From: Myxococcota bacterium | GTDB lineage: Bacteria > Myxococcota_A > Bradymonadia > UBA7976 > UBA1532 | NCBI GenBank assembly: GCA_963169045.1 | Contig: CAUJDF010000011.1 | Location: 1-64,000 of the forward strand | Reading direction: 5' to 3' | DNA length: 64,000 nucleotides | Shown here: positions 1-64,000 of the stretch, in pieces | Position numbering within the stretch: position 1 is the first letter of the stretch | Layout: every line of letters starts with the position of its first letter | Notes under the pieces: model-generated | What the model was told of the DNA's origin: nothing | Databases searched by the model: none | Seen by the model: the letters and a program-made list of their open reading frames with translations, nothing else | Position numbers and translations under genes: made by a program

Positions 1-88
1 CGACCACCCCTCGCCCCTTGTCGCGGTGGACGCCTCTCATGACGGAGATGTCGATCTCTAACACATGCCCTAACACCGGCGCGTCCGC
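1..88 (-). pseudogene. C-terminal continuation of the EAL domain beyond an in-frame TGA (runs off the window)
   Basis: Translating the minus strand past the TGA at 89-91 without changing frame gives an open frame to the window edge that reads as the missing part of the EAL domain. It contains VLEIDISVMRGVHRD, which aligns with the conserved lysine-less strand (typically xKIDxSLVRGIxRD) at the correct distance, 14 residues, from the DD motif upstream. The stretch uses TTA twice and AGA once, codons that are rare in the neighbouring genes. It is either a nonsense mutation with early decay, a base error in the assembly, or readthrough. The missing lysine (E in its place) favours decay. Confidence 0.6.
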
Positions 89-1960
89 TCAGATGGAGTT
101 GAATCGGGCCGCGACGTCGTCGAGCGCGACGCGGAAGCCGACCTCGCGCAGGCGCTGGACGGCGCCCTCCCAGTCCATGTCGGTGCCGAGGCGCGCGCGC
201 TCCGTCAGCTCGAGCACGATGCCGCTCGCCACCGGGTAGAGCGGCGCCAGGCCCTCGTCGAGGTGACGCGGGCTGCGCAACAGCGCCGGGTCGATGTTGA
301 CGAACAGGTCGACCTCACCCGGGAGCCGGTCGCGCAGGCGCCGCGACAGGCCGCTCAGCACCTTCTGCAGCGCGAGCTCGCGGTCGTAGGCGCGCGCGGC
401 GTCGAGGATCTCGAGCGGGCCGCGGAAGTTCGGGTGCCGGCTGCGCATGAGCGCCTCGCAGGCGACGAGCCGGCGCTCGGGACCGGCGGCGAAGAGCGGC
501 TGCACGAAGAGCTCGATGCGCGTCTCGGCGAGCAGCGTCTCGAGGTCGGCGCGCACCGGCTCCCGGGCCGGCGCGCTGGCGGCGCGGCGGTGGGCGCGGC
601 GCTCCGCGACCAGACCGCTCACGCAGTCGCGCACCGCGGCGGGGCCGTCGTCCTTGCCGATGTAGCGGTGCACCGTGCCCTGGTTGAACGCGTCGACGAC
701 GGCGCTCGTCGGCGCCTGGCCGGTGAACAGCACGCGCGCCGAGCCCGGCGCCAGGCTGCGCAGCCGGCGGAGCACCTCGAGGCCGGACATACCGGGCATG
801 TCCTGGTCGCAGAGCACGAGGTCCGGCGCCTGCTGGCCCTCGTCGAGCGCCGCCACCACCTCGGCGCCGCGGTCGAACGTGCGCACATCGTGGCCGAGCA
901 GGCGCAGCAGCCGGCTCATCGTGCGCAGCACCGTGCGATCGTCGTCCACCATCCAGATGCGCAGGTTGGGCGCCTGCGCGGGCGTCGGCGTCACGACGAG
1001 GCCGAGGGCGCGCGTGCGGACATAGCCGGGCCAAGCGAGGCGCGCGACGAGGCCGCCGCCTTCGCGCGCCCGCAGCTCCAGCGAGCCGCCGTGCGCCGCC
1101 AGCACCGCGCGGCAGAGCCGCAGGCCGCCCCCCTCGACGAGCGGGCGCTCCGCGGCGCCCTCGTCGACCACCTCGATGAGGACGCCCGCTTCCCCGGCGG
1201 CGACGGTCATGTGCGCGGCGCCGCCCCCGTGGACACGCGCGTTGGCGAGCACGTGCTCGACCGCGCGCCGCATGGCGGACGCGTCGGCGCGCACGACGAC
1301 GTCGGCGTCCTCGGGCACCCACTGCACCAGACCCGCCGGGAAGCCGGTGTGGCGCATCGCGTCCTCGACGAGCTCGCGCAGCGGCACCTCGCCGATCTCG
1401 GCGAGGGCCGCCTCGAGCGCCGCCTCGACCGGCGGCTGCCGCAGCCCCTCGAGGCGCCGCGCGGCGCCGCGGGCCGCAGCCACGAGCCCTTCGAGATCGG
1501 CGCGCCCCTGCGCCGAGAGCAGCTCGCCGCCCGACAGCGCCTCCGCCAGCTGGATGACAGCCGCGAGCGGATTGCGCAGGTCATGGGCCAGCGCGCCGGC
1601 GACGTGGCGCCCGACACGCGTCTGCTCCTCGAGCGCCGACTCGAGCCGCCGCACGCGATCGACGAGGCCGAGCAGCGCGCGCAGCGCGTCGGCGTCCGCG
1701 TCGACCGCGAGCTCGACCACCGGCGGACCGAGCCCGTCGAGGTCCGGATCCGCCGTGAGCGCCAGGATCGCATCGAACCGCTGCCCGCCCGCCATCGTCG
1801 CCCGCAGCGCGCCGCTCCACGCGAACCCGGGCGCCGCGTGGCCCTGTCGTTCGAGCAGGTCGCGGTACCGCTCGCGCGTGCGGCCGTCGCCGCCCACGAT
1901 CGCGAGCCGCAGCGCCTCGCCCTCGTGCGCCTCCACCGGCACCGTCGTCGCGTTGACCAT
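89..1960 (-). CDS. Histidine kinase/receiver/EAL-domain signalling protein, interrupted in the EAL domain
   Basis: The 623-residue frame has a degenerate N-terminal receiver-like stretch (about 17-90), a kinase dimerisation helix with His126 in AHDLRNP, an ATPase domain with the N-box near Asn240, and a receiver domain (333-450) with phospho-acceptor Asp385 and Lys436. An EAL phosphodiesterase domain starts near 480, with CEALMR at 501-506 and LELTER and DD near 585-615. The ATP-lid glycines look weak. It would couple phosphotransfer to c-di-GMP breakdown, but TGA ends it just after the DD motif, so about 80 residues are missing. ATG at 1960 is preceded by GGAGG. The next gene upstream on the same strand is the aminomutase, separated by a 183-bp inverted-repeat element. 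Confidence 0.75.
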   Translation of the reverse strand: MVNATTVPVEAHEGEALRLAIVGGDGRTRERYRDLLERQGHAAPGFAWSGALRATMAGGQRFDAILALTADPDLDGLGPPVVELAVDADADALRALLGLVDRVRRLESALEEQTRVGRHVAGALAHDLRNPLAAVIQLAEALSGGELLSAQGRADLEGLVAAARGAARRLEGLRQPPVEAALEAALAEIGEVPLRELVEDAMRHTGFPAGLVQWVPEDADVVVRADASAMRRAVEHVLANARVHGGGAAHMTVAAGEAGVLIEVVDEGAAERPLVEGGGLRLCRAVLAAHGGSLELRAREGGGLVARLAWPGYVRTRALGLVVTPTPAQAPNLRIWMVDDDRTVLRTMSRLLRLLGHDVRTFDRGAEVVAALDEGQQAPDLVLCDQDMPGMSGLEVLRRLRSLAPGSARVLFTGQAPTSAVVDAFNQGTVHRYIGKDDGPAAVRDCVSGLVAERRAHRRAASAPAREPVRADLETLLAETRIELFVQPLFAAGPERRLVACEALMRSRHPNFRGPLEILDAARAYDRELALQKVLSGLSRRLRDRLPGEVDLFVNIDPALLRSPRHLDEGLAPLYPVASGIVLELTERARLGTDMDWEGAVQRLREVGFRVALDDVAARFNSI

Positions 1961-2262
1961 GCGACAGGCCTCCACCGCCACCGGAATCGTCCAGTACTGG
2001 GAGGAGGTACGGCGGGGAGAGGGGTGGGTCCTTTCGGGGTGGGTCACCGCGGCGATGGGACGAGCCCGAACGGTGCGGTCAGAGGTCGTGAAGCAATCGG
2101 ACGCCTTGGCGAGCGGGCCGATGCGTCGTGCCAGCCAAGGAGTGGGGTGCAGAAAATCCGAGCTGTAGCAGAAGCTACAGCGCAGGATTTTCGGGGCCCC
2201 GCGACGCCGGATGGCGCGGCGAAGCGGCACGCGCAGCCGGCGGACGATTGCTTCACGACCTC
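1961..2262. other. 302-bp gap holding the inverted-repeat element
   Basis: No gene is supported here. Roughly 1961-2080 holds the ribosome-binding site of the kinase gene and nothing else that I can interpret. The rest is the foldable element at 2081-2263. Confidence 0.6.

Positions 2263-2263
<1 letters not shown>
2081..2263. repeat. 183-bp element with perfect 19-bp terminal inverted repeats and a nested palindrome
   Basis: The left arm AGAGGTCGTGAAGCAATCG (2081-2099) is the exact reverse complement of 2245-2263. Inside, GAAAATCC (2152-2159) pairs with GGATTTTC (2185-2192), and within that GCTGTAGC (2162-2169) pairs with GCTACAGC (2174-2181) around an AGAA loop. The right arm ends on the first base of the aminomutase stop codon. 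No ORF lies inside and I see no target-site duplication. It could be a MITE-like non-autonomous element or a structured 3' UTR of the aminomutase mRNA. Confidence 0.7.
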
Positions 2264-3624
<1,361 letters not shown>

Positions 3625-3828
3625 GCGGACACCTCGGGCACACGGGTCGGGTTGCGCGAGACCAGGGACGTGGCGACGGGGGACGGGCGCGGCATCGCGC
3701 CACGACGGGGCGCTACGGACAATCGGGCTGGTGCAGGGTGCCGATGGCGAACCACATGAAACTACGATAATTCCGCGGCCGCGGCGCCGTCAACGACGCT
3801 GGCACGTCGCGTGCTCGGAGGGCGCGGC

Positions 3829-3996
3829 ATGGTCGATACCCGCGCCCACTTCGTCCCGATCGTCGTCGCGCTCGCCCTGGCGCTGTTCGGCGCCGGCTGG
3901 CTGCTGTTCTCGATGCCGGTGGAGGCGCCCGACGGCGCCGCCCGGACGACCGCCACGTCGGCGGTCCCGGCCGACACGGCGGTCACGAACGGCTGA
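3829..3996 (+). CDS. Small single-pass membrane protein
   Basis: This is a 55-residue ORF starting MVDTRAHFVP with a clear hydrophobic helix (about residues 8-27) and a short Ala/Thr-rich tail. GGAGG lies 6-8 bases before ATG 3829, which decides the start over an upstream GTG in frame. It is divergent from the aminomutase. I do not recognise a family. Confidence 0.5.
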   Translation: MVDTRAHFVPIVVALALALFGAGWLLFSMPVEAPDGAARTTATSAVPADTAVTNG

Positions 3997-4035
3997 ACGG
4001 AACCGGCGCTCGACCGCGGCGACGACCGCGCGGTC

Positions 4036-6465
4036 TCAGCGCCCGACCTGGTCGGCGCCGACGTCGCGCGCCGCCGCGCGCGGCTCGCCGTCCACGTCCT
4101 CGGGCACGCCGTCGACCGGCACGCCGGCGCCGACGGCGCGGCTGCCCGGGCGCAGGTGCACGTCGCCGGCGCGCGCGAAGTCGGCGTCGCGCGCGTCGAA
4201 CAGGTTGCCGCGCTGGCTGAACTCGACGTTGCCGCGGTTCTGGATCGTCCCGCTGAACAGGTTGTTCAGGATGCGATGTCCCACGCCGCGGCTCACGTGC
4301 ATGGCATAGTCGAGGCCGCCGGCGATCACCGTGTTGTGCGCCACGAGCACGTTGTTGGCGGTGCGCAGCTCGAGGCCGACGTCGCCGCCGCCCGCCCGGT
4401 AGAAGAAGTTGTTGCGGACGATGCCACCCTCGTGACCGCGGTCCAGGCCGAGGGCGATGCCACGGAAGCTGTCCACGATCACGTTGCGCTCGACGATGGT
4501 GCCGCGCGCCTGGTTCCAGACGAGGATGGCCGGGCCGCTGTCATACGTGCCGCAGTTGCTCTCCACCTCGCAGCCGTTGTGTTCGCCGGTGATGTTGTAG
4601 ATGTAGTTGTCGCGGATCACCCAGTCGATGGCGCCGTGCAGGTCGATGGCATCGATGTAATCGCCGCGGACGGCGCCCGGGCTGTATCCGATCGACGAGC
4701 AGGCGATGACACCGTTGGCGGTGCCGCCGGGCGTGCCCTTGATGTGCTGCGTGCCGATGTCGAACAGATGCACGTTGTAGACGTGCGGCGCCTGCGCGCC
4801 CTCGCTGCCCTTGAGGGTGATGGCGTGGTTGCGCACCTGGGTGATGCTGAGATCGGCGATGGTCGAGTCGGCGCCGTCGATGGTGAGCGCCTCGGCCTCG
4901 GGGCCGTAGCCGCGGCCGCGGATGACCACCGCCGAGCGGTCGCCGCGCTGGCCGCGCACCGTGACGCCGTCGTGGATGCGCAGGCCGTACGTGTTGCCGA
5001 GCTCGTAGGTGCCGTCGCGCAGGAGCACCTCGGTGCCGGGCCGCGCGCTGCCGATCGCGCCCTTCCAATCGTCGTTCGGGCCGACGACCACCTGGCGGTC
5101 GCGGCGGCGGAAGAGCGGCGAGTCCACGTACGGCGGGCAGAACGAGGCCACGTCCGGCTCGTCGACGGGCGGCGGCTCCTCGACCGGAGGCGGCGGCGGC
5201 GGCGGCTCGTCCACCGGCGGCGGCGGCGGCTCGTCGACCACGCCGCTCCGCTGGTCGCAGCCCACGTCACGCGCGGGACCGCGCGCGTCCCCGTCGAGGT
5301 CGTCGGTCACCTCGGCGAGCGTCCGCGCCGCGCCGAGCGCCCGGCTCCCGCGCCGCAGGTGGAAGTCCTCGCTGCCATCGAAATCGGCGTCGTCGGCATC
5401 GGCGATGTTCCCGCGCGACGTGTACTCGCCGTCGCCGAGGTCGCGCACGCGCGCCGAGAGCAGGTTGTTGAAGACGCGGACGCCCGCGCTCGCCCGCACC
5501 GTCACCGTGCGCGGATCGCCGCCGAGCCGCACCGTGTTGTGGGCCACGAGCGCGCCGTCGGCGCCGTCGAGCGCGATGCCCTCGCCGCCGGGTCGCGAGC
5601 GGGCCACGAACACGTTGCGGACGACGCCGCCTTCGTGGTCCGGGCCGAGCGCGACCGCGCGCCCGTTGTCGCTGAACACGCTGCGCTCGACCACGGTGTC
5701 GCGGCTGCCGCCGGAGGCGCGCACGGCGTCGCCGGGCAGGTGGTAGAAGTCGTCGTCGCGCACCACCCAGCCGCTGGCGGCGGTCAGGTCGACCGCCACG
5801 TCGCCGCCGCGGACGCCGGGCGAGCGGCCGAGGGAGGAGCAGGCGACCAGCCCGCCCTCGGTGGGCGCCGGGCCGGCCTTCACGAGCGCGTCGGCGCCGT
5901 CGAAGAGGTGCACGTCGTAGACGTGCAGGCCGTCGGCCTCGGCGGTGATCGCCGGGCCCGCGGCGCCGGTCATGCTGAATCCAGTGAGCGTCACGTCGCG
6001 TCCCGCGGCCACGAGGCGGCCAGGGCCGCGGAGCAGCACGCGCGAGCGGTGGCCGCTGCGCCCGCGCACGGTGACGCGCGCGCCGATCACCACGTCCTTG
6101 TCGAGGCGATACTCGCCGTCGCGCAGCCGCACTTCGCTGCCGGGCGAGGCCTCGCGGATGGCGCCCTGCCAGTCGTCCTCGGGGCCGACGTCGACCCCGC
6201 TCATGCGCGGCCGGCGCAGCGCCGCATCGGCATAGGCCGGGCAGCGATCGGCGTCCCGCTTCGTCGGCAGGCGGCGGCCCATCCCTTCGAGCGTGGGCAG
6301 GACGGGCGGCGTCCGCAGCGCCGCCGCGGCGCCGGCGATCGAGCGGAACGCGCCCAGGGCGCCGGCGGCCAGCGGGCCGCGGGCCACGGTGGTCGACGCC
6401 TCGTGGGACGCGCAGCCGCCGGCGAGCAGAGAAACGGTGATCAGCAGGCGCCGATCGAGACGCAT
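4036..6465 (-). CDS. Lipoprotein with two tandem parallel beta-helix domains
   Basis: The 809-residue protein has a signal peptide with lipobox LAGGC. Two homologous halves of about 340 residues follow, joined by a Pro/Glu/Asp-rich linker (VDEPPPPP type). Each half begins with a CPxYxDxxLxRRR block, then DDWxGAIxxAxPGxEVxLRDGxY and right-handed beta-helix rungs rich in VERN, RNN and VAHNTV, as in pectate-lyase-like and NosD-type folds. Each half ends in DVDGxxRxxARDVGxDQ. The rungs suggest carbohydrate or polymer binding, or lyase activity, at the cell surface; no catalytic residues can be assigned. GGAGGGG precedes ATG 6465. Confidence 0.75.
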   Translation of the reverse strand: MRLDRRLLITVSLLAGGCASHEASTTVARGPLAAGALGAFRSIAGAAAALRTPPVLPTLEGMGRRLPTKRDADRCPAYADAALRRPRMSGVDVGPEDDWQGAIREASPGSEVRLRDGEYRLDKDVVIGARVTVRGRSGHRSRVLLRGPGRLVAAGRDVTLTGFSMTGAAGPAITAEADGLHVYDVHLFDGADALVKAGPAPTEGGLVACSSLGRSPGVRGGDVAVDLTAASGWVVRDDDFYHLPGDAVRASGGSRDTVVERSVFSDNGRAVALGPDHEGGVVRNVFVARSRPGGEGIALDGADGALVAHNTVRLGGDPRTVTVRASAGVRVFNNLLSARVRDLGDGEYTSRGNIADADDADFDGSEDFHLRRGSRALGAARTLAEVTDDLDGDARGPARDVGCDQRSGVVDEPPPPPVDEPPPPPPPVEEPPPVDEPDVASFCPPYVDSPLFRRRDRQVVVGPNDDWKGAIGSARPGTEVLLRDGTYELGNTYGLRIHDGVTVRGQRGDRSAVVIRGRGYGPEAEALTIDGADSTIADLSITQVRNHAITLKGSEGAQAPHVYNVHLFDIGTQHIKGTPGGTANGVIACSSIGYSPGAVRGDYIDAIDLHGAIDWVIRDNYIYNITGEHNGCEVESNCGTYDSGPAILVWNQARGTIVERNVIVDSFRGIALGLDRGHEGGIVRNNFFYRAGGGDVGLELRTANNVLVAHNTVIAGGLDYAMHVSRGVGHRILNNLFSGTIQNRGNVEFSQRGNLFDARDADFARAGDVHLRPGSRAVGAGVPVDGVPEDVDGEPRAAARDVGADQVGR

Positions 6466-6716
6466 GGGTGTACCCCTCCGTTGGCCGGCGTCCCCTCGCG
6501 GAGGCGCCGGGCGGATTGATCCCCCCGCCCTTTGCGTAACGATTCCGGGACCTTCGCACAGAAATCACGCGGTGTGAAGTTTGGGAGGAACCGAGCGCCA
6601 CCGAAGGGCATCTCAGCCGCTTCCCGTGCGGTTCCACGCACTTGCGGGCACCGGCCACCCGCGGATGCCTGCGGGCATCGAACCGAGGGACGAGCGGTGG
6701 CACGGAGCATCGGCCG

Positions 6717-7673
6717 ATGGCGGAATTCCCGAGCTGGACGTGGGTCGTCTTCGCGGGCGTCCTCTTCCCGCTGCTCTTCCTCGACCTCTACGTGCACCGC
6801 GGCGGCCGGCACTCGACGCGCCGGGCGGCCATCTCGTGGAGCATCGTCTGGGTCGCGGTGGGCCTCGCCTTCACGATCTTCGTGTGGGCGGTCGGCGACG
6901 CGCGCTCCGCACAGGAGTACCTGGCCGCCTACCTCATCGAGAAGAGCCTCTCGCTCGACAACCTGTTCGTCTTCCTCATCATCTTCGCCAGCCTGCGCGT
7001 GCCGCCGAAGCTGCAGCACACGGCGCTCACCTGGGGCATCTTCGGGGCGCTCGTCTTCCGCGCGATCTTCGTCTTCGCGGGCGCGGCGGCGCTCCGGCAG
7101 TGGCACTGGGTGAACTATCTGTTCGGCGCCATCCTGTTCGCGGCCGCCTTCCACGCCATGCGCGAGCACCCCGACGAGGTGAAGGAGAGCAAGCTCGCGC
7201 GCTGGCTGTCGGCGCACCTGCCGGTGACGAACAAGGTCGAGGGCCCGCACTTCTTCGTGAAGCAGAACGGCCGGCGCTACGCGACCCCGCTGCTCGTGGC
7301 CGTCGTCGCGCTCGAGCTGACCGACGTGATGTTCGCCATCGACTCGGTGCCGGCGGCGCTCGCCGTCACCCGGCACGAGTTCCTGGTCTACAGCTCCAAC
7401 GCCTTCGCCATCCTCGGCCTGCGCGCGCTCTACCTCGTGCTCGCGCGCACGATCAGCCAGATGCGCTACCTGCACTACGGCCTGGGGGGCGTGCTCGCGT
7501 TCGCCGGCCTCAAGCTCGTCACCGCCGAGTGGGTGAAGGTGCCGCCGCTGCTGTCGGTGGGCATCATCGTGGTCATGATCGGCGCCGCCATCTACGCCAG
7601 CGTGCGCGCCGCCCGGCGCGAAGCGCCCGCGTCCGGCCCGCCCCGTCCCATTCAGGGACACCCCCGCACGTAG
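6717..7673 (+). CDS. TerC/Alx-family integral membrane protein
   Basis: The 318-residue protein has about nine hydrophobic segments and the family signature EKSLSLDNLFVFLIIF near residue 75, plus a second acidic membrane motif, LELTDVMFAIDSVPA. Both motifs are typical of TerC/Alx proteins, implicated in tellurite resistance and manganese export. ATG 6717 (MAEFPSWTW) is preceded by GGAG at 6704-6707, so longer in-frame starts are not needed. No yybP-ykoY-type leader is evident in the 251-bp upstream gap. It heads a run of co-oriented stress-like genes. Confidence 0.88.
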   Translation: MAEFPSWTWVVFAGVLFPLLFLDLYVHRGGRHSTRRAAISWSIVWVAVGLAFTIFVWAVGDARSAQEYLAAYLIEKSLSLDNLFVFLIIFASLRVPPKLQHTALTWGIFGALVFRAIFVFAGAAALRQWHWVNYLFGAILFAAAFHAMREHPDEVKESKLARWLSAHLPVTNKVEGPHFFVKQNGRRYATPLLVAVVALELTDVMFAIDSVPAALAVTRHEFLVYSSNAFAILGLRALYLVLARTISQMRYLHYGLGGVLAFAGLKLVTAEWVKVPPLLSVGIIVVMIGAAIYASVRAARREAPASGPPRPIQGHPRT

Positions 7674-7690
7674 GTCCGGGCTTCCCGGAC
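7674..7690 (+). terminator. GC stem-loop immediately after terC
   Basis: GTCCGGG-CTT-CCCGGAC forms a perfect 7-bp stem with a 3-base loop directly after the terC stop codon. There is no T-run, so it may be a mRNA-stabilising or attenuating hairpin between terC and the next gene rather than a full intrinsic terminator. Confidence 0.4.
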
Positions 7691-7744
7691 GGCACGTCCG
7701 ATGCTTCCTGGTCCCTCCGACGCAACATGCGCGCGAGGTGGCCC

Positions 7745-8362
7745 ATGAAATCCATCGCGACGGCCGCGCTGCTCCTCGCCGGGGCGCTGTGCGCCGGCCC
7801 GGCGGCCGGGCAGCTCGGCGAGGACTCGGACCCGTTCGGCGCGGCGATGCCGCAGGACGCCACCGAAGCGCTGCTCACGGGCATGCACGAGCTGCATCAG
7901 GTGGTGATCGAGCTCGCGCAGCTCGCCTACGCCAAGAGCGACACGAAGGAGGTCCGCGCCTACGCGGACCGCCTCATCCGCGACCACCGGGGCTTCGACA
8001 AGCGGCTGACCAAGGTGGCGGCGGCCCACGGCCTCGCGCTCGACGACGCGCTCGCCGCGGCGCCGGACGCCGAGGAGCGCCAGGCGGCGATGACCGAGCT
8101 CATGACCGCGCTCGGCAGCCTCGACGACCGCCAGTTCGACGTGATCTTCGTACACATGATGGAGGTGGCGCACCTCAGCGCGCTCGAGGTGCTCACGCGC
8201 GAAGCGCACGCGGCCCCGGGCGCCGACGTGCAGCGCCTCATCGCCGCAGTCATGCCGCAGCTCGGCCAGCACCTGCGGCTCGCGCGCAACATCACGCCGC
8301 GCCTCGGCGAGTTCCCGGTGGGCGTGGCCCCGGTCGGGCACCGCATCACCGCCGGCCAGTGA
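7745..8362 (+). CDS. Exported DUF4142-domain protein
   Basis: The 205-residue protein has a signal peptide ending near AAGQ, then a four-helix, ferritin-like DUF4142 fold. Key features are LAQLAYAKSDTKEVRAYA, then DRLIRDHRGFDKRL and the later helical HMMEVAHLSALEVL segment. DUF4142 proteins are periplasmic or outer-membrane proteins of unknown biochemistry, often stress-induced. GAGGTG precedes ATG 7745. The next gene starts 14 bp after the stop, so co-transcription is likely. Confidence 0.82.
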   Translation: MKSIATAALLLAGALCAGPAAGQLGEDSDPFGAAMPQDATEALLTGMHELHQVVIELAQLAYAKSDTKEVRAYADRLIRDHRGFDKRLTKVAAAHGLALDDALAAAPDAEERQAAMTELMTALGSLDDRQFDVIFVHMMEVAHLSALEVLTREAHAAPGADVQRLIAAVMPQLGQHLRLARNITPRLGEFPVGVAPVGHRITAGQ

Positions 8363-8376
8363 CGGGAGGTCGCGAC

Positions 8377-8928
8377 ATGGCCCACGTGCACTTCGACCGC
8401 GCCCCGCCGCGCCGGGGGCTCTCCATGGGCGAGCTCGTCGGTCGCGGCCTCGTCGGCGGCTTCGCCGGCGGCGCGCTGATGATGGGGGCGGCGCTCGTAC
8501 GCTCCGCCGTCACCGGCCAGGGCCGCTGGCTGCCGGCCAGGCTCGTCGCCGGCGTGTTCTTCGGCGTCGACGCCCTCATCGGCGGCGCCAAGGTCATCCT
8601 CTTCGGCGTGGCGACCCACTTCATCGTCGCCGTCGCGCTCGGCGTGCTGTTCTCGCTGCTCGCCTGGCGCGTGCGTTCGCCCCTCGCGGGGCTCGCGCTG
8701 GGCCTGGCCTTCGGGGTCGTCGTGTGGGGCTTCATGAGCTGGCTGGTGCTGCCCTGGGCCAACCCGGACATGCTCGTGCGCGTGGCCGCCGACGGTCCCT
8801 GGTGGTTCGCGCTGCACCTGCTCTTCGGGATCGGCGTCGGCCTGGCGCCCGTCTTCCGTCGCCAGCCTCGCCGTGCGCCCGCCGCGCGGCGGGCGGTCAC
8901 GGCCCCCCCACCCCACCCCGTCGTCTGA
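8377..8928 (+). CDS. Multi-pass membrane protein, unknown family
   Basis: The 183-residue protein has four hydrophobic segments (about residues 22-40, 60-80, 85-120 and 140-160) rich in Gly and Ala, and a basic Pro-rich tail. GGGAGG precedes ATG 8377, and the gene follows the DUF4142 gene by 14 bp. It resembles uncharacterised membrane proteins with a YagU/DUF1440-like layout, but I cannot assign it firmly. It converges on the PEBP gene. Confidence 0.65.
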   Translation: MAHVHFDRAPPRRGLSMGELVGRGLVGGFAGGALMMGAALVRSAVTGQGRWLPARLVAGVFFGVDALIGGAKVILFGVATHFIVAVALGVLFSLLAWRVRSPLAGLALGLAFGVVVWGFMSWLVLPWANPDMLVRVAADGPWWFALHLLFGIGVGLAPVFRRQPRRAPAARRAVTAPPPHPVV

Positions 8929-8935
8929 CCGAACC

Positions 8936-9397
8936 CTAACGCTCGTAAATCGCGTGCAGGTCGGCCTCGTCGACGACGTGGCCGGCGATCGCCCGGAGCA
9001 GCTCGACGGTGTCGAGCGGCCCCTCGGCGGCCACGGGGCGGTCGAGCGCGAACAGGCGGAAGTGGTAGTGGTGCCGGCCCGGCGTCATCGGCGCGGGGCC
9101 GTCGTAGCCGGTGTTCCCGAGGGAGTTCACGCCGTGGCGCACGCCGGGGAGCTCGCTGGCGAGGTGCAACGCCAGGTTCTCGGGCAGGCCGCCCAGGTCC
9201 GGCGGGATGCCGTAGACCACCCAGTGCACGAACGGCTGGTCGCGGCCCTCGGACGAGTCCTCGAGCACGAGGCACAGCTCGCGGGTGAGGACCGGCAGGG
9301 CCGCCCATCGCAGGGGCGGCGACCAGTTGCCGCCTTCGATCGTGTACCGTTTGGGCATCGACGCGTCGGGGCTGAATGCGTCGCTCCAGAGCTCCAT
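8936..9397 (-). CDS. YbhB/YbcL-type phosphatidylethanolamine-binding (PEBP) family protein
   Basis: The 153-residue protein carries the bacterial PEBP landmarks. These are NWSPPLRWAALP near residue 24, a ligand-site segment FVHWVVYGIP, and the C-terminal GYDGPAPMTPGRHHYHFRLF. The usual Asp-rich anion-site motif (DPDAP) is replaced by EDSSEGRDQP. Function in bacteria is unsettled (small-molecule binding or protease/kinase modulation). GGGAGG precedes ATG 9397; longer in-frame starts lack this. Confidence 0.85.
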   Translation of the reverse strand: MELWSDAFSPDASMPKRYTIEGGNWSPPLRWAALPVLTRELCLVLEDSSEGRDQPFVHWVVYGIPPDLGGLPENLALHLASELPGVRHGVNSLGNTGYDGPAPMTPGRHHYHFRLFALDRPVAAEGPLDTVELLRAIAGHVVDEADLHAIYER

Positions 9398-9468
9398 GTT
9401 TCGGGCCTCCCTGTGGATCGCTGCCAGGGATAGCAAGCGACGTGCCGGCGAGACGGCGCGCCTGGGGG

Positions 9469-9843
9469 TCAGTCGACCGGAAACGCCATGGTGGTGAGCA
9501 CCGCGTGGGGCGGCTGGCGCGAGTCGAGGCGGGTGTGTTGGGCCACGATGGGCACGTCCGACTCGATCAGGCTCGAGTAATCGGTGTCGCGGGGGATGCG
9601 CATCGGCGCCTCGAGCGCGTTGAAACGCAGGTGCCGCGTGCGCCGGGCGGGCACGGTCACGCAGTACGGGCCGACGGGCTCGCGGTCGGCGAAGAAGATG
9701 GTCAGGCGCACGTGGGCGTCCTCGTCGCCGGTGTTGAGCAGACAGACGGTCTCGTGGCTGATCATGGCCGCGTCGAAGCCGGTGCTCTCGCTCGGGATGT
9801 AGCCCTCGGCGATGATCCAGCGGCGGCGTCCCAGCGGTTCCAT
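9469..9843 (-). CDS. Sensory rhodopsin transducer (ASRT) family protein
   Basis: The 124-residue protein matches the Anabaena sensory rhodopsin transducer family. It opens with GRRRWIIAEGYIPSES, contains SHETVCLLNTGDEDAHV and FFADREPVGPY, and ends with IPRDTDYSSLIESDVPIVAQ. These proteins form small beta-sandwich tetramers. Most homologues occur without a rhodopsin, and none is seen in this window. Its ATG overlaps the ferritin-like stop codon (TGATG at 9841-9845), implying translational coupling. The role is probably ligand sensing or carbohydrate binding, but that is inference. Confidence 0.88.
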   Translation of the reverse strand: MEPLGRRRWIIAEGYIPSESTGFDAAMISHETVCLLNTGDEDAHVRLTIFFADREPVGPYCVTVPARRTRHLRFNALEAPMRIPRDTDYSSLIESDVPIVAQHTRLDSRQPPHAVLTTMAFPVD

Positions 9844-10382
9844 CAGTCGGCCTTCGGGAGGCGCGGCCTCTCGCCGAGGATCTCGGCGCGCCGGAAGGCT
9901 TCGAACGCGCGCATCGCCAGCTTGAGGTGGTCCTCCTCCTCGTGCAGGTAGCGGCGGAACACGCTGCGCGCCTCGTGATCGCCCGCCGCGTCGGCGATGT
10001 CGACGAGCATCTCCCAGCCGGCGTTGTCGCTCAGCTCGGCGGTCAGCAGCGCGTGCAGCATGTGCGGGACGCTCTCGTCGCCCTCGAGGATCACCTGCTC
10101 GATGCCCTGCGCCTCGACCTTCGCGAGGCGCGAGTACTCGGTCTCCATGTTGGGATCGCCGCCGAGCTCGCGGATCTGCCGCTCGAGCCACCGCTGGTGC
10201 TCCCGCTCGTGCTCCCGGTGGGACTCGAGCTCGGGCAGCAGGCTCGCGACGGCGGGATCCCCGTGATTCCGCATCTTGCCGATGATCGAGTCGTAGAGCT
10301 TCACCCCCGCCCGCTCGCACGCGAGGCGCTCGGCGAGGGCGTCGATCACCTTATCCTTGTTGAACTCCGCGAGCTTGTGCAT
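9843..10382 (-). CDS. Ferritin-like four-helix protein
   Basis: The 179-residue all-helical protein has a plausible di-iron set. Candidate ligands are Glu in ACERAG, the ESHREHEREH helix, Glu in LLTAELSDN, and HEEEDHLK near the C-terminus. This pattern is shared by rubrerythrin/bacterioferritin-like and DUF892-type proteins. ATG 10382 with GGAG upstream gives a start that matches the helix boundary; the longer frame upstream is low-complexity. It is coupled to the ASRT gene, suggesting a joint stress or iron role. Confidence 0.78.
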   Translation of the reverse strand: MHKLAEFNKDKVIDALAERLACERAGVKLYDSIIGKMRNHGDPAVASLLPELESHREHEREHQRWLERQIRELGGDPNMETEYSRLAKVEAQGIEQVILEGDESVPHMLHALLTAELSDNAGWEMLVDIADAAGDHEARSVFRRYLHEEEDHLKLAMRAFEAFRRAEILGERPRLPKAD

Positions 10383-10597
10383 CGCCGCACTCCGTCTGTG
10401 CCTGCCCGCTGGTGTGCAATCGCGGCACCACGCGCCGGGGACGCGGGGCGCGCCGCGCCCGGGGCGGTTCGCCTCGAGTCGGGGCATCGCGCCCCCGCCG
10501 ATGTCGCGCCCGGGGGGTCCCCGAGCGCGCGGCACCGGGAATGCAATGCTCGGCTCGCGTGCAGCACGCATGACATCGGTGGCGAGAGGGTCGAGCA

Positions 10598-11644
10598 ATG
10601 GCTGAGCGCAAAAGCAACTGGCTCTGGTGGACGGCAGGCATCGCGGCGGCGGCGTTGGTCCGGCGGCGGCTGCGCGAGGCGCGCGCGCTGGACTTCGACG
10701 GCCGCGTCGTCTTGATCGCCGGCGGCTCCCGCGGCCTCGGCCTCGTCATGGCCCGCGGTTTCGCGCGCGAGGGCGCGCGCCTGGCGCTGCTCGCTCGCGA
10801 CGTCGAGGCGCTCGAGCGCGGCCGCGACAGCATCTACGAGGAGGTCGGCGACGCGCAGGTCGAGATCTTCCCCTGCGACGTGACCGACGAGCGGGCGGCC
10901 ACGAAGGCGATCGAGGACGTCGTGGCGCGCTTCGGTCGCCTCGACGTGCTGGTGAACGACGCCGGCATCATGCAGGTGGGCCCGTTCGAGCGCATGGGCC
11001 GCGACGACTTCGAGCGGGCGATGGCGGTCCACATGTGGGGCCCGCTGTTCCTCATGCAGGCCGCCATCCCGCACATGCGCCGGCAGCGCGCCGGCCGCAT
11101 CGTCAACATCTCCTCGATCGGCGGCGAGGTGGCCATCCCGCACATGGCGCCCTACGCGGCGAGCAAGTTCGCGCTGACGGGCCTCTCCGACGCGCTGCGC
11201 GCCGAGCTGTCGCGCGACGGCATCCGGGTCACCACCGTGTGTCCGGGCCTGATGCGCACCGGATCGCACGTGAAAGCGCGCTTCCGCGGGGCCGCGCGCC
11301 GCGAGTTCGCCTGGTTCTCGAACCTGGCCGCCATCCCCGGCGTGTCGCTCGACGCCGAGCGCGCCGCCGCGCAGATCATCGAGGCCTGCCGGCACGGCGA
11401 CCGCCACCTGACGGTCGGCGTCCCGGCGCGCATCGTCGAGGTGCTCGACACGTTGGCGCCGGAGCTCGTCGGCGACGTGATGGCGCTCGTCGACCGCGCC
11501 CTGCCGCGCCCCGAAGCCGTGGAGGACGACCGCGAGCGCACCGGCGCCGAGATCGAGGAGCGGTTCGGCCGGGGCTTCCGCGTGAAGCTCGACGTCGCCG
11601 CCGAGCGGAACAACGAGCTGGGCCGCGGCACGCCGCGCGCCTGA
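10598..11644 (+). CDS. Short-chain dehydrogenase/reductase with N-terminal hydrophobic segment
   Basis: The 348-residue SDR has a short hydrophobic stretch (about 8-20) and then a Rossmann fold. The nucleotide loop is AGGSRGLG (usually TGxxxGxG), NDAG is present, the catalytic Ser is in NISSIGG and the Tyr/Lys pair is in YAASK. The C-terminal extension of about 80 residues is long for a classical SDR. It starts at ATG 10598 and is followed 13 bp later by a second SDR, so the two are probably co-transcribed. The substrate is unknown. Confidence 0.85.
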   Translation: MAERKSNWLWWTAGIAAAALVRRRLREARALDFDGRVVLIAGGSRGLGLVMARGFAREGARLALLARDVEALERGRDSIYEEVGDAQVEIFPCDVTDERAATKAIEDVVARFGRLDVLVNDAGIMQVGPFERMGRDDFERAMAVHMWGPLFLMQAAIPHMRRQRAGRIVNISSIGGEVAIPHMAPYAASKFALTGLSDALRAELSRDGIRVTTVCPGLMRTGSHVKARFRGAARREFAWFSNLAAIPGVSLDAERAAAQIIEACRHGDRHLTVGVPARIVEVLDTLAPELVGDVMALVDRALPRPEAVEDDRERTGAEIEERFGRGFRVKLDVAAERNNELGRGTPRA

Positions 11645-11657
11645 CGGAGGAGGCCCC

Positions 11658-12764
11658 ATGCCGCCGCGCCGCCGATCGCCGCGGGTCGTCGTCGTGACCG
11701 GCGCCTCCGCCGGCGTCGGCCGCGCCACCGTGCGCGAGTATGCGCGGCGCGGCTGCCGCATCGGCCTGCTCGCCCGCGGCCTCGAGGGCCTCGAGGCGGC
11801 GCGCGGCGAGGTCGAGGCCCTCGGCGGCGAGGCCGTCGTCGTGCCCACCGACGTCGCCGACGCGGACCAGGTCGAGGCGGCGGCCTCGGCGGTGGAGGCC
11901 CGCTTCGGACCCATCGACGTCTGGGTCAACAACGCCATGGTCACCGTCTTCGGCCCGGTGAAGTCCCTCGACGCCGACGAGATCCGCCGCGTGACCGAGG
12001 TCACCTATCTCGGCCAGGTGCACGGCACCCTCTCGGCGCTGCGGCGCATGCTGCCGCGCGACCGGGGCGTGATCGTCCAGGTGGGATCGGCGCTGTGTTA
12101 CCGAGGCATCCCACTGCAGGCCGCCTACTGCGGCGCCAAACATGCCATCGAAGGCTTCACCGAGTCGCTGCGCGTCGAGCTCGCGCACGACGGCTCGAAC
12201 GTGAAGGTCACGATGGTGCACCTGCCGGCGGTGAACACGCCGCAGTTCGACTGGAGCCGCAGCCACATGCCGCGCAAGGCGCAGCCGATCGCGCCGATCT
12301 TCGCGCCGGAGATCGCGGCGCGCGCCGTGGTGTGGGCGTCGGAGAACCCGCGGCGGCAGGTCGTCGTCGGCGCGCCGAGCGTCAAGGCCATCTGGGGCAA
12401 CCGGGTCGCGCCGTGGCTGGCCGACTGGTACCTGGCCCGGAACGGCTACGACGCGCAGATGACCGACGCGCCCGAGGATCCGGCGCGCCCCGACAACCTC
12501 TGGGCGCCGGTCGAGGGCGACGTCGGCGCCGACGGCCGGTTCGGCGCCGAGCAGAAGCAGGACAGCCTGCAGCTCTGGGTGACCACCCACCGCCCGTCGC
12601 TGGTCGCCGCGGCGGTGGGTCTGCTCGCGGGCGGCGCCATGCTCTGGCGCGCCGGCCGCGGCAACGCGCTGGCCCACGACGCCTTCGGCGCCATCAAGGA
12701 GAGCGCCGGCCGCGGACCCCGCCGCATGGCGCGCCTCGTCCGCCGCCTCGCCCGCGGAGGCTAG
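11658..12764 (+). CDS. Short-chain dehydrogenase/reductase with C-terminal hydrophobic segment
   Basis: The 368-residue SDR has the nucleotide loop TGASAGVG, NNAM, Ser in VGSALC, and YCGAK as the Tyr/Lys pair. After the fold comes a stretch of roughly 90 residues with one hydrophobic helix (SLVAAAVGLLAGGAML) and a basic tail, suggesting membrane association. GGAGG precedes the ATG. Its stop shares the CTAG at 12761-12764 with the stop of the convergent gene. Confidence 0.85.
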   Translation: MPPRRRSPRVVVVTGASAGVGRATVREYARRGCRIGLLARGLEGLEAARGEVEALGGEAVVVPTDVADADQVEAAASAVEARFGPIDVWVNNAMVTVFGPVKSLDADEIRRVTEVTYLGQVHGTLSALRRMLPRDRGVIVQVGSALCYRGIPLQAAYCGAKHAIEGFTESLRVELAHDGSNVKVTMVHLPAVNTPQFDWSRSHMPRKAQPIAPIFAPEIAARAVVWASENPRRQVVVGAPSVKAIWGNRVAPWLADWYLARNGYDAQMTDAPEDPARPDNLWAPVEGDVGADGRFGAEQKQDSLQLWVTTHRPSLVAAAVGLLAGGAMLWRAGRGNALAHDAFGAIKESAGRGPRRMARLVRRLARGG

Positions 12765-13261
12765 CGAGCGGCCTTCAGCGCCTCCATCAGCGCGCGGACG
12801 CGCGGATCGCTGGCGACCTTCGCGAGGTTCGGATCGCGCTCGAGGGCGGCCACGTCGCCGGCCTGGATGGCCGCGAGCAGCTTCGGATCGCGCACGGCGG
12901 CCATGATCTGGGGGTCCTGCGCGAGCTGCAGCAGCGCCTCCATCATCTTCGGATCGGTCATGATCCGCGTCTGCAGCGCCGTGACCTCGCCGGCGGGCAG
13001 CGCGCCCGACGACGGCACGATCGTCACCCGCGCCTCGCGCCCGAGCGTCTTCGCCGTGCCGTTGAGCGACTGCACCGACTCGACGTCGCCGGCGGGCACC
13101 GTCCGCTTCTTGCCGGAGACGGTCGTGATCTCGAGGGCGCCCGGCGCCTCCACCACCTCGCCGTAGATCTCCTCGCCGCTCTTCAGCGTGACGAGCCGCG
13201 TCTCGGCGGCGGCGGCGACCGGCAGGAGGAGCGCGAAGACCGACGCGACGAAGCGGCGCAT
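12761..13261 (-). CDS. Exported protein with STI1-like DP repeats
   Basis: The 166-residue protein has a signal peptide ending AAAAE, then a short SGEEIYGEVVEA region resembling small beta-barrel proteins. The C-terminal half has repeated helices spaced by Asp-Pro (TDPKMMEAL, QDPQIMAAV, RDPKLLAAI, RDPNLAKV, SDPRVRAL). This spacing is typical of the STI1/Hop DP domain that binds chaperones. ATG 13261 starts the signal peptide; upstream in-frame sequence lacks coding character. A periplasmic STI1-like module is unusual. Confidence 0.65.
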   Translation of the reverse strand: MRRFVASVFALLLPVAAAAETRLVTLKSGEEIYGEVVEAPGALEITTVSGKKRTVPAGDVESVQSLNGTAKTLGREARVTIVPSSGALPAGEVTALQTRIMTDPKMMEALLQLAQDPQIMAAVRDPKLLAAIQAGDVAALERDPNLAKVASDPRVRALMEALKAAR

Positions 13262-13325
13262 GGGGGCCCCCTTCCTTTTCAGGCAACATTGCGCCGGACG
13301 CGCCGATGGTTCAAGACAAGGCGAA

Positions 13326-15391
13326 ATGCACGACGCGCACGCCTTCCTCGCCGCCCTCGCCGTGGTCCTGTGCGTCGCCGCGTTCACCACCGTCGTCTTC
13401 CAGTGGCTCAAGCAGCCCGTCATCCTCGGCTATCTCATCGCCGGGCTGGTGATCGGCCCGCACGTGCCGATCCCGCTCGTCGCCGATCCCGGCATCGTCC
13501 ACACGCTGTCGGAGCTCGGCGTCATCCTGCTGATGTTCTCGATCGGCCTCGAGTTCAGCCTCGCGAACCTCGTGCGCGTCGGCCCGACGGCGGGCCTCAC
13601 CGCCGTCCTCGAGACGAGCCTCATGGTCTGGCTCGGCTTCGTCGTGGGGCAGCTCTTCGGCTGGACGACGCGCGAGAGCGTGTTCACGGGCGCGATCATC
13701 GCCATCTCGAGCACGACGATCATCGTCAAGGCCTTCGGCGAGCAGCGCGTCCGCGGACCGCTGCGCGAGTTCGTGCTCGGCGTCCTCATCGTCGAGGACC
13801 TCGTCGCCATCCTGCTCATGACCGTGCTCACCGCCGTCTCGAGCGGCGCGGGCCTCTCCGCCGGCGATCTGCTCGTCACGGTCGGCCGCCTCGCCGCCTT
13901 CCTCGTCGGCCTCGTCTCCGTGGGGCTGCTCGTCATCCCGCGCCTCGTGCGCGCCATCGTGAAGCTGCAGCGCACCGAGACGACGCTCATCGCCGCGATC
14001 GGCATCTGCTTCGGCATCGCGCTGCTGGCGCAGTCCTTCGGCTACTCGGTCGCGCTCGGGGCCTTCCTCGCCGGCTCCCTCGTCGCCGAGTCCGGCGAGG
14101 GCCGCGCCATCGAGCACCTGATCACGCCCATCCGCGACATGTTCGCGGCCATCTTCTTCGTCTCGGTGGGCATGCTCATCGACCCGGCGCTCATCGCCGA
14201 GTACTGGCGGGCCATCGTCGTGCTCGCCGTCGTCGTGGTCGCCGGCAAGATCGTCGGCGTCTCCCTCGGCGCCTTCCTCACGGGCCGCTCGACGCGCATG
14301 GCCGTCCAGTCGGGCATGAGCCTCGCCCAGATCGGCGAGTTCTCGTTCATCATCGCCGGGCTCGGGCTCACGCTCGGCGCGACGCGCCCCTTCCTGTACC
14401 CGATCGCCATCGCCGTCTCGGCGCTGACGACGTACACCACGCCGTGGCTCATCCGCCTGTCGGGCCCGACGGCGAACGCCATCGACCGGCGGCTGCCGAA
14501 GCCCATCCAGACGTTCACCACGCTCTACGCGAGCTGGCTCGAGCGCATGCACGCGAGCCCCGGCGCCGCCTCCGCCGGCCTCGCGCTGCGACGCGCCATC
14601 CGGCTGCTGATCGTCGACGCGGTGCTCCTCGTGGCGGTGGTCGTCGGCATCTCGCTCGCCACGGACCCGGCCGTCGCCGCGCTCGAGGAGCGCTTCCACC
14701 TGAAGGCCTCGCTCGCGCGGCTCGCCATCGGCGCTTCGGCCGCCGCCCTCGCCGCGCCGTTCTGCCTCGGCATCTACCGTCTCGTGCGGTGGATCGGGCG
14801 CGAGCTCGCCGAGCGCGCGCTGCCGCCGACCGCCGCCGGCCTCGACCTCGCCGACGCCCCGCGGCGCACCCTCACCCTCGCGTTGCAGCTCGCGACGTTG
14901 CTCGTGCTCGGCCTGCCGCTCGTGGCCATCCTCGAGCCGTTCGTGCCCGGCCTCGCGGCCGCCGGCGTCCTGCTCGTGCTGCTCGCCGCCGTCGGCTTCG
15001 GCTTCTGGCGCCGCGCCTCCGACCTGCAGGGCCACGTGCGGGCCGGCGCCGAGGCGATCGTCGAGGCGCTCGCGACCCACGCGCGCGCCAAGGCCCCCGC
15101 CGAGCACGGCGAGGACGCGCTCCACAGCATCCATACGCTGCTGCCCGGCATCGGCGAGCCCGTCGCCGTCCGCCTCGCGCCGTCGAGCCCGGCGGTCGGC
15201 CGCACCCTGGCCCAGCTCGACCTGCGCGGCGCCACCGGGGCGACGGTCCTCGCCATCCGACGCGGCAGCGGCAGCGTGCTGGTGCCGGGCGCGCGCGAGG
15301 TGCTGCAGAGCGACGACGTGCTCGCGCTCGCCGGCTCCCACGAGGCGATCGACGCGGCGCGCGCGCTGCTCGCCGGGGAGGCCGCGACGAC

Positions 15392-15395
<4 letters not shown>
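13326..15395 (+). CDS. CPA2-family cation/proton antiporter with TrkA_C domain
   Basis: The 689-residue protein has an N-terminal 12-13 TM Na+/H+ exchanger domain with LGYLIAGLVIGP near residue 38, GLEFSLANL, and AISSTTIIVKAF. Extra hydrophobic segments (about 430-570) follow, and then a RCK_C/TrkA_C domain at the C-terminus. A full RCK_N NAD-binding domain is absent, so this is KefB-like in fold but not in full regulation. ATG 13326 has only a weak AAGGCG site. The stop overlaps the start of the sigma-54 activator (ATGA at 15392-15395). Confidence 0.87.
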
Positions 15396-16684
<1,289 letters not shown>

Positions 16685-16739
16685 AGGCCTTGCACGGGCC
16701 GCGGCGTGTGCGAATCTCGCCATCCGGGAGGTTGGCAAC

Positions 16740-17453
16740 ATGCGTGATCGTTCAGGGATGCTGGCCCTCGCCCTGGCGCTCGCCGCCTGCGAGGGCGGCG
16801 GCGGGGACGGCGGCGGCGCGGCGGGCAGCGGCGGCGCGGGCGGCGGCCGCCCGCCCCCGCCTGCGGCGACGGCGACGCCGCGGGGCGAGCGCGTCGACTG
16901 CACCTACTTCGACCGCCCCGACGGCTGCTGGCAGCAGCTCCTCGCGCACATCGAGGGCTGCCGGCCCGGCCTCGCCGAGGGCGTCCCCATCGAGGAGCAG
17001 ACCGACGCCGTCGGCACCCTCGACGAGAGCCGCCGCCTCTGCACGTACACGAACGGCGTCCGCGTCGAGCTGCGCGACCCGCTGCCCGACATCTACGGCC
17101 TCGACGAGTTCGAGCTGCTCGAGGCGTTCGGCGACTACGTCTACCGCTTCACGGTGTTCGACGCCGGCGGCGCCGAGTGCCTGCGCTTCGACGACGACGA
17201 GAAGCCGTTCACCGTGCACCTGCCCTCGGGCGACTTCCGGTTCGAGTACTTCAACCTGCTCGACCTCGACACCGCCTTCGCACAGATTGCCTGTCCCGAC
17301 GGCACCGAGGTCTGGCTGCCCTTCGCCGAGACGTCGAAGTGCGCGCCCCACGCGCCCTTCGGCCGCTTCGGCTCGTACCACCAGCACGGCCTGACGCTCG
17401 GCTTCAACGACGACCAGATCACGAACTGGACGTGCTACGCGCCGCCGCCCTGA
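16740..17453 (+). CDS. Lipoprotein of unknown function
   Basis: The 237-residue protein has a signal peptide with lipobox LAAC, a Gly-rich then Pro-rich spacer, and a compact domain with several Cys. Motifs include CTYFDRPDGCW, RLCTYTNGVRVE and a C-terminal NWTCYAPPP. GGGAGG precedes ATG 16740. It converges with the repeat lipoprotein. No family is recognised. Confidence 0.65.
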   Translation: MRDRSGMLALALALAACEGGGGDGGGAAGSGGAGGGRPPPPAATATPRGERVDCTYFDRPDGCWQQLLAHIEGCRPGLAEGVPIEEQTDAVGTLDESRRLCTYTNGVRVELRDPLPDIYGLDEFELLEAFGDYVYRFTVFDAGGAECLRFDDDEKPFTVHLPSGDFRFEYFNLLDLDTAFAQIACPDGTEVWLPFAETSKCAPHAPFGRFGSYHQHGLTLGFNDDQITNWTCYAPPP

Positions 17454-17467
17454 GCGCGGCGCGTTCG

Positions 17468-19276
17468 TCAGGGCCGGTTCAGGAAGACGCGCCAGGCGCG
17501 CGGCTGGTCGGGGCGGCCCCAGGTGTCGAGGCGGCCGCCGACGACGCGGGCCGTCACGACGAGATCGGGGCGGCGGTCGGCGTTCAGGTCGAGCGTGTTC
17601 CAGGCCTGGCCCTCGGGATTGGCGTCGGCGCCGCCCACATACCAGAAGCCTTGGCCCTCGGCGCCGCCGCCGTCGGGCACCGACCAGCCGGTGGGCTCGT
17701 CGGCGAAGCCCTCGCCGGTGTTCGCGTACACCTGCCAGTAGCGCGGCTGGTCGGGGCGACCCCACGTCTGTAGCCGGTCGCCGACGACGCGCGCCGTGAC
17801 GACCAGCTCCGGACGCCGGTCGCCGTTCAGGTCCATCGTCACCCACGCCTGGCCCCCGGGGTTGCCGTCGAGGCCGCTCGTCGTGAAGAAGCCCTGGCCC
17901 TCGGCACCGCCGCCGTCCGGCAGCGACCAGCCCGTCGGATCCTCGGCGAAGCCGTCGCCCGTGTTGCGATAGACCTGCCAGTAGCGCGCCTGGTCGGGGC
18001 GGCCCCACGCCTGCAACTGGTCCCCGACGACGCGCGCCGTCACGACGAGGTCCTGGCGGCCGTCGCCGTCGAGGTCCGCGAGCGTCCACGCCTGGCCCCC
18101 GGGGTTGGCGTCCTGCCCGGCCAGCGACCAGAAACCCTGCCCGTCGGGCGCGCCGCCCGCCGGCAGGGACCACCCCTCGGGATCCTCGGCGAAGCCGTCG
18201 CCCGTGTTGCGGTAGACCTGCCAGTAGCGCGGCTGATCGGGGCGGCCCCACGCCTGCAGACGTCCGTTCACCTCGCGACCCGTCACGACGAGGTCGGGGC
18301 GACCGTCGCCCGTGAGATCGGCAGACGACCAGGCCTGCCCGCCGGGGTTGCCGTCGGCGCCGCCGAACGTCCAGAAACCCTGCCCGTCGGGCGCGCCGCC
18401 CTCGGGCACCGACCAGCCCGTCGGATCCTCGGCGAAGCCGTCGCCCGTGTTGCGATAGACCTGCCAGTAGCGCGGCTGACCGGGGCGGCCCCACGCCTGC
18501 AGGCGCCCGTTCGTCTCGCGCGCCGTCACGACGAGCTCGAGCCGGCGGTCGCCGTCGAGGTCGGCGAGCGCCCAGGCCTGGCCCCCGGGGTTCCCGTCGA
18601 CGCCGGCGGTGTTCCAGAAGCCCTGCCCGTCGGGCGCGCCGCCCTCGGGCACCGACCAGCCCGTCGGCTCGCGCGCGAAGCCCTCGCCGCCGTTGCGGTA
18701 GATCTGCCAGTACCGGGGCTGACCCGGGCGGCCCCACGTCTGCGCGCGATCGCCGACGACGCGCGCCGTCACCACGAGGTCGGCGCGCCCGTCGCCGTCG
18801 AGATCGGCGATCGACCAGGTCTGGCCCTCGGGGTTGCCGTCGCTGCCGGCGATGTTCCAGAAGCCCTGGCCCTCGGACGCGCCGCCGTCGGGCACGGACC
18901 ACGACGCGGCCTCGTCGGCGAAGCGCGTGCCGGGCGCCGGCGGCGCACCGCCGCCCTCGCCGCCCGCCCCGCCGCCCTCGCCGCCGCCTCCGCCCTGACC
19001 GCCGCCTCCGCCCTCGCCGCCGGCGCCGCCCTGTCCGCCGGCGCCGCCGCCTGCGCCGCCGCCGCCGCCCTGTCCGCCTGCGCCGCCGCCCTGTCCACCG
19101 GCGCCGCCGCCGCCCTGTCCGCCGCCACCGCCGCCGCCGCCGACGCCGTCACCGCCGGCCGACCCGCCAGCGCCGCCGGCCGACCCGCCACCGCCGCCAG
19201 CCGACTGCGCGTCGCCGCCGTCGTCACACCCCGCCGCCGCGAACAGCAGCGCCATCAGCACGAGCTCTCTGCGCAT
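17468..19276 (-). CDS. Lipoprotein with six FG-GAP/VCBS-like repeats
   Basis: The 602-residue protein has lipobox AAGC, a Gly-rich spacer of about 90 residues, then six near-identical 81-residue repeats. Each has FxxxPTGWSVPxGGAPxGQGFW, DGNPGGQAW, and DLxGDxRxDLVVTxRxVNGRLQ, ending in WGRPxQPRYWQVYRN. The DLxGDxRxDLVV segment is a VCBS/FG-GAP calcium-binding loop. The fold is expected to be a surface beta-propeller with blade-like units; six blades is within the usual range. The function is presumably adhesion or binding. Confidence 0.8.
   Translation of the reverse strand: MRRELVLMALLFAAAGCDDGGDAQSAGGGGGSAGGAGGSAGGDGVGGGGGGGGQGGGGAGGQGGGAGGQGGGGGAGGGAGGQGGAGGEGGGGGQGGGGGEGGGAGGEGGGAPPAPGTRFADEAASWSVPDGGASEGQGFWNIAGSDGNPEGQTWSIADLDGDGRADLVVTARVVGDRAQTWGRPGQPRYWQIYRNGGEGFAREPTGWSVPEGGAPDGQGFWNTAGVDGNPGGQAWALADLDGDRRLELVVTARETNGRLQAWGRPGQPRYWQVYRNTGDGFAEDPTGWSVPEGGAPDGQGFWTFGGADGNPGGQAWSSADLTGDGRPDLVVTGREVNGRLQAWGRPDQPRYWQVYRNTGDGFAEDPEGWSLPAGGAPDGQGFWSLAGQDANPGGQAWTLADLDGDGRQDLVVTARVVGDQLQAWGRPDQARYWQVYRNTGDGFAEDPTGWSLPDGGGAEGQGFFTTSGLDGNPGGQAWVTMDLNGDRRPELVVTARVVGDRLQTWGRPDQPRYWQVYANTGEGFADEPTGWSVPDGGGAEGQGFWYVGGADANPEGQAWNTLDLNADRRPDLVVTARVVGGRLDTWGRPDQPRAWRVFLNRP
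17492..18930 (-). repeat. Six 243-bp tandem coding repeats
   Basis: The conserved block GGGGCGGCCCCA recurs roughly every 243 bp (near 17510, 17755, 18000, 18240, 18485, 18727), matching the 81-residue protein period. High identity between middle units suggests recent expansion or gene conversion. Confidence 0.7.
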
Positions 19277-19309
19277 GCGCGGCTCTGTACCCCGATCGGG
19301 CCAGCCGCC

Positions 19310-20059
19310 TCAACCCCGGTCGCCGACCCGGAAGGCGAGGACGCGCGTCACATAGGTCATGCGGACGAGGCCGTCCCGCGCATGCGCCGCGAAGGCATCT
19401 CGCAGCGCCGCCTCCATGCCTGCGCGGTCCTCCACGCCGTGCGCCACGTACGAGCTCGACGCCGCGCGGCCCAGCACCCCCTCGAGATCGAGCGCCTGGG
19501 CGTGGGGGAAGTCGGCCTCCACGGCCCCGCGGACCTCGGGGCGCGCGCGCAGCAGGGGGATGGTCTCGTGCCCGGTCGGGACCTGGCCCACCTCGGCGCT
19601 GTGCCGCGCGATCACCGCGTCGTAGGCCCGCGAGAACGGCCCCTCGTCGCGCAGGTTCCACAGCGCGGCGCACCAGCCGCCGGGCCGCAGGATGCGCCGG
19701 CACTCCGCCAGCGCCTCTCCGAGGTCGAACCAGTGCCACGCCTGGCAGCCGACCACCAGGTCCACCGACTGGGGCGGCAGGCCGGTGGCCGTCGACTCGC
19801 CGCGCACGAACTGCGCCCCGCCGCGCGCCGTCGCGCGGGCGCGCATCGCGTCGTTGGGCTCGACGCCGACCACGTCGAAGCCGCGCGCCGCGAGCCAGCG
19901 CGTCGAGATGCCGGTGCCGCTGCCGAGGTCGGCGACGTCCGCCGGCGGGCGCACCCCGGTCGTCTCGACGAGCCAGTCCAGCGCCGCGTCGGGGTAGCCG
20001 GGGCGGTGGCGCTCGTAGTCGCCGACGGTGCGGGTGAAGCGGGTGCGCGGGTCTTCCAT
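19310..20059 (-). CDS. Class I SAM-dependent methyltransferase
   Basis: The 249-residue protein begins with MEDPRTRFTRTVGDYERHRPGYP. The SAM motif is VADLGSGTGIST, then VEPNDAMRA, and GCQAWHWFD marks the UbiE/TAM-like group. GGAGG precedes ATG 20059. The gene is divergent from a CGNR regulator 42 bp away, which probably controls it. The substrate cannot be read from sequence. Confidence 0.88.
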   Translation of the reverse strand: MEDPRTRFTRTVGDYERHRPGYPDAALDWLVETTGVRPPADVADLGSGTGISTRWLAARGFDVVGVEPNDAMRARATARGGAQFVRGESTATGLPPQSVDLVVGCQAWHWFDLGEALAECRRILRPGGWCAALWNLRDEGPFSRAYDAVIARHSAEVGQVPTGHETIPLLRARPEVRGAVEADFPHAQALDLEGVLGRAASSSYVAHGVEDRAGMEAALRDAFAAHARDGLVRMTYVTRVLAFRVGDRG

Positions 20060-20101
20060 GGCGTGGCCTCCCGTCCGCGGGCGAGTGTAGGATGGCCGGC
20101 C

Positions 20102-20710
20102 ATGGCGGCGGGCGACTTCCTGTTCCTCGGCGCGCACCGCGCGCTCGACTTCGTCAACACGCGGACGATCGACCGGGGCCGGCCGGTCGAGCGGTTGACC
20201 GACTTCGACGCGCTGCTGCGCTTCGCGCGCGGCGCGCGGCTGTTGCCGGCGGCCGACGCCGAGGTCGCGTTCGCGCGCTGGGCGGCGCTGCCCGAGCGCG
20301 CGCAGGTCGTCGCCGACGCGATCGCGCTGCGCGAGGCGGTGCGCGGCTGGCTCGGGGACGCGAGCGCGTTCCCGGCGCTCGCCGCCCTGCTCGAGGCGCA
20401 CCTCGCGCAGCCCGCGCCGCGCGTGCGGATCGCGCGCCCCGAGGCCCGCATCGTCCGGCAGGCGTGGATCGGCGACGGCGCGCCCGCGACGCTGCTGCGC
20501 GCGATCGCCGAAGACGCGACCGCGCTGCTGTGCGACGTCGACCGGCGCACGGTCCGCCGCTGCGCGTCCGCCGAATGCGAGGCCTGGTTCCAGGCGACGG
20601 GACGCGCGCAGGACCGCGCCTGGTGCAGCCAGGAGCGCTGCGGCCACCGCCACCGCAACGCGGCCTACGAGAGAACGAGGCGCCGCGCCACCGCCCGGTA
20701 CCGCGACTGA
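20102..20710 (+). CDS. CGNR zinc-finger transcriptional regulator, ABATE domain
   Basis: The 202-residue protein has the ABATE N-terminal domain (FLFLGAHRALDFVNTRT) and a C-terminal zinc finger. The zinc ligands are in RRCASAECEAWF and WCSQERCGHRHRNAAY. The signature CGNR is CGHR here, with N six residues later. It is divergent from the methyltransferase. ATG 20102 follows only a short leader, and its transcript may be nearly leaderless. Confidence 0.85.
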   Translation: MAAGDFLFLGAHRALDFVNTRTIDRGRPVERLTDFDALLRFARGARLLPAADAEVAFARWAALPERAQVVADAIALREAVRGWLGDASAFPALAALLEAHLAQPAPRVRIARPEARIVRQAWIGDGAPATLLRAIAEDATALLCDVDRRTVRRCASAECEAWFQATGRAQDRAWCSQERCGHRHRNAAYERTRRRATARYRD

Positions 20711-21239
20711 CAGCGCTGGACGCCAGCCCGCGACTCTCCGAAACCGCCCCGCGACTCTCCGAAACCACTTCTCGACAAGCGACGCGCCGCTCGCCTGTCG
20801 GCGGGCGCACCCACCGGACACCCGACACGCCGTTCGCACGTCGGGGGGCTCGTTCCCCGGGAAGCAACATGGCCATCGGCCGTCGTGACCCCACGCTCGC
20901 CGACAGTCGATCCGGCCGCCGCATGTCGGACATGGCCCAATGACGGGTGCGCTCCGCACCGTACGGGCCGCCGCACCGCCTTTCGAGTCCCTCCGGCCCG
21001 TTTCGGCGAGCCTGGCGGCCGCTTCGGTGAGCGCGCCGGACGCATCGACGACACCCGAACGCACGTTCGGATGTCCGAGCGCCCACCACCCCGACACGCG
21101 ATGGTGCGCTCGTATGTCGGAGCGGCGCGTCGCACCGTCCGCCCGCCTGCCGGACGCCTCGGGGCCGCCCGCGGCGCTCCGTCCGGGCGCGTGCGTTTGT
21201 GCGTCGCGCGGAGACGTCTCCGCGGTGTATGACGGCGAC
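20711..21239. promoter_or_regulatory. 529-bp non-coding region with repeats and dyads upstream of the DUF4349 operon
   Basis: CCCGCGACTCTCCGAAACC occurs twice as a direct repeat (20727-20745, 20748-20766). Dyads are ATGTC-G-GACAT (20923-20933) and CCGAACG-CA-CGTTCGG (21055-21070). ATGTCsGAGCG occurs at 21071-21081 and 21114-21124. Several TGTCGG/CCGACA half-sites lie between them. No ORF here looks real. It probably holds the operon promoter and operators. Confidence 0.5.
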
Positions 21240-22433
21240 ATGCGACGCCACTCGTTCGTGTCCCTCGCGCTCGTCGCGAGCTGTCTCGTCGCCTGCGGCG
21301 GCGCCTCCTACGAACGCTCGCCGGCCCAGTACGCGCCGGAGCGCGACTACGCGCAGCCCGGCAGCACGGCCACGTCGGCGCCGTCCGAGCCGCAGGCCGA
21401 CTACGGCGGCGTCGAGGAGGAGAAGAGCGCGTCCGTCGACGGGCAGTACGTCGCGCCGTCGTCGCGCCCGGAGCCGTCGAAGCCCGCCGACAAGCCGGCG
21501 CCGAGCGGCCTCGAGGAGCGCCTCGTCGTCTACACCGGCTACCTGAAGCTGCGCGTCAAGCGCCTGCTCGCCGCCGTCGACGCGATCACCGCGCTCACCG
21601 AGAAGGCCGGCGGCTACGTCGAGTCGCTCACGCAGCGCGTCGTCGTCGTCCGCGTCCCGCGCGGCGACTTCGACGCGACGATGAAGGCGTTCGCCGATCT
21701 CGGCACCGTCGTCGACCGGCGCGTGAAGGCGCTCGACGTCACGCAGCAGTTCACCGACCTGCAGGCGCGCCTCGTCGTCGCCCGCGACACCCGCGAGCGC
21801 CTGCTGGCGCTGCTCGAGAAGACGACCCACCCCGAGGAGCGCCGCCGCATCCTGCAGGAGGTCAAGCGGCTCACGGAGCAGATCGAGTCGATGAGCTCGA
21901 CGCTGGCGACGCTGCAGAACCTCGTCGACTTCTACACGATCACCATCGAGCTCGAGCCGGTGCTCGACAATGCGGGCGCCCAGACGCACCGCTCCCCGTT
22001 CGCGTGGGTGCGCGCGCTCGCGCCGCACCTCCAATCGATCGAGGAGGGCCGCGACGAGCTCGACATGACGCTGCCCGACGGGTTCGTCCTGTTCGACGAG
22101 GACGACGCGTGGCGCGCCCAGTCGGCGGACACGTCGGTGCTGCGCGCCGGCCTCGTCGAGAACGAGCCGCGCGGCGACGCCGGCTTCTGGGCCGACGCGG
22201 TCGACCACGAGATGGAGGGCCGCGACGAGGAGCGCGTCGACGCCGGCGAGTCCGGGCGCGTCGTGTACCGCGTCTACCGCGACAAGGACGTCCAGCCGCG
22301 CTGGTACCTCGTCGGCCTGCACGTCGACGGCGAGCGGCTGTTCGTGGTCGAGGCCTTCTTCCCCAACGAGGACGCGTGGAAGCGTCACCACGAGAACGTC
22401 GTGAAGGCGCTCTCCACTTTCCGGGTGCAGTGA
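21240..22433 (+). CDS. DUF4349-domain lipoprotein
   Basis: The 397-residue protein has lipobox LVAC and a Pro/Ser-rich spacer, then a DUF4349 core. RLVVYTGYLKLRV is followed by the alpha/beta segment VVVVRVPRGDFDATMKAF and a coiled coil with EERRRILQEVKRLTEQIESM. A C-terminal domain of about 130 residues is less conserved. DUF4349 proteins are envelope proteins of unknown function, usually with a C-terminal TM. The gene is coupled by TGATG to the next. Confidence 0.8.
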   Translation: MRRHSFVSLALVASCLVACGGASYERSPAQYAPERDYAQPGSTATSAPSEPQADYGGVEEEKSASVDGQYVAPSSRPEPSKPADKPAPSGLEERLVVYTGYLKLRVKRLLAAVDAITALTEKAGGYVESLTQRVVVVRVPRGDFDATMKAFADLGTVVDRRVKALDVTQQFTDLQARLVVARDTRERLLALLEKTTHPEERRRILQEVKRLTEQIESMSSTLATLQNLVDFYTITIELEPVLDNAGAQTHRSPFAWVRALAPHLQSIEEGRDELDMTLPDGFVLFDEDDAWRAQSADTSVLRAGLVENEPRGDAGFWADAVDHEMEGRDEERVDAGESGRVVYRVYRDKDVQPRWYLVGLHVDGERLFVVEAFFPNEDAWKRHHENVVKALSTFRVQ

Positions 22434-23023
22434 TGCGCGCGTTGCTCCTGCTGTGTCTGATGCTGCCCGCCGTCGCCCTCGCCGACGAGCCGCCCCCGCG
22501 CCAGACGGCGCTGACGGCCCACATCGTGCTCAAGGTGGTGCACCCCGACGAGGTGCGCCGCGACACGCTCGGCGACGTGGCGAAGCTCGGCGGTTTCCCC
22601 GTCCTCGTCACCGAGCAGCAGCTCGTGCTCAAGGTGCCGCCGGCGAAGCTCGACGAGGCGCTCGCCACCATCGCCGGCCGCGGCGCCGTCCTCGAGAAGA
22701 CGATGGAGCGCAACGACCTGACGCTCGCCATCGCCCAGCTCGAGGCCCAGCTCCGCTCGAAGGCGGAGATCTTCGGCCGCCTGCGCAAGCTGCTCGATGA
22801 CTCCGACGTGAACGCCACGCTGCAGATCGAGCGCGACATGTCGCAGCTCGTGATGGAGATGGAGTCGCTCAAGGGCCAGCTGCGCGTCCAGCGGGAGCGC
22901 GCGGCGTGGGCGCTGATCGACCTCGCGTTCAACTTCCGCGAGCGCGACCGGCTCGTCTACGTCTACTCGCCGTTCGAGTGGATCAACACCGTCGACCTGC
23001 ACCGCTTCCTGGGGGCGTTCTGA
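22433..23023 (+). CDS. Exported DUF4349-like protein
   Basis: The 196-residue protein has a signal peptide ending ALADE, then the same pattern as its neighbour: VPPAKLDEALATI followed by a coiled coil (IAQLEAQLRSKAEIF, QIERDMSQLVMEM). It lacks the C-terminal domain of the first gene. It starts by TGATG overlap with the upstream gene and ends by TGATG overlap with the next, so all three are one operon. Confidence 0.75.
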   Translation: MRALLLLCLMLPAVALADEPPPRQTALTAHIVLKVVHPDEVRRDTLGDVAKLGGFPVLVTEQQLVLKVPPAKLDEALATIAGRGAVLEKTMERNDLTLAIAQLEAQLRSKAEIFGRLRKLLDDSDVNATLQIERDMSQLVMEMESLKGQLRVQRERAAWALIDLAFNFRERDRLVYVYSPFEWINTVDLHRFLGAF

Positions 23024-23469
23024 TGCGTCGCGCCTGGCTCGCCCTCTTCCTCTGCGCCTGCGGCGGCGCGCCCGAGTACCGCATGGACACGCCGTCCGGC
23101 TTCCGGCCGTTCGCCGAGTCCGACGACTTCCGCTACATCACCGCCGACGGCGTGATGCTGAAGGGGCGCGAGGTCGACAACTACCCCGCCGCCGCCCTGC
23201 CCTTCTGGGCCGACGCCCTGCAGCGCCACCTCGAGGCGCGCGGCTACGTGTTCAAGGCGAAGGACTGCTTCAAGACGAACGCCGGCCTCGACGGCTGCAC
23301 GCTCGACTTCGTGCTGCCCTACGGCACCGAGGACTGGGTGATGAGCGAGACGGTGTTCGTCGTCGGCGACCGCATCGTGCTGCTCGAGGCGGCGGGGCCG
23401 TTCGAGCGCTTCGCGAAGGTCGAGCCCGGGCTGAAGACGGCGCTGAAGACGTTCCAGCCGGGCGGCTGA
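23023..23469 (+). CDS. Small lipoprotein, last gene of the DUF4349 operon
   Basis: The 148-residue protein has lipobox LCAC at residues 10-13 and a compact domain. Its motifs are MDTPSGFRPF, REVDNYPAAAL and LKTALKTFQPGG. It has the size of uncharacterised photosystem- or flagellum-unrelated envelope lipoproteins, and I cannot name a family. Coupled by TGATG. Confidence 0.65.
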   Translation: MRRAWLALFLCACGGAPEYRMDTPSGFRPFAESDDFRYITADGVMLKGREVDNYPAAALPFWADALQRHLEARGYVFKAKDCFKTNAGLDGCTLDFVLPYGTEDWVMSETVFVVGDRIVLLEAAGPFERFAKVEPGLKTALKTFQPGG

Positions 23470-23576
23470 TCACTCGGCGCGGTGCAGCGAGGCGCGCGTG
23501 TCGCGGCTCCACTCGGCGTCGTGGGTGTCGTCGGCGAGCGGCGCGGCGATCGTCCCGCCGTCGATCCGCAGGTCGG
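23470..23576 (-). pseudogene. C-terminal fragment of an unidentified gene
   Basis: The minus-strand frame ends at TGA 23470-23472 and reads DLRIDGGTIAAPLADDTH then DAEWSRDTRASLHRAE. It looks like real coding sequence but loses homology-like character at about 23577, where an unrelated fragment on the opposite strand begins. I do not recognise the parent gene. Confidence 0.4.
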
Positions 23577-23711
23577 ATCGAGGTCGAGATCTTCGGGACA
23601 CGTTGCCGCTGCCTCGACCTGGAACGACTCATCGCGGTGAAGCGCGCCTGCGGCCGCCCCAAGGACCTGGAGGCCGTGGCCGAGCTCGCGTGCATCCGGG
23701 ACGAGCGCTGA
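23577..23711 (+). pseudogene. C-terminal remnant of a nucleotidyltransferase-family gene
   Basis: The plus-strand frame ending at TGA 23709 reads RIEVEIFGTRCRCLDLERLI then AVKRACGRPKDLEAVAELACI. This matches the C-terminal end of small nucleotidyltransferase-like proteins (xVEIFGxRCxCLxLxxLIxxKRAxGRPKDLEAIAEL). No start or catalytic N-terminus is present. It is fused head-on to the fragment at 23470-23576 and sits between two intact genes, so it looks like a recombination scar. Confidence 0.6.
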
Positions 23712-24203
23712 CTACGCGCGGCGCGCGCAGATCCGCTGCTTGACGGCGGTCTCGGGGATCTCGACGTGCTCGTACGCGCAGACCTCGAGCGCGCCGCGCA
23801 CCGCGTCGAGCAGCTCGCCCTCGCGCAGCAGGAAGTCGGGGTTGCGCGGGCGCCCGAAGCGCTCGTTGCCGACGGCGAACGTCTCGTAGATCAGCGCGCC
23901 TTCGGTCGCCGCGACGAGGGCGGGCAGCAGCGGGCGCCACAGGTAGTTCGTGACGACGAGACCCGCGAACCGCCGGTCGCCGAACGGCCAGCCGCCGCCT
24001 TCGAGGTCGGCGGCGACGATCTCGACGCCGGGACGTCCGGCGAGGTCGGCGACGCCGCGGACGTCGATGTCGACGAGCACGACGGGGTGGCCGCGCTCAA
24101 GGAAGAAGCGGCCGTGGCGGCCGCCGCCGCACGCGACGTCGAGGACGACGCCGCCGGCGGGAATGTGGGCCGCATGCGCGGCCACCCAGGGGCTGACGGT
24201 CAC
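23712..24203 (-). CDS. Class I SAM-dependent methyltransferase
   Basis: The 163-residue protein starts VTVSPWVAAHAAHIPAGG; the SAM motif is VLDVACGGGRHGRFF and the second motif is VLVDIDVRG. The GTG start at 24203 overlaps the stop of the LysR gene (GTGA), which decides the start. It belongs to the short TehB-like group; the substrate is unknown. Confidence 0.8.
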   Translation of the reverse strand: MTVSPWVAAHAAHIPAGGVVLDVACGGGRHGRFFLERGHPVVLVDIDVRGVADLAGRPGVEIVAADLEGGGWPFGDRRFAGLVVTNYLWRPLLPALVAATEGALIYETFAVGNERFGRPRNPDFLLREGELLDAVRGALEVCAYEHVEIPETAVKQRICARRA

Positions 24204-25060
24204 GGCGCGGGGGCCGTGACGAGCGCGCGCAGGCGCTCGCCGGCGGGCGGCAGGCCGGCGCGCCGGTGGTACAGCCGGTAGCGGAGGCGCGGCAGGCCGG
24301 ACAGCGGGCGCATCGCGACGCCGGCGGGCGCGCGGCAGCAGTCGTTGACGACGGCGACGCCGAGGCCGAGGCGCACGAAGTGGAGCATGAGCGTCCAGCC
24401 GGTCGCCTCGACGCCGACCACGCAGCGCGCGCCCGCCGCCGCCAGCGCGCCCACGACGGCGGCGCGGTGCAGGCGGCCGCGGGGCGGCAGCACGAGGGGC
24501 TCGGCGTCGAGGTCGGACGGCTCGAGCGACTCGCGGCGCGCGAGCCGATGGCGCGACGGCAGCGCCGCCACCATGCCCACCTCGGCGACCGGCGTCTCGA
24601 CGAGGTCGTCGGCGGCGGCGAGCGCGGGACAGAGGCCGAGGTGCGCCTCCCCGCGGCGCACCGCGTCGATGGTGCCCTCGGCGTCGCGCACGAGCAGGCG
24701 CAGCGGCGGCAGCGCGCGCTCGCTCCGGTAGCGCCGCACCGCCCCGTCGACGAGGAACAGCAGCGTCCCCTCGCCCGCGGCCAGCACGAGCGGCGCGCCG
24801 GCCTCGCGACGCGCGAGCGACGCCCGGAACGCGCCCTCCCGCTCCGCCATCTCGCGCGCGAAGGCCAGCGTCCGCTCGCCGTCCGGCGTCAGGAAGAGCT
24901 GCCGCCCCCGCTTCTCGTAGAGCGCCACGCCGAGGGACTCGCCGAGCTTCGCGATCTTCACGTGCAGCGCCGGCTGCGAGATGTGCAGCGCCTCGGCGGC
25001 GCGCGTGAAGTTCCGCCGCTCGGCGAACACGACGAACGACCGCAGGGCGTCGAGGTCCAT
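24200..25060 (-). CDS. LysR-family transcriptional regulator
   Basis: The 286-residue protein has the LysR HTH (FVVFAERRNFTRAAEALHISQPALHVKIAKL) split as helix-turn-helix at residues 10-40, then a periplasmic-binding-like effector domain. It is divergent from the HAD-like gene at 25161. Between them CCATCG (25089-25094) and CGATGG (25113-25118) form a dyad with N18 spacing, a candidate operator. Confidence 0.9.
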   Translation of the reverse strand: MDLDALRSFVVFAERRNFTRAAEALHISQPALHVKIAKLGESLGVALYEKRGRQLFLTPDGERTLAFAREMAEREGAFRASLARREAGAPLVLAAGEGTLLFLVDGAVRRYRSERALPPLRLLVRDAEGTIDAVRRGEAHLGLCPALAAADDLVETPVAEVGMVAALPSRHRLARRESLEPSDLDAEPLVLPPRGRLHRAAVVGALAAAGARCVVGVEATGWTLMLHFVRLGLGVAVVNDCCRAPAGVAMRPLSGLPRLRYRLYHRRAGLPPAGERLRALVTAPAP

Positions 25061-25088
25061 GCGCCGAACTATAGGCGCAACCGATGGA

Positions 25089-25118
25089 CCATCGAAACAC
25101 GGTCGTTCTGGACGATGG
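25089..25118. promoter_or_regulatory. Candidate LysR operator dyad
   Basis: CCATCG-N18-CGATGG lies in the 100-bp divergent gap between the LysR gene and the HAD-like gene. The arms are only 6 bp, so chance is possible. Confidence 0.25.
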
Positions 25119-25160
25119 CCGACTCCGCTCTCATGGGGCCACCAACTGGGAGGTCGAGAC

Positions 25161-25643
25161 ATGAACAAGCTGGGTGTGGACATCGGGGGTGTGTTGATCG
25201 GCGCGACGGATCCGTCGGGGCGGCGCGACACGGCGTTCCTGAGCGGCGGCGAGGCGCAGGCGATGGCGACGCCGCCGGTCGCGGGCAGCTTCGAGGCGAT
25301 GCGCCGGCTCGTCGCGCGGTTCGAGGGGCGCGTGTGGCTCGTCTCGAAGTGCGGCGCCAACGTCGAGGGCCGGACGCGGCGCTGGCTCGCGCACCACGAC
25401 TTCTTCGGACGCACGGGGCTCGCGCCGGACCACCTGCGCTTCTGCCGCGAGCGGCCGCAGAAGCGCGACCACTGCGCCGAGCTCGGGATCACGCACTTCG
25501 TCGACGACCGGCCGGACGTGCTCGAGCACCTGCGCGGGCTCGTGCCGCACCGGCTGCTGTTCGGCGTGCAGCGCGGCCCGGCGCCGGCGGACGTGACGCC
25601 GGCGCTCGACTGGGCGGCGGTCGAGCGTCTGTTACTGCGATAG
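25161..25643 (+). CDS. HAD-like hydrolase family protein
   Basis: The 160-residue protein begins [13 protein letters not shown]. The HAD motif I would be DxDxT/V; here it is DIGGVLIG, with the second Asp replaced by Gly, so it may not be catalytic. VWLVSKCG and [14 protein letters not shown] resemble HAD motifs II and III. GGGAGG precedes ATG 25161. It overlaps kptA convergently by 12 bp. Confidence 0.7.
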
Positions 25644-26153
25644 ATAGGCCGGCGGGACGTGGTCGGTGAGCCAGACGCCGTTCGCGCTGCGATAGAAGAC
25701 ATGGCCATCGCGCGCCATCGCCGCGGCGTCCACCTCGAGCACGACGGGGGCGCCGCGGCGCCCGCCCACGCTCTTCGCCGTCGCCACGTCCGCCGACAGG
25801 TGTACGTGGTGGCGCTGCCCGCGCACGAGCCCCTCCCGCCGGATGCTCTCCACGAACCGCGCCACCGTGCCGTGGTAGAGCCGCGGCGGCGGCGCCTCCG
25901 GGCGCAGATCCAGGTCGACGTCGACGCTGTGCCCCTGATGGGCGCGGATACGGTCGCCCTCGAGCGCGAAGCGCTTCTTGTCGCTCGTCGCCACGACGCG
26001 CTCGAGCTCTTCCCGCGTGACCGAGCGGCCGTGCGCGCGCAGCGCCGCGAGCAGCACGTCGACGTCCACCCACCCCTGCGCGTCGAGCGCGATCCCGATC
26101 ACCTCGGGCTTGTGCCGCAACACCAGGCTCAGGAATCGCGAGATCTCGGCCAT
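25632..26153 (-). CDS. kptA: RNA 2'-phosphotransferase
   Basis: The 173-residue protein matches Tpt1/Kpt[17 protein letters not shown] at the start, [15 protein letters not shown], then the core [19 protein letters not shown] and the C-terminal [10 protein letters not shown]. The enzyme transfers an RNA 2'-phosphate to NAD+, forming ADP-ribose 1'',2''-cyclic phosphate. Its bacterial role is unknown as bacteria lack tRNA splicing of this type. ATG 26153 is preferred; a longer start lacks a ribosome-binding site. Confidence 0.93.
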
Positions 26154-26215
26154 GGGACGAGCGTCGCAGATCCCGCGGGCGGGTGGTACGTTCAACGGCA
26201 CGGCAGGAGGTGGTG

Positions 26216-26917
26216 ATGGAGACGCTGGCCCTTCTGGTGGCGCTTCTCGGGGTGGGCGTGACGAGCAGCGGCGATCTGCGGCTCGACGGTGTGAGCGGCA
26301 AGGCGGCGGCCGAGGAGTGGACGCAGCGCCACGTCGCCGGCGAGGCGAAGGCCGAGCCGAAGCTCGCCGGCGCGCTGAAGTTCGAGCTGGCGGGGCTGGT
26401 CGTCCCGAAGCTGAGCGCGTTCGCGCCCATCCTCGAGTCGTATCTGCAGCGGGAGCTGTCGCGCGGCTGGGTCGTCTCGGGCCGGTTCGGCCCCGCGCGC
26501 CCGGACGGCACGCGCGACGCCCTGTTCACCCGCAGCCACCCCCGCTACGCGCTGACCTGGTCGCTGCCCGGCGTCGCGAAGCCCGTCGCCTGCGGCAAGA
26601 CGCACGGCGCCGGCGCCTGCTACCTCGTCACGTCGCCCGGCCCGGACGGCGCCGCCGACGTCGAGCTCGGCATGCCGACGAAGCTGCGCGTCTACCCGCG
26701 CATCCTCGTCGTCCTGCGCGACGGCGCCGCCGAGGCGCACGTGATGTCGCTGCTGAAGAAGGAGGACGCCGCGAAGCTCACCGTGCCCGCCGGCGAGCTG
26801 GGCGATCCGGTCGAGGCGACGCTGCTCACCATCCTCAAGAACCTGATGGTGGCGCCGCAGGGGGACGCGTGGCGCTTCGAGGCCCGCGCGCGCTTCGCCG
26901 TCAGCCCTTCCCCTTGA
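26216..26917 (+). CDS. Conserved hypothetical exported protein
   Basis: The 233-residue protein has a hydrophobic N-terminus ([19 protein letters not shown]) that could be a signal peptide. The rest is a mixed fold with [11 protein letters not shown] and [10 protein letters not shown] and a Cys pair ([14 protein letters not shown]). AGGAGG precedes ATG 26216. It overlaps the Hsp20 gene convergently by 17 bp. No family is recognised. Confidence 0.6.
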
Positions 26918-27395
26918 CCTCGATGCGCTTCACGTTGCGGCCGCCGTTGAGCTTGGGCGCCTTGAGCGTGAGCAGGCCGCGCTCGTAACGGCAGTCGACC
27001 TTGTCGGCGTCGACGGCGACCGGCAGGCGCACCTGGCGACGGAAGCGGCCCCAGCTGCGCTCCATCGTGTGGGCGTCGACGCGCCGCTCCTCCCACTCGC
27101 GCTTCTTCTCGCCCTCGATCGTCAGCATGTCTTCGTGGAGCGAGACGTTGATGTCCTTGGCGTCGAGCCCCGGGATCTCCGCCGTGACGTAGACCGCCTC
27201 CTTGTCCTCGCCGATGTCGAGGCGCGGTACGAAGTTCTCCATGCCGCCGCCCATGCCGCGCAGCATGCCCATCGACTCGAAGGGACGCCCCATGAAGTCC
27301 TCGAACAGCTGGTTCACCGCCTGCTGAAGCGAACCGAACGGGCTCATGCCCATGCCGGACTCGCGCCGCATCATCCCTCGCTGCTGATCGGCCAT
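26901..27395 (-). CDS. Hsp20/alpha-crystallin small heat-shock protein
   Basis: The 164-residue protein has an N-terminal Met-rich segment (SMGMLRGMGGGMENF), an alpha-crystallin domain (VPRLDIGEDKEAVYV, EIPGLDAKDINVSL) and the C-terminal beta segment YERGLLTLKAPK. The canonical C-terminal IxI motif is replaced by VKRIEVKG. Holdase chaperone. No CIRCE-type dyad is visible in the 130-bp upstream gap. Confidence 0.92.
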   Translation of the reverse strand: MADQQRGMMRRESGMGMSPFGSLQQAVNQLFEDFMGRPFESMGMLRGMGGGMENFVPRLDIGEDKEAVYVTAEIPGLDAKDINVSLHEDMLTIEGEKKREWEERRVDAHTMERSWGRFRRQVRLPVAVDADKVDCRYERGLLTLKAPKLNGGRNVKRIEVKGKG

Positions 27396-27525
27396 GACTC
27401 GCTCCTCTGTCGTCTCGCCGGTCCTGCCGGCGCGCGAGGAGAGAGCAACGGGTGTGCCACCGCCGCCGCGTCACCGGCGGCGCGGCGCGTGTGCGGGACG
27501 GCGTGGTACGGGTGTGACAGATGCG

Positions 27526-30294
27526 TTACCGCGGTGACACGACGGTCGGCGCCGACCAGACGCCGGTGCCGCCGCCGCCGACGAACGCGCCGATGGCACG
27601 CACGAGCGCGTCGGCGCCGCTGACCTTGGAGACACAGTCCACGGCGCCGGCGGCGCGCATCGCGGCGGTGGTGGCGGCGTCGTCGTGGGCCGTCACGCCG
27701 ATCACCGCGATCTCGGGCATCTCGGCGCACAGGCGGCGGGTGGCTTCGATGCCGTTGACCACCGGCATGTCGACGTCCATCAGCACCAGCGCGGGGCGGA
27801 GGGTGCGCGCCAACGCGAGCGCCTCGTCGCCGCCGCCGGCCTGACCGACCACCACGAGGCGCGGGTGGCCGGCGAGCAGGGCCGCGAGCGCCTCGCGCAT
27901 GAGGGCGTGGTCGTCGACGAGCAGGACGCGCACGGGCGCGCCGGCGTCGAGGCGCAGCGCCGTCGACCGGGGGGCGGCGGGCGTCGGCGTCGGCACGGCC
28001 GCCAGCGCGGCGGGGACGGTGAGATCGACGCGCGTGCCGGCGCCGGGGCCGGCCTCGACGGACAGATCGCCGCCGAGGGCGCGGGCGCGCTCGCGGATGC
28101 TGAAGAGGCCGAGGCCGCCGCGCGCGCTGGCGGCGAGCGCCGCATCGAAGCCGACGCCGGCGTCCTGCACGCGCACGAGCAGACGCCCGCCGCGCGCCCG
28201 CCGCAGCTCGAGGCGCGCCAGGCCCACGCCGGCGTGCTTGACGACGTTGAAGAGCAGCTCGCGGGCGGCGGTGAACAGGAGCGTGCGCGTGCCGACGTGG
28301 GCCGGCTCGGCGGTGCGCTCGATGCGCACCGCGACCTCGAGTCCGTGCTGCTCGCGCACGTTCGCGGCGAGCCAGCGGAGCGCCGGACCGAGCCCCTCCT
28401 CGTAGAGCACGGGCGGCCGCAGCTCCACCGACAGCGAGCGCGAGACCGACACCGCCTCGCCGAGCAGCGCGTCGGTCTCGTCGAGGTGGCGGGCGACGCC
28501 GCCCGGGGCTTGCTCGTGGCGCGCAAGGGCGGTGCGCATGCGCGCCGCCACGAGCAGCTGCTGCAGGTGGTCGTGGATCACCTCGGCGACGCGCCGGCGC
28601 GCCTGCTGCTCGCTGTCGACCAGCTCGGCGGCGAGCAGGCGCAGCCGCGCCGCGTGCTCCTCGAGCTGGGCGGTTCGCTCGGCGACGCGGTCCTCGAGCG
28701 AGCGATTCAGCTCGCGCAGGAAGGCCTCGACCTCCTTGAGCCGCGAAATGTCGGTGGCGACGCAGCACACGCTCTGGACCGCGCCGTCGCGCCCGAAGAG
28801 CGGAACGAAGCGGACGTCGGCGATCCAGGTGCCGCCGCCGGGGCGGCGCAGGCGGTTCTCGAACTGTACCGCCCGCCCGGCCAACGCCTCCCGGGCGTAG
28901 GGACGCGCCACCCGCCAGGCGTCGGGGCCGATCAGATGCTCGACGCGGCGGCCGACGAGCTGCTCGCGGGGCACCGCCCACGTGCGTTCGTAGGCGGCGT
29001 TGACGAAGATGTAGCGCTCGTCGGTGTCGAAGCAGCTGATCAGCACCGGGACGGCGTCGGTGAGCTCGCGGAGCCGCGCGTGGGCGCGCTCGGCCTCGGC
29101 CTCGGCGTCGCGGCGCGCGGTGACGTCGATGTTGACGCCGGTCATCCGCACCGGCGCGCCCGCCTCGTCGCGCACGACCCGCCCCATGCCGGCGATCCAG
29201 CGGAGGCCGCGCGTCGGATGGGGCACGCGGAACTCGACGTCCCAGGTCGTACCGTCGTGCAGCACCGCCGTCGTGTATCGCTGAATGCGTTCGCGATCGT
29301 CGGGATGGCAGCAGAGCAGCGCCTCGGCACCGGTCGCGGGCGCCGCCTCGAGGCCGTACAGCTCGCACAGCTCCGGCGAGAACCACATCTGGTCGCTCGC
29401 CGGCTCGTAATCCCAGGCGCCGATGCCGACGAGGCGGTGCGCGAGCGCGAGCCGTTCGCGGCTGTCGCGCACCTCGGCCTCGGCCTGCCGTCGCGCGCTC
29501 AGGTCGATGAGCGTGCCCAGGTGGACCCCCGCACGCCCGTCGCGGCCCGGCACGGCGACGCCGCGCGACAGCACGTAGGCGTAGGTGCCGTCGGCACGCC
29601 GGAACCGGTACTCGCTCTCGTAGCGGACGCGGTCCGTCGTTCGGTACCGCGTCACGTTCGCCTTGGCCCGCGGCAGATCGTCCGGGTGCAGGTGCGCGTA
29701 CCACCAGGCGAGGTCCGTGCCGTGGGTCACCGCGTCGCGGTGACCGAAGCGCTCGGCCATCGCCTCGTTCCAGATCGTGCGGTCGGTCTCGGCGTCGAAG
29801 GACCAGATGGCGTCGCTCGAGAGGTCGAGGATCGCGCGGAGGCGATGCATGTGACCTTCGAGGTGCTCGAGGATGTGGCGGCGGGCGGTCAGGTCCTGGG
29901 ACCAGGTGATGTAGCCGCCGCGACCGCCGTCCGGCGCGGGGAGCGGACGGCCGCTGAAGCGCCCCGTCCACGAGCGATCGGGGCCCGCGGAGACCAGCGT
30001 GAGCTCGACGTCGTCGTAGGCCTCGCGTCGCCGCGCGCGGACGACCGGCCACGACTCGAAGGGCACCTCCCGCCCCCCGGCGTCGAGGACGCGCACGCCC
30101 GGCGGCGGTCCCGGCAGCGCGGAGAGCTGCGCGTAGGCCTCGCGCAGTGCGCGCATGTCGGTGAACCCGATCATCCGCACGGCCGCCTCGTTGATCACGA
30201 CGATGCGGTCGTCGGCGTCCTGCACGATCAGGCCGTCGCCGTTCCCCTCGAGCCACTCGACCACGGCGCGCAGCGCGCGCGTTTCATCTGACAC
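27526..30294 (-). CDS. Hybrid sensor kinase with four PAS domains and C-terminal receiver
   Basis: The 922-residue protein has four PAS/PAC modules (about 10-140, 150-270, 280-395, 405-520), a coiled coil, and a HisKA_3-type dimerisation helix. The phospho-His is His574 in EVIHDHLQ, HATPase Asn683 is in LFNVVKHA, and a receiver domain occupies 788-905 with Asp840 and Lys890. There is no output domain. The start is GTG 30294 after GGAAGG. HisKA_3 kinases usually pair with LuxR-type regulators; none is adjacent. No membrane segment is seen, so the sensor is cytoplasmic. Confidence 0.9.
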   Translation of the reverse strand: MSDETRALRAVVEWLEGNGDGLIVQDADDRIVVINEAAVRMIGFTDMRALREAYAQLSALPGPPPGVRVLDAGGREVPFESWPVVRARRREAYDDVELTLVSAGPDRSWTGRFSGRPLPAPDGGRGGYITWSQDLTARRHILEHLEGHMHRLRAILDLSSDAIWSFDAETDRTIWNEAMAERFGHRDAVTHGTDLAWWYAHLHPDDLPRAKANVTRYRTTDRVRYESEYRFRRADGTYAYVLSRGVAVPGRDGRAGVHLGTLIDLSARRQAEAEVRDSRERLALAHRLVGIGAWDYEPASDQMWFSPELCELYGLEAAPATGAEALLCCHPDDRERIQRYTTAVLHDGTTWDVEFRVPHPTRGLRWIAGMGRVVRDEAGAPVRMTGVNIDVTARRDAEAEAERAHARLRELTDAVPVLISCFDTDERYIFVNAAYERTWAVPREQLVGRRVEHLIGPDAWRVARPYAREALAGRAVQFENRLRRPGGGTWIADVRFVPLFGRDGAVQSVCCVATDISRLKEVEAFLRELNRSLEDRVAERTAQLEEHAARLRLLAAELVDSEQQARRRVAEVIHDHLQQLLVAARMRTALARHEQAPGGVARHLDETDALLGEAVSVSRSLSVELRPPVLYEEGLGPALRWLAANVREQHGLEVAVRIERTAEPAHVGTRTLLFTAARELLFNVVKHAGVGLARLELRRARGGRLLVRVQDAGVGFDAALAASARGGLGLFSIRERARALGGDLSVEAGPGAGTRVDLTVPAALAAVPTPTPAAPRSTALRLDAGAPVRVLLVDDHALMREALAALLAGHPRLVVVGQAGGGDEALALARTLRPALVLMDVDMPVVNGIEATRRLCAEMPEIAVIGVTAHDDAATTAAMRAAGAVDCVSKVSGADALVRAIGAFVGGGGTGVWSAPTVVSPR

Positions 30295-30364
30295 GGATCG
30301 CCTTCCCCGAGGGGCATCATGACAGTCCGCGACGATGGGCCGAAGAGTTTCTTGCGGATGGGGC

Positions 30365-31360
30365 TCAGGGCCGCGCGGGACCCTGACCGGCGCCGGTCCG
30401 CGCGATGGCGGCGGCGATGGCGTCGAGGTCGTCGGCGTCGAGCTCGAGCGTCGCGGCCGCGATCCAGCCGTCGACCTGAGCGGGGTTGCGCGCGCCGACG
30501 ATGGCGCCGGTCACGCCGGACCACGCCAGCGTCCAGGCGACGGAGACGGCGGCGACGCTCGCGTGGTGCTTCTCGGCCACCGGCCGCAGCGCCTCGGCCA
30601 GCTCGAGGTTGCGCCTCAGACGATCGCCCTGGAACTCGTCGCTCCGGCGGCGCCAGTCGCCCTCCGGCAGCGTCCGCGCGCGCTCGGCGCTGAAGGTGCC
30701 GGTCAACAGACCCGCCTGCATCGGGCTGTAGACGATGACACCCGTCTCGTGGGCGCGGCACCAGGGCAGCTCGGTCGCGGCGAAGCCACGCTTGATCGCC
30801 GAGAACGGCGGCTGGAGCGTCTCGACGTGCCCGAGCGCCTCGGCCGCCTCGAGCAGCGCCGCGTCATGGTTCGACAGACCGACCGCGCGCACCTTGCCCT
30901 CGCGCTTCAGGTCGAGCAGCGCCTGCCAGTAGGCCTCGAGCGGCGTGCCATCGGCCGCCGGCCAGTGCATCTGATACAGATCGATGCGCTCCACCTCGAG
31001 CCGGCGGAGGGAGGCCTCGACCTCGCGCCGGATGCTCTCCGGCGCGCCGACGCGCCGCGGCGTGCCCTGCGCGTCCCAGACGAGCCCGCACTTCGTGAAC
31101 ACATACGGCCGCTCGCGCGGCGGGATGTCGCGCAGCGCCGCGGCGACGACCGCCTCGGAGTGGCCGAGGCCATAGACCGCCGCGGTGTCGATCCAGTTCA
31201 CGCCGCGGCCGACGGCGTGCCGGATGGCGGCGATCGAGTCGGCGTCGTCCTGCGCGCCCCAGCCGAACGCCCACTCCCCGCCGACCGCCCAGGCGCCGAA
31301 GCCGACGCGCGTGATGTGCATGTCCGTCCGGCCCAGGGGCCGCGTCGGGAGCGGGTTCAC
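30365..31360 (-). CDS. Aldo/keto reductase
   Basis: The 331-residue protein carries LGRTDMHITRVGFGAWAVGG, the catalytic Asp/Tyr of NWIDTAAVYGLGHSE, IDLYQMHWP, and the C-terminal GAIVGARNPAQV. NADPH-dependent oxidoreductase of the AKR superfamily (AKR11/13-like), substrate unknown. GTG 31360 follows GGAGG. Confidence 0.92.
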   Translation of the reverse strand: MNPLPTRPLGRTDMHITRVGFGAWAVGGEWAFGWGAQDDADSIAAIRHAVGRGVNWIDTAAVYGLGHSEAVVAAALRDIPPRERPYVFTKCGLVWDAQGTPRRVGAPESIRREVEASLRRLEVERIDLYQMHWPAADGTPLEAYWQALLDLKREGKVRAVGLSNHDAALLEAAEALGHVETLQPPFSAIKRGFAATELPWCRAHETGVIVYSPMQAGLLTGTFSAERARTLPEGDWRRRSDEFQGDRLRRNLELAEALRPVAEKHHASVAAVSVAWTLAWSGVTGAIVGARNPAQVDGWIAAATLELDADDLDAIAAAIARTGAGQGPARP

Positions 31361-31371
31361 GGGGGACCTCC

Positions 31372-32274
31372 TCAGTAGCCGATGTGGTCTTTCGTGCGGC
31401 CCGGCGCCGCCTTGCGCTCGAGGTACTCGATGATGGCGCCGGCCACGTCGACGCCGGTGTACTTCTCGATGCCTTCGAGGCCCGGCGAGGAGTTCACCTC
31501 GAGGACGAGCGGGCCGTGGTTCGAGCGCAGCAGGTCGACGCCGGCCACCTTCAGGCCGAGCACCTTCGCCGCCCGCGTCGCGGTGACGCGCTCCTCGGGC
31601 GTGAGCTTGACGGCCTCGGCGGTGCCGCCGCGGTGCAAGTTGGAGCGGAACTCGCCGGCCTTCGCCTGCCGTCGCATCGACGCCACCACCCGGCCGTCGA
31701 CGACGAAGGCGCGGATGTCGGCGCCGCCCGCCTCGGCGATGAACTCCTGGGCGAGGATGTACGCGTCGAGCTGCCGGAACGCGGCGATGACCGACTCGGC
31801 GGCCTTGCGCGTCTCGGCGAGCACCACGCCGATGCCCTGCGTGCCCTCGAGCAGCTTGATGATGAGGGGCGCCCCGCCGGCGGTGTCGATGAGCCGGTCG
31901 ATGTCCTTCGGCGAGTGCGCGAAGCTCGTCACCGGCAGCCCCACGCCGGCGCGCGCCAGCAGCTGCATGCAGCGCAGCTTGTCGCGCGAGCGCGAGATCG
32001 ACTGCGACTCGTTGGCCGAGTAGACGCCCGCCATCTCGAACTGCCGCACGACCGCCGTGCCGTAGAACGTGTAGGACGCCCCGATGCGCGGGATGATGGC
32101 GTCGAAGTGCAGCGACTCGCCGCCGTACATGACCGTCGGCTTGTGCGACGTGATGTTCATGTAGGCGCGCAGATAGTCGATGATGCGCACGTCGTGACCG
32201 CGCGCCTTCGCCGCCTCTTTGAGCCGTCGCGTCGAATACAGCGACGCCTTCCTCGACAAGATGCCGATTCGCAC
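31372..32274 (-). CDS. rimK: RimK-type ATP-grasp ligase
   Basis: The 300-residue protein matches Rim[17 protein letters not shown], the ATP-grasp segment [36 protein letters not shown], and [13 protein letters not shown]. RimK adds glutamates to the C-terminus of ribosomal protein bS6. The start is GTG 32274. It is divergent from the MBOAT-like gene. Confidence 0.93.
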
Positions 32275-32365
32275 CGGGGGTTCAACCTCGCGCTGGGGCG
32301 CACCTTCATACCCGAGGCGCGGTCGCGGGGGAATCCCGTGCTACGTTGATCGGCACGAGGCAAGC

Positions 32366-33097
32366 TTGGACCTGCAACTCCGCCTGGCCTTCGCCGCCGC
32401 GATGGTCGCGACGGTCGCTGCGATGAAGATCACGAACCTGCGCCTGCGCGGCGCGCGCTTCGACGCGCGCTTCTTCGCGACGCCGTTGCCTTCGCTCGCG
32501 ACGTGGGAAGCGTGTCCCGCCTGGACGGCGAGTCACGCCCGCGACGCGGCGACCCGCGCGGCGCTCTTCGCGCTGCCGCTCGCCGCCACTTGGGTCGCGG
32601 CGCTGTTCACCCCGACGCCGGCGCGCCCGTGGGTCGCCGCGCTCGCGGTGCTCTGGCTCGGCGAAGCCCTCGGACCGCTGGCGCAGCTCGCATGCGCGCC
32701 GCTCGGACGCCGCCTGCCGTCGCACCACGACCGGCCGCTCGCAGCGCCGGACCTGTCCGACTTCTGGGGCCGCCGCTGGAACACATGGGCGTCCGACTGG
32801 TTCCGCGAGGTGCTCTTCCGGCCGCTGCGCCGCCGCCCCGGCCTCGGGGCGCTCGTGGTCTTCGTCTACTCCGGCCTCTGGCACGAAGCGATCATCAACC
32901 TGCCGCTCTACCTGGTCACCGGCGTGAGCGTCTTCGGGACGATGATGGCGTTCTTCCTCGTGCAGTGGCTCTGCGTGATCGTCGACCGGCGCCTGCCCGC
33001 GCCGCTGCGGCGCCCGTTCCTCTTCGCCGCGGTGCTGGGGCCGGCGCCGCTCTTCGTCAACGCCGCCACGCTCCGCATCCTCGGCCTCTCCGGCTGA
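32366..33097 (+). CDS. MBOAT/wax-synthase-like membrane acyltransferase
   Basis: The protein of about 243 residues has several membrane helices and the wax-synthase signature FWGRRWNTWASDWFRE, plus the catalytic-type His in YSGLWHEAIIN. This is shorter than usual for the family (about 300-350). TTG at 32366 with GAGG five bases upstream is the likely start, although ATG 32402 is possible. O-acyltransferase, substrate unknown. Confidence 0.75.
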   Translation: MDLQLRLAFAAAMVATVAAMKITNLRLRGARFDARFFATPLPSLATWEACPAWTASHARDAATRAALFALPLAATWVAALFTPTPARPWVAALAVLWLGEALGPLAQLACAPLGRRLPSHHDRPLAAPDLSDFWGRRWNTWASDWFREVLFRPLRRRPGLGALVVFVYSGLWHEAIINLPLYLVTGVSVFGTMMAFFLVQWLCVIVDRRLPAPLRRPFLFAAVLGPAPLFVNAATLRILGLSG

Positions 33098-33123
33098 GCG
33101 GCGGCGCCGGCTCGGAGGTCCCC

Positions 33124-33390
33124 ATGTGCCGAAACATCCGCCCGCTGTTCAACTTCCAGCCGCCCGCGACCGACGAGGAGATCCGGGACGCCGCGCTGCA
33201 ATTCGTCAGGAAGATCAGCGGTTTCCAGCGTCCGTCCCAGGCGAATGCCGAGCTGTTCGAGACCACGGTCGAGGCGGTCGCCGACGCGGCGCGCGCGCTG
33301 GTCTTCGGGCTGGAGACGGCGGCGCCGCCCAAGGATCGCCTCGTCGAGGCCGCGCGGCGCCGCGCCCGGAACGCGGCGCGCTTCGGCTGA
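33124..33390 (+). CDS. DUF2277-domain protein
   Basis: The 88-residue protein starts MCRNIRPLFNFQPPATDEEI and contains ALQFVRKISGFQRPS, the DUF2277 signature. Its function is unknown. It follows the MBOAT gene by 26 bp. The stop abuts that of the convergent exported protein. Confidence 0.9.
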   Translation: MCRNIRPLFNFQPPATDEEIRDAALQFVRKISGFQRPSQANAELFETTVEAVADAARALVFGLETAAPPKDRLVEAARRRARNAARFG

Positions 33391-34188
33391 TCAGCGCGCG
33401 CGGCGGCGGCGCGTCGCGAGGAGCGCCCCGAGCAGGCAGAGCGGCCACGCGGCGGTCCCGTGACCGAGCCCGGCGCTGCATCCGCCGCCGTCGTCGGCCG
33501 CCGCTTCGAAGTCGCCGCCATCGGCGGACGGCCCCGCGTCCTGGGGCGCCGCGCCGCCCGCGCCGCCCGCGCCGCCTTCGCCGCCCGCACCGCCGGCGCC
33601 ACCCGCTCCGCCTTCGCCACCCGCCCCGCCCTGGCCTTCGCCGCCCGCCCCGCCGACGGCGCCGGCGTCCACGACATCGCCGACGCCCTCGTCCGGCGCC
33701 TGCGGATCGAACGCCCGCCCGAAGGCCGCGAAGCCGCTGAAGTCGCCCGGCCCCTCCACCTGGAAGAGGATGCGCATCGAGAGCTCGCCGGGCGCCGCGG
33801 GCGTCCACGCGAGCGTCACGAGACACCCTTCGGCCGGCAGCGGCGCCCCGAACGCGCAGTCGTGCTCGAGGCTCGCCGTCTCCACGGAGCCCTGCTGCGT
33901 GTCGATGCGCTCGAGGGTCACCGGCGGGCCGGCGAAGGCGACGCGCACCTCGACCCGGCGCGTCTCGCCGACGGGAACGTCGCCGAAGTCGGCGACGTCC
34001 GGAGTGAACGTCAGCCCCTCTTCGAGGGCGGCGTCCCAGGGCGGCCGCGCGCCCGGTCCCGCGTCGCGGGGCGGCTCCGCAAGACCGGCGTCCGGCAGGT
34101 TCGGCCCCTCGGGGGGCGCGCCCTGCGGCGCCTCCTCGGCGGCGGCGAGCGACGGAAAGAGAAGAAGGCAAAGGACGAGCGCGCGCAT
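33391..34188 (-). CDS. Secreted protein with ASH-like domain and MYXO-CTERM-type tail
   Basis: The 265-residue protein has a signal peptide ending AAAEE, then an abnormal-spindle-like beta domain (VADFGDVPVGETRRVEV). A Gly/Ala-rich repeat spacer (about 150-205) precedes the tail, GCSAGLG, a hydrophobic helix and RRRR. The Cys-hydrophobic-Arg tail is the MYXO-CTERM signal for surface anchoring. Start is ATG 34188, a GTG one codon earlier being possible; GGGAG lies upstream. Confidence 0.75.
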   Translation of the reverse strand: MRALVLCLLLFPSLAAAEEAPQGAPPEGPNLPDAGLAEPPRDAGPGARPPWDAALEEGLTFTPDVADFGDVPVGETRRVEVRVAFAGPPVTLERIDTQQGSVETASLEHDCAFGAPLPAEGCLVTLAWTPAAPGELSMRILFQVEGPGDFSGFAAFGRAFDPQAPDEGVGDVVDAGAVGGAGGEGQGGAGGEGGAGGAGGAGGEGGAGGAGGAAPQDAGPSADGGDFEAAADDGGGCSAGLGHGTAAWPLCLLGALLATRRRRAR

Positions 34189-34244
34189 CACGAGTCTCCC
34201 CGGTCGTTTGCGGCACCGGACGCGGCCACCGCCGACGCCTTACA

Positions 34245-35294
34245 TCAGCGGGCGCGCACCTCGAAGCGCACGAAGTCGACGTACCAGCCGGGCGGCGAGA
34301 GGAACTGGGACTCGTCGGGGTCGGTCGTCTCGGCGCTCACGCCCGTGCCGTAAGCGAAGCGCAGGCGGAACGGGCCGTTGCGGTGGAGGTCGCCGAGCGG
34401 GTGGCGGCCCTGGACCCAGCCGCCGCTCTCGCCGACGTAGCCGGGCAGGCCGTCGACGTAGAAGTTGTCGGCGTCGATGCACGAGTAGCCGAAGCCGAGC
34501 TCCGGGTTGATCGCGATCGTCCCCGGGAAGCGGTCGGGGGCCAGCGTCTCGAAGAAGCCGGGCACGTTGCCGGCCTCGACGGTGCCGCCGTCGTAGTACT
34601 CGTCGAAGAGATCGGCCGCGGACCAGAACGCGTACCAGTGGTCGAAGACGAGCACGAGGTCGCGGTCGGCGCACGCCCGCAGATCGATCTCGGGGGAGCG
34701 CAGGTCGGCGCGCTGGCACTGCACGAGGTTGTCGTGCAGGGAGGTCGCCCAGCAGCCTCGGCCCTCGTGGCACGAGCCCGGGCCCGAGGTCGCCGTGCCC
34801 TGCTCCCACGCGTCGAACGGCCAATCGGCCCGACCCGCGACGCCGTCCATCGGCGCGTGCGTCCAGCCCTGGGCGCCGTCCTCGAAGGTGAAGGTCGCGC
34901 GGCGGAGCGCCAGGCGGCACTCCTCGCTGATGTCGTCGGGGGGCGGCGGCGCGGCCGCGTCCGGATCCGGCTCGACCGCGGCGTCGCGCGGAGGTGGCCT
35001 CGCGGCGTCGGGATCGGGCTCGACCGCGGCGTCGGCCGGGGGCGGCGGCGGCGCGCCGGAGTCCCAGACGGGCACGCCGCCGTCGCGGTCGTCGGGCGCG
35101 GCGGCGTCCTCGTCGCCGGCGGCGCCGTCGGAAGCGCCGGCGTCGTCGGCGGGGGCGGTACCGGGATTGGGGATCGTCGCCGCGTCGCGGCCGCGGGGCG
35201 GCGGCTGCAGCGTGAGCGCGGGCTCGGCGGCGTCGTCGCACGCGGCCGTGAGCACGACGGCGGCCAGCAGGATCGGGGTGAGACGCACGGGCAC
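34245..35294 (-). CDS. Lipoprotein with Asp/Pro-rich linker
   Basis: The 349-residue protein has lipobox LTAAC, then a low-complexity linker (DAAVEPDPDAA, repeated), then an extracellular beta domain with paired Cys (ECRLAL, GSCHEGRGCW, VQCQRADLRSP). Segments such as FTFEDGAQGWTHAP resemble carbohydrate-binding jelly-roll domains. No family is recognised. GTG 35294 is chosen; the ribosome-binding site is weak. Confidence 0.65.
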   Translation of the reverse strand: MPVRLTPILLAAVVLTAACDDAAEPALTLQPPPRGRDAATIPNPGTAPADDAGASDGAAGDEDAAAPDDRDGGVPVWDSGAPPPPPADAAVEPDPDAARPPPRDAAVEPDPDAAAPPPPDDISEECRLALRRATFTFEDGAQGWTHAPMDGVAGRADWPFDAWEQGTATSGPGSCHEGRGCWATSLHDNLVQCQRADLRSPEIDLRACADRDLVLVFDHWYAFWSAADLFDEYYDGGTVEAGNVPGFFETLAPDRFPGTIAINPELGFGYSCIDADNFYVDGLPGYVGESGGWVQGRHPLGDLHRNGPFRLRFAYGTGVSAETTDPDESQFLSPPGWYVDFVRFEVRAR

Positions 35295-35445
35295 AGCCTA
35301 CGACCCGCGCTCGGAGTGGCGCAACGTTCCTCCAACGCGCGACGGCGGCGTGGCGGAGGCGTGCTCCGCGATCGGCGCCGGGAGGCCGGCGCGACCGCTC
35401 GGCACGCCCGTTGCTCTTCCACGTCGGCATCACGGGGAGGACCAC

Positions 35446-36510
35446 ATGAAGTTCGAGCGCTGCGCCCTGCTGTGCCTGCTGCTGACCGCGTGCGACGTCG
35501 GCCCCGACGAGGCGACCCGCTGCGAGGAGGCGCCGCTCACCGAGCGTCGGGAGCACACCTACGACGCCGACGGGCGCCTCGTGCAGACCACGGTGTTCCG
35601 CGGCGGCGAGCGACCGGACCACGTCTGGCATTACAGCTGGGACGGCGATCGCCTGGTCCGCCGCCGCGTCGTCGTCGACGACGTCACGCGCCTGCAGGCG
35701 GAGCGCACGTACGACGACCAGGGCCGCATGGTCGCCGAGGTCCGCGCGGTCGACGGCGCCGAGTGGCGCGTGGACTGGGCCTACGACGCCGAGGGCCGCC
35801 CGGTCGAGAGCGTGAAGCGCGGCGCCGCCGAGGCGATCATCGTCGACGCCGAACGCTACGCGAAGCCGCTCGACTTCGAGCCGGCGCTGGATCCCCTGGC
35901 GGCGTTCGCGCCCGAGGGCCTGCGCATCGACCTGTGGGTGGCGACCCCCGCCGACGGCGAGCTCGAGCGCCTCGTGGTGACCTACCGCGGCGCCGACGAT
36001 CCCGAGCCCGAGGCGCCGGCGGGCGCGAAGCTGTTCATCCGGCGGCTGCGGACGGGCGACGTCCGCCGCGACGACTGGGACACCGATTTCAACGGCCACT
36101 TCGATCTGCGCGTCCTCACGCGGACCGACGCGGCGGGCGCGGTCGTGGAGGAGCGCCTGCTGCGCCTCGTCGGCGAGACGGAGGTGCCGCTCATGGAGAC
36201 CACCTTCGACGGGCACGTGCGCGTCGAGACGAGCTACGGCGAGGGCGGCCGTGTGACGCGCGTGATTCGCACCGAGTACGACGAGCGCGGGGAACGCATC
36301 CTGCGCGAAGAGGACCGCGAGGGCGACGGCGACGTCGACTGGCGCAAGGTCTACGAGTACGACGAGTCGGGCCGGCGCCGCAGCGAGACGCGCGATCGCG
36401 ACGGCGACGGCGACGCCGATCAGGTCTGGACCTACACCTACGACGGTGCCATCGTCGTCCGCGAGGACAAGCTCGAGGCCCGCCCCGACCATGAGTTCTG
36501 CGACGACTGA
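35446..36510 (+). CDS. Lipoprotein with YD/RHS-like repeats
   Basis: The 354-residue protein has lipobox LTAC, then segments of the form YDADGRLVQT, YDDQGRMVAE, YDAEGRPVES and YDESGRRRSE, the YD-peptide/RHS wall-associated pattern. Late segments DREGDGDVDWRK and DRDGDGDADQVW are calcium-loop-like. GGGGAGG precedes ATG 35446. Likely a surface protein. Confidence 0.75.
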   Translation: MKFERCALLCLLLTACDVGPDEATRCEEAPLTERREHTYDADGRLVQTTVFRGGERPDHVWHYSWDGDRLVRRRVVVDDVTRLQAERTYDDQGRMVAEVRAVDGAEWRVDWAYDAEGRPVESVKRGAAEAIIVDAERYAKPLDFEPALDPLAAFAPEGLRIDLWVATPADGELERLVVTYRGADDPEPEAPAGAKLFIRRLRTGDVRRDDWDTDFNGHFDLRVLTRTDAAGAVVEERLLRLVGETEVPLMETTFDGHVRVETSYGEGGRVTRVIRTEYDERGERILREEDREGDGDVDWRKVYEYDESGRRRSETRDRDGDGDADQVWTYTYDGAIVVREDKLEARPDHEFCDD

Positions 36511-37000
36511 CGTCCGCCTGCGCCCCTTCCGTCCCGACGACCGCCACGGCCTGGCGAAGCTGGGCGACGACGCGCGGGTGTCGGTGAACATGCGCGACAT
36601 CTTCCCCTCCCCGTACACGCTCGAGGATGCGGACGCGTGGCTCGCGCGCGCCGGCGACGTCGACGTCGGCGCGTTCGCCATCGAGGCGGACGGCGTCCTC
36701 GTCGGCGGGTGCGGCGCGCACCGCCGTCCCGACGTGCACCGTTTCACCGCCGAGGTCGGCTACTGGCTCGGCGTCGATCACTGGGGCCGCGGCATCGCGA
36801 CGCGCGCCCTCGCGCAGCTCACCGACTGGTGCTTCGCGAGCACCGATCTGCAGCGCCTCGAAGCGTGTGTGTTCGACTGGAACCCAGCGTCCGGCCGCGT
36901 CCTCGAGAAGGTCGGCTACACCCTCGAAGGCATCCAGCGACGCGCCGTCTGCAAGCGCGGGCGCTTCGGCGACGTGGTGATCTGGGCGCGCCTGCGCTGA
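36491..37000 (+). CDS. GNAT-family N-acetyltransferase (RimJ/RimL type)
   Basis: The 169-residue protein has VRLRPFRPDD at the start, FTAEVGYWLGVDHWGRGIAT as the acetyl-CoA loop, and LEACVFDWNPASGRVLEKVGYTLEG. It overlaps the upstream lipoprotein end by 20 bp. The substrate is unknown. Confidence 0.9.
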   Translation: MSSATTDVRLRPFRPDDRHGLAKLGDDARVSVNMRDIFPSPYTLEDADAWLARAGDVDVGAFAIEADGVLVGGCGAHRRPDVHRFTAEVGYWLGVDHWGRGIATRALAQLTDWCFASTDLQRLEACVFDWNPASGRVLEKVGYTLEGIQRRAVCKRGRFGDVVIWARLR

Positions 37001-37077
37001 TTCCGCTGGCGACGCCGCCCGCGCTTGCGCTATCTGCTCACACAGCGGTGCCCGACGCCGCCAGAAAGGAGCCGCCC

Positions 37078-37152
37078 ATGAAAGTGCTGACTGCCCGACG
37101 CCCCGGCGCGGGGCGAGCGCTTTCGTGCGGCTCCCGACCCCTCCGGAGCTGA
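37078..37152 (+). CDS. Possible 24-codon leader ORF upstream of rsgA
   Basis: AAAGGAG lies seven bases before ATG 37078. The ORF encodes 24 residues (starting MKVLTARRPG) and ends 71 bp before rsgA. The strong ribosome-binding site is the only evidence. Confidence 0.25.
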   Translation: MKVLTARRPGAGRALSCGSRPLRS

Positions 37153-37223
37153 CCCCCGGCGCTCTCCCCGCAAGAACGATTCGTCAGTGAATCCGTTGTC
37201 TTGCACACACGGGAGAGACCGCT

Positions 37224-38279
37224 TTGGAATCTTTGTACGTCCTCGGATGGGACGCGTTCTTCGCCGCGGGGCACGACCCCGCGATGGGTGCCCCGGCGCG
37301 CGTGTGCACGGCGCACCGTGACCTCTTCGATCTGCAGACGGCCGAGGGCCAGGCGCGCGCCTGCCTGCCCGGCCACTGGCGCGTACAGACGCGCGATCCC
37401 ACGGACCTGCCGGCGGTCGGCGACTGGGTGACGTTCACGCGTCCCCCGGGCGGCGACCTCGCCCGCATCACCGGCGTGCTGCCGCGGCGGAGCGTCTTCG
37501 TGCGCCGCGCCGCCGGCGAGCGGCACGAGGCGCAGGTCGTCGCCGCCAACGTCGACACCGTCTTCCTGGTGAGCGGCCTGGACGGCGATCTCAACGTGCG
37601 CCGATTGCACCGCTATCTCGCGCAGTTGCACGACTCGGGCGCCCAGCCGGTGCTCGTGCTGAACAAGGCCGACTCGCCGGTGGACGCCGAGGGCGGGCTG
37701 CTGGCGCTCGGCGACCTCGCCGCGCGCTGGCCCGTGCGGGCGATGAGCGCGCTGCACGGCATGGGCGTCGAGGCGCTCGCGCCGTGGCTGATGCCGGGCC
37801 GGACGATCGCGCTCGTCGGATCGTCCGGCGTCGGCAAGTCGACGCTGGCGAACCGCCTGCTGGGCGAGGCGCGGCAGGAGACGGGCGGCGTGCGAGAGCA
37901 CGACGCGCGCGGCAAGCACACCACGACGCGGCGCGAGCTCTTCGCGCTGCCGGGCGGCGCGTTGCTGCTGGACACGCCGGGGATGCGCAGCCTCGGCCTG
38001 TGGGACGCCGAGCAGGGCGTCGACGCCGTGTTCGACGACGTCGGCGCGCTGGCGCGGCAGTGCCGCTTCCGCGACTGCCGGCACGACGGCGAGCCCGGCT
38101 GCGCCATCGCCGCCGCGCTCGCCGAGGGCACGCTCGACGAGGCGCGGGTCGAGGAGTGGGACCACCTGCGCCGCGAAGCCGCCTTCGAGGCGCGCAAGCA
38201 GGACCCCGCGCTGATGGCCGCCGAGCGCCGGAAGTGGAAGGCGCGCAGCAAGTCCGTGCGGCGCATGTACAAGGAATAG
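37224..38279 (+). CDS. rsgA: Ribosome small-subunit-dependent GTPase A
   Basis: The 351-residue protein has the circularly permuted GTPase order G4-G1-G3: NKAD (147-150), GSSGVGKST (199-207), DTPG (250-253). It also has an N-terminal OB fold and a zinc knuckle C280-C285-H287-C293. It assists 30S subunit maturation. The start is TTG 37224 with GGGAGA upstream. Followed 16 bp later by coaX-like. Confidence 0.93.
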   Translation: MESLYVLGWDAFFAAGHDPAMGAPARVCTAHRDLFDLQTAEGQARACLPGHWRVQTRDPTDLPAVGDWVTFTRPPGGDLARITGVLPRRSVFVRRAAGERHEAQVVAANVDTVFLVSGLDGDLNVRRLHRYLAQLHDSGAQPVLVLNKADSPVDAEGGLLALGDLAARWPVRAMSALHGMGVEALAPWLMPGRTIALVGSSGVGKSTLANRLLGEARQETGGVREHDARGKHTTTRRELFALPGGALLLDTPGMRSLGLWDAEQGVDAVFDDVGALARQCRFRDCRHDGEPGCAIAAALAEGTLDEARVEEWDHLRREAAFEARKQDPALMAAERRKWKARSKSVRRMYKE

Positions 38280-38295
38280 GGCACGATCCGGCGCG

Positions 38296-39081
38296 ATGCT
38301 GCTCGCGCTGAACGCCAACAACACCCGGGTGAAGATCGCGGCCTATGACGGCGAGCGCCTCGCCGCGTTCGCCGCGATCGCCACCGCGCGGTGCCGCGAC
38401 GAGGCGACGTTCGGCGCCCTCGTGTCGCCCCTCCTGCGCGGCGCGGGCCTCGATCCCGCCGCCTTCGACGCCGTCGCCGTGGCGTCCGTCGTCCCCATGT
38501 ACAACGAGGTCTTCGCGGGGCTGGCGCGCCGTCGCTTCGGCGTCGAAGCGCTCTTCGTCGACGCGACGACCGACACCGGCGTGCGGGTCGCCTGCGACTG
38601 GCCCGAGGAGGTCGGCGCCGATCGGATCTGCAATGCGGTCGCGGCCTTCGGCCGCTTCGCCGGCCCCGCGATCGTCGTCGATCTCGGTACGGCGGTCTGC
38701 CTGACGGTCGTGTCGGCCGACGGCGAGCTGGTCGGGGGCGCCATCGCGCCGGGGCCGGGCATCGCGCTCGACGCGCTCACCGCGCGCGCGAGCCTGCTGC
38801 GGGGCACGCGGCTCAGCACGCCGCCGCGCGTCCTCGCCCGCAACAACAGCGACGCCCTGCAGTCGGGCACCGTCTACGGCTACGCGTCGCTGATCGAGGG
38901 GCTGGTGGTGCGGACCCGGGCCGAGCTCGGCACGCCGGCGCCCGTCGTGGCGACGGGCGGATTCACGGAGCTGCTGGCGCCGGTCTGCCGCTGCTTCGAC
39001 GACGCCGATCCCAACCTCACGCTCGACGGGCTGCGGCGGATCAGCGACCGCTTCAGGGCTCGACGACCGTCGCCTTCTTGA
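38296..39081 (+). CDS. coaX: Type III pantothenate kinase-like protein, variant phosphate loop
   Basis: The 261-residue protein has ASVVP (63-67), GADR (107-110), VVDLGTAVC (127-135), GGAIAPG (147-153), QSG and ATGG, the CoaX landmarks. The N-terminal phosphate motif is altered: LNANNT replaces the usual (I/V)DxGNT, so the Asp6 expected to coordinate the ATP/metal is Asn, and Gly is Asn. Type III kinases phosphorylate pantothenate in CoA synthesis. Activity may be changed. It converges on and overlaps the cyclophilin gene by 29 bp. Confidence 0.85.
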   Translation: MLLALNANNTRVKIAAYDGERLAAFAAIATARCRDEATFGALVSPLLRGAGLDPAAFDAVAVASVVPMYNEVFAGLARRRFGVEALFVDATTDTGVRVACDWPEEVGADRICNAVAAFGRFAGPAIVVDLGTAVCLTVVSADGELVGGAIAPGPGIALDALTARASLLRGTRLSTPPRVLARNNSDALQSGTVYGYASLIEGLVVRTRAELGTPAPVVATGGFTELLAPVCRCFDDADPNLTLDGLRRISDRFRARRPSPS

Positions 39082-39823
39082 TGTAGTCGAGCTGCGGGAA
39101 CTCGGCGCGCAGGTAAGCGTTGCCCTCGCCCTGGACGCGGCCCTGGTTCGGGCCCATGCCTCGCGGCGAGCCCTCGCCGTAGCCGTTGTAGAGCGCGTTC
39201 AGCGTGGTCATGTCGCGCACCTTGCCGAAGGGCGCAAACCCCATGCCGTCGAGGTTCGTGTTGTCGACGAAGTTGACGAAGAACTGCGTCGTGCGCGTGT
39301 TGGGGCCGGCGGTGGCGAAGCTGACCATGCCCGCGGTGTTGCTCTGCTTCACCGGGTCGTCGGAGATGCGCGCCTCGCGCCAGACCTTGTTCACCTCGGG
39401 ATCGCCGTTGATGCCCACCTGAGCCATGAAGCCGCTGATCACGCGGAAGAAGGCCACGTCGTCGTAGTAACCGATCTTCACGAGGTTGTAGAAGCGGTCG
39501 GCGCCGTTGGGGGCCCACTCGCGGGTGACGTCGATGATCATGTCGCCCTTGGTGGTCTCGAGCTTCACCGCGTACTTGTCGGGCGCCTTCTCGGTCGCCT
39601 TGGACGGGTCGAGCAGCGCCGGGTGCTTGTCGCCGGCGGGCGCGGCCGGGGCGGCGGCCTGCGTCGCCGCCGCCGCCTGTGTCGCGGGCGCGGCCTGCGT
39701 CGCCGGCGCGCGTCCTGCCGGCGGCGCGGCGACCGCCCCCTGCCCGCCGGCCTGCCACATCGCGAACGCGAGGACGCCGAGAGCGAGGACCACCGCCAAC
39801 CCACGCAACGCCGTGCTTCCCAT
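39053..39823 (-). CDS. Membrane-anchored cyclophilin-type peptidyl-prolyl isomerase
   Basis: The 256-residue protein has an N-terminal helix (LRGLAVVLALGVLAFAMW), an Ala/Thr/Pro spacer with TQAA repeats, and a cyclophilin domain. Motifs include TTKGDMIIDVTREWAP, FYNLVKIGYYDDVAFFRVISGFM and TQFFVNFVDN. It probably acts in the periplasm as a protein-folding factor. The usual GGD(FY) after the catalytic Arg reads MAQVGIN. Confidence 0.88.
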   Translation of the reverse strand: MGSTALRGLAVVLALGVLAFAMWQAGGQGAVAAPPAGRAPATQAAPATQAAAATQAAAPAAPAGDKHPALLDPSKATEKAPDKYAVKLETTKGDMIIDVTREWAPNGADRFYNLVKIGYYDDVAFFRVISGFMAQVGINGDPEVNKVWREARISDDPVKQSNTAGMVSFATAGPNTRTTQFFVNFVDNTNLDGMGFAPFGKVRDMTTLNALYNGYGEGSPRGMGPNQGRVQGEGNAYLRAEFPQLDYIKKATVVEP

Positions 39824-40137
39824 GGCCCGTCACACTGCCAGAAGACCGCGCCGGCGAACACCCTCGCGCCGCGGCGCGCTTTGAATGACCGCGGCCGCCG
39901 CGCGTCCAGCCTCGTGCCGACCCCGCGCGTCGCCCCGTCGCGCGGAGTGCCCGACACCCGCGCGAAAGTGTCCGGACACTTTTCGGACACGCCCTCCCCG
40001 CGCGCGCCCTCCGCCGCCACGCCAGCGCAAACCCCTGCCGTTTCAACGACTTGCCCTGCGAGACACCGTCTGGCACGCCCCGTGTACTAGGGCGCCTCCG
40101 TCCGCAACGAAGCGAACCACCCACGGAGGAGACAGAC
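39824..40137. promoter_or_regulatory. 314-bp divergent gap with palindromic operator
   Basis: No gene is supported. AAAGTGTCCGGACACTTT (39965-39982) is a perfect 18-bp palindrome. A further half-site CGGACAC follows at 39984-39990, and CCGACAC precedes at about 39950. TGGCACG at 40071-40077 resembles a sigma-54 -24 box but the -12 box is imperfect. The gap must hold promoters for both flanking genes. Confidence 0.45.
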
Positions 40138-42465
40138 ATGAAGGCCATCGACACCGCCGTCCGCACCCTGATCGTCGCCAGCGCCCTCGTCAGCGGCTGC
40201 GCCGACGGCGACGCCCCGAACACCGCGCCCGAGGGCGGCGCGGCGCAGAGCGGCGAGGACCGGGGCGCCAGCGAGACGCCCGCCGCCGAGACGCCCGCCA
40301 GCGACGGACCGCGCGGCGCCGCCGACATGCCCGCCGACGCGCCCGCCGCCGACGCGCCCGCCGCCGACATGCCTGGCGACGCGCCCACCGACCACCCCGG
40401 CGACCCCGCCGACGCGCTGCCGGGCGACCCCGCCGACGCGCTGCCGGGCGGCCCCGCCGACACCGACGCGGACGCCGCCGACACCGACGGCGGCGCGGAC
40501 CGGTCCGCCGGCGACCGCGGCGGCCGCCGCGTCGCCCGCGAGTTCCTCGGCGGCGCCGTCCGCCTCGACGGCGACACCCTGACGATCGGCAACCCGAGCG
40601 GCGGCGCGGCCCTGACCCTGCGCGGCGCGTGGACCATCGGCCGCGACTCGCTCTCGGTCGAGGGCGACGTGACCATCGCCACCCCGCTCGGCGACCACAC
40701 CCTCTCCGAGGCCTCGCTGACGCTGAACCTCGACCCGTTCGAGCTCGTCGGGAGCGCCCGCGTGCCCTTCCCGTCGCTCGGCTTCCTCGACGGCGTCGTC
40801 GAGGGCGAGGCGCCGTTCGCCGACATCGCGCTGGCCCACGGCAGGACGCTCGGGACGATCGAGATCAACGGCAACGAGATGGCGCTCGACCCGGACCACT
40901 ACTACTTCGTCTTCGACTACGCGACCGGCCTCGACGTGCGCATGGGCGACGCCTCGCTCTCGACGCCGGGCAGCGGCAGCACGCTCGTGCTCGCCCCCGA
41001 GGAGCCGATGTTCTACGTCGGCGGCGACCTCGCCGGCATGCTCACCGGCGGCCTCGTCGACGACGCCGCGTTCGGCTTCTCGCTCGCGGGGCGCATCCCC
41101 TTCACGCCGTCGCTCGAGCTGTACGACGGCGAGAAGTGGTTCTCGCCGGTGGTCGAGGGCCACGTGTACGCCCAGGGCACCGTCCAGCTCGGCCAGTTCC
41201 CGGTCTACGCGGGCGGCGCGCTGATGATCGACGCCGACGCCGACGACGACGGCACGACGATCTTCGAAGGCGACACGCGGGACGTCACGCTCGCCGGCGA
41301 CACGGAGATCTCGCTCGGCTACAGCAAGGCCGGCTTCGAGCTCGGCCTCGAGATCGCCCGCGCCTCGTGGATGTTCGACGGGACCGAGGGCGACATCGGC
41401 GCGCTGTACTTCCACAGCAACGTGGGCGCGGACCTCGGCGACCTCTTCGCGGACACGCCGCTCGGCTTCATCGAGACCGACGGCAGCGAGGTCGACATGT
41501 ACGGCGTGTTCCGCAACGTCGACGACTTCTTCGTGCACTGGCAGGCGGACGTCCGCGTGATGGGCTTCGACATCGCCCAGGCCACGCTCGAGCTGGCCGA
41601 CGACGGCGTCTACTTCTACGGCACGCTGCAGACGCTGCCGCTGATCGACGACAGCGTCGAGATCGCCGGCCGCTTCAACGCCGACGGCACGTTCGACCTG
41701 CTCGGCGACGCCCAGCTCGCGGTCGGCGGCTTCGATCTGGCCGAGGCCCACCTGCGCTGGAACAACGCCGGCATGCGCGTCGACGGCCGTGTCGACCTGC
41801 CCGGCCTCGGCCAGGCGCAGCTCTCCGGCGCCCTGAACGACAACCCGCACCTGTCGGGCTCCGCGGACCTGAGCCCGGGCGGCTTCCGCATCGCCGCCGC
41901 GCAGGTCGAGCTGAACCGCCACGGCGCCCGCATCGCCGGCAACGTCGCGCTCCCCGGCCTCGGCGGCATCAACGTGAGCGGCGACGTGCGCGGCAACGGC
42001 CGCTTCGAGCTGCGCGGCCAGGGCAACCTCGCCGTCGCCGGCCACGCGCTCGCCAACGCCAACGTGACCGTGAACCGCGAGGGCGCCCGCATCGCGGCGA
42101 ACGTCGGCTACGCCGGCACCGGCTTCAACGTGAACGGCTCCGCGCGCAGCGACGGCCACTTCGACCTGACCGGCCGCGTCGGCGCCAACGCCGGCATCGT
42201 CGCGGGCGAGGTCGTCCTGAGCGTCAGCGACCGCGGCGTCGGCGCTCGCTTCGCCGGCCGCGCCTGCGCGGTGGTGCCCATCGGCGAGGCCTGCCACGAG
42301 GAGTGCTCGGACTGGGGCGTCTTCTCGTGGATCTGCGACGGCTGGACGACCGTCTGCGAGACCGTGAGCGAGCCGCGCTGCATGGACACCGCCGGCAGCG
42401 TCGACACGAACGGCGTCGCCTGCCTCGACACGCCCGTCGGCCGCCAGTGCATCGACGTCCTCTGA
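40138..42465 (+). CDS. Large lipoprotein with repetitive beta-strand domain
   Basis: The 775-residue protein has lipobox VSGC. A spacer of about 110 residues rich in Ala/Asp/Pro follows (PADAPAADAP, GDPADALPG), then a long beta-rich region. The last 200 residues have repeats of the type GNGRFELRGQGNLAVAG and NREGARIAANVGYAG, suggesting a beta-solenoid. A Cys-rich tail (ACAVVPIGEACHEECSDW, and later CETVSEPRC) closes it. Surface-exposed structural or binding protein, no enzymatic motif seen. Probably secreted to the outer membrane. Confidence 0.75.
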   Translation: MKAIDTAVRTLIVASALVSGCADGDAPNTAPEGGAAQSGEDRGASETPAAETPASDGPRGAADMPADAPAADAPAADMPGDAPTDHPGDPADALPGDPADALPGGPADTDADAADTDGGADRSAGDRGGRRVAREFLGGAVRLDGDTLTIGNPSGGAALTLRGAWTIGRDSLSVEGDVTIATPLGDHTLSEASLTLNLDPFELVGSARVPFPSLGFLDGVVEGEAPFADIALAHGRTLGTIEINGNEMALDPDHYYFVFDYATGLDVRMGDASLSTPGSGSTLVLAPEEPMFYVGGDLAGMLTGGLVDDAAFGFSLAGRIPFTPSLELYDGEKWFSPVVEGHVYAQGTVQLGQFPVYAGGALMIDADADDDGTTIFEGDTRDVTLAGDTEISLGYSKAGFELGLEIARASWMFDGTEGDIGALYFHSNVGADLGDLFADTPLGFIETDGSEVDMYGVFRNVDDFFVHWQADVRVMGFDIAQATLELADDGVYFYGTLQTLPLIDDSVEIAGRFNADGTFDLLGDAQLAVGGFDLAEAHLRWNNAGMRVDGRVDLPGLGQAQLSGALNDNPHLSGSADLSPGGFRIAAAQVELNRHGARIAGNVALPGLGGINVSGDVRGNGRFELRGQGNLAVAGHALANANVTVNREGARIAANVGYAGTGFNVNGSARSDGHFDLTGRVGANAGIVAGEVVLSVSDRGVGARFAGRACAVVPIGEACHEECSDWGVFSWICDGWTTVCETVSEPRCMDTAGSVDTNGVACLDTPVGRQCIDVL

Positions 42466-42807
42466 CCCGCCGCGACGCGCGCCGCCCGAAGCCCGCTCGA
42501 GCGCCCGCCCCTCGCCGCTCCCTGCGCCGCGTCGAACGCCCGCGCGTTCAGGACGCCGTCGCGGCGCAGCGGCTCCTTCGTCCACCCTCCTGAACATCCG
42601 ATCGCCCGAACCCGTTCTCGCGGGTTCGAGGCATCGAAATCGATCGTCCCAACCCGTCTTCGCGGGTTCGAGGCATTGAAATCGATCGTCCCAACCCGTC
42701 TTCGCGGGTTCGAGGCATTGAAATCGATCGTCCCAGCCCGTCTTCGCGGGTTCGAGGCATTGAAATCGATCGTCTCAACCCGTCCTCGCGGGCACGAGCG
42801 ATCGATC
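42466..42807. repeat. Tandem array of about five 42-bp hairpin units
   Basis: CGATCG recurs at 42599, 42641, 42683, 42725 and 42767, exactly 42 bp apart, with a last copy at 42799. Each unit carries AACCCG-TCTTCG-CGGGTT (or a variant), a 6- to 8-bp hairpin with a 6-base loop. The fourth unit has AGCCCG, which still pairs through a G-T wobble. The array (42599-about 42808) lies between the 3' ends of two convergent genes; 42466-42598 holds nothing I can name. No spacers, so not CRISPR. Confidence 0.75.
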
Positions 42808-43848
42808 TCAATCGCCGGCCGCGGGCGCGTCGGGCCGGCCGCCCTCGACCGCGACGCCGTAGCGAGCGGCCATCTGGCGCGCCGTCTCGACGAAGACGGC
42901 GCGCAGCGACGCCGGCGCGACGACCTCGACGCTCGGCGAGAAGCGCAACAGCCACGCGCGCAGTTCGAACGAGTCGTGAACCCGCGCCTCGAGACGGCAC
43001 CAGCCGTCGGCCTCCGATGTCACACGCTGACCCTCGGCCAGCGGCGTCTCGACGAACTCGGGCGACAACGACCGATCGAACCGCAGCACGAGGTCGAGGG
43101 GCTCCTCCGAGTAGCGCACGCCGAGGTCCCCTCGGGCGAGGTACGCCCCGAGGTCGAAGTCGGGCGGATCGACGCTCGGCGTGTCGAGCACCGTCGCCTC
43201 CACGAAGCGGTGAAGGAGGTACTGCCGCACATCGGGGCGCTCCTCTGCCTTGGCGACGAGCGTCAGCGTCACGCCGCGCGAGACGAGGCCCAGCGGGTTG
43301 AGGGTGTAGGTGCGCGGCCCGTCGGCGCCCCGCGGCGCGTAACGCACGGCGAGACGGCGGCCGCGGTACAGCGCCTCGGCGATGGCCTCGAGCACCCCGG
43401 GAACGATCCGCGGCGCGAGCCGCGGCGGCCCGAGCGGGAAGATGCACACCCGGGACGCAAACGACGCGCGCGCGACGCCGGCGCCCGACAGCACGCGCTC
43501 GGCCTGGGCCAGCGACGGCTCGAGCAGCGTGCGCAGCTCACGCGGCAGCAGCCGGCCCACGCTCGCGTCGATGATCCGCAGGAGCACCGCCGAGGCCGTG
43601 TCGAGGTTCGGCACGTCGATCAGTCCGAAGCCGCGTGGGAAGTACCACCCATGCGGCATCGAGCGGTCGTCCTTCTGGAGCGGGTACACCGCCGCGATCT
43701 GGTGCAGGTCGCGCTGCACCATGCGGCGCGGCACCGACGTGCCGATGACCTCGGCCAGCTGGTCGCGAAGCGTCGCCGCGTCGGCCCGGCGCGGGGCCTG
43801 GGGGATGAGGCGCAGGAGCTGCCACTGGCGGTACGTGTCTCGGGCCAT
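42808..43848 (-). CDS. WYL-domain transcriptional regulator
   Basis: The 346-residue protein has an N-terminal winged helix (DAATLRDQLAEVIGTSVPRRMVQRDL), a WYL domain (LYRGRRLAVRYAPRGADGPRTYTLNPLGLV) and a C-terminal WCX domain. It binds a ligand, perhaps a nucleotide or nucleic acid. It is divergent from the hypothetical gene at 43964; a dyad TGGTC-N7-GACCA (43876-43892) and a TATGCT -10-like box (43903) lie between. Confidence 0.9.
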   Translation of the reverse strand: MARDTYRQWQLLRLIPQAPRRADAATLRDQLAEVIGTSVPRRMVQRDLHQIAAVYPLQKDDRSMPHGWYFPRGFGLIDVPNLDTASAVLLRIIDASVGRLLPRELRTLLEPSLAQAERVLSGAGVARASFASRVCIFPLGPPRLAPRIVPGVLEAIAEALYRGRRLAVRYAPRGADGPRTYTLNPLGLVSRGVTLTLVAKAEERPDVRQYLLHRFVEATVLDTPSVDPPDFDLGAYLARGDLGVRYSEEPLDLVLRFDRSLSPEFVETPLAEGQRVTSEADGWCRLEARVHDSFELRAWLLRFSPSVEVVAPASLRAVFVETARQMAARYGVAVEGGRPDAPAAGD

Positions 43849-43875
43849 GAAAAAAAGTGATCCGCGTGTCGGAGC

Positions 43876-43892
43876 TGGTCACGTTTCGACCA
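43876..43892. promoter_or_regulatory. Dyad in the WYL-regulator divergent gap
   Basis: TGGTC-acgtttc-GACCA lies 28 bp upstream of the WYL start and just upstream of a TATGCT hexamer at 43903-43908 that could be the -10 box of the rightward gene. It fits an autoregulatory operator. Confidence 0.3.
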
Positions 43893-43963
43893 ACTCATTG
43901 CCTATGCTCGCCCGCACAACCAGCCGCCGGGACGAAGGGCCCGGCACGAAAGGAGCGAGCGCC

Positions 43964-44713
43964 ATGAAGCGCCTCTATATCATCAGCCTCTTGCTCGTCC
44001 TCAACGACCTGCTCGGCCGCCGGGCCCGGCGCATCGAGGGGACGCTCACCGCCCAGCTGTATCTGCCGCTGCTGCGCGCCCGCCGCGACGCGATCGCGGT
44101 GTTCGTCGCGCGCCCCACCGACAACCGGAAGCCGCTCGCGCAGCGTCTGACCGAGGCGGCGACGCGCCAGGCCGCGCACGCCCGCGCCATCCGCCTGCAG
44201 CTCGACGCCATCGTCGACGACGACGCGTTCGCGGCGCCGGTGCGCGAGGCCGCCCACCGTGTGCGCGGCGGCCTCTTCCCACCGGGCGCGCCGTCGCGTC
44301 CGAGCCACCAGGACCGCGCCGCGCTCGCCGAGGCGTTCGGGCCGGTGGTCGAGCGCCTCGCCGGCGACCTGGCCCTGCTGACGATGCCTTCGGGTGGCAC
44401 CATGGGCGAGCGTGTCGCGTCCTGGCTCGGCGAGAGCGCGCAGATCGACGCGCTGCTGAGCGACAGCGTGGACGGCGCAACCGCCGCCGTCGTCGACGCG
44501 CAGGCGCGCCAGCTCGCGGCGCGCGCCCGGGCGGCGCTGCGACACATGCGCCAGACCCTCGCCGACGAGCGCGAGGTCAACCCGGCGCTCCCCGAGCGGC
44601 TCGACGCGCTCGTCTTCGGTCGCTTCGACCGCCTCGAGGCCGCGGCGCGCCGCCGGACCGGCAAGGACGCAACGGCACCGGTGCCCGCCGAGCCCGTGGT
44701 CGAGCCTGCCTGA
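43964..44713 (+). CDS. Hypothetical protein with N-terminal hydrophobic segment
   Basis: The 249-residue protein begins with a hydrophobic stretch (LYIISLLLVLNDLLG) then Arg-rich and Ala-rich helices. AAAGGAG precedes ATG 43964. Divergent from the WYL regulator, so it is a probable target. No family is recognised. Confidence 0.55.
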   Translation: MKRLYIISLLLVLNDLLGRRARRIEGTLTAQLYLPLLRARRDAIAVFVARPTDNRKPLAQRLTEAATRQAAHARAIRLQLDAIVDDDAFAAPVREAAHRVRGGLFPPGAPSRPSHQDRAALAEAFGPVVERLAGDLALLTMPSGGTMGERVASWLGESAQIDALLSDSVDGATAAVVDAQARQLAARARAALRHMRQTLADEREVNPALPERLDALVFGRFDRLEAAARRRTGKDATAPVPAEPVVEPA

Positions 44714-44746
44714 CCCGCCCGCCCCCCTCCCCCCCACCGCCAAGAA

Positions 44747-44807
44747 TCCGCGGCACCCGCTGTCGCGCCGCCGCGACAGCGGGTGCCGCGACAGCGGGTG
44801 CCGCGGA
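44747..44807 (+). promoter_or_regulatory. Mutually exclusive double hairpin
   Basis: CGCGGCACCCGCTGTCGCG (44749-44767) pairs perfectly over 19 bp with 44772-44790 around a 4-base loop. The overlapping segment 44747-44765 also pairs perfectly over 19 bp with 44789-44807 across a 23-base loop. The right arms are two copies of a 17-bp direct repeat. Only one stem can form at a time, as in an attenuator. No T-run follows. It sits 34 bp after one gene and 97 bp before the next, with a C-rich tract before it. Confidence 0.65.
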
Positions 44808-44903
44808 CCGACCGACAGCGCCGCCGCCGCCCGTCGCTTCGGCGCACAGGCCCGCGCGGCACGACGATTGCTGAGGCCGCCTCCATCCGGAGGAGGGTCC
44901 CCC

Positions 44904-46160
44904 ATGAGAGCTCTCGGCCACGCGTCGTGGGTGGCGGTGGCGCTGGCGATCCGCGTGCTCGCGGGCCCCGGCGACGCGCTCGCCTACGAGGTCGCCCCGC
45001 TCCCCGCCGACAACCTGATCCGCAACCCGTGGTTCGCGGAGGTCGTCCGCGGCGAGGTGCAGCCCGACGACGCGGAGTGGGTGCTCGAGGGCGACCCCAC
45101 GTGGGGGCTCGGGAACGACAAGGCGGACTGCCCCGGACCGGCGCCGTGGATCGAGATGCCCACGCTGCGATGGGCCCGGCGTTCGGGGGCGAACCCCGAG
45201 TTCGCGCCCCACGTGACGGTGCGGGCCCACCAGGTGGTGGCCGCCGACGAGGCGCACCGCACCCTCGAGTTCTTCATGCACTGGGTCATGCACCGCATGA
45301 CGCTCGAGGTGCACGTCTACGGCGGGGCGTCGCCGGACGGTCCGTGGGAGGCGATCTGGGTGCCGTTCCGACACACCGAGGACGTGGAGTTCCGGCCGCC
45401 GCGCGGGGCACCGCGGAGCGACACCTGGAAGCACTTCGTGGAGATGCCGGGCAAGTTCGACGACTGGTTCGACCCCCGGCCGCAGACGACGACGCTGGCG
45501 CGGGGCTTCCCGTTCTACAAGGTCGAGCTCCGGGCGAGCTACCCCGAGCCGGACGCCAGCACGACGGGCGGCGTGGGCGGGAAGGTGACCGGGATCTACT
45601 TCGCCGCCAGGCCCGCCGACGGGGCGGCGGCGCCCGACGCAGCCGCCGACGGCGGGACCGACGACGCGGCGGCGCCCGACGCCCACGTCGCCGCCGACGC
45701 GGCGGCGCCCGACGCCCACGTCGCCGCCGACGCGGCGGCGCCCGACGCCCACGTCGCCGCCGATGCGGCCACCGCCCTCCCGGATGCCACCGCGCGCCCC
45801 GACGCGGCGCTCGCCGCCGACGCCGCCGCGCCGGACGCCGCCGCGACACCCGATGCGGCGGCCACCCCGGACGCGGCGCTCGCGACCGACGCCGCGCCGC
45901 GCCGTCCGGACGCCGCCGCGCGGCCCGACGCGGCGCTCGCCGCCGACGCCGCCGCGCCGGACGCCGCCGCGACACCCGACGCGGAAGGCGCGCGCGACTC
46001 GGCGGGCGGCGGCTGCGCGGTCGGCGGCCCCACGGCGGCGCCCCTCGGCGCGCTCGCCCTCGCCTTCGGCCTCGCCGCGTGGCGCCGCCGTCGGAAGGAC
46101 CGGGCCCAGCGCCCCACCCTCGAGGCGACGCTGCGCGTCCGCGAGAAGCTCGGACGCTGA
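44904..46160 (+). CDS. Secreted protein with repeat spacer and MYXO-CTERM-type tail
   Basis: The 418-residue protein has a signal peptide, a beta-rich N-terminal domain (NLIRNPWFAEVVRGEVQPDDAEWVLEGD), and a long Ala/Asp/Pro spacer that includes three identical 11-residue repeats. It ends GGGCAVGGPTAAPLGALAL then a hydrophobic stretch and RRRRK, the MYXO-CTERM pattern. GGAGGAGG precedes ATG 44904. Confidence 0.75.
   Translation: MRALGHASWVAVALAIRVLAGPGDALAYEVAPLPADNLIRNPWFAEVVRGEVQPDDAEWVLEGDPTWGLGNDKADCPGPAPWIEMPTLRWARRSGANPEFAPHVTVRAHQVVAADEAHRTLEFFMHWVMHRMTLEVHVYGGASPDGPWEAIWVPFRHTEDVEFRPPRGAPRSDTWKHFVEMPGKFDDWFDPRPQTTTLARGFPFYKVELRASYPEPDASTTGGVGGKVTGIYFAARPADGAAAPDAAADGGTDDAAAPDAHVAADAAAPDAHVAADAAAPDAHVAADAATALPDATARPDAALAADAAAPDAAATPDAAATPDAALATDAAPRRPDAAARPDAALAADAAAPDAAATPDAEGARDSAGGGCAVGGPTAAPLGALALAFGLAAWRRRRKDRAQRPTLEATLRVREKLGR
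45666..45764 (+). repeat. Three 33-bp tandem coding repeats
   Basis: Three copies of a 33-bp unit (45666-45698, 45699-45731, 45732-45764) are identical except for the last base and encode AAAPDAHVAAD three times. Such identity at DNA level implies recent slippage. Confidence 0.8.
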
Positions 46161-46309
46161 GCGCGGGCGTCTCGCGGTGCCGGCGAGGCGAAGTGCCGCA
46201 GGAGGCATCCGCTGCCCGGCGACGCGAAGGACACGACGACGGCGACCGACGGCCCGCGGCGGCAGACCTTCCGCCGCCGCCGCGACCGGCGATACACTCG
46301 GCGCCGCCG

Positions 46310-47581
46310 ATGCGATGGCTCGAGAAGCTCTGGCGGCGCGCGGGGCCGGCCACTCCGGCGTCCGTGGATCAGGTGCGCGCGCTCGCCGCGGCGGGCGACG
46401 CGGCGGCGATCCCGGCGCTCGCCCGCGCGCTCGACCGCCCGGCCCTGCCACCGGACACCGTGCTGTGGGCGCTCGGCCGCCTCGATCCCGCCGCCGAGGC
46501 GCTCGGGCGCGTGCTGCTCGACCGCCACCCGGGGCGCGCCGGCGCCCTGCTCGCGCGGGCCCGCGATCCCGTGGCCGCGCTCGTCGACCAGCTCGCGGCG
46601 CCGCTCCCCGCCGCGCCCGTCCTGCAGGCGCTGGCGCGGTGCGACGCCCGCGCCGTCCCACCGCTCGCCGCCGCGCTCGCCCACCGCGACGCGCGCGTGG
46701 CGGCCCGGGCGGCCCGCGCGCTCGGCGCCATCGGGCGGGTCGAGGGCCTCGATCCGCTGGCGCGCCACGCCGCGCATCGCCACCCGCGCGTCCGCGCCCG
46801 CGTCGAAGCGGCGCTCGAGCGCGTCGCCCGCCGCGATCCCGACGCGGCGCGCCTCGCCCTGCACGACGCCGATCCGCTCGTCGCGCTGGCCGTGCTCGCG
46901 CGCCTGGGCGATCGCGCCGCCCTCGCGCCGCTGGCGGCCTTCCTCGGCGATCCCGATCCCGAGCGGCGCGCCCGCGCCGCGCGGCTGCTCGGCCGCCTCG
47001 GCGCCCCGGAGGCCACCGACGCGCTCGCCGGCCGCCTCACCGATCCGGCACCCGCCGTCCGCGAGGCCGCCACGCGCGCGCTCGGACGCCTCGGCGACGC
47101 CCGCGCCGTGCCGCACCTCGCCCTGCGGCTCGACGAGGGCGAGCCGGCGGGCGTGCGCTTCGCCGCCGTGGCCGCCCTGCGCGGTCTGCGCCGGCACGCG
47201 GCGGACGCGGTGCTCGAGGCGGTCGACGATCCGCGCCGTCGCTTCGCGGCGCTGATCGTCTTGCAGGGCCTCGATCCCGACGACGGCGCGCTCGCGCGGC
47301 GCCTGGCCGCGCACGCCGACGAGGACGTGCGCGCCGTCGCGCCGCGGCTCTGCCGTCTGTGCCAGGGCGCGGAGCGCCGCCGCGAGCGCGCCGACGTGCT
47401 CGCCGCGCTGCTGGCCGATCCTTCGCCCCGGGTGCGCCGCCGCGCCGTCGACGCCGCCGAGCACATGGGCGACGCGTTCGAGCGCTTCGCGCCCGCCCTG
47501 CGCCGCGCCGCCGACGACGCCGACGACCGCGTGCGGCACGCGGCGGCCTGGGTGCTCGGCCGCCTGCGCCCGCCCGGCTGA
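46310..47581 (+). CDS. HEAT-repeat protein
   Basis: The 423-residue protein is almost entirely HEAT/PBS-lyase-like repeats (DPDPERRARAARLLGRLGAPEATDALA, DPAPAVREAATRALGRLGDARAVPHLA). A probable -10 TACACT at 46293-46298 lies 12 bp before ATG 46310, so the mRNA may be nearly leaderless. Protein-protein interaction role, partner unknown. Confidence 0.8.
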   Translation: MRWLEKLWRRAGPATPASVDQVRALAAAGDAAAIPALARALDRPALPPDTVLWALGRLDPAAEALGRVLLDRHPGRAGALLARARDPVAALVDQLAAPLPAAPVLQALARCDARAVPPLAAALAHRDARVAARAARALGAIGRVEGLDPLARHAAHRHPRVRARVEAALERVARRDPDAARLALHDADPLVALAVLARLGDRAALAPLAAFLGDPDPERRARAARLLGRLGAPEATDALAGRLTDPAPAVREAATRALGRLGDARAVPHLALRLDEGEPAGVRFAAVAALRGLRRHAADAVLEAVDDPRRRFAALIVLQGLDPDDGALARRLAAHADEDVRAVAPRLCRLCQGAERRRERADVLAALLADPSPRVRRRAVDAAEHMGDAFERFAPALRRAADDADDRVRHAAAWVLGRLRPPG

Positions 47582-47914
47582 TTACTCTTTGGTGTTCAGG
47601 TCGATGACGTTGACGACCTTCACGCCCTCGATGGCCTCGGCGACCTTCTGGGCGCGCTCCTTCTGGGCGGCGTTCGGCACGAGGCCCGACAGGAAGACGC
47701 GGCCGCCGTCCTCGATGCGGATCTGAACCTGCGAGGCGTCGAGCCCCACCGCGCTGTCGAGCGCCTGACGGACCTGGACCTGCATCGAGGGCTTCTCGGG
47801 CTCGGTGGCCGGCGCCGGCGCGGGCTCGGGCTTCGCCTCGGGCTTGCCGCCGCAGCCGACGGCGAAGGTCATCGCGAGGGCGGACACGATCATCGAAATG
47901 CGGAAGGCGTTCAT
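47582..47914 (-). CDS. BON-domain lipoprotein
   Basis: The 110-residue protein has lipobox AVGC, a Pro/Glu/Lys spacer, then a BON domain (QVRQALDSAVGLDASQVQIRIEDGGRVFLSGLV). BON domains bind phospholipid or associate with the outer membrane. ATG 47914 follows GGAGAG; the upstream ATG overlaps that site. Confidence 0.85.
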   Translation of the reverse strand: MNAFRISMIVSALAMTFAVGCGGKPEAKPEPAPAPATEPEKPSMQVQVRQALDSAVGLDASQVQIRIEDGGRVFLSGLVPNAAQKERAQKVAEAIEGVKVVNVIDLNTKE

Positions 47915-47969
47915 CTTCGTCTCTCTCCTCATGGTGGGCGGCGTCTGCCGCCCGCGGTGCGGTCACCGA

Positions 47970-47975
47970 TATACT
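47970..47975 (+). promoter_or_regulatory. -10-like box for the beta-barrel gene
   Basis: TATACT lies 21 bp before GTG 47996, with GGGGGGAA between. No good -35 is visible at 17-18 bp. Confidence 0.3.
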
Positions 47976-47995
47976 CACTCCGGGGGGAACCGCAC

Positions 47996-48832
47996 GTGGA
48001 ATCGTACGGATCGCGCGTCGCGACCGGCGCGCTGGCGCTGCTGCTCGCGCTCTGTTCCATGGCGCACGCCGCCGGACACGCCGATCGCCCGACGCCGCCG
48101 TGGCAGACGCGCCTGCCGCGACATCCGGCCGAGACACCGGCGCTCGCGCTCGATCTGGGCCTGTGGCGGCACGCGCTCGCCGGCACGATCACGAGCAGCG
48201 GCGGCTCCGAGACCGACGTCGCGGACGATCTCGGCCTCGACGGCGGCTTGAACTTCACCTTCGGCGCCTCGTTCGCGCACGCCATCCCCTGGCTGCCCGA
48301 CCTGCGCTTCGAGCGCGTCGCCGTCTCGTCGACGGGCCGGCGGCGGCTCGACACGTCGCTGACCTTCGAGGACGTCCGCTTCGCGGCGGGAGAGCCCATC
48401 CACGCCGGCTTCGAGGCGGGCGTGCTCGACCTCGCGCTCTCCTGGCGACCGCTCCGCCTCGGCGACGGCCCCGCGCCCTGGTTCGCCCTGCGCGCCGGCG
48501 TCGTCCTGCGCCACGTCGGCGGCCGCGTCTTCGTCGAGTCCGAGTCGACGTTGAACGAAGCCGAGACGGATCTCGGCGTGCCGATCGTGCCGATGGCGTT
48601 GGTGGGCCTCGACGTGCTTCCGTTCCGGCCGATCGGGGCGACCGCCGAGCTGCGTGCGGTCGCGCTCGGCGGCAGTCGCTGGGTCGACGCGCTCGCGAGC
48701 GTCCGCATCCACCCCTTCGGTCCGGCCTTCGCGCTGACCGCCGGCTTCAGGCACCAGCAGATCGTGCTCGAGGCGCCGACGGCGGACGTCGCGGTCGGCG
48801 GCCTCACGGCGGGGGCGGCGCTTCAGTTCTGA
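47996..48832 (+). CDS. Predicted outer-membrane beta-barrel protein
   Basis: The 278-residue protein has a signal peptide ending AHAAG and alternating amphipathic strands (LGLWRHALAGTITSSG, GLNFTFGASFAHAIPW, LTFEDVRF). It ends in an aromatic residue (AALQF), typical of outer-membrane proteins assembled by BAM. Length and strand pattern resemble TIGR04219/YfaZ-like barrels. The GTG start is favoured by GGGGGA upstream. Confidence 0.65.
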   Translation: MESYGSRVATGALALLLALCSMAHAAGHADRPTPPWQTRLPRHPAETPALALDLGLWRHALAGTITSSGGSETDVADDLGLDGGLNFTFGASFAHAIPWLPDLRFERVAVSSTGRRRLDTSLTFEDVRFAAGEPIHAGFEAGVLDLALSWRPLRLGDGPAPWFALRAGVVLRHVGGRVFVESESTLNEAETDLGVPIVPMALVGLDVLPFRPIGATAELRAVALGGSRWVDALASVRIHPFGPAFALTAGFRHQQIVLEAPTADVAVGGLTAGAALQF

Positions 48833-49794
48833 TCGGGCTCGAACGCGCGCCGCGCGGGCGTCCAGACGACGCGGCCGAGCTCGCGGAAGCCGCCCTCGGC
48901 GCCGAGCGGGAGCTCGACGAGGTCGACGAGCGCGCCGCCGAGGTACACGCGCAGGACCGCCTCGGCAGCGCCCGGCCAGGACACGCCCACGCGGTAGCCG
49001 TCGGCCGTCTCCTCGGGGGACGCGAGCGCGATCACCTCGGGCCCGGTCGGCGAGTGGTGGCCGCCGAGGATGGCGTCGTCGGCGGCGTCGCCGGGCCGGC
49101 CCCAGTCCGGGCGCGGGTTGCCGGCGAAGCAGTCGTACGGCGCCTCGCCCCAGGCCGCGCCCGCCGGGTGCCGCAGGTGCAGATCGAGGTCGGGCCCCGG
49201 GCCGCCGTCCGGCGCCGTCCAGGTGAGCTGGATGTTCACGTCGGTCGGCGCCTCGGCGGTGAGGTCCATGCGCGCCGCCTCGTGCGGGCAGGCGTCCGAC
49301 GGCGCCTCGAGCCCCTCGTCGTCGGCCACCCGCAGCTCGAGCGTGTAGGCGCCGACGGCGTCGGGCAGGAACCACGCCGCCGGCGTGGACGGATCGTCGG
49401 GCGGGCCGCCGGCGAACGGTCGCGCCGGATCGACGAGCGCCTCGATGGGCGCGGCGGTCGACCCGTCGGGGCGCGCGACGACGGACCACGTCCAGCGGGC
49501 GATCGCGCCGTCCGGATCCCGCGACGCGGACTCGAGCGGCACCGCCTGCAGGGGGCGCGCGACCTCCCGCGCGCGCGCCACGGCGGGCGCGGGGCAGGCA
49601 TTGGCGGGCGCCGCGTCCGGCAGCGCCCCGTCCGGCAGCGCCCCGTCCGGCGCCGCCGCGTCCGGCAGCCGCGCGTCGACCGGCCGCGCGTCGACCGGCT
49701 GTGCGTCGACCGGCGCCGCCTCGTCGGGCGGGTCCTGACACGCGGTCGACAGCGCCGCGAGCGCGGTCACGAGCAACGGGCGGCGGGTCCACAT
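48823..49794 (-). CDS. Lipoprotein with PKD-like domains
   Basis: The 323-residue protein has lipobox LSTAC, then a Asp/Ala/Pro spacer with repeated VDARPVDA and DGALPDGAL, and immunoglobulin-like beta domains (LELRVADDEGLEAPSDAC, VNIQLTWTAPDGG, DLDLHLRHPAG). It converges on the barrel gene with a 10-bp overlap. Confidence 0.7.
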   Translation of the reverse strand: MWTRRPLLVTALAALSTACQDPPDEAAPVDAQPVDARPVDARLPDAAAPDGALPDGALPDAAPANACPAPAVARAREVARPLQAVPLESASRDPDGAIARWTWSVVARPDGSTAAPIEALVDPARPFAGGPPDDPSTPAAWFLPDAVGAYTLELRVADDEGLEAPSDACPHEAARMDLTAEAPTDVNIQLTWTAPDGGPGPDLDLHLRHPAGAAWGEAPYDCFAGNPRPDWGRPGDAADDAILGGHHSPTGPEVIALASPEETADGYRVGVSWPGAAEAVLRVYLGGALVDLVELPLGAEGGFRELGRVVWTPARRAFEPDQN

Positions 49795-49840
49795 GCGCCG
49801 GATGATGGCACAGCGCGCGTCATGCTAAGGAGTTCGGACC

Positions 49841-50344
49841 ATGAACACGCTCGACATCCCCCAAGCCAACGATCTGAGCACGGTGCGGGCGGTGGTCTCC
49901 GCCGTCGGCAGCGGCGCCCCGAAGGTCGAAGACGTGGTGGAGCGCACCGGCTTCTCGCGCCGGCACGTGCAGTACCGCGTCCACGCCGCGCGCGTCCTCG
50001 GCCTGCTGGCCATCGAAGGCGAGACGCTGACGCTCACGCGCGACGGCGAACGCTTGCTGGCGACCCACATCGGCACCCACGACGAGCGCGCCGCCTTTTG
50101 CCGCGCCATCGAGGCCAGCCCCGAGCTGCGCGTCTTCGCGCCCGACCTCACCGGCCCGCAGGCGCCCTTCGCGAGCGACCTGTGCGAGCGCATCCTCGCC
50201 GTCTCGAAGCTCAGCCCGAACACCGCCATGCGCCGCGCCGAGGGCCTGCTCTCCTGGCGACGCCAGGTGCTCGACCAGGTCGTGCCGACGGCCGCGCCGC
50301 CGCCGCCCGCCGAAAAGCCGCGACAGCTCTCCCTCTTCGACTGA
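49841..50344 (+). CDS. Winged-helix domain protein
   Basis: The 167-residue protein has an N-terminal HTH (KVEDVVERTGFSRRHVQYRVHAARVLGLL) and a second helical region (SKLSPNTAMRRAEGLLSWRRQVL) like the DUF7226/AAA-associated domain. It ends with a Pro-rich then SLFD tail. DNA binding is likely, target unknown. Confidence 0.6.
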   Translation: MNTLDIPQANDLSTVRAVVSAVGSGAPKVEDVVERTGFSRRHVQYRVHAARVLGLLAIEGETLTLTRDGERLLATHIGTHDERAAFCRAIEASPELRVFAPDLTGPQAPFASDLCERILAVSKLSPNTAMRRAEGLLSWRRQVLDQVVPTAAPPPPAEKPRQLSLFD

Positions 50345-50409
50345 CCGCGAGAACCTCGACGCGCGCCCGCCGCGCCTGCACCCTGTCGACATTCCTGGGG
50401 AGTTGCCCG

Positions 50410-51252
50410 ATGCAGGACCTCGACGATCGCCAGCGGCGCGAGGTGGCCTACCACCGCGAGCGCGCCGAGAAGAAGCGGGCGGCGCTGCTGGCCGAGCCGG
50501 TCGCGCTCGACGTCGTGCGCGACGACGCGCGCCGCTGGTGGAACGCCTATTGGGCCGCCTACACGCTGCTCCGCGAGATGGACCTGCGGCACAAGCACGT
50601 CCTCGTGGTCGGCTGCGGGTTCGGCGAGGATGCCATCCGGCTCAGCCACCTCTGCGACCACGTCTACGGCTTCGATCTCTCGCCGGACTCGCTCGACATC
50701 GCGCGCCAGCGGGCCGGGCGCGACGCCGGTCGGCCCATCGACCTGCGCCAGGCCGCCGCGGAGGCGCTGCCGTACGACGACGGCACCTTCGACGTGATCG
50801 TCTGCATCGACATCCTGCACCACTGCGACATCCCGGCGACGATGGCCGAGCTGTCGCGGGTCGCAAAGCCCGAGGCGGTCTTCCTCGCTGACGAGATCTA
50901 CACGAACAGCCGCATCCAGAAGGTGCGCGAGGCCTCGCTGGTGGAGCGCTTCCTCTACCCGAAGGTCGTCGACCGCATCTACCAGGGCGACGTCTACATC
51001 ACCGAGGACGAGCGCAAGCTGGACGAGCGCGACCTCGCCGCGGCGAAGGCGCACCTGAACGTGCAGCGCGAGGATTACTACAACCTGGTCTCGACGCGCC
51101 TCGTCTCGGGCAACGTGCGCCTCGCCGAGAAGGCCGACCGGCTGCTGCTGCGCCTGCCGCGCCTCGGTCCGCTGCTGGGCGGCCGCGTCGTGCTGCTCGG
51201 CCGCTTCCGTCCGGTCGCCGCCGCCCGCGTCGCGTCGACCCGCGCGGCCTGA
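50410..51252 (+). CDS. Class I SAM-dependent methyltransferase
   Basis: The 280-residue protein has motif I VLVVGCGFGEDAIRL, FDLSPDSLDIARQRAG, and motif IV FDVIVCIDILHH. GGGAG precedes ATG 50410. It belongs to the ubiquinone/menaquinone-like methyltransferase fold; its C-terminal extension (about 190-280) is helical and basic. Substrate unknown. Confidence 0.87.
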   Translation: MQDLDDRQRREVAYHRERAEKKRAALLAEPVALDVVRDDARRWWNAYWAAYTLLREMDLRHKHVLVVGCGFGEDAIRLSHLCDHVYGFDLSPDSLDIARQRAGRDAGRPIDLRQAAAEALPYDDGTFDVIVCIDILHHCDIPATMAELSRVAKPEAVFLADEIYTNSRIQKVREASLVERFLYPKVVDRIYQGDVYITEDERKLDERDLAAAKAHLNVQREDYYNLVSTRLVSGNVRLAEKADRLLLRLPRLGPLLGGRVVLLGRFRPVAAARVASTRAA

Positions 51253-52701
51253 TCACCACGCCCCGAACGTCTCCCAGCCCTCGTTGAAGCGCGCGCCCGC
51301 GGTCGCGCACTGGCACCACGTGAACGCGTGGTTCGGGCTGCAGGCGCCCGCCGCCCGCCCGCCGTCGGCGCCCTCGGCGTAGGCGTGGCGCAGCGAGCTC
51401 GCGAGCCGCCGTGCCAGCGCGTCCATGGCCTCGGGCGCGTTCTGGTTGCGGTCCCAGGCGAAGCCGACGCGACCGTCGGGATAGGCGTGGTCCTCGGCCC
51501 ACGCCCGCGCCGCGTACACCTGCCCCGACACGTGGTGCTGCATGTTCTCGAGCGAGATGCGCGTGTCGCCGAACCCCGTCTCGGAGTTCCACACCGCGTT
51601 GAGCAGCGGCACGTACGCCCGCCCCAGGTACGACTGCGCGGTGTTCACCGCGTCCGGACCGACGCCCGCGAGCCGCGGCACGTGCATCGCGAACGCGTTG
51701 ATGCGCGCCGCGCGCTGCGCCACCGTGGTGTCGTCGACGCAGGTGAACCGCGGATCGACGTACACCTCCTGGGCCCACCAGCGCACGGCGTTGGCGACGT
51801 CCACCCAGAAGTCCGCGTCCCGCAGCCACGCCTGGATCTTGGGCTTGTACACGGCGAAGTTCATCGTGGCGTGGCCCATGTTGATCACGAACACCGCGCC
51901 TTTGATCCGCTGGGCGCCGGGCGGCCCCTCGTACAGGCCGCGCACGACGTCCCGCACCGCGCGCCGGGTCGCGGCGTCGTCGCGCACCGACGACGGCAGC
52001 TCGTTGATGGCCCAGGTCTCGCCGCGCCCCGGGTCGTAGCCGGCGGCGGCCATGCGTCGGCGGAACTCGACGCCCTTGTCGTACCAGGACATGCCGTCCA
52101 CGCGCGACCAGCCGCCCCAGTGGAACTCGGCCATGGCCTTGAACTGCGGCCCGCGCGCGCGCATGGCGTCGAGCACACCGCCGCGCACCTCGGTCTTCGC
52201 GTCGGCGGGCGCCGGGATGGAGACGTGGAAGCTGGCGCAGCGCGAGGCGTCGGCGGCGAGCGCGTCGGTCAGGCGGTTCCAGTCGGACGCGGTGTAGAAG
52301 ACGACCTCGACGGGCCAGCGGCACACCGGCGGCGGACCGGGATCGGGCGGCGGAGGCGGCGGCGGCGGCGCCGCGTCGGGCGGGGGCGGGGGCGGCGCCG
52401 CGTCGGGCGAGGGCGGCGCCGCGTCGGGCGGGGGCGGCGCCCCATCGGAATCCGGCGCGGCGTCGTCGGGGGCCGCATCGTCCGCGGGCCTCGCCCCGTC
52501 CGGCGCGCGCGGTCCGCCGTCGGGCAGCCCGAAGCCGTCGGGCAGCGGGAAGCCGGTGTCGCCGCGCGCCGCGTCGTCCCCAGGCATCCCCGCCTCGGCC
52601 GCGACCGCGTCGTCGCCGGCCGCGGCGTCGGCCGCGCCGCCGCTCTCGAGCTCGGCGTCCGCGCACCCCCACAGGACCAGCGCCCACAAGAGCCTGCGCA
52701 T
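51253..52701 (-). CDS. Lipoprotein with proline-rich linker and unknown globular domain
   Basis: The 482-residue protein has lipobox VLWGC, then an Asp/Ala/Pro linker with PPPPPDAAPP repeats. The globular domain (about 150-482) contains FYTASDWNRLTDALA, FHVSIPAP, and MAEFHWGGWSRVDG, with a C-terminal Cys motif FTWCQCATAG. The regular Trp and Asp/Glu residues could suit a glycoside-hydrolase-like fold, but I cannot identify catalytic residues. GGAGG precedes ATG 52701. Confidence 0.65.
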   Translation of the reverse strand: MRRLLWALVLWGCADAELESGGAADAAAGDDAVAAEAGMPGDDAARGDTGFPLPDGFGLPDGGPRAPDGARPADDAAPDDAAPDSDGAPPPPDAAPPSPDAAPPPPPPDAAPPPPPPPPDPGPPPVCRWPVEVVFYTASDWNRLTDALAADASRCASFHVSIPAPADAKTEVRGGVLDAMRARGPQFKAMAEFHWGGWSRVDGMSWYDKGVEFRRRMAAAGYDPGRGETWAINELPSSVRDDAATRRAVRDVVRGLYEGPPGAQRIKGAVFVINMGHATMNFAVYKPKIQAWLRDADFWVDVANAVRWWAQEVYVDPRFTCVDDTTVAQRAARINAFAMHVPRLAGVGPDAVNTAQSYLGRAYVPLLNAVWNSETGFGDTRISLENMQHHVSGQVYAARAWAEDHAYPDGRVGFAWDRNQNAPEAMDALARRLASSLRHAYAEGADGGRAAGACSPNHAFTWCQCATAGARFNEGWETFGAW

Positions 52702-52773
52702 CGCCCCCTCCCTCCGCGGGACCGCCTCGCCGCGAGGATAGCCGCGGGGGCGGCGAGACGATAGCTTGGCGGC

Positions 52774-54087
52774 ATGGACACGCGACCGCACGTCGTCATC
52801 GTGGGCGGAGGCTTCGGCGGCATCGAGGCGGCGCGGGCGCTGCGCCGGGCGCCCGTCCGCGTCACGCTCATCGACCGGACGAACCACCATCTGTTCCAAC
52901 CGCTGCTGTATCAGGTGGCGATGGCAGGTCTGTCGCCGGCCGACATCGCCGCGCCGATCCGACACATCCTGCACGACGTGAAGAACTGCGACACGCTGCT
53001 CGGCGAGGTGACGGCCATCGACCTCGCCGGCCGGCGCCTCGACGTCGACCGCGCGGACGGCGAGCGGTCGTGGGTGGCGTTCGACTTCCTCGTGCTGGCC
53101 GCGGGGGCGCGCACGACGTGGTTCGGCCACGACGAGTGGGCGCGGTCGGCGGTGGGCCTGAAGGATCTCGACGAGGCGGTCGAGATCCGGCGCCGCGTCC
53201 TCGTGGCGTTCGAGGCGGCCGAGGCCGAGACGGACGCCGACGCGCGCCGGCGGCTGCTGAACTTCGTCGTCATCGGCGGCGGCCCCACCGGCGTCGAGGT
53301 GGCCGGCGCGCTCGCCGAGCTCGGTCGGTTCGTGCTCGCGCGCGACTTCCGGCACGTCCGCGCCGAGGAGCTGCGCGTCATCCTGCTCGAGGGCGGGCCG
53401 CGCCTGCTGCCGGCCTTCCCCGAGCGGCTCTCCGCCTATGCCGCCGAGCGCCTCGGCCGCCTCGGCGTCGAGGTGCGGCTCGGCGCGCTCGTCTCCGACA
53501 TCCGCCCCGACGGCGTTTGCGTCGGCGAGGAGCACCTCCCGTCGGCGACCGTCGTCTGGGCCGCCGGCGTGGGCGCGAGCCCGCTCACCGCCGGGCTGGG
53601 CGTGCCGCTCGACCGCGCCGGCCGCGTGATCGTCGCGCCCGACTGCTCGCTGCCGGGCCACCCGCATGTGTTCGCCATCGGTGACATCGCCGCCTATCCC
53701 CACACCGACGATGGCAGGCCGCTGCCCGGCGTCAGCCCGGTGGCCCTACAACAGGCGCGCTTCGTGGCCCGCCAGATCGCCGCCGATCTGCAGAAGAAGC
53801 CGCGCGGCCGCTTCCGCTACCTCGACAAGGGCAGCATGGCGACGATCGGGCGCTCCGCTGCGGTGGCCGTGATCGGACGCTTCGCGTTCACCGGTCTGTT
53901 CGCCTGGCTGGTGTGGCTGGCGGTCCACATCTTCTTTCTCATCGGGTTCCGCAACCGGCTGATGGTCCTGATCAACTGGGCGTGGAGCTACTTCACGTAC
54001 AACCGCGGCGCGCGCCTGATCACCGGGCGCCGCCTGCACGCGGGGCCGCCGGCGTCGTGGCCGCACGAGCACCCGCCGGGGCCATGA
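52774..54087 (+). CDS. ndh: Type II NADH dehydrogenase (NDH-2)
   Basis: The 437-residue protein has the FAD motif VVIVGGGFGGIEAAR, the NADH motif VVIGGGPTGVEVAG, HVFAIGDIA, and a C-terminal amphipathic membrane anchor (FAWLVWLAVHIFFLIGFRNRLMVL). It transfers electrons from NADH to quinone without pumping protons. The stop overlaps a small downstream ORF (ATGA). Confidence 0.93.
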   Translation: MDTRPHVVIVGGGFGGIEAARALRRAPVRVTLIDRTNHHLFQPLLYQVAMAGLSPADIAAPIRHILHDVKNCDTLLGEVTAIDLAGRRLDVDRADGERSWVAFDFLVLAAGARTTWFGHDEWARSAVGLKDLDEAVEIRRRVLVAFEAAEAETDADARRRLLNFVVIGGGPTGVEVAGALAELGRFVLARDFRHVRAEELRVILLEGGPRLLPAFPERLSAYAAERLGRLGVEVRLGALVSDIRPDGVCVGEEHLPSATVVWAAGVGASPLTAGLGVPLDRAGRVIVAPDCSLPGHPHVFAIGDIAAYPHTDDGRPLPGVSPVALQQARFVARQIAADLQKKPRGRFRYLDKGSMATIGRSAAVAVIGRFAFTGLFAWLVWLAVHIFFLIGFRNRLMVLINWAWSYFTYNRGARLITGRRLHAGPPASWPHEHPPGP

Positions 54088-54263
54088 CGACGCGCAAGGT
54101 CCGGCGCGTGAAGGTCGTCGAAGAGGAAATCGATCGAACGATCGAGCGCGAGTGTCCGCATCGCTTGTGCCCTGCTTGGGTGCGGCGCCCATCGCCCGGA
54201 GCGCGGCCGATGTCAACGGATGTCTCGCCGGGACGTCAGGGTGTCAGCGGCTTGCGGAGGTAG
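54084..54263 (+). CDS. Small basic ORF coupled to ndh
   Basis: A 59-residue ORF begins at ATG 54084 overlapping the ndh stop by ATGA. It starts with KVRRVKVVEEEIDRTIERE, a Lys/Arg/Glu-rich helix, then a less regular tail. It overlaps the convergent GNAT gene by 28 bp. Either a translationally coupled small gene or noise. Confidence 0.35.
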   Translation: MTTRKVRRVKVVEEEIDRTIERECPHRLCPAWVRRPSPGARPMSTDVSPGRQGVSGLRR

Positions 54264-54676
54264 ACGACGCGCTCCGTCTCGGCGAAGCCCCAGGCGGCGT
54301 GCGCGGCGAGCGACGCCTCGTTGTCGACGAGCACGTCCGACAGGAGCTCGCGGAAGCCGCGGTCGCGCGCCCACGCTTCGGCGGCGGCGACGAGCGCCCG
54401 CCCGACGCCGGCGCGGCGCGCTGCCGGCGCGACGCGGAGACCTTCGACGAACGCCACCGGCATGTGTTCGGCGCCGTTGGCATACGGGCGGACGCCGAGT
54501 TCGAGGAAGCCGAGCACGTCGCCGCCGGGCGCCTCGGCGAAGAAGGCAGTCACGTCGCGGAGCGTCGCGAGCTCCGCGCGGTGCGACTCGACGGACGCCT
54601 CGGGCCAGAGCGCCGCGCGCTGGCGCGCCCAGCGGTCCAGGTCGGCGGCGGTCCGCTCGCGGACGACGAAGCTCAC
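54236..54676 (-). CDS. GNAT acetyltransferase resembling aminoglycoside 6'-N-acetyltransferases
   Basis: The 146-residue protein has the AAC(6') signature layout. The N-terminus carries RQRAALWPEASVESHRAEL; the middle has VRPYANGAEHMPVAFVEGL; the acetyl-CoA loop is RRAGVGRALV; and the end has DNEASLAAHAAWGF, ERVVYLRKPL. The GTG start at 54676 overlaps an upstream fragment stop (GTGA). Its substrate has not been shown; family likeness does not prove resistance. Confidence 0.8.
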   Translation of the reverse strand: MSFVVRERTAADLDRWARQRAALWPEASVESHRAELATLRDVTAFFAEAPGGDVLGFLELGVRPYANGAEHMPVAFVEGLRVAPAARRAGVGRALVAAAEAWARDRGFRELLSDVLVDNEASLAAHAAWGFAETERVVYLRKPLTP

Positions 54677-54768
54677 GGGGTAACCCGAGAGCGTTCGAGT
54701 CCTTCCCGACGGCGCGCCGCCCGGAAGTCTTCGGGGGGCTCGAGCCAGGCCGCGCGTGCGATGTGCAT
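54673..54768 (-). pseudogene. N-terminal remnant of a Uma2-family endonuclease
   Basis: A 31-residue frame, reading WLEPPEDFRAARRREGLERS near its end, resembles the Uma2 (DUF820) N-terminus (WLExPxxFLxERRRLGxDR). The rest of the domain is absent; the frame stops at TGA 54673, overlapping the GNAT start. No ribosome-binding site. Low certainty. Confidence 0.35.
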
Positions 54769-54800
54769 GGAGGGAGCGTGCCGTCGCGTCGCCACGCGCG

Positions 54801-56327
54801 TCAATCCGGTCCGGCGCGGTCGTCGGGCGGCGGCAGCACGAGCAGGACGAGGAGCGCGAGCACGAAGCCCCACAGACCGCCCGAGAGGTGGCCGACGAAG
54901 CTCACCTCGGGGATGACGGCGTCGAAGGTCGCCTGCATCGCCACCATGAAGAGCGCGGCGCGCGCGGCGAAGCGCGCGGTGAGGGTGTGGCGCACCTGCG
55001 GGTGCAAGAGCGCGATGGCGGCGACGGCACCCATCAGCCCCATCGCGCCCCCGGAGGCGCCGAGGGTGATGCCTTCGGTGCCGAAGAGGCTGATCGCGAG
55101 GCCGGCGCCGACGATGCTGCCGGCGAAGACGAACAGATAACCGAAGCCGCGCAGGGCACCGGCGACGATGGGACCGACGAGCGCGATGGCGATCAGGTTC
55201 GTGGCGAGGTGGAGCGCGCCGAAGTGCAACAGACCGTAGGCGAACAGGCGCCAGGGCTCGTCCGCGGGCAGGCGTCCGTCGACGAGGAGCGCGCCGAGGT
55301 CGACGGCCACCTCCTCGTCGGTCGTGCCGCCGCGCAGGGCCTGCAGCGCGAAGGCGGCGAGGATGACGACGAGCGAGCCGACGACGGAGAGGCGCTCCCA
55401 CGGGGCGCGCAGGCGGACGATCCAGCCGGCGCGGACCTCGTCGCGCGCGCGGCCGAGCGCCTGGCGGGCGGCGGGGCCGAGGCGCACGGGCAGCGGGAGG
55501 CGCTCGAGACGGGCGCGGGCGGCGGCGCGCAGGCCGGGCGTGAGGTCGGGGCGGCGCAGCAGGTCCGTGAGCTCGGCGATGGCGGCGCTGGCCTGGCCGG
55601 CGGCGGCGCGGGCGGTGGCGAGCCAGACCACGCGCGCCGGGCGCGGGAGGCGCAGGAGCGTACAGAGGTGCGCGGTGTCCTCGACCTCGCCGCCGAAGGC
55701 CATGGGCGCGAGCGCGGCGGCACGCAGCCGGCCGAGGCCCACCCAGCCGAGGCGGCGGGCGCTCGTGGGCCAGAGGCGGGCGAGGCCCTCGACGGCGCCC
55801 TCGACGTCGCCCAGCTCGCAGCGGGCGCGCATGACGAGGTCGTAGGCCGGCGAGTAGAGGGCGCGGTCCCAGTCGCGGATGGCGCCGAGCAGCCAGGCGT
55901 GCAGCGCCTCGGCGAACGGGCGGTGGTCGCCGGCGAGGCGGGCGAGCAGCGCCAGGGCGGGATCGGCATCGCCGCGCGCGTGGGCGTCGGCGGCGGCGTA
56001 GGCGGCGGCCCAGGCGGCGGCGCGCGGCTCGCGCCGGCCCACGGCGACCCACCCCGCGAGCCGGGCGGCGCCGGCGAAGTCGCCGCGCTGGGCGCGCTTG
56101 CGGGCGCGCGAGAAGAGCCGAAGCGGCAGGTAGATGCCCGCGAAGACGATCGCGAGCGCCGCGTAGACGGCCCAGTCCGCGCCCCGCCAGAGCCCCCAGC
56201 CGTCGAGGGCCAGCGCCACCGCCGCGGCCGCCGGCGATCCCATCGGCCGCCCGCCGCGCGCGCGCGTCAGCAGCGTGCCGAAGGCCAGCGTTCCCGCGAA
56301 CAGCCCGAGAAAATCGACGAGCTCCAA
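54801..56327 (-). CDS. Rhomboid-family intramembrane serine protease
   Basis: The 508-residue protein has two N-terminal TM helices, a TPR-like soluble region (80-280), and a rhomboid core with LLHFGALHLATNL (366-378), catalytic Ser425 in GASGG (423-427) and His480 in FVGHLSGG. The start is TTG 56327 with GAGG upstream. It is a candidate processing enzyme for the window's MYXO-CTERM-tailed proteins, but no evidence links them. Confidence 0.85.
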   Translation of the reverse strand: MELVDFLGLFAGTLAFGTLLTRARGGRPMGSPAAAAVALALDGWGLWRGADWAVYAALAIVFAGIYLPLRLFSRARKRAQRGDFAGAARLAGWVAVGRREPRAAAWAAAYAAADAHARGDADPALALLARLAGDHRPFAEALHAWLLGAIRDWDRALYSPAYDLVMRARCELGDVEGAVEGLARLWPTSARRLGWVGLGRLRAAALAPMAFGGEVEDTAHLCTLLRLPRPARVVWLATARAAAGQASAAIAELTDLLRRPDLTPGLRAAARARLERLPLPVRLGPAARQALGRARDEVRAGWIVRLRAPWERLSVVGSLVVILAAFALQALRGGTTDEEVAVDLGALLVDGRLPADEPWRLFAYGLLHFGALHLATNLIAIALVGPIVAGALRGFGYLFVFAGSIVGAGLAISLFGTEGITLGASGGAMGLMGAVAAIALLHPQVRHTLTARFAARAALFMVAMQATFDAVIPEVSFVGHLSGGLWGFVLALLVLLVLPPPDDRAGPD

Positions 56328-56367
56328 CGATGCGCCTCGAAGTTACGATGTCCGGCAGGAGGTGCGT

Positions 56368-56910
56368 GTGCCGGCTTCCCCGATCCTCGTCTGGGTTCTC
56401 CTGCTGACGGCGTCCTCCGCCGGCGCCTCCACTTTCTGCGACGCGAAGACCCCGCTTCCGGTCTCGAAAGTCGCCTGGCCGAAGCTCGAGCGCATCGGGG
56501 AGGCGGAGCCGATGCCCGCGCCCGGGGCCTGGACGTGGGTCAACCTGTGGGCCTCGTGGTGCGAGCCGTGCACCGACGAGATCCCGCGGCTGCAGGCCTG
56601 GCGGGAGAAGCGACCGGTGAAGACGCGGCTGTTGTTCCTGAACGTCGAGGACGACGCGGCGTCGGTCGCGACTTTCCTCATGAAGTACGCGCCTCTGCGC
56701 GGCACGTGGTGGTTGCCGCCCGGGGAGCGGCGCGCCGCGCTCCTGCGGGGCCTCGGCGTCCCGGCGGACGCCTTCCTGCCGGCGCAGGTGCTCGTCGACG
56801 CCGAGGGCCGGGTGCGCTGCGTCCACGTCGGCGCGCTCGAGGACGCGGACCGCGACGCCGTCGAGGCATGGTTCAGCCGGGCGGCCAGGACAGCGACCGC
56901 CCCCCGATGA
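56368..56910 (+). CDS. TlpA/thioredoxin-like exported protein
   Basis: The 180-residue protein has a signal peptide (VWVLLLTASSAGA) and a thioredoxin fold with the CxxC motif WASWCEPCTDEIP. GTG 56368, five bases after AGGAGG, is preferred over an earlier GTG in frame. Probably a periplasmic thiol oxidoreductase. Overlaps the HIT gene convergently by 38 bp. Confidence 0.88.
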   Translation: MPASPILVWVLLLTASSAGASTFCDAKTPLPVSKVAWPKLERIGEAEPMPAPGAWTWVNLWASWCEPCTDEIPRLQAWREKRPVKTRLLFLNVEDDAASVATFLMKYAPLRGTWWLPPGERRAALLRGLGVPADAFLPAQVLVDAEGRVRCVHVGALEDADRDAVEAWFSRAARTATAPR

Positions 56911-57208
56911 CGTGCACGTGCAGGTGCCACACCGTCTGGCTGGCGCCCGCCCCGTTGTTCACCACCATGCGGAAGTCGGGGTAGCCCTCGTGCTTCGCGA
57001 CGAGCGTCGCCACCCGCAGCAGGTGGCCCACCAGGGGCTCGTCGGCCTCGGTCATCTCGTCGAGGCGGGCGATCTCCCGGCGGGGGATCACGAGAACGTG
57101 CATCGGCGCCACCGCGTTGATGTCGCGAAAGGCGATGCACTGCTCGTCCTCGTACACGATGTCGGCCGGGATCTCGCCGCGCAGGATCTTGCCGAAGATG
57201 GTGCTCAT
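56873..57208 (-). CDS. HIT-family nucleotide-binding protein
   Basis: The 111-residue protein begins STIFGKILRGEIPADIVYEDEQCIAF and has the histidine triad HLHVHV. HINT-like nucleotide hydrolases are broadly conserved. Near the C-terminus GGRSLSWPPG is typical. Confidence 0.93.
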   Translation of the reverse strand: MSTIFGKILRGEIPADIVYEDEQCIAFRDINAVAPMHVLVIPRREIARLDEMTEADEPLVGHLLRVATLVAKHEGYPDFRMVVNNGAGASQTVWHLHVHVIGGRSLSWPPG

Positions 57209-57219
57209 CGCGGGTCTCC

Positions 57220-59382
57220 TCAGGGGCAGCCGTTGGCGCTGCCGGGCGTCGGTACGATGGCACGAAAATCGGCCGCGTTGTCGTTGGAATCGCGGCCGTC
57301 CGGGCAGCGGCCGAGCGCCTCGCCCGCGCCCGGGAGGCGGGCCGCCTCGCCCTCGCCGGTGCCCTCCATCGGGCCGCCGTAGGCCAGGCCGTCGGTCAGG
57401 GCGCCCGCGGCGACGAGGCGCACGCCGTCGGGCGCGCCGTCCTGGATGGCGCCGGGCAGCGGCAGGCGCGCCACGCCCTCCGGCACCGCGGCGAGCGCCG
57501 CCTCCGTCCCGACGACGAGCCACGCGCCGGGCGCGAGCGACGGGCCCGCGTCGGAGAGCGACACGCGGCCGTAGGTGAGCCCGTTCGCGCCGTTCACCAG
57601 CTCGAGCGCGTGGCCCTCCAGCGCGACCTCGTCACCGGAAGCGTTGAAGATCTCGACGAATTCCGCCGGCGCCTCGAAGCGCACCTCGTTGACGACGAGC
57701 GCGCCGCCGAACGCCTCGACGACGTCGACGCTCGCCTCGGTCGTGATCGCCTCGTCGTCGACCAGGCGCGCCGTCAGGTGGACCGGGCCCGCGACCTCGC
57801 CGACGACGAGGTCGACGCTCGCCTCGACCTCGCCCTCGAGGATGGAGAGGAGGCCGTCGCCGATGAGCGCGTCGGCGGGCGCCCACGCGAGCAGCACGAC
57901 GGCGCCGCCGGGGACGGCGCGGTCGGCGCGCACCGTGACCCGCACCGCCTCGCCGAACGCGAGGAGGCGGCGGTCCGTGCGCAGGGCGATCGACTCGATG
58001 ACCGGCGCCGCCGCGGTGACGTCGACGGTGGCCTCGAGGCGGCGTTCGCCGAGCCGCGCGGTGAGCGTGACGCCCGCCGCCACGCGGAGCGGCGTGACCG
58101 TCACGACGGCCCCATGGGCGCCCTCGGGCACGACGACCGGATCGACGAGCAGGGCGTCGTCGTCGCTCTCGACCTGGACCGCGACGCCGCCCGGGCCGGC
58201 GCGCTGGTCGAGCCCGACCGTGAGGGCGGCGCCGGACGCGTCGGTGGGCGGCCCCGGCGGACCGAGGGCGATGGCGGCCTCCGGCGGCAGGAAGGAGGCG
58301 AGCTGCGCCGGTCCGCGCGCGACGTCGTCGCGGCTGCGCGGGAGGAGCCGCGAGGCGCCCTCGTCGCGGTGGACGACGCCGGTCAGGCGGGTGAACGTGG
58401 AGCCGACGATCGGCGGCGGGTCGAAGCGGAAGAGGTCCTCGCCGACGGGCAGGACGTCGTCGAGGAGGAAGCCGCCGGCCGGGTCGACCGCGGTCACGCC
58501 GGCGGGGCCGAGCGCGGCGAGCACGCCCTCGAGCGCGTCGGCGCGGGGGCCGCCGGCGGCGATGTCGGCGGGCGCGACCGGCACCGCGTCGGGCACCGCC
58601 ACCTGCAGGTTCACGACGTCCACCGGCTGCGCGGCGACGAGGTGGCGGTGACCGTCGCCGTCGTCGACGCGGCCGCGCACGCGCAGGTGGTTGCCGGGGA
58701 ACAGTGGCCGCGCCTCGGCGGCGGCGAGCGTCAGCCAGAGGCCGCTGCCCTCGGGACCCGTGTAGCGGGGGTGATGGGCGGGCACCTGGAGCGCCACGTC
58801 GCGCACGCGCCCCTGGCGATCGGCGCGGACCGCGGTGAGCACGCCCTCGAGCACCACCTCGTCGCCGGCGGCGAAGACCGCGCGCACATCGTAGATGCTG
58901 GCCGGGCAGGCGCCGAGGTCGTCGCGCGGCTCGCCGTTCGGGCAGGGATCCGGCGGCGGCGCGGCGTCGGGAGGCGCGGCATCGGGGGGCGGCGCCGCGT
59001 CGGCCTCGGCGTCGACGGACGCGTCGAGCGCCGCGTCGACCGCCGCGTCGAGCGCCGCGTCCAGCGCCGCGTCCAGCGCCGCGTCGACCGCCGCGTCGAC
59101 CGCCGCGTCGACCGGCGGCGGGAGCGCGTCGGGCGGCGCCACGAACGCGTCCGGGACCCGGGCGTCGGGCGGCGCCACGAACGCGTCCGGCGTCGCGACC
59201 GCGCCGTCCGGCGGCGTCACCGCGCCGTCCGCCGGCGTCGCCGCGCCGTCGGGCGCCGGGACGGAGGCGTCCGCGCTCGCGTCGGGCCGCGCGGCGGCGT
59301 CGGCGGCGCGCTCGTCGGCGCCGTCGTCGCAGCCGACGGCCGCCAGCAGGGCCACCAGCAGGCTGGCCCGCACTCGTCTCAT
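57220..59382 (-). CDS. Lipoprotein with lamin-tail domain
   Basis: The 720-residue protein has lipobox AAVGC. A long spacer follows with DAAVDAALDAALDAAL-type repeats, then beta domains and a C-terminal lamin-tail-like region (GALVVNEVRFEAPAEFVEIFN, ending TPGSANGC). The lamin-tail domain is common in surface or exported bacterial proteins and nucleases, here without a nuclease motif. It is just upstream of another lipoprotein gene. Confidence 0.78.
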   Translation of the reverse strand: MRRVRASLLVALLAAVGCDDGADERAADAAARPDASADASVPAPDGAATPADGAVTPPDGAVATPDAFVAPPDARVPDAFVAPPDALPPPVDAAVDAAVDAALDAALDAALDAAVDAALDASVDAEADAAPPPDAAPPDAAPPPDPCPNGEPRDDLGACPASIYDVRAVFAAGDEVVLEGVLTAVRADRQGRVRDVALQVPAHHPRYTGPEGSGLWLTLAAAEARPLFPGNHLRVRGRVDDGDGHRHLVAAQPVDVVNLQVAVPDAVPVAPADIAAGGPRADALEGVLAALGPAGVTAVDPAGGFLLDDVLPVGEDLFRFDPPPIVGSTFTRLTGVVHRDEGASRLLPRSRDDVARGPAQLASFLPPEAAIALGPPGPPTDASGAALTVGLDQRAGPGGVAVQVESDDDALLVDPVVVPEGAHGAVVTVTPLRVAAGVTLTARLGERRLEATVDVTAAAPVIESIALRTDRRLLAFGEAVRVTVRADRAVPGGAVVLLAWAPADALIGDGLLSILEGEVEASVDLVVGEVAGPVHLTARLVDDEAITTEASVDVVEAFGGALVVNEVRFEAPAEFVEIFNASGDEVALEGHALELVNGANGLTYGRVSLSDAGPSLAPGAWLVVGTEAALAAVPEGVARLPLPGAIQDGAPDGVRLVAAGALTDGLAYGGPMEGTGEGEAARLPGAGEALGRCPDGRDSNDNAADFRAIVPTPGSANGCP

Positions 59383-59397
59383 CGGCTCACCCCGGGA

Positions 59398-60705
59398 TCA
59401 GTTCAGCTCGGGCAGCGCGTCCCCGCCGACGGGCAGGCACGCGGCCAGGCCCCAGCCGAGGACCGTCTGCCCCCTCTCGTCGATGCGCATCGGCAGGGAG
59501 ATGTAGACGCGGCCGCGTCGGTCCACGAGGGCCATGCCGCCCTCGCCGCCGAAGAGGCCGCGCTCGCCGCGCATGAGGTATGCGTTCCCGGCGGTCTCGA
59601 GCGCGCTGGCGCGGCCGTCGTCCCACACGAACCCGCCGGCCGCGTCGAGGTCGCCGTAGACGGCGATCGGCGTGAACACGCCGCCGTCGCGGGCGAGGCC
59701 CGCGCACCAGAAGCGCCCCGGCCGCACCCTCACGCCGCTCGCGTGCGAGCGCCAGGACACGTGCAGGCCGGTGAGGTCGCCGCCGTTCCGCGTCGTCGCC
59801 ACGTAGCCCGCCCCACCCGGCGCGATCGTGCCGATCAGGTCCTCAAGGCTGAGGTCGGTGAGGCGCACGCGCCCCGCGGCCTCGTCGAACGGGGCCAGCT
59901 GGACGTCGGCGAGCGGCTGGTCGACGCCGACGCCGTAGCGGTTCGTCAGCGCGTAGCCGAGCTCGGCCTGCCGGAAGAAGCCGGTCTCCGCGCCGTCGCC
60001 CGCCGCGATGCGGCCGTAGAAGGCGTCCTCGAGGCGCTCGCGGCGGATGGGCGCCTTGACCGCGAAGACGAAGGTGGGCCGGTCGTTGGGGGCGCGCGCG
60101 TCGTTGACGAGGACACCGATGCCGCTCGCCGCGTCGAACCGCCCCGTCACCACGCCGACGAGCGGCGCGAGGTTTGTCGTCAGCCGGTCCGCGCGCTCGG
60201 CGTCCCGCGCGAAGGGCGTGTCGCTCTCGAGGCGCGCCCCGTCGAAGCCGAGCAGGCTGGCGCGCCCGTCGAGGTAGCGCAGCAGGGCCGAGAACACGAG
60301 CGGGACGCCGTCGACGGTCACCGTGTAGCCGTAGAGGTGCCAGTCGCCGCGCAGGGCGTCCATGTCGAGCGGCGGCGGCTCGGGCGGCGGTCCGGCGTCG
60401 GGCGGCGAGCCCTGGTCGGGCGGCGGGCCGACGTCGGCGGGGGCCGCGTCGGGCGGCGGCGCGCCGTCGGGCGGGACCGCGTCGGTCACCCGGGCGTCCG
60501 GCGCGCCGTCGGGGGGCGCCGCGTCGGGGAGGGCCCCGTCGGCGGCGGCCGCGTCGGATCCGGCCGCATCCCCTCGAAACGCATCGAGCTCCGCCGCGTC
60601 GGCCGCGGACGCGTCGCGCAGGTCGTCGGGCACCTCGATGTCGCCGACGACGAACGAGCACCCGGCGAGCAGCGCCGGGAACAGCAGCGCGAGGCGTGCG
60701 TTCAT
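59398..60705 (-). CDS. Lipoprotein of unknown function
   Basis: The 435-residue protein has lipobox LAGC and an Ala/Asp/Pro spacer, then a globular domain with LRGDWHLYGYTVTVDGV, TGFFRQAELGY and a repeated GLFGGEGGMALVDRRG. ATG 60705 overlaps the cytidine-deaminase stop by four bases (ATGA), so it may be in its operon. Confidence 0.7.
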   Translation of the reverse strand: MNARLALLFPALLAGCSFVVGDIEVPDDLRDASAADAAELDAFRGDAAGSDAAAADGALPDAAPPDGAPDARVTDAVPPDGAPPPDAAPADVGPPPDQGSPPDAGPPPEPPPLDMDALRGDWHLYGYTVTVDGVPLVFSALLRYLDGRASLLGFDGARLESDTPFARDAERADRLTTNLAPLVGVVTGRFDAASGIGVLVNDARAPNDRPTFVFAVKAPIRRERLEDAFYGRIAAGDGAETGFFRQAELGYALTNRYGVGVDQPLADVQLAPFDEAAGRVRLTDLSLEDLIGTIAPGGAGYVATTRNGGDLTGLHVSWRSHASGVRVRPGRFWCAGLARDGGVFTPIAVYGDLDAAGGFVWDDGRASALETAGNAYLMRGERGLFGGEGGMALVDRRGRVYISLPMRIDERGQTVLGWGLAACLPVGGDALPELN

Positions 60706-61127
60706 TCGTCCTTGGGGGCGGCCTTGGGGGGCAGGTCGCGAGGGGTGAAGGGCTGCGGCAAGAGGTCGGTGAGTCGCACCCGGCGGCTCTCGCCGTCGAG
60801 GTTGACGAGCAGGATGGGCAGGTCGGGGACGAACTCGACGAGCGTCTGTCGGCACGCCCCGCACGGCGCCGCGGGGGGGCGGGCGTCGGTCACGACCACG
60901 AGCGCCACGAACTCGGTGTCGCCGGCGGCGACCGCGGAGGCCACCGCGTTGCGCTCGGCGCAGACCGTCAGGCCATAGGTGACGTTCTCGACGTTGCACC
61001 CGGCGAAGACGTTGCCGTCGCCGGTGCGCAGGGCCGCCCCGACGCGGAAGCCGCTGTAGGGGGCGTGGGCGTTGGCCCGCACGGCGCGCGCCGCCTCGAG
61101 GAGGGCGCGCTCCTGATCGTCCTTCAA
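60702..61127 (-). CDS. cdd: Cytidine deaminase
   Basis: The 141-residue protein has the zinc motif CAERNAV and PCGACRQ, and the substrate segment PYSGFRVGAAL. It belongs to the small tetrameric class. TTG 61127 overlaps the purine nucleoside phosphorylase stop (TTGA), with GGAGG upstream. It deaminates cytidine and deoxycytidine. Confidence 0.93.
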   Translation of the reverse strand: MKDDQERALLEAARAVRANAHAPYSGFRVGAALRTGDGNVFAGCNVENVTYGLTVCAERNAVASAVAAGDTEFVALVVVTDARPPAAPCGACRQTLVEFVPDLPILLVNLDGESRRVRLTDLLPQPFTPRDLPPKAAPKDE

Positions 61128-61981
61128 CGCTCCACCTCCGCCGCGATGCGCGGCACCGCCGCCCGCAGCAGGCCCACGAAGCTGTCGCGCACGATCGCCG
61201 CGGTCTCCTTGACCTCGTCGTGCGAGAGCGGGTGCTGCGCGATGCCGGCCGCCAGGTTCGTGATGCACGAGATGGCGGCGACGCGCAGGCCGACGTGGCG
61301 CGCGGCGACCACCTCGGGCACCGTCGACATGCCGACGGCGCCGGCGCCGAGCAGGCCGAGCATGCGGATCTCGGCCGGCGTCTCGTAGCTCGGGCCCATC
61401 ACCGCCGCGTACACGCCCTCGCGCAGCCGCACGCCCACCTCGCCGGCCGCCTGCCGGACGCACTCGCCGAGCGCCGGGTCGTAGGCGGCGCTCATGTCGG
61501 GGAAGCGCAGGCCGAGGCGCTCGTCGTTGGGGCCCTGCAGCGGGTTGCAGCCCATCAGATTGATGTGGTCGCGGATGAGCATCAGGTCGCCGGGCGCGAA
61601 GCTCGCGTCGATGCCGCCGGCGGCGTTGGTGAAGACCACCGCCTTGACGCCCCAGGCGTGCATCGCGCGCACCGCGTGCACGACGAGCCGCAGCGGGTGG
61701 CCCTCGTAGACGTGCACGCGCCCGGAGAGCGCCGCCACCGCGACGCGCCCCCCGTGCGGGTCGTGCACGTGGCCGAGCACCAGCTCGCCGGCGTGCCCCT
61801 GCACGTGCGGCATCGGGAAGTGCGGCAGCGTCGCGTACGAGAGCCGTTCGGCGTCGTCGAGGCTGTCGGCGAACGCCCCGAGCCCGCTGCCGAGCACGAC
61901 CGCGACCGGCGGCGGCGGATGGCGCTCCGCCAGGAAATCGCCCGCCTCGCGAGCGGCCTCGTATGCACCGACCTGCATCAT
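61124..61981 (-). CDS. Purine nucleoside phosphorylase
   Basis: The protein of about 285 residues has VAVVLGSGLGAFA, GRVHVYEGH, FTNAAGGI, and the PNP-II segment VMGPSYETPAEIRML with VGMSTVPEV. This is the trimeric guanosine/inosine-specific type (punA-like). Start is uncertain: TTG 61993, ATG 61981 and ATG 61978 are in frame. With cdd it forms a nucleoside salvage operon. Confidence 0.9.
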   Translation of the reverse strand: MMQVGAYEAAREAGDFLAERHPPPPVAVVLGSGLGAFADSLDDAERLSYATLPHFPMPHVQGHAGELVLGHVHDPHGGRVAVAALSGRVHVYEGHPLRLVVHAVRAMHAWGVKAVVFTNAAGGIDASFAPGDLMLIRDHINLMGCNPLQGPNDERLGLRFPDMSAAYDPALGECVRQAAGEVGVRLREGVYAAVMGPSYETPAEIRMLGLLGAGAVGMSTVPEVVAARHVGLRVAAISCITNLAAGIAQHPLSHDEVKETAAIVRDSFVGLLRAAVPRIAAEVER

Positions 61982-62035
61982 CTCGAACCCCAATGGCCGC
62001 CCATCCTAACCCAGCCTTCCGGTCCGGGGGGAAGT

Positions 62036-62064
62036 TTGCACGGCCACGGGCCTTTCCGCATAGT
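62036..62064 (+). promoter_or_regulatory. Candidate sigma-70-type promoter for the MBOAT operon
   Basis: TTGCAC (62036-62041) and CATAGT (62059-62064) are separated by 17 bp and lie 20 bp before GTG 62084. Both hexamers differ from consensus at two positions. Confidence 0.35.
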
Positions 62065-62083
62065 GGCGCGCGGGAAGCCCTCC

Positions 62084-63529
62084 GTGCAGTTCAACTCCCT
62101 CACCTACGCCGTCTTCCTGCTCATCGTGTTCGTGGGCTACTGGTCCACGGTGCGGCTGCCGCGCTTCCCGATCTGGCTGCTCTTCGTGGCCAGCTACTTC
62201 TTCTACGGATCGACCGCCCCCACGCTGCTCTACGTGCCGGTGGTGCTCGCGCTCATCGGCGTCTCGTCGTCGGTCGACTACTTCTGCGGTCGCGCGATCC
62301 ACCGCACCGACGATCCGCGCAGGCGCAAGCGCATCCTGCTGATCTCGATCGCCTACAACCTCGGCATCATCGCGACGTTCAAGTACTTCAACTTCCTGTT
62401 CACGAACGTCGACGAGCTGCTCACGTCCATCGGCCTTCCGGCGACCGGCATGCGCCTGAGTATGCCGCTGTTCGCCGGCATCTCGTTCTTCACGTTCCAG
62501 TCGATGAGCTACACCATCGACGTGTATCGCCGCGAGCTCACGCCGGCGACGGGCTACATCAAGTACCTGTCGTTCGTGAGCTTCTTCCCGCAGCTCGTGG
62601 CGGGCCCCATCGTGCGCGCAGCGGACCTGCTCCCCCAGTTCGACCGGCGACCCGCGCTCAACGACGCGATGGGATCGCGCGGCCTCTTCCTCATCGCCAT
62701 CGGCCTGTTCAAGAAGGTGGTGATCGCCGACTTCCTGGCGCTGAACCTCGTCGACCGTACGTTCGACCTGCCCTACCAGTTCAGCAGCGTCGAGGTGCTG
62801 GCCGGCGTGTATGCCTACGCCCTGCAGATCTATTGCGATTTCAGCGGGTACAGCGACATCGCCATCGGATCGGCGCTGCTGCTGGGGTATACGTTCCCGC
62901 CGAACTTCGACGCGCCGTACAAGTCCCGGAACTTGCAGGAGTTCTGGCGCCGCTGGCACATCTCCCTGAGCACGTGGCTGCGCGACTACCTTTACGTCCC
63001 GCTCGGCGGCAACCGGAAGGGCCCGTGGAAGACCTACCGCAACCTGCTCCTGACGATGCTGCTGGGCGGCCTGTGGCACGGGGCCGCCTGGACGTTCGTG
63101 ATCTGGGGCGCGCTGCACGGCGGGGCGCTGGCAGCGCTGCGGTTCTGGCAGCGCCGTCGGGAGGCGAAGGGGCGAACGCCGCTGCTGCGCGGGCCGTGGG
63201 GCCAGGTCGTCGCCGCCTTCGTCACGTTCCACTACGTGTGCCTGGCGTGGGTGTTCTTCCGGTCGCCGTCGTTCGGCGACGCCGTCGCCGTGCTGCGCCA
63301 GATCGGCGCCGGCACCTTCGACACGTCGAACCTGGCCGCGCCGGTGCTGGCCGTGATGGCGATCGGCTTTCTGACGCACCTCGCGCCGCGCCGCGTGTTC
63401 GACGTCTCGGCGCACGTGTTCGGCCGGCTGCCCGCGTTCGCGCAGGGCGCGGCCATGCTGCTCGTCGGCCTCAGCCTGAAGAGCGTGGCCGTGCAGGCGG
63501 CCGTCCCCTTCATCTACTTCCAGTTCTGA
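62084..63529 (+). CDS. AlgI/DltB-type membrane-bound O-acyltransferase
   Basis: The 481-residue multi-pass protein has FQSMSYTIDVYRRE, YSDIAIGSALLLGY, RRWHISLSTWLRDYLYVPLGG, and the conserved LGGLWHGAAWTFVIWGALHG with the MBOAT His. It transfers an acyl group to a polysaccharide or other envelope polymer outside the membrane. GTG 62084 (VQFNSLTYAV) is the likely start. TGATG couples it to the next gene, as in alginate or cellulose acetylation clusters. Confidence 0.92.
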   Translation: MQFNSLTYAVFLLIVFVGYWSTVRLPRFPIWLLFVASYFFYGSTAPTLLYVPVVLALIGVSSSVDYFCGRAIHRTDDPRRRKRILLISIAYNLGIIATFKYFNFLFTNVDELLTSIGLPATGMRLSMPLFAGISFFTFQSMSYTIDVYRRELTPATGYIKYLSFVSFFPQLVAGPIVRAADLLPQFDRRPALNDAMGSRGLFLIAIGLFKKVVIADFLALNLVDRTFDLPYQFSSVEVLAGVYAYALQIYCDFSGYSDIAIGSALLLGYTFPPNFDAPYKSRNLQEFWRRWHISLSTWLRDYLYVPLGGNRKGPWKTYRNLLLTMLLGGLWHGAAWTFVIWGALHGGALAALRFWQRRREAKGRTPLLRGPWGQVVAAFVTFHYVCLAWVFFRSPSFGDAVAVLRQIGAGTFDTSNLAAPVLAVMAIGFLTHLAPRRVFDVSAHVFGRLPAFAQGAAMLLVGLSLKSVAVQAAVPFIYFQF

Positions 63530-64000
63530 TGGGCGAAGGACGTCCCTCCGCGTTGTGGTCGAAGACCGGGCAGGCGCTCGGGTGGCTGGCGTTGCTGGCG
63601 GTCGTGGCCATGCTCGCGCCGGTGGCCGACTGGATGCGCTGGTGGCCCGACGACGCGGTGGCGCTGGTGCCGCGCGTCTACCGCGGCGAGTCCGTCGAGG
63701 CGGCGCCGCTGCCGGGCGACGAGGGCGAAGGCCAGCTCGACGAGGCGGTGCTGGCGCTGGCCGAAGAGGCGGCGGCGCCGCCGGTCGAGCGGTCGGTCGT
63801 CCCGCCCGAGGCCGCCGACGAGGTGCCCGACGCGCTCGAGGGCGCCGGCGGCGGGGACGACGGCGGGGACGACGACGGCGGTTCGGTCGTCGTCGCGGCG
63901 GCGCCGCTCCCGCCCGCGCCCGAGGTGCGCACGACGTCGGCGGGCATCCCGCTGCTCGCGATCGAGGACCCGCAGGGCGCGATGAACCGTTTCTACGCCG
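63529..64000 (+). CDS. Partial partner of the MBOAT gene, probable SGNH-type hydrolase
   Basis: The ORF begins at ATG 63529 (overlap TGATG) and runs off the window end. It has one N-terminal TM helix (ALGWLALLAVVAMLAPVA), an acidic spacer with DGGDDDGG, then IEDPQGAMNRFYA. That last segment resembles the start of the SGNH/AlgJ-like domain that follows AlgI-type acyltransferases. The function is inferred from position and this short match. Confidence 0.6.
   Translation, partial: MGEGRPSALWSKTGQALGWLALLAVVAMLAPVADWMRWWPDDAVALVPRVYRGESVEAAPLPGDEGEGQLDEAVLALAEEAAAPPVERSVVPPEAADEVPDALEGAGGGDDGGDDDGGSVVVAAAPLPPAPEVRTTSAGIPLLAIEDPQGAMNRFYA

Follow-up and report, generated by a model that had tools for sequence, protein, structure and literature searches.

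A palindromic MITE at TGA stop codons in Myxococcota, probably mobilised by an IS1182-like transposase

The window, the whole stretch of 64,000 nucleotides analysed here, carries a palindromic non-autonomous mobile element of 181 bp (positions 2082–2262, + strand), which has no gene of its own and is by structure a MITE. From sequence comparisons we consider it very likely that an IS1182-like DDE transposase moves this element in trans, with duplication of TGA. At the sequence level, this reading draws on the ends, 3-bp duplications, dispersed copies, arrays, an orientation bias and one restored ORF, as well as on IS1182-like elements that have similar ends and duplicate the same triplet. In the proposed mechanism, the transposase would cut (C)TGA, or sometimes (C)TGC, with a 3-bp stagger, and the element would be joined in a preferred orientation, duplicating the TGA. 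At a stop codon, duplicating the TGA would rebuild the stop and leave the protein unchanged. The new TGA copy could then serve the next element as a landing site, generating ladders at gene ends. A mobile element could in this simple manner stay nearly harmless in a gene-dense genome, since its target equals the stop codon and is duplicated upon entry. The element also offers a clean case of why a MITE retains a whole-length hairpin through compensatory changes, and of how one-way insertion is achieved although the ends handled by the transposase are inverted repeats.

An earlier note on this DNA had described a 183-bp palindrome with perfect 19-bp arms and judged such arms improbable by chance. 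The arms are indeed exact (AGAGGTCGTGAAGCAATCG at 2081–2099 and its reverse complement at 2245–2263), as are the nested 8-mers forming the inner stems (GAAAATCC/GGATTTTC and GCTGTAGC/GCTACAGC), and with up to 3 mismatches the 19-bp arm matches the window only at these two places, where 0.01 matches would be expected. The palindrome extends over 183 bp as described, but not the element: A2081 and T2263 belong to a TCA direct repeat (2079–2081 and 2263–2265), so that the element proper is 2082–2262. The + strand of this interval is the ‘forward’ strand common to its relatives. Its terminal inverted repeats (TIRs) of 18 bp lie at 2082–2099 (left, + strand, GAGGTCGTGAAGCAATCG) and 2245–2262 (right, − strand), and imperfect pairing goes on inward. 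A variable apical hairpin of two stacked 8-bp stems, whose arms covary among relatives, occupies 2152–2192 (+ strand). The left TCA (2079–2081) is recognised as one copy of a 3-bp target duplication (TSD) from the equal 3-bp flanks of sister copies. The right copy (2263–2265, − strand) is itself the TGA stop codon of the host gene (2263–3624, − strand), which encodes a lysine-2,3-aminomutase-like radical SAM protein of 453 aa (PF12544 above cut-off; relatives bearing names are mostly from Polyangia/Myxococcota). The adjacency to the aminomutase stop noted earlier is thus real, but it is more than mere abutment. No such element follows the stop of the aminomutase gene in the 13 relatives examined.

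A DNA search of the home genome (9.0 Mb in 109 contigs; this assembly and those of the relatives are drafts) identified about ten related elements, the best with 89% identity along its length; the 19-bp arm also turns up at further sites with 1–3 mismatches. Full-length relatives of 180–182 bp were found in G002, G011 and G009, all from the same family as the home genome. Identical 182-bp copies occupy different sites in G002, pointing to recent movement. Apart from one weak partial match in the first search, no copies were found in the other families searched within the class. The earlier note had named multiple copies with the same ends as the mark of a mobile element, and a single copy with arms unconserved in relatives as the mark against it; we find the former, in the home genome and in related ones, and not the latter.

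A scan for TIRs plus TSD in 1.19 Mb sampled from the home genome distinguished four end types (GAGCTTGTGAAGC, GAGGGTCGGCGG, GAGGGTGTTCCCATG and CAGCGGCGGGCGTCC), and genome-wide searches with these four yielded many more copies and fragments. The four terminal-repeat subfamilies of the home genome have in common both the 3-bp duplication and (C)TGA as the target. Short, bounded by TIRs and a TSD, without transposase gene and represented by dispersed copies with the same ends and a constant length (180–182 bp in the window's family), the element is a MITE, as the earlier note had suggested among other readings; the in-silico empty site and the IS elements with similar ends described below further support this. 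Several copies (L003/L008, C42:83018–83276; L004/L007, C74:110303–110575; L014, end of C8) carry an extra hairpin segment in an arm or in the centre, i.e. nested insertions or expansions preserving the overall palindrome. L005, L121, L123 and other copies start with CAG, not GAG, the first base changing jointly with its partner at the opposite end (column pair 1–184). Contigs C3, C8, C28, C30, C56, C79 and C97 of the home genome end inside or beside elements, so that copies are probably undercounted in the draft.

TIR-plus-TSD matches with element-like ends in the 1.19-Mb sample carry TGA/TCA duplications. Among TIR pairs with equal 3-bp flanks, TSD not required, TGA/TCA was found in 34 cases versus 4 with other triplets. 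We then considered 30 elements chosen for their TGA/TCA duplication. A C precedes the TGA in 26 of the 28 readable sites, and the upstream TGA is the end of a coding frame in 23 of 30, compared to 3.9% of all TGAs, gene ends being those of a codon-usage caller made for this analysis and not of an annotation. Most of the non-stop exceptions lie behind another element or tens of bases from a stop. The stop share of 77% is a moderate excess over the 45% calculated for all non-coding CTGA sites (p 5e-4), and a share of 70–83% is expected if CTGA insertions are tolerated only within 50–200 bp of gene ends. A CTGA target together with the loss of harmful insertions therefore predicts the stop bias; active recognition of stop codons is not needed and was dropped. 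Stop codons would be favoured since other insertions are presumably purged.

The structure of an insertion can be followed in G002 C199, where a transposase gene is interrupted by an element with GCA on either side. In-silico deletion of 182 bp and one GCA gives a continuous transposase ORF of 467 aa that weakly matches DDE_Tnp_1 and the domain associated with it. As the triplet varies by site (TCA or GCA) yet is equal on both sides, a triplet carried by the element itself is excluded.

Candidate partners were found as complete IS elements in two genomes. The IS in G000 C85 (L141, 150–1825) is 1676 bp long and has a 534-aa transposase, a TGA duplication and the IR GAGGRTCGGCCAGAAT. In G009 C432 (L146, 1333–2979), an IS of 1647 bp is flanked by a 3-bp TSD, and its first 14 bp are those of sibling-MITE ends; IS fragments are present in G002. 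The transposase scored 256.2 bits (E 6.2e-76) with the NCBIfam IS1182 model NF033551, below the curated cut-off of 270, for which reason we term the IS IS1182-like; it also matched PF13751. None of the IS elements found in the genomes searched has the GAGGTCGTGAAGC ends that the window's subfamily carries, and these ends resemble those of the IS found only in their outermost bases. By analogy with the sibling elements, a transposase of this IS1182-like kind probably moves the window's own subfamily. An IS5/IS1031-type origin, implying a TNA target and GAG ends, was dropped, the IS with similar ends having proved IS1182-like. A candidate IS remnant on C74 had no matching end. An IS-like element of 867 bp in G000 C2 (L132:1162–2028), with IR GGGCGTGTTTGGCAACC and a 2-bp TA duplication, surrounds a DDE_Tnp_1 ORF and is unrelated to the MITE.

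Elements also occur in arrays. On C42 (107510–108111), three elements of different subfamilies stand in series, parted by (T)TCA and GCA and with TCA at the outer bounds. Similar pairs occur on C69, C28, C11 and C8, and head-to-tail stacks are parted by TGA. Of the 25 distinct left ends in the window's family that have a TGA-type flank, 24 show TCA or GCA when read along the element (19 TCA and 5 GCA, against 1 TGA); one further end has TCG. The element ends are near-perfect mirrors, yet insertion is oriented relative to TGA. The same orientation is seen in copies away from stops (in G002, in G009 and in GCA copies) and therefore follows the target sequence, not the host gene. A weaker one-way lean was observed for the other subfamilies, and readable IS ends also have TGA in transposase orientation.

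A single hairpin takes in all 183 nt (RNA fold, −132.6 kcal/mol, z −14.5; DNA fold of 2082–2262, z −10.6). Using 15 copies from three genera, a 56-pair hairpin was derived with G-U pairs disallowed, in which 97.2% of cells are paired and 29 of the 56 pairs show double (compensatory) changes; no shuffled or slid version comes near. Among young copies, covarying pairs are few (1/82 in subfamily b, 1/70 in c and 9/67 in d) and decay is symmetric, hence the hairpin is kept in the propagating lineage and not in single copies at host sites. The full-length hairpin would be retained since it helps the element to propagate.

The same covariation could however mean that the hairpin is mainly a functional structured RNA or ssDNA produced from the window + strand, its palindromicity being selected for that strand, for example as a structure that is recognised during transposition and fixes the orientation as well. 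In all 15 window-family copies the forward strand folds better than the reverse, by 12–26 kcal/mol, G-T pairs exceed A-C pairs 69 to 8 in counts made copy by copy, and a purine (G or A) fills 17 of the 18 unpaired columns that do not vary. We nevertheless regard this as rather unlikely. The copies have a common ancestry and, when clades are counted, G-T pairs lead by only 17 to 7, not significant, so that a strand-specific role is suggested rather than established; moreover, strand asymmetry is absent from subfamilies b, c and d (4:5, 6:8 and 8:7 pairs), their young copies covary little, and the region 1800–2600 of the window has no Rfam match up to E 1. A further variant appears quite doubtful: within a DDE system inserting in fixed orientation at CTGA, a strand-specific hairpin (RNA or ssDNA) might let the machinery distinguish near-identical ends. 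If so, stop codons would be self-renewing harmless landing sites.

Selection by the host seems improbable. A host-beneficial 3′-end element, a terminator or mRNA stabiliser under selection at stops, would fit the location at gene ends and the very stable hairpin, but our search found no T-tract terminator or other terminator-like site, and the 77% stop share falls within the range predicted from tolerated CTGA targets. In the sense of the host transcript G-T and A-C pairs are equal (76 versus 79), hence selection on this transcript is not seen, and the orthologous gene end of relatives lacks the element. The structured 3′ UTR proposed in the earlier note may still exist as a side effect. We give even less credit, indeed hardly any, to single-strand transposition into a tetranucleotide by a REPIN/RAYT-type or other HUH system. 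Oriented insertion and a strand-asymmetric hairpin, which are typical of such systems, would speak for it. Yet the TSD is a true one that varies by site (TCA or GCA on both sides), contrary to the absence of target duplication that serves as a criterion for REPIN/RAYT, the interrupted ORF is restored, and a DDE-type IS has similar ends and shows the same duplication. The REPIN-like reading of the earlier note is not supported: the copies have TIRs and TSDs, and their relative among IS elements is of the DDE type.

The MITE, probably mobilised by an IS1182-like transposase, can be compared with known systems. It is like bacterial MITEs in being short, devoid of a gene, bounded by TIRs and TSDs, and dispersed (PMC10969869), and clusters in which one element has inserted into another are described for BOX/RUP/SPRITE (PMC10969869). 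Unlike the MITEs reviewed there, it combines a full-length covarying hairpin with TGA duplication on stop codons, oriented insertion and TGA-separated ladders; that review mentions neither stop codons nor IS1182. IS1272, of the IS1182 family, replaces a target stem-loop without TSD (PMC5678879). The transposase family is alike, but the presumed partner IS (L141, L146) shows a 3-bp TGA duplication. REP/REPIN and BIME mosaics (PMC2817692, PMC3733652) are also palindromic, extragenic, near gene ends and organised in mosaic arrays, whereas the present element is longer and has TIRs, a TSD and a presumed DDE IS partner. In the literature searched, which included few subscription papers and did not extend to ISfinder, TGA target behaviour was not reported, and nothing relevant was found on stop-codon-targeting IS or MITEs or on myxobacterial MITEs.

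The window has just one further strong close palindrome, a 21-bp perfect inverted repeat (TCCGCGGCACCCGCTGTCGCG, 44747–44807) accompanied by a second overlapping half-copy.
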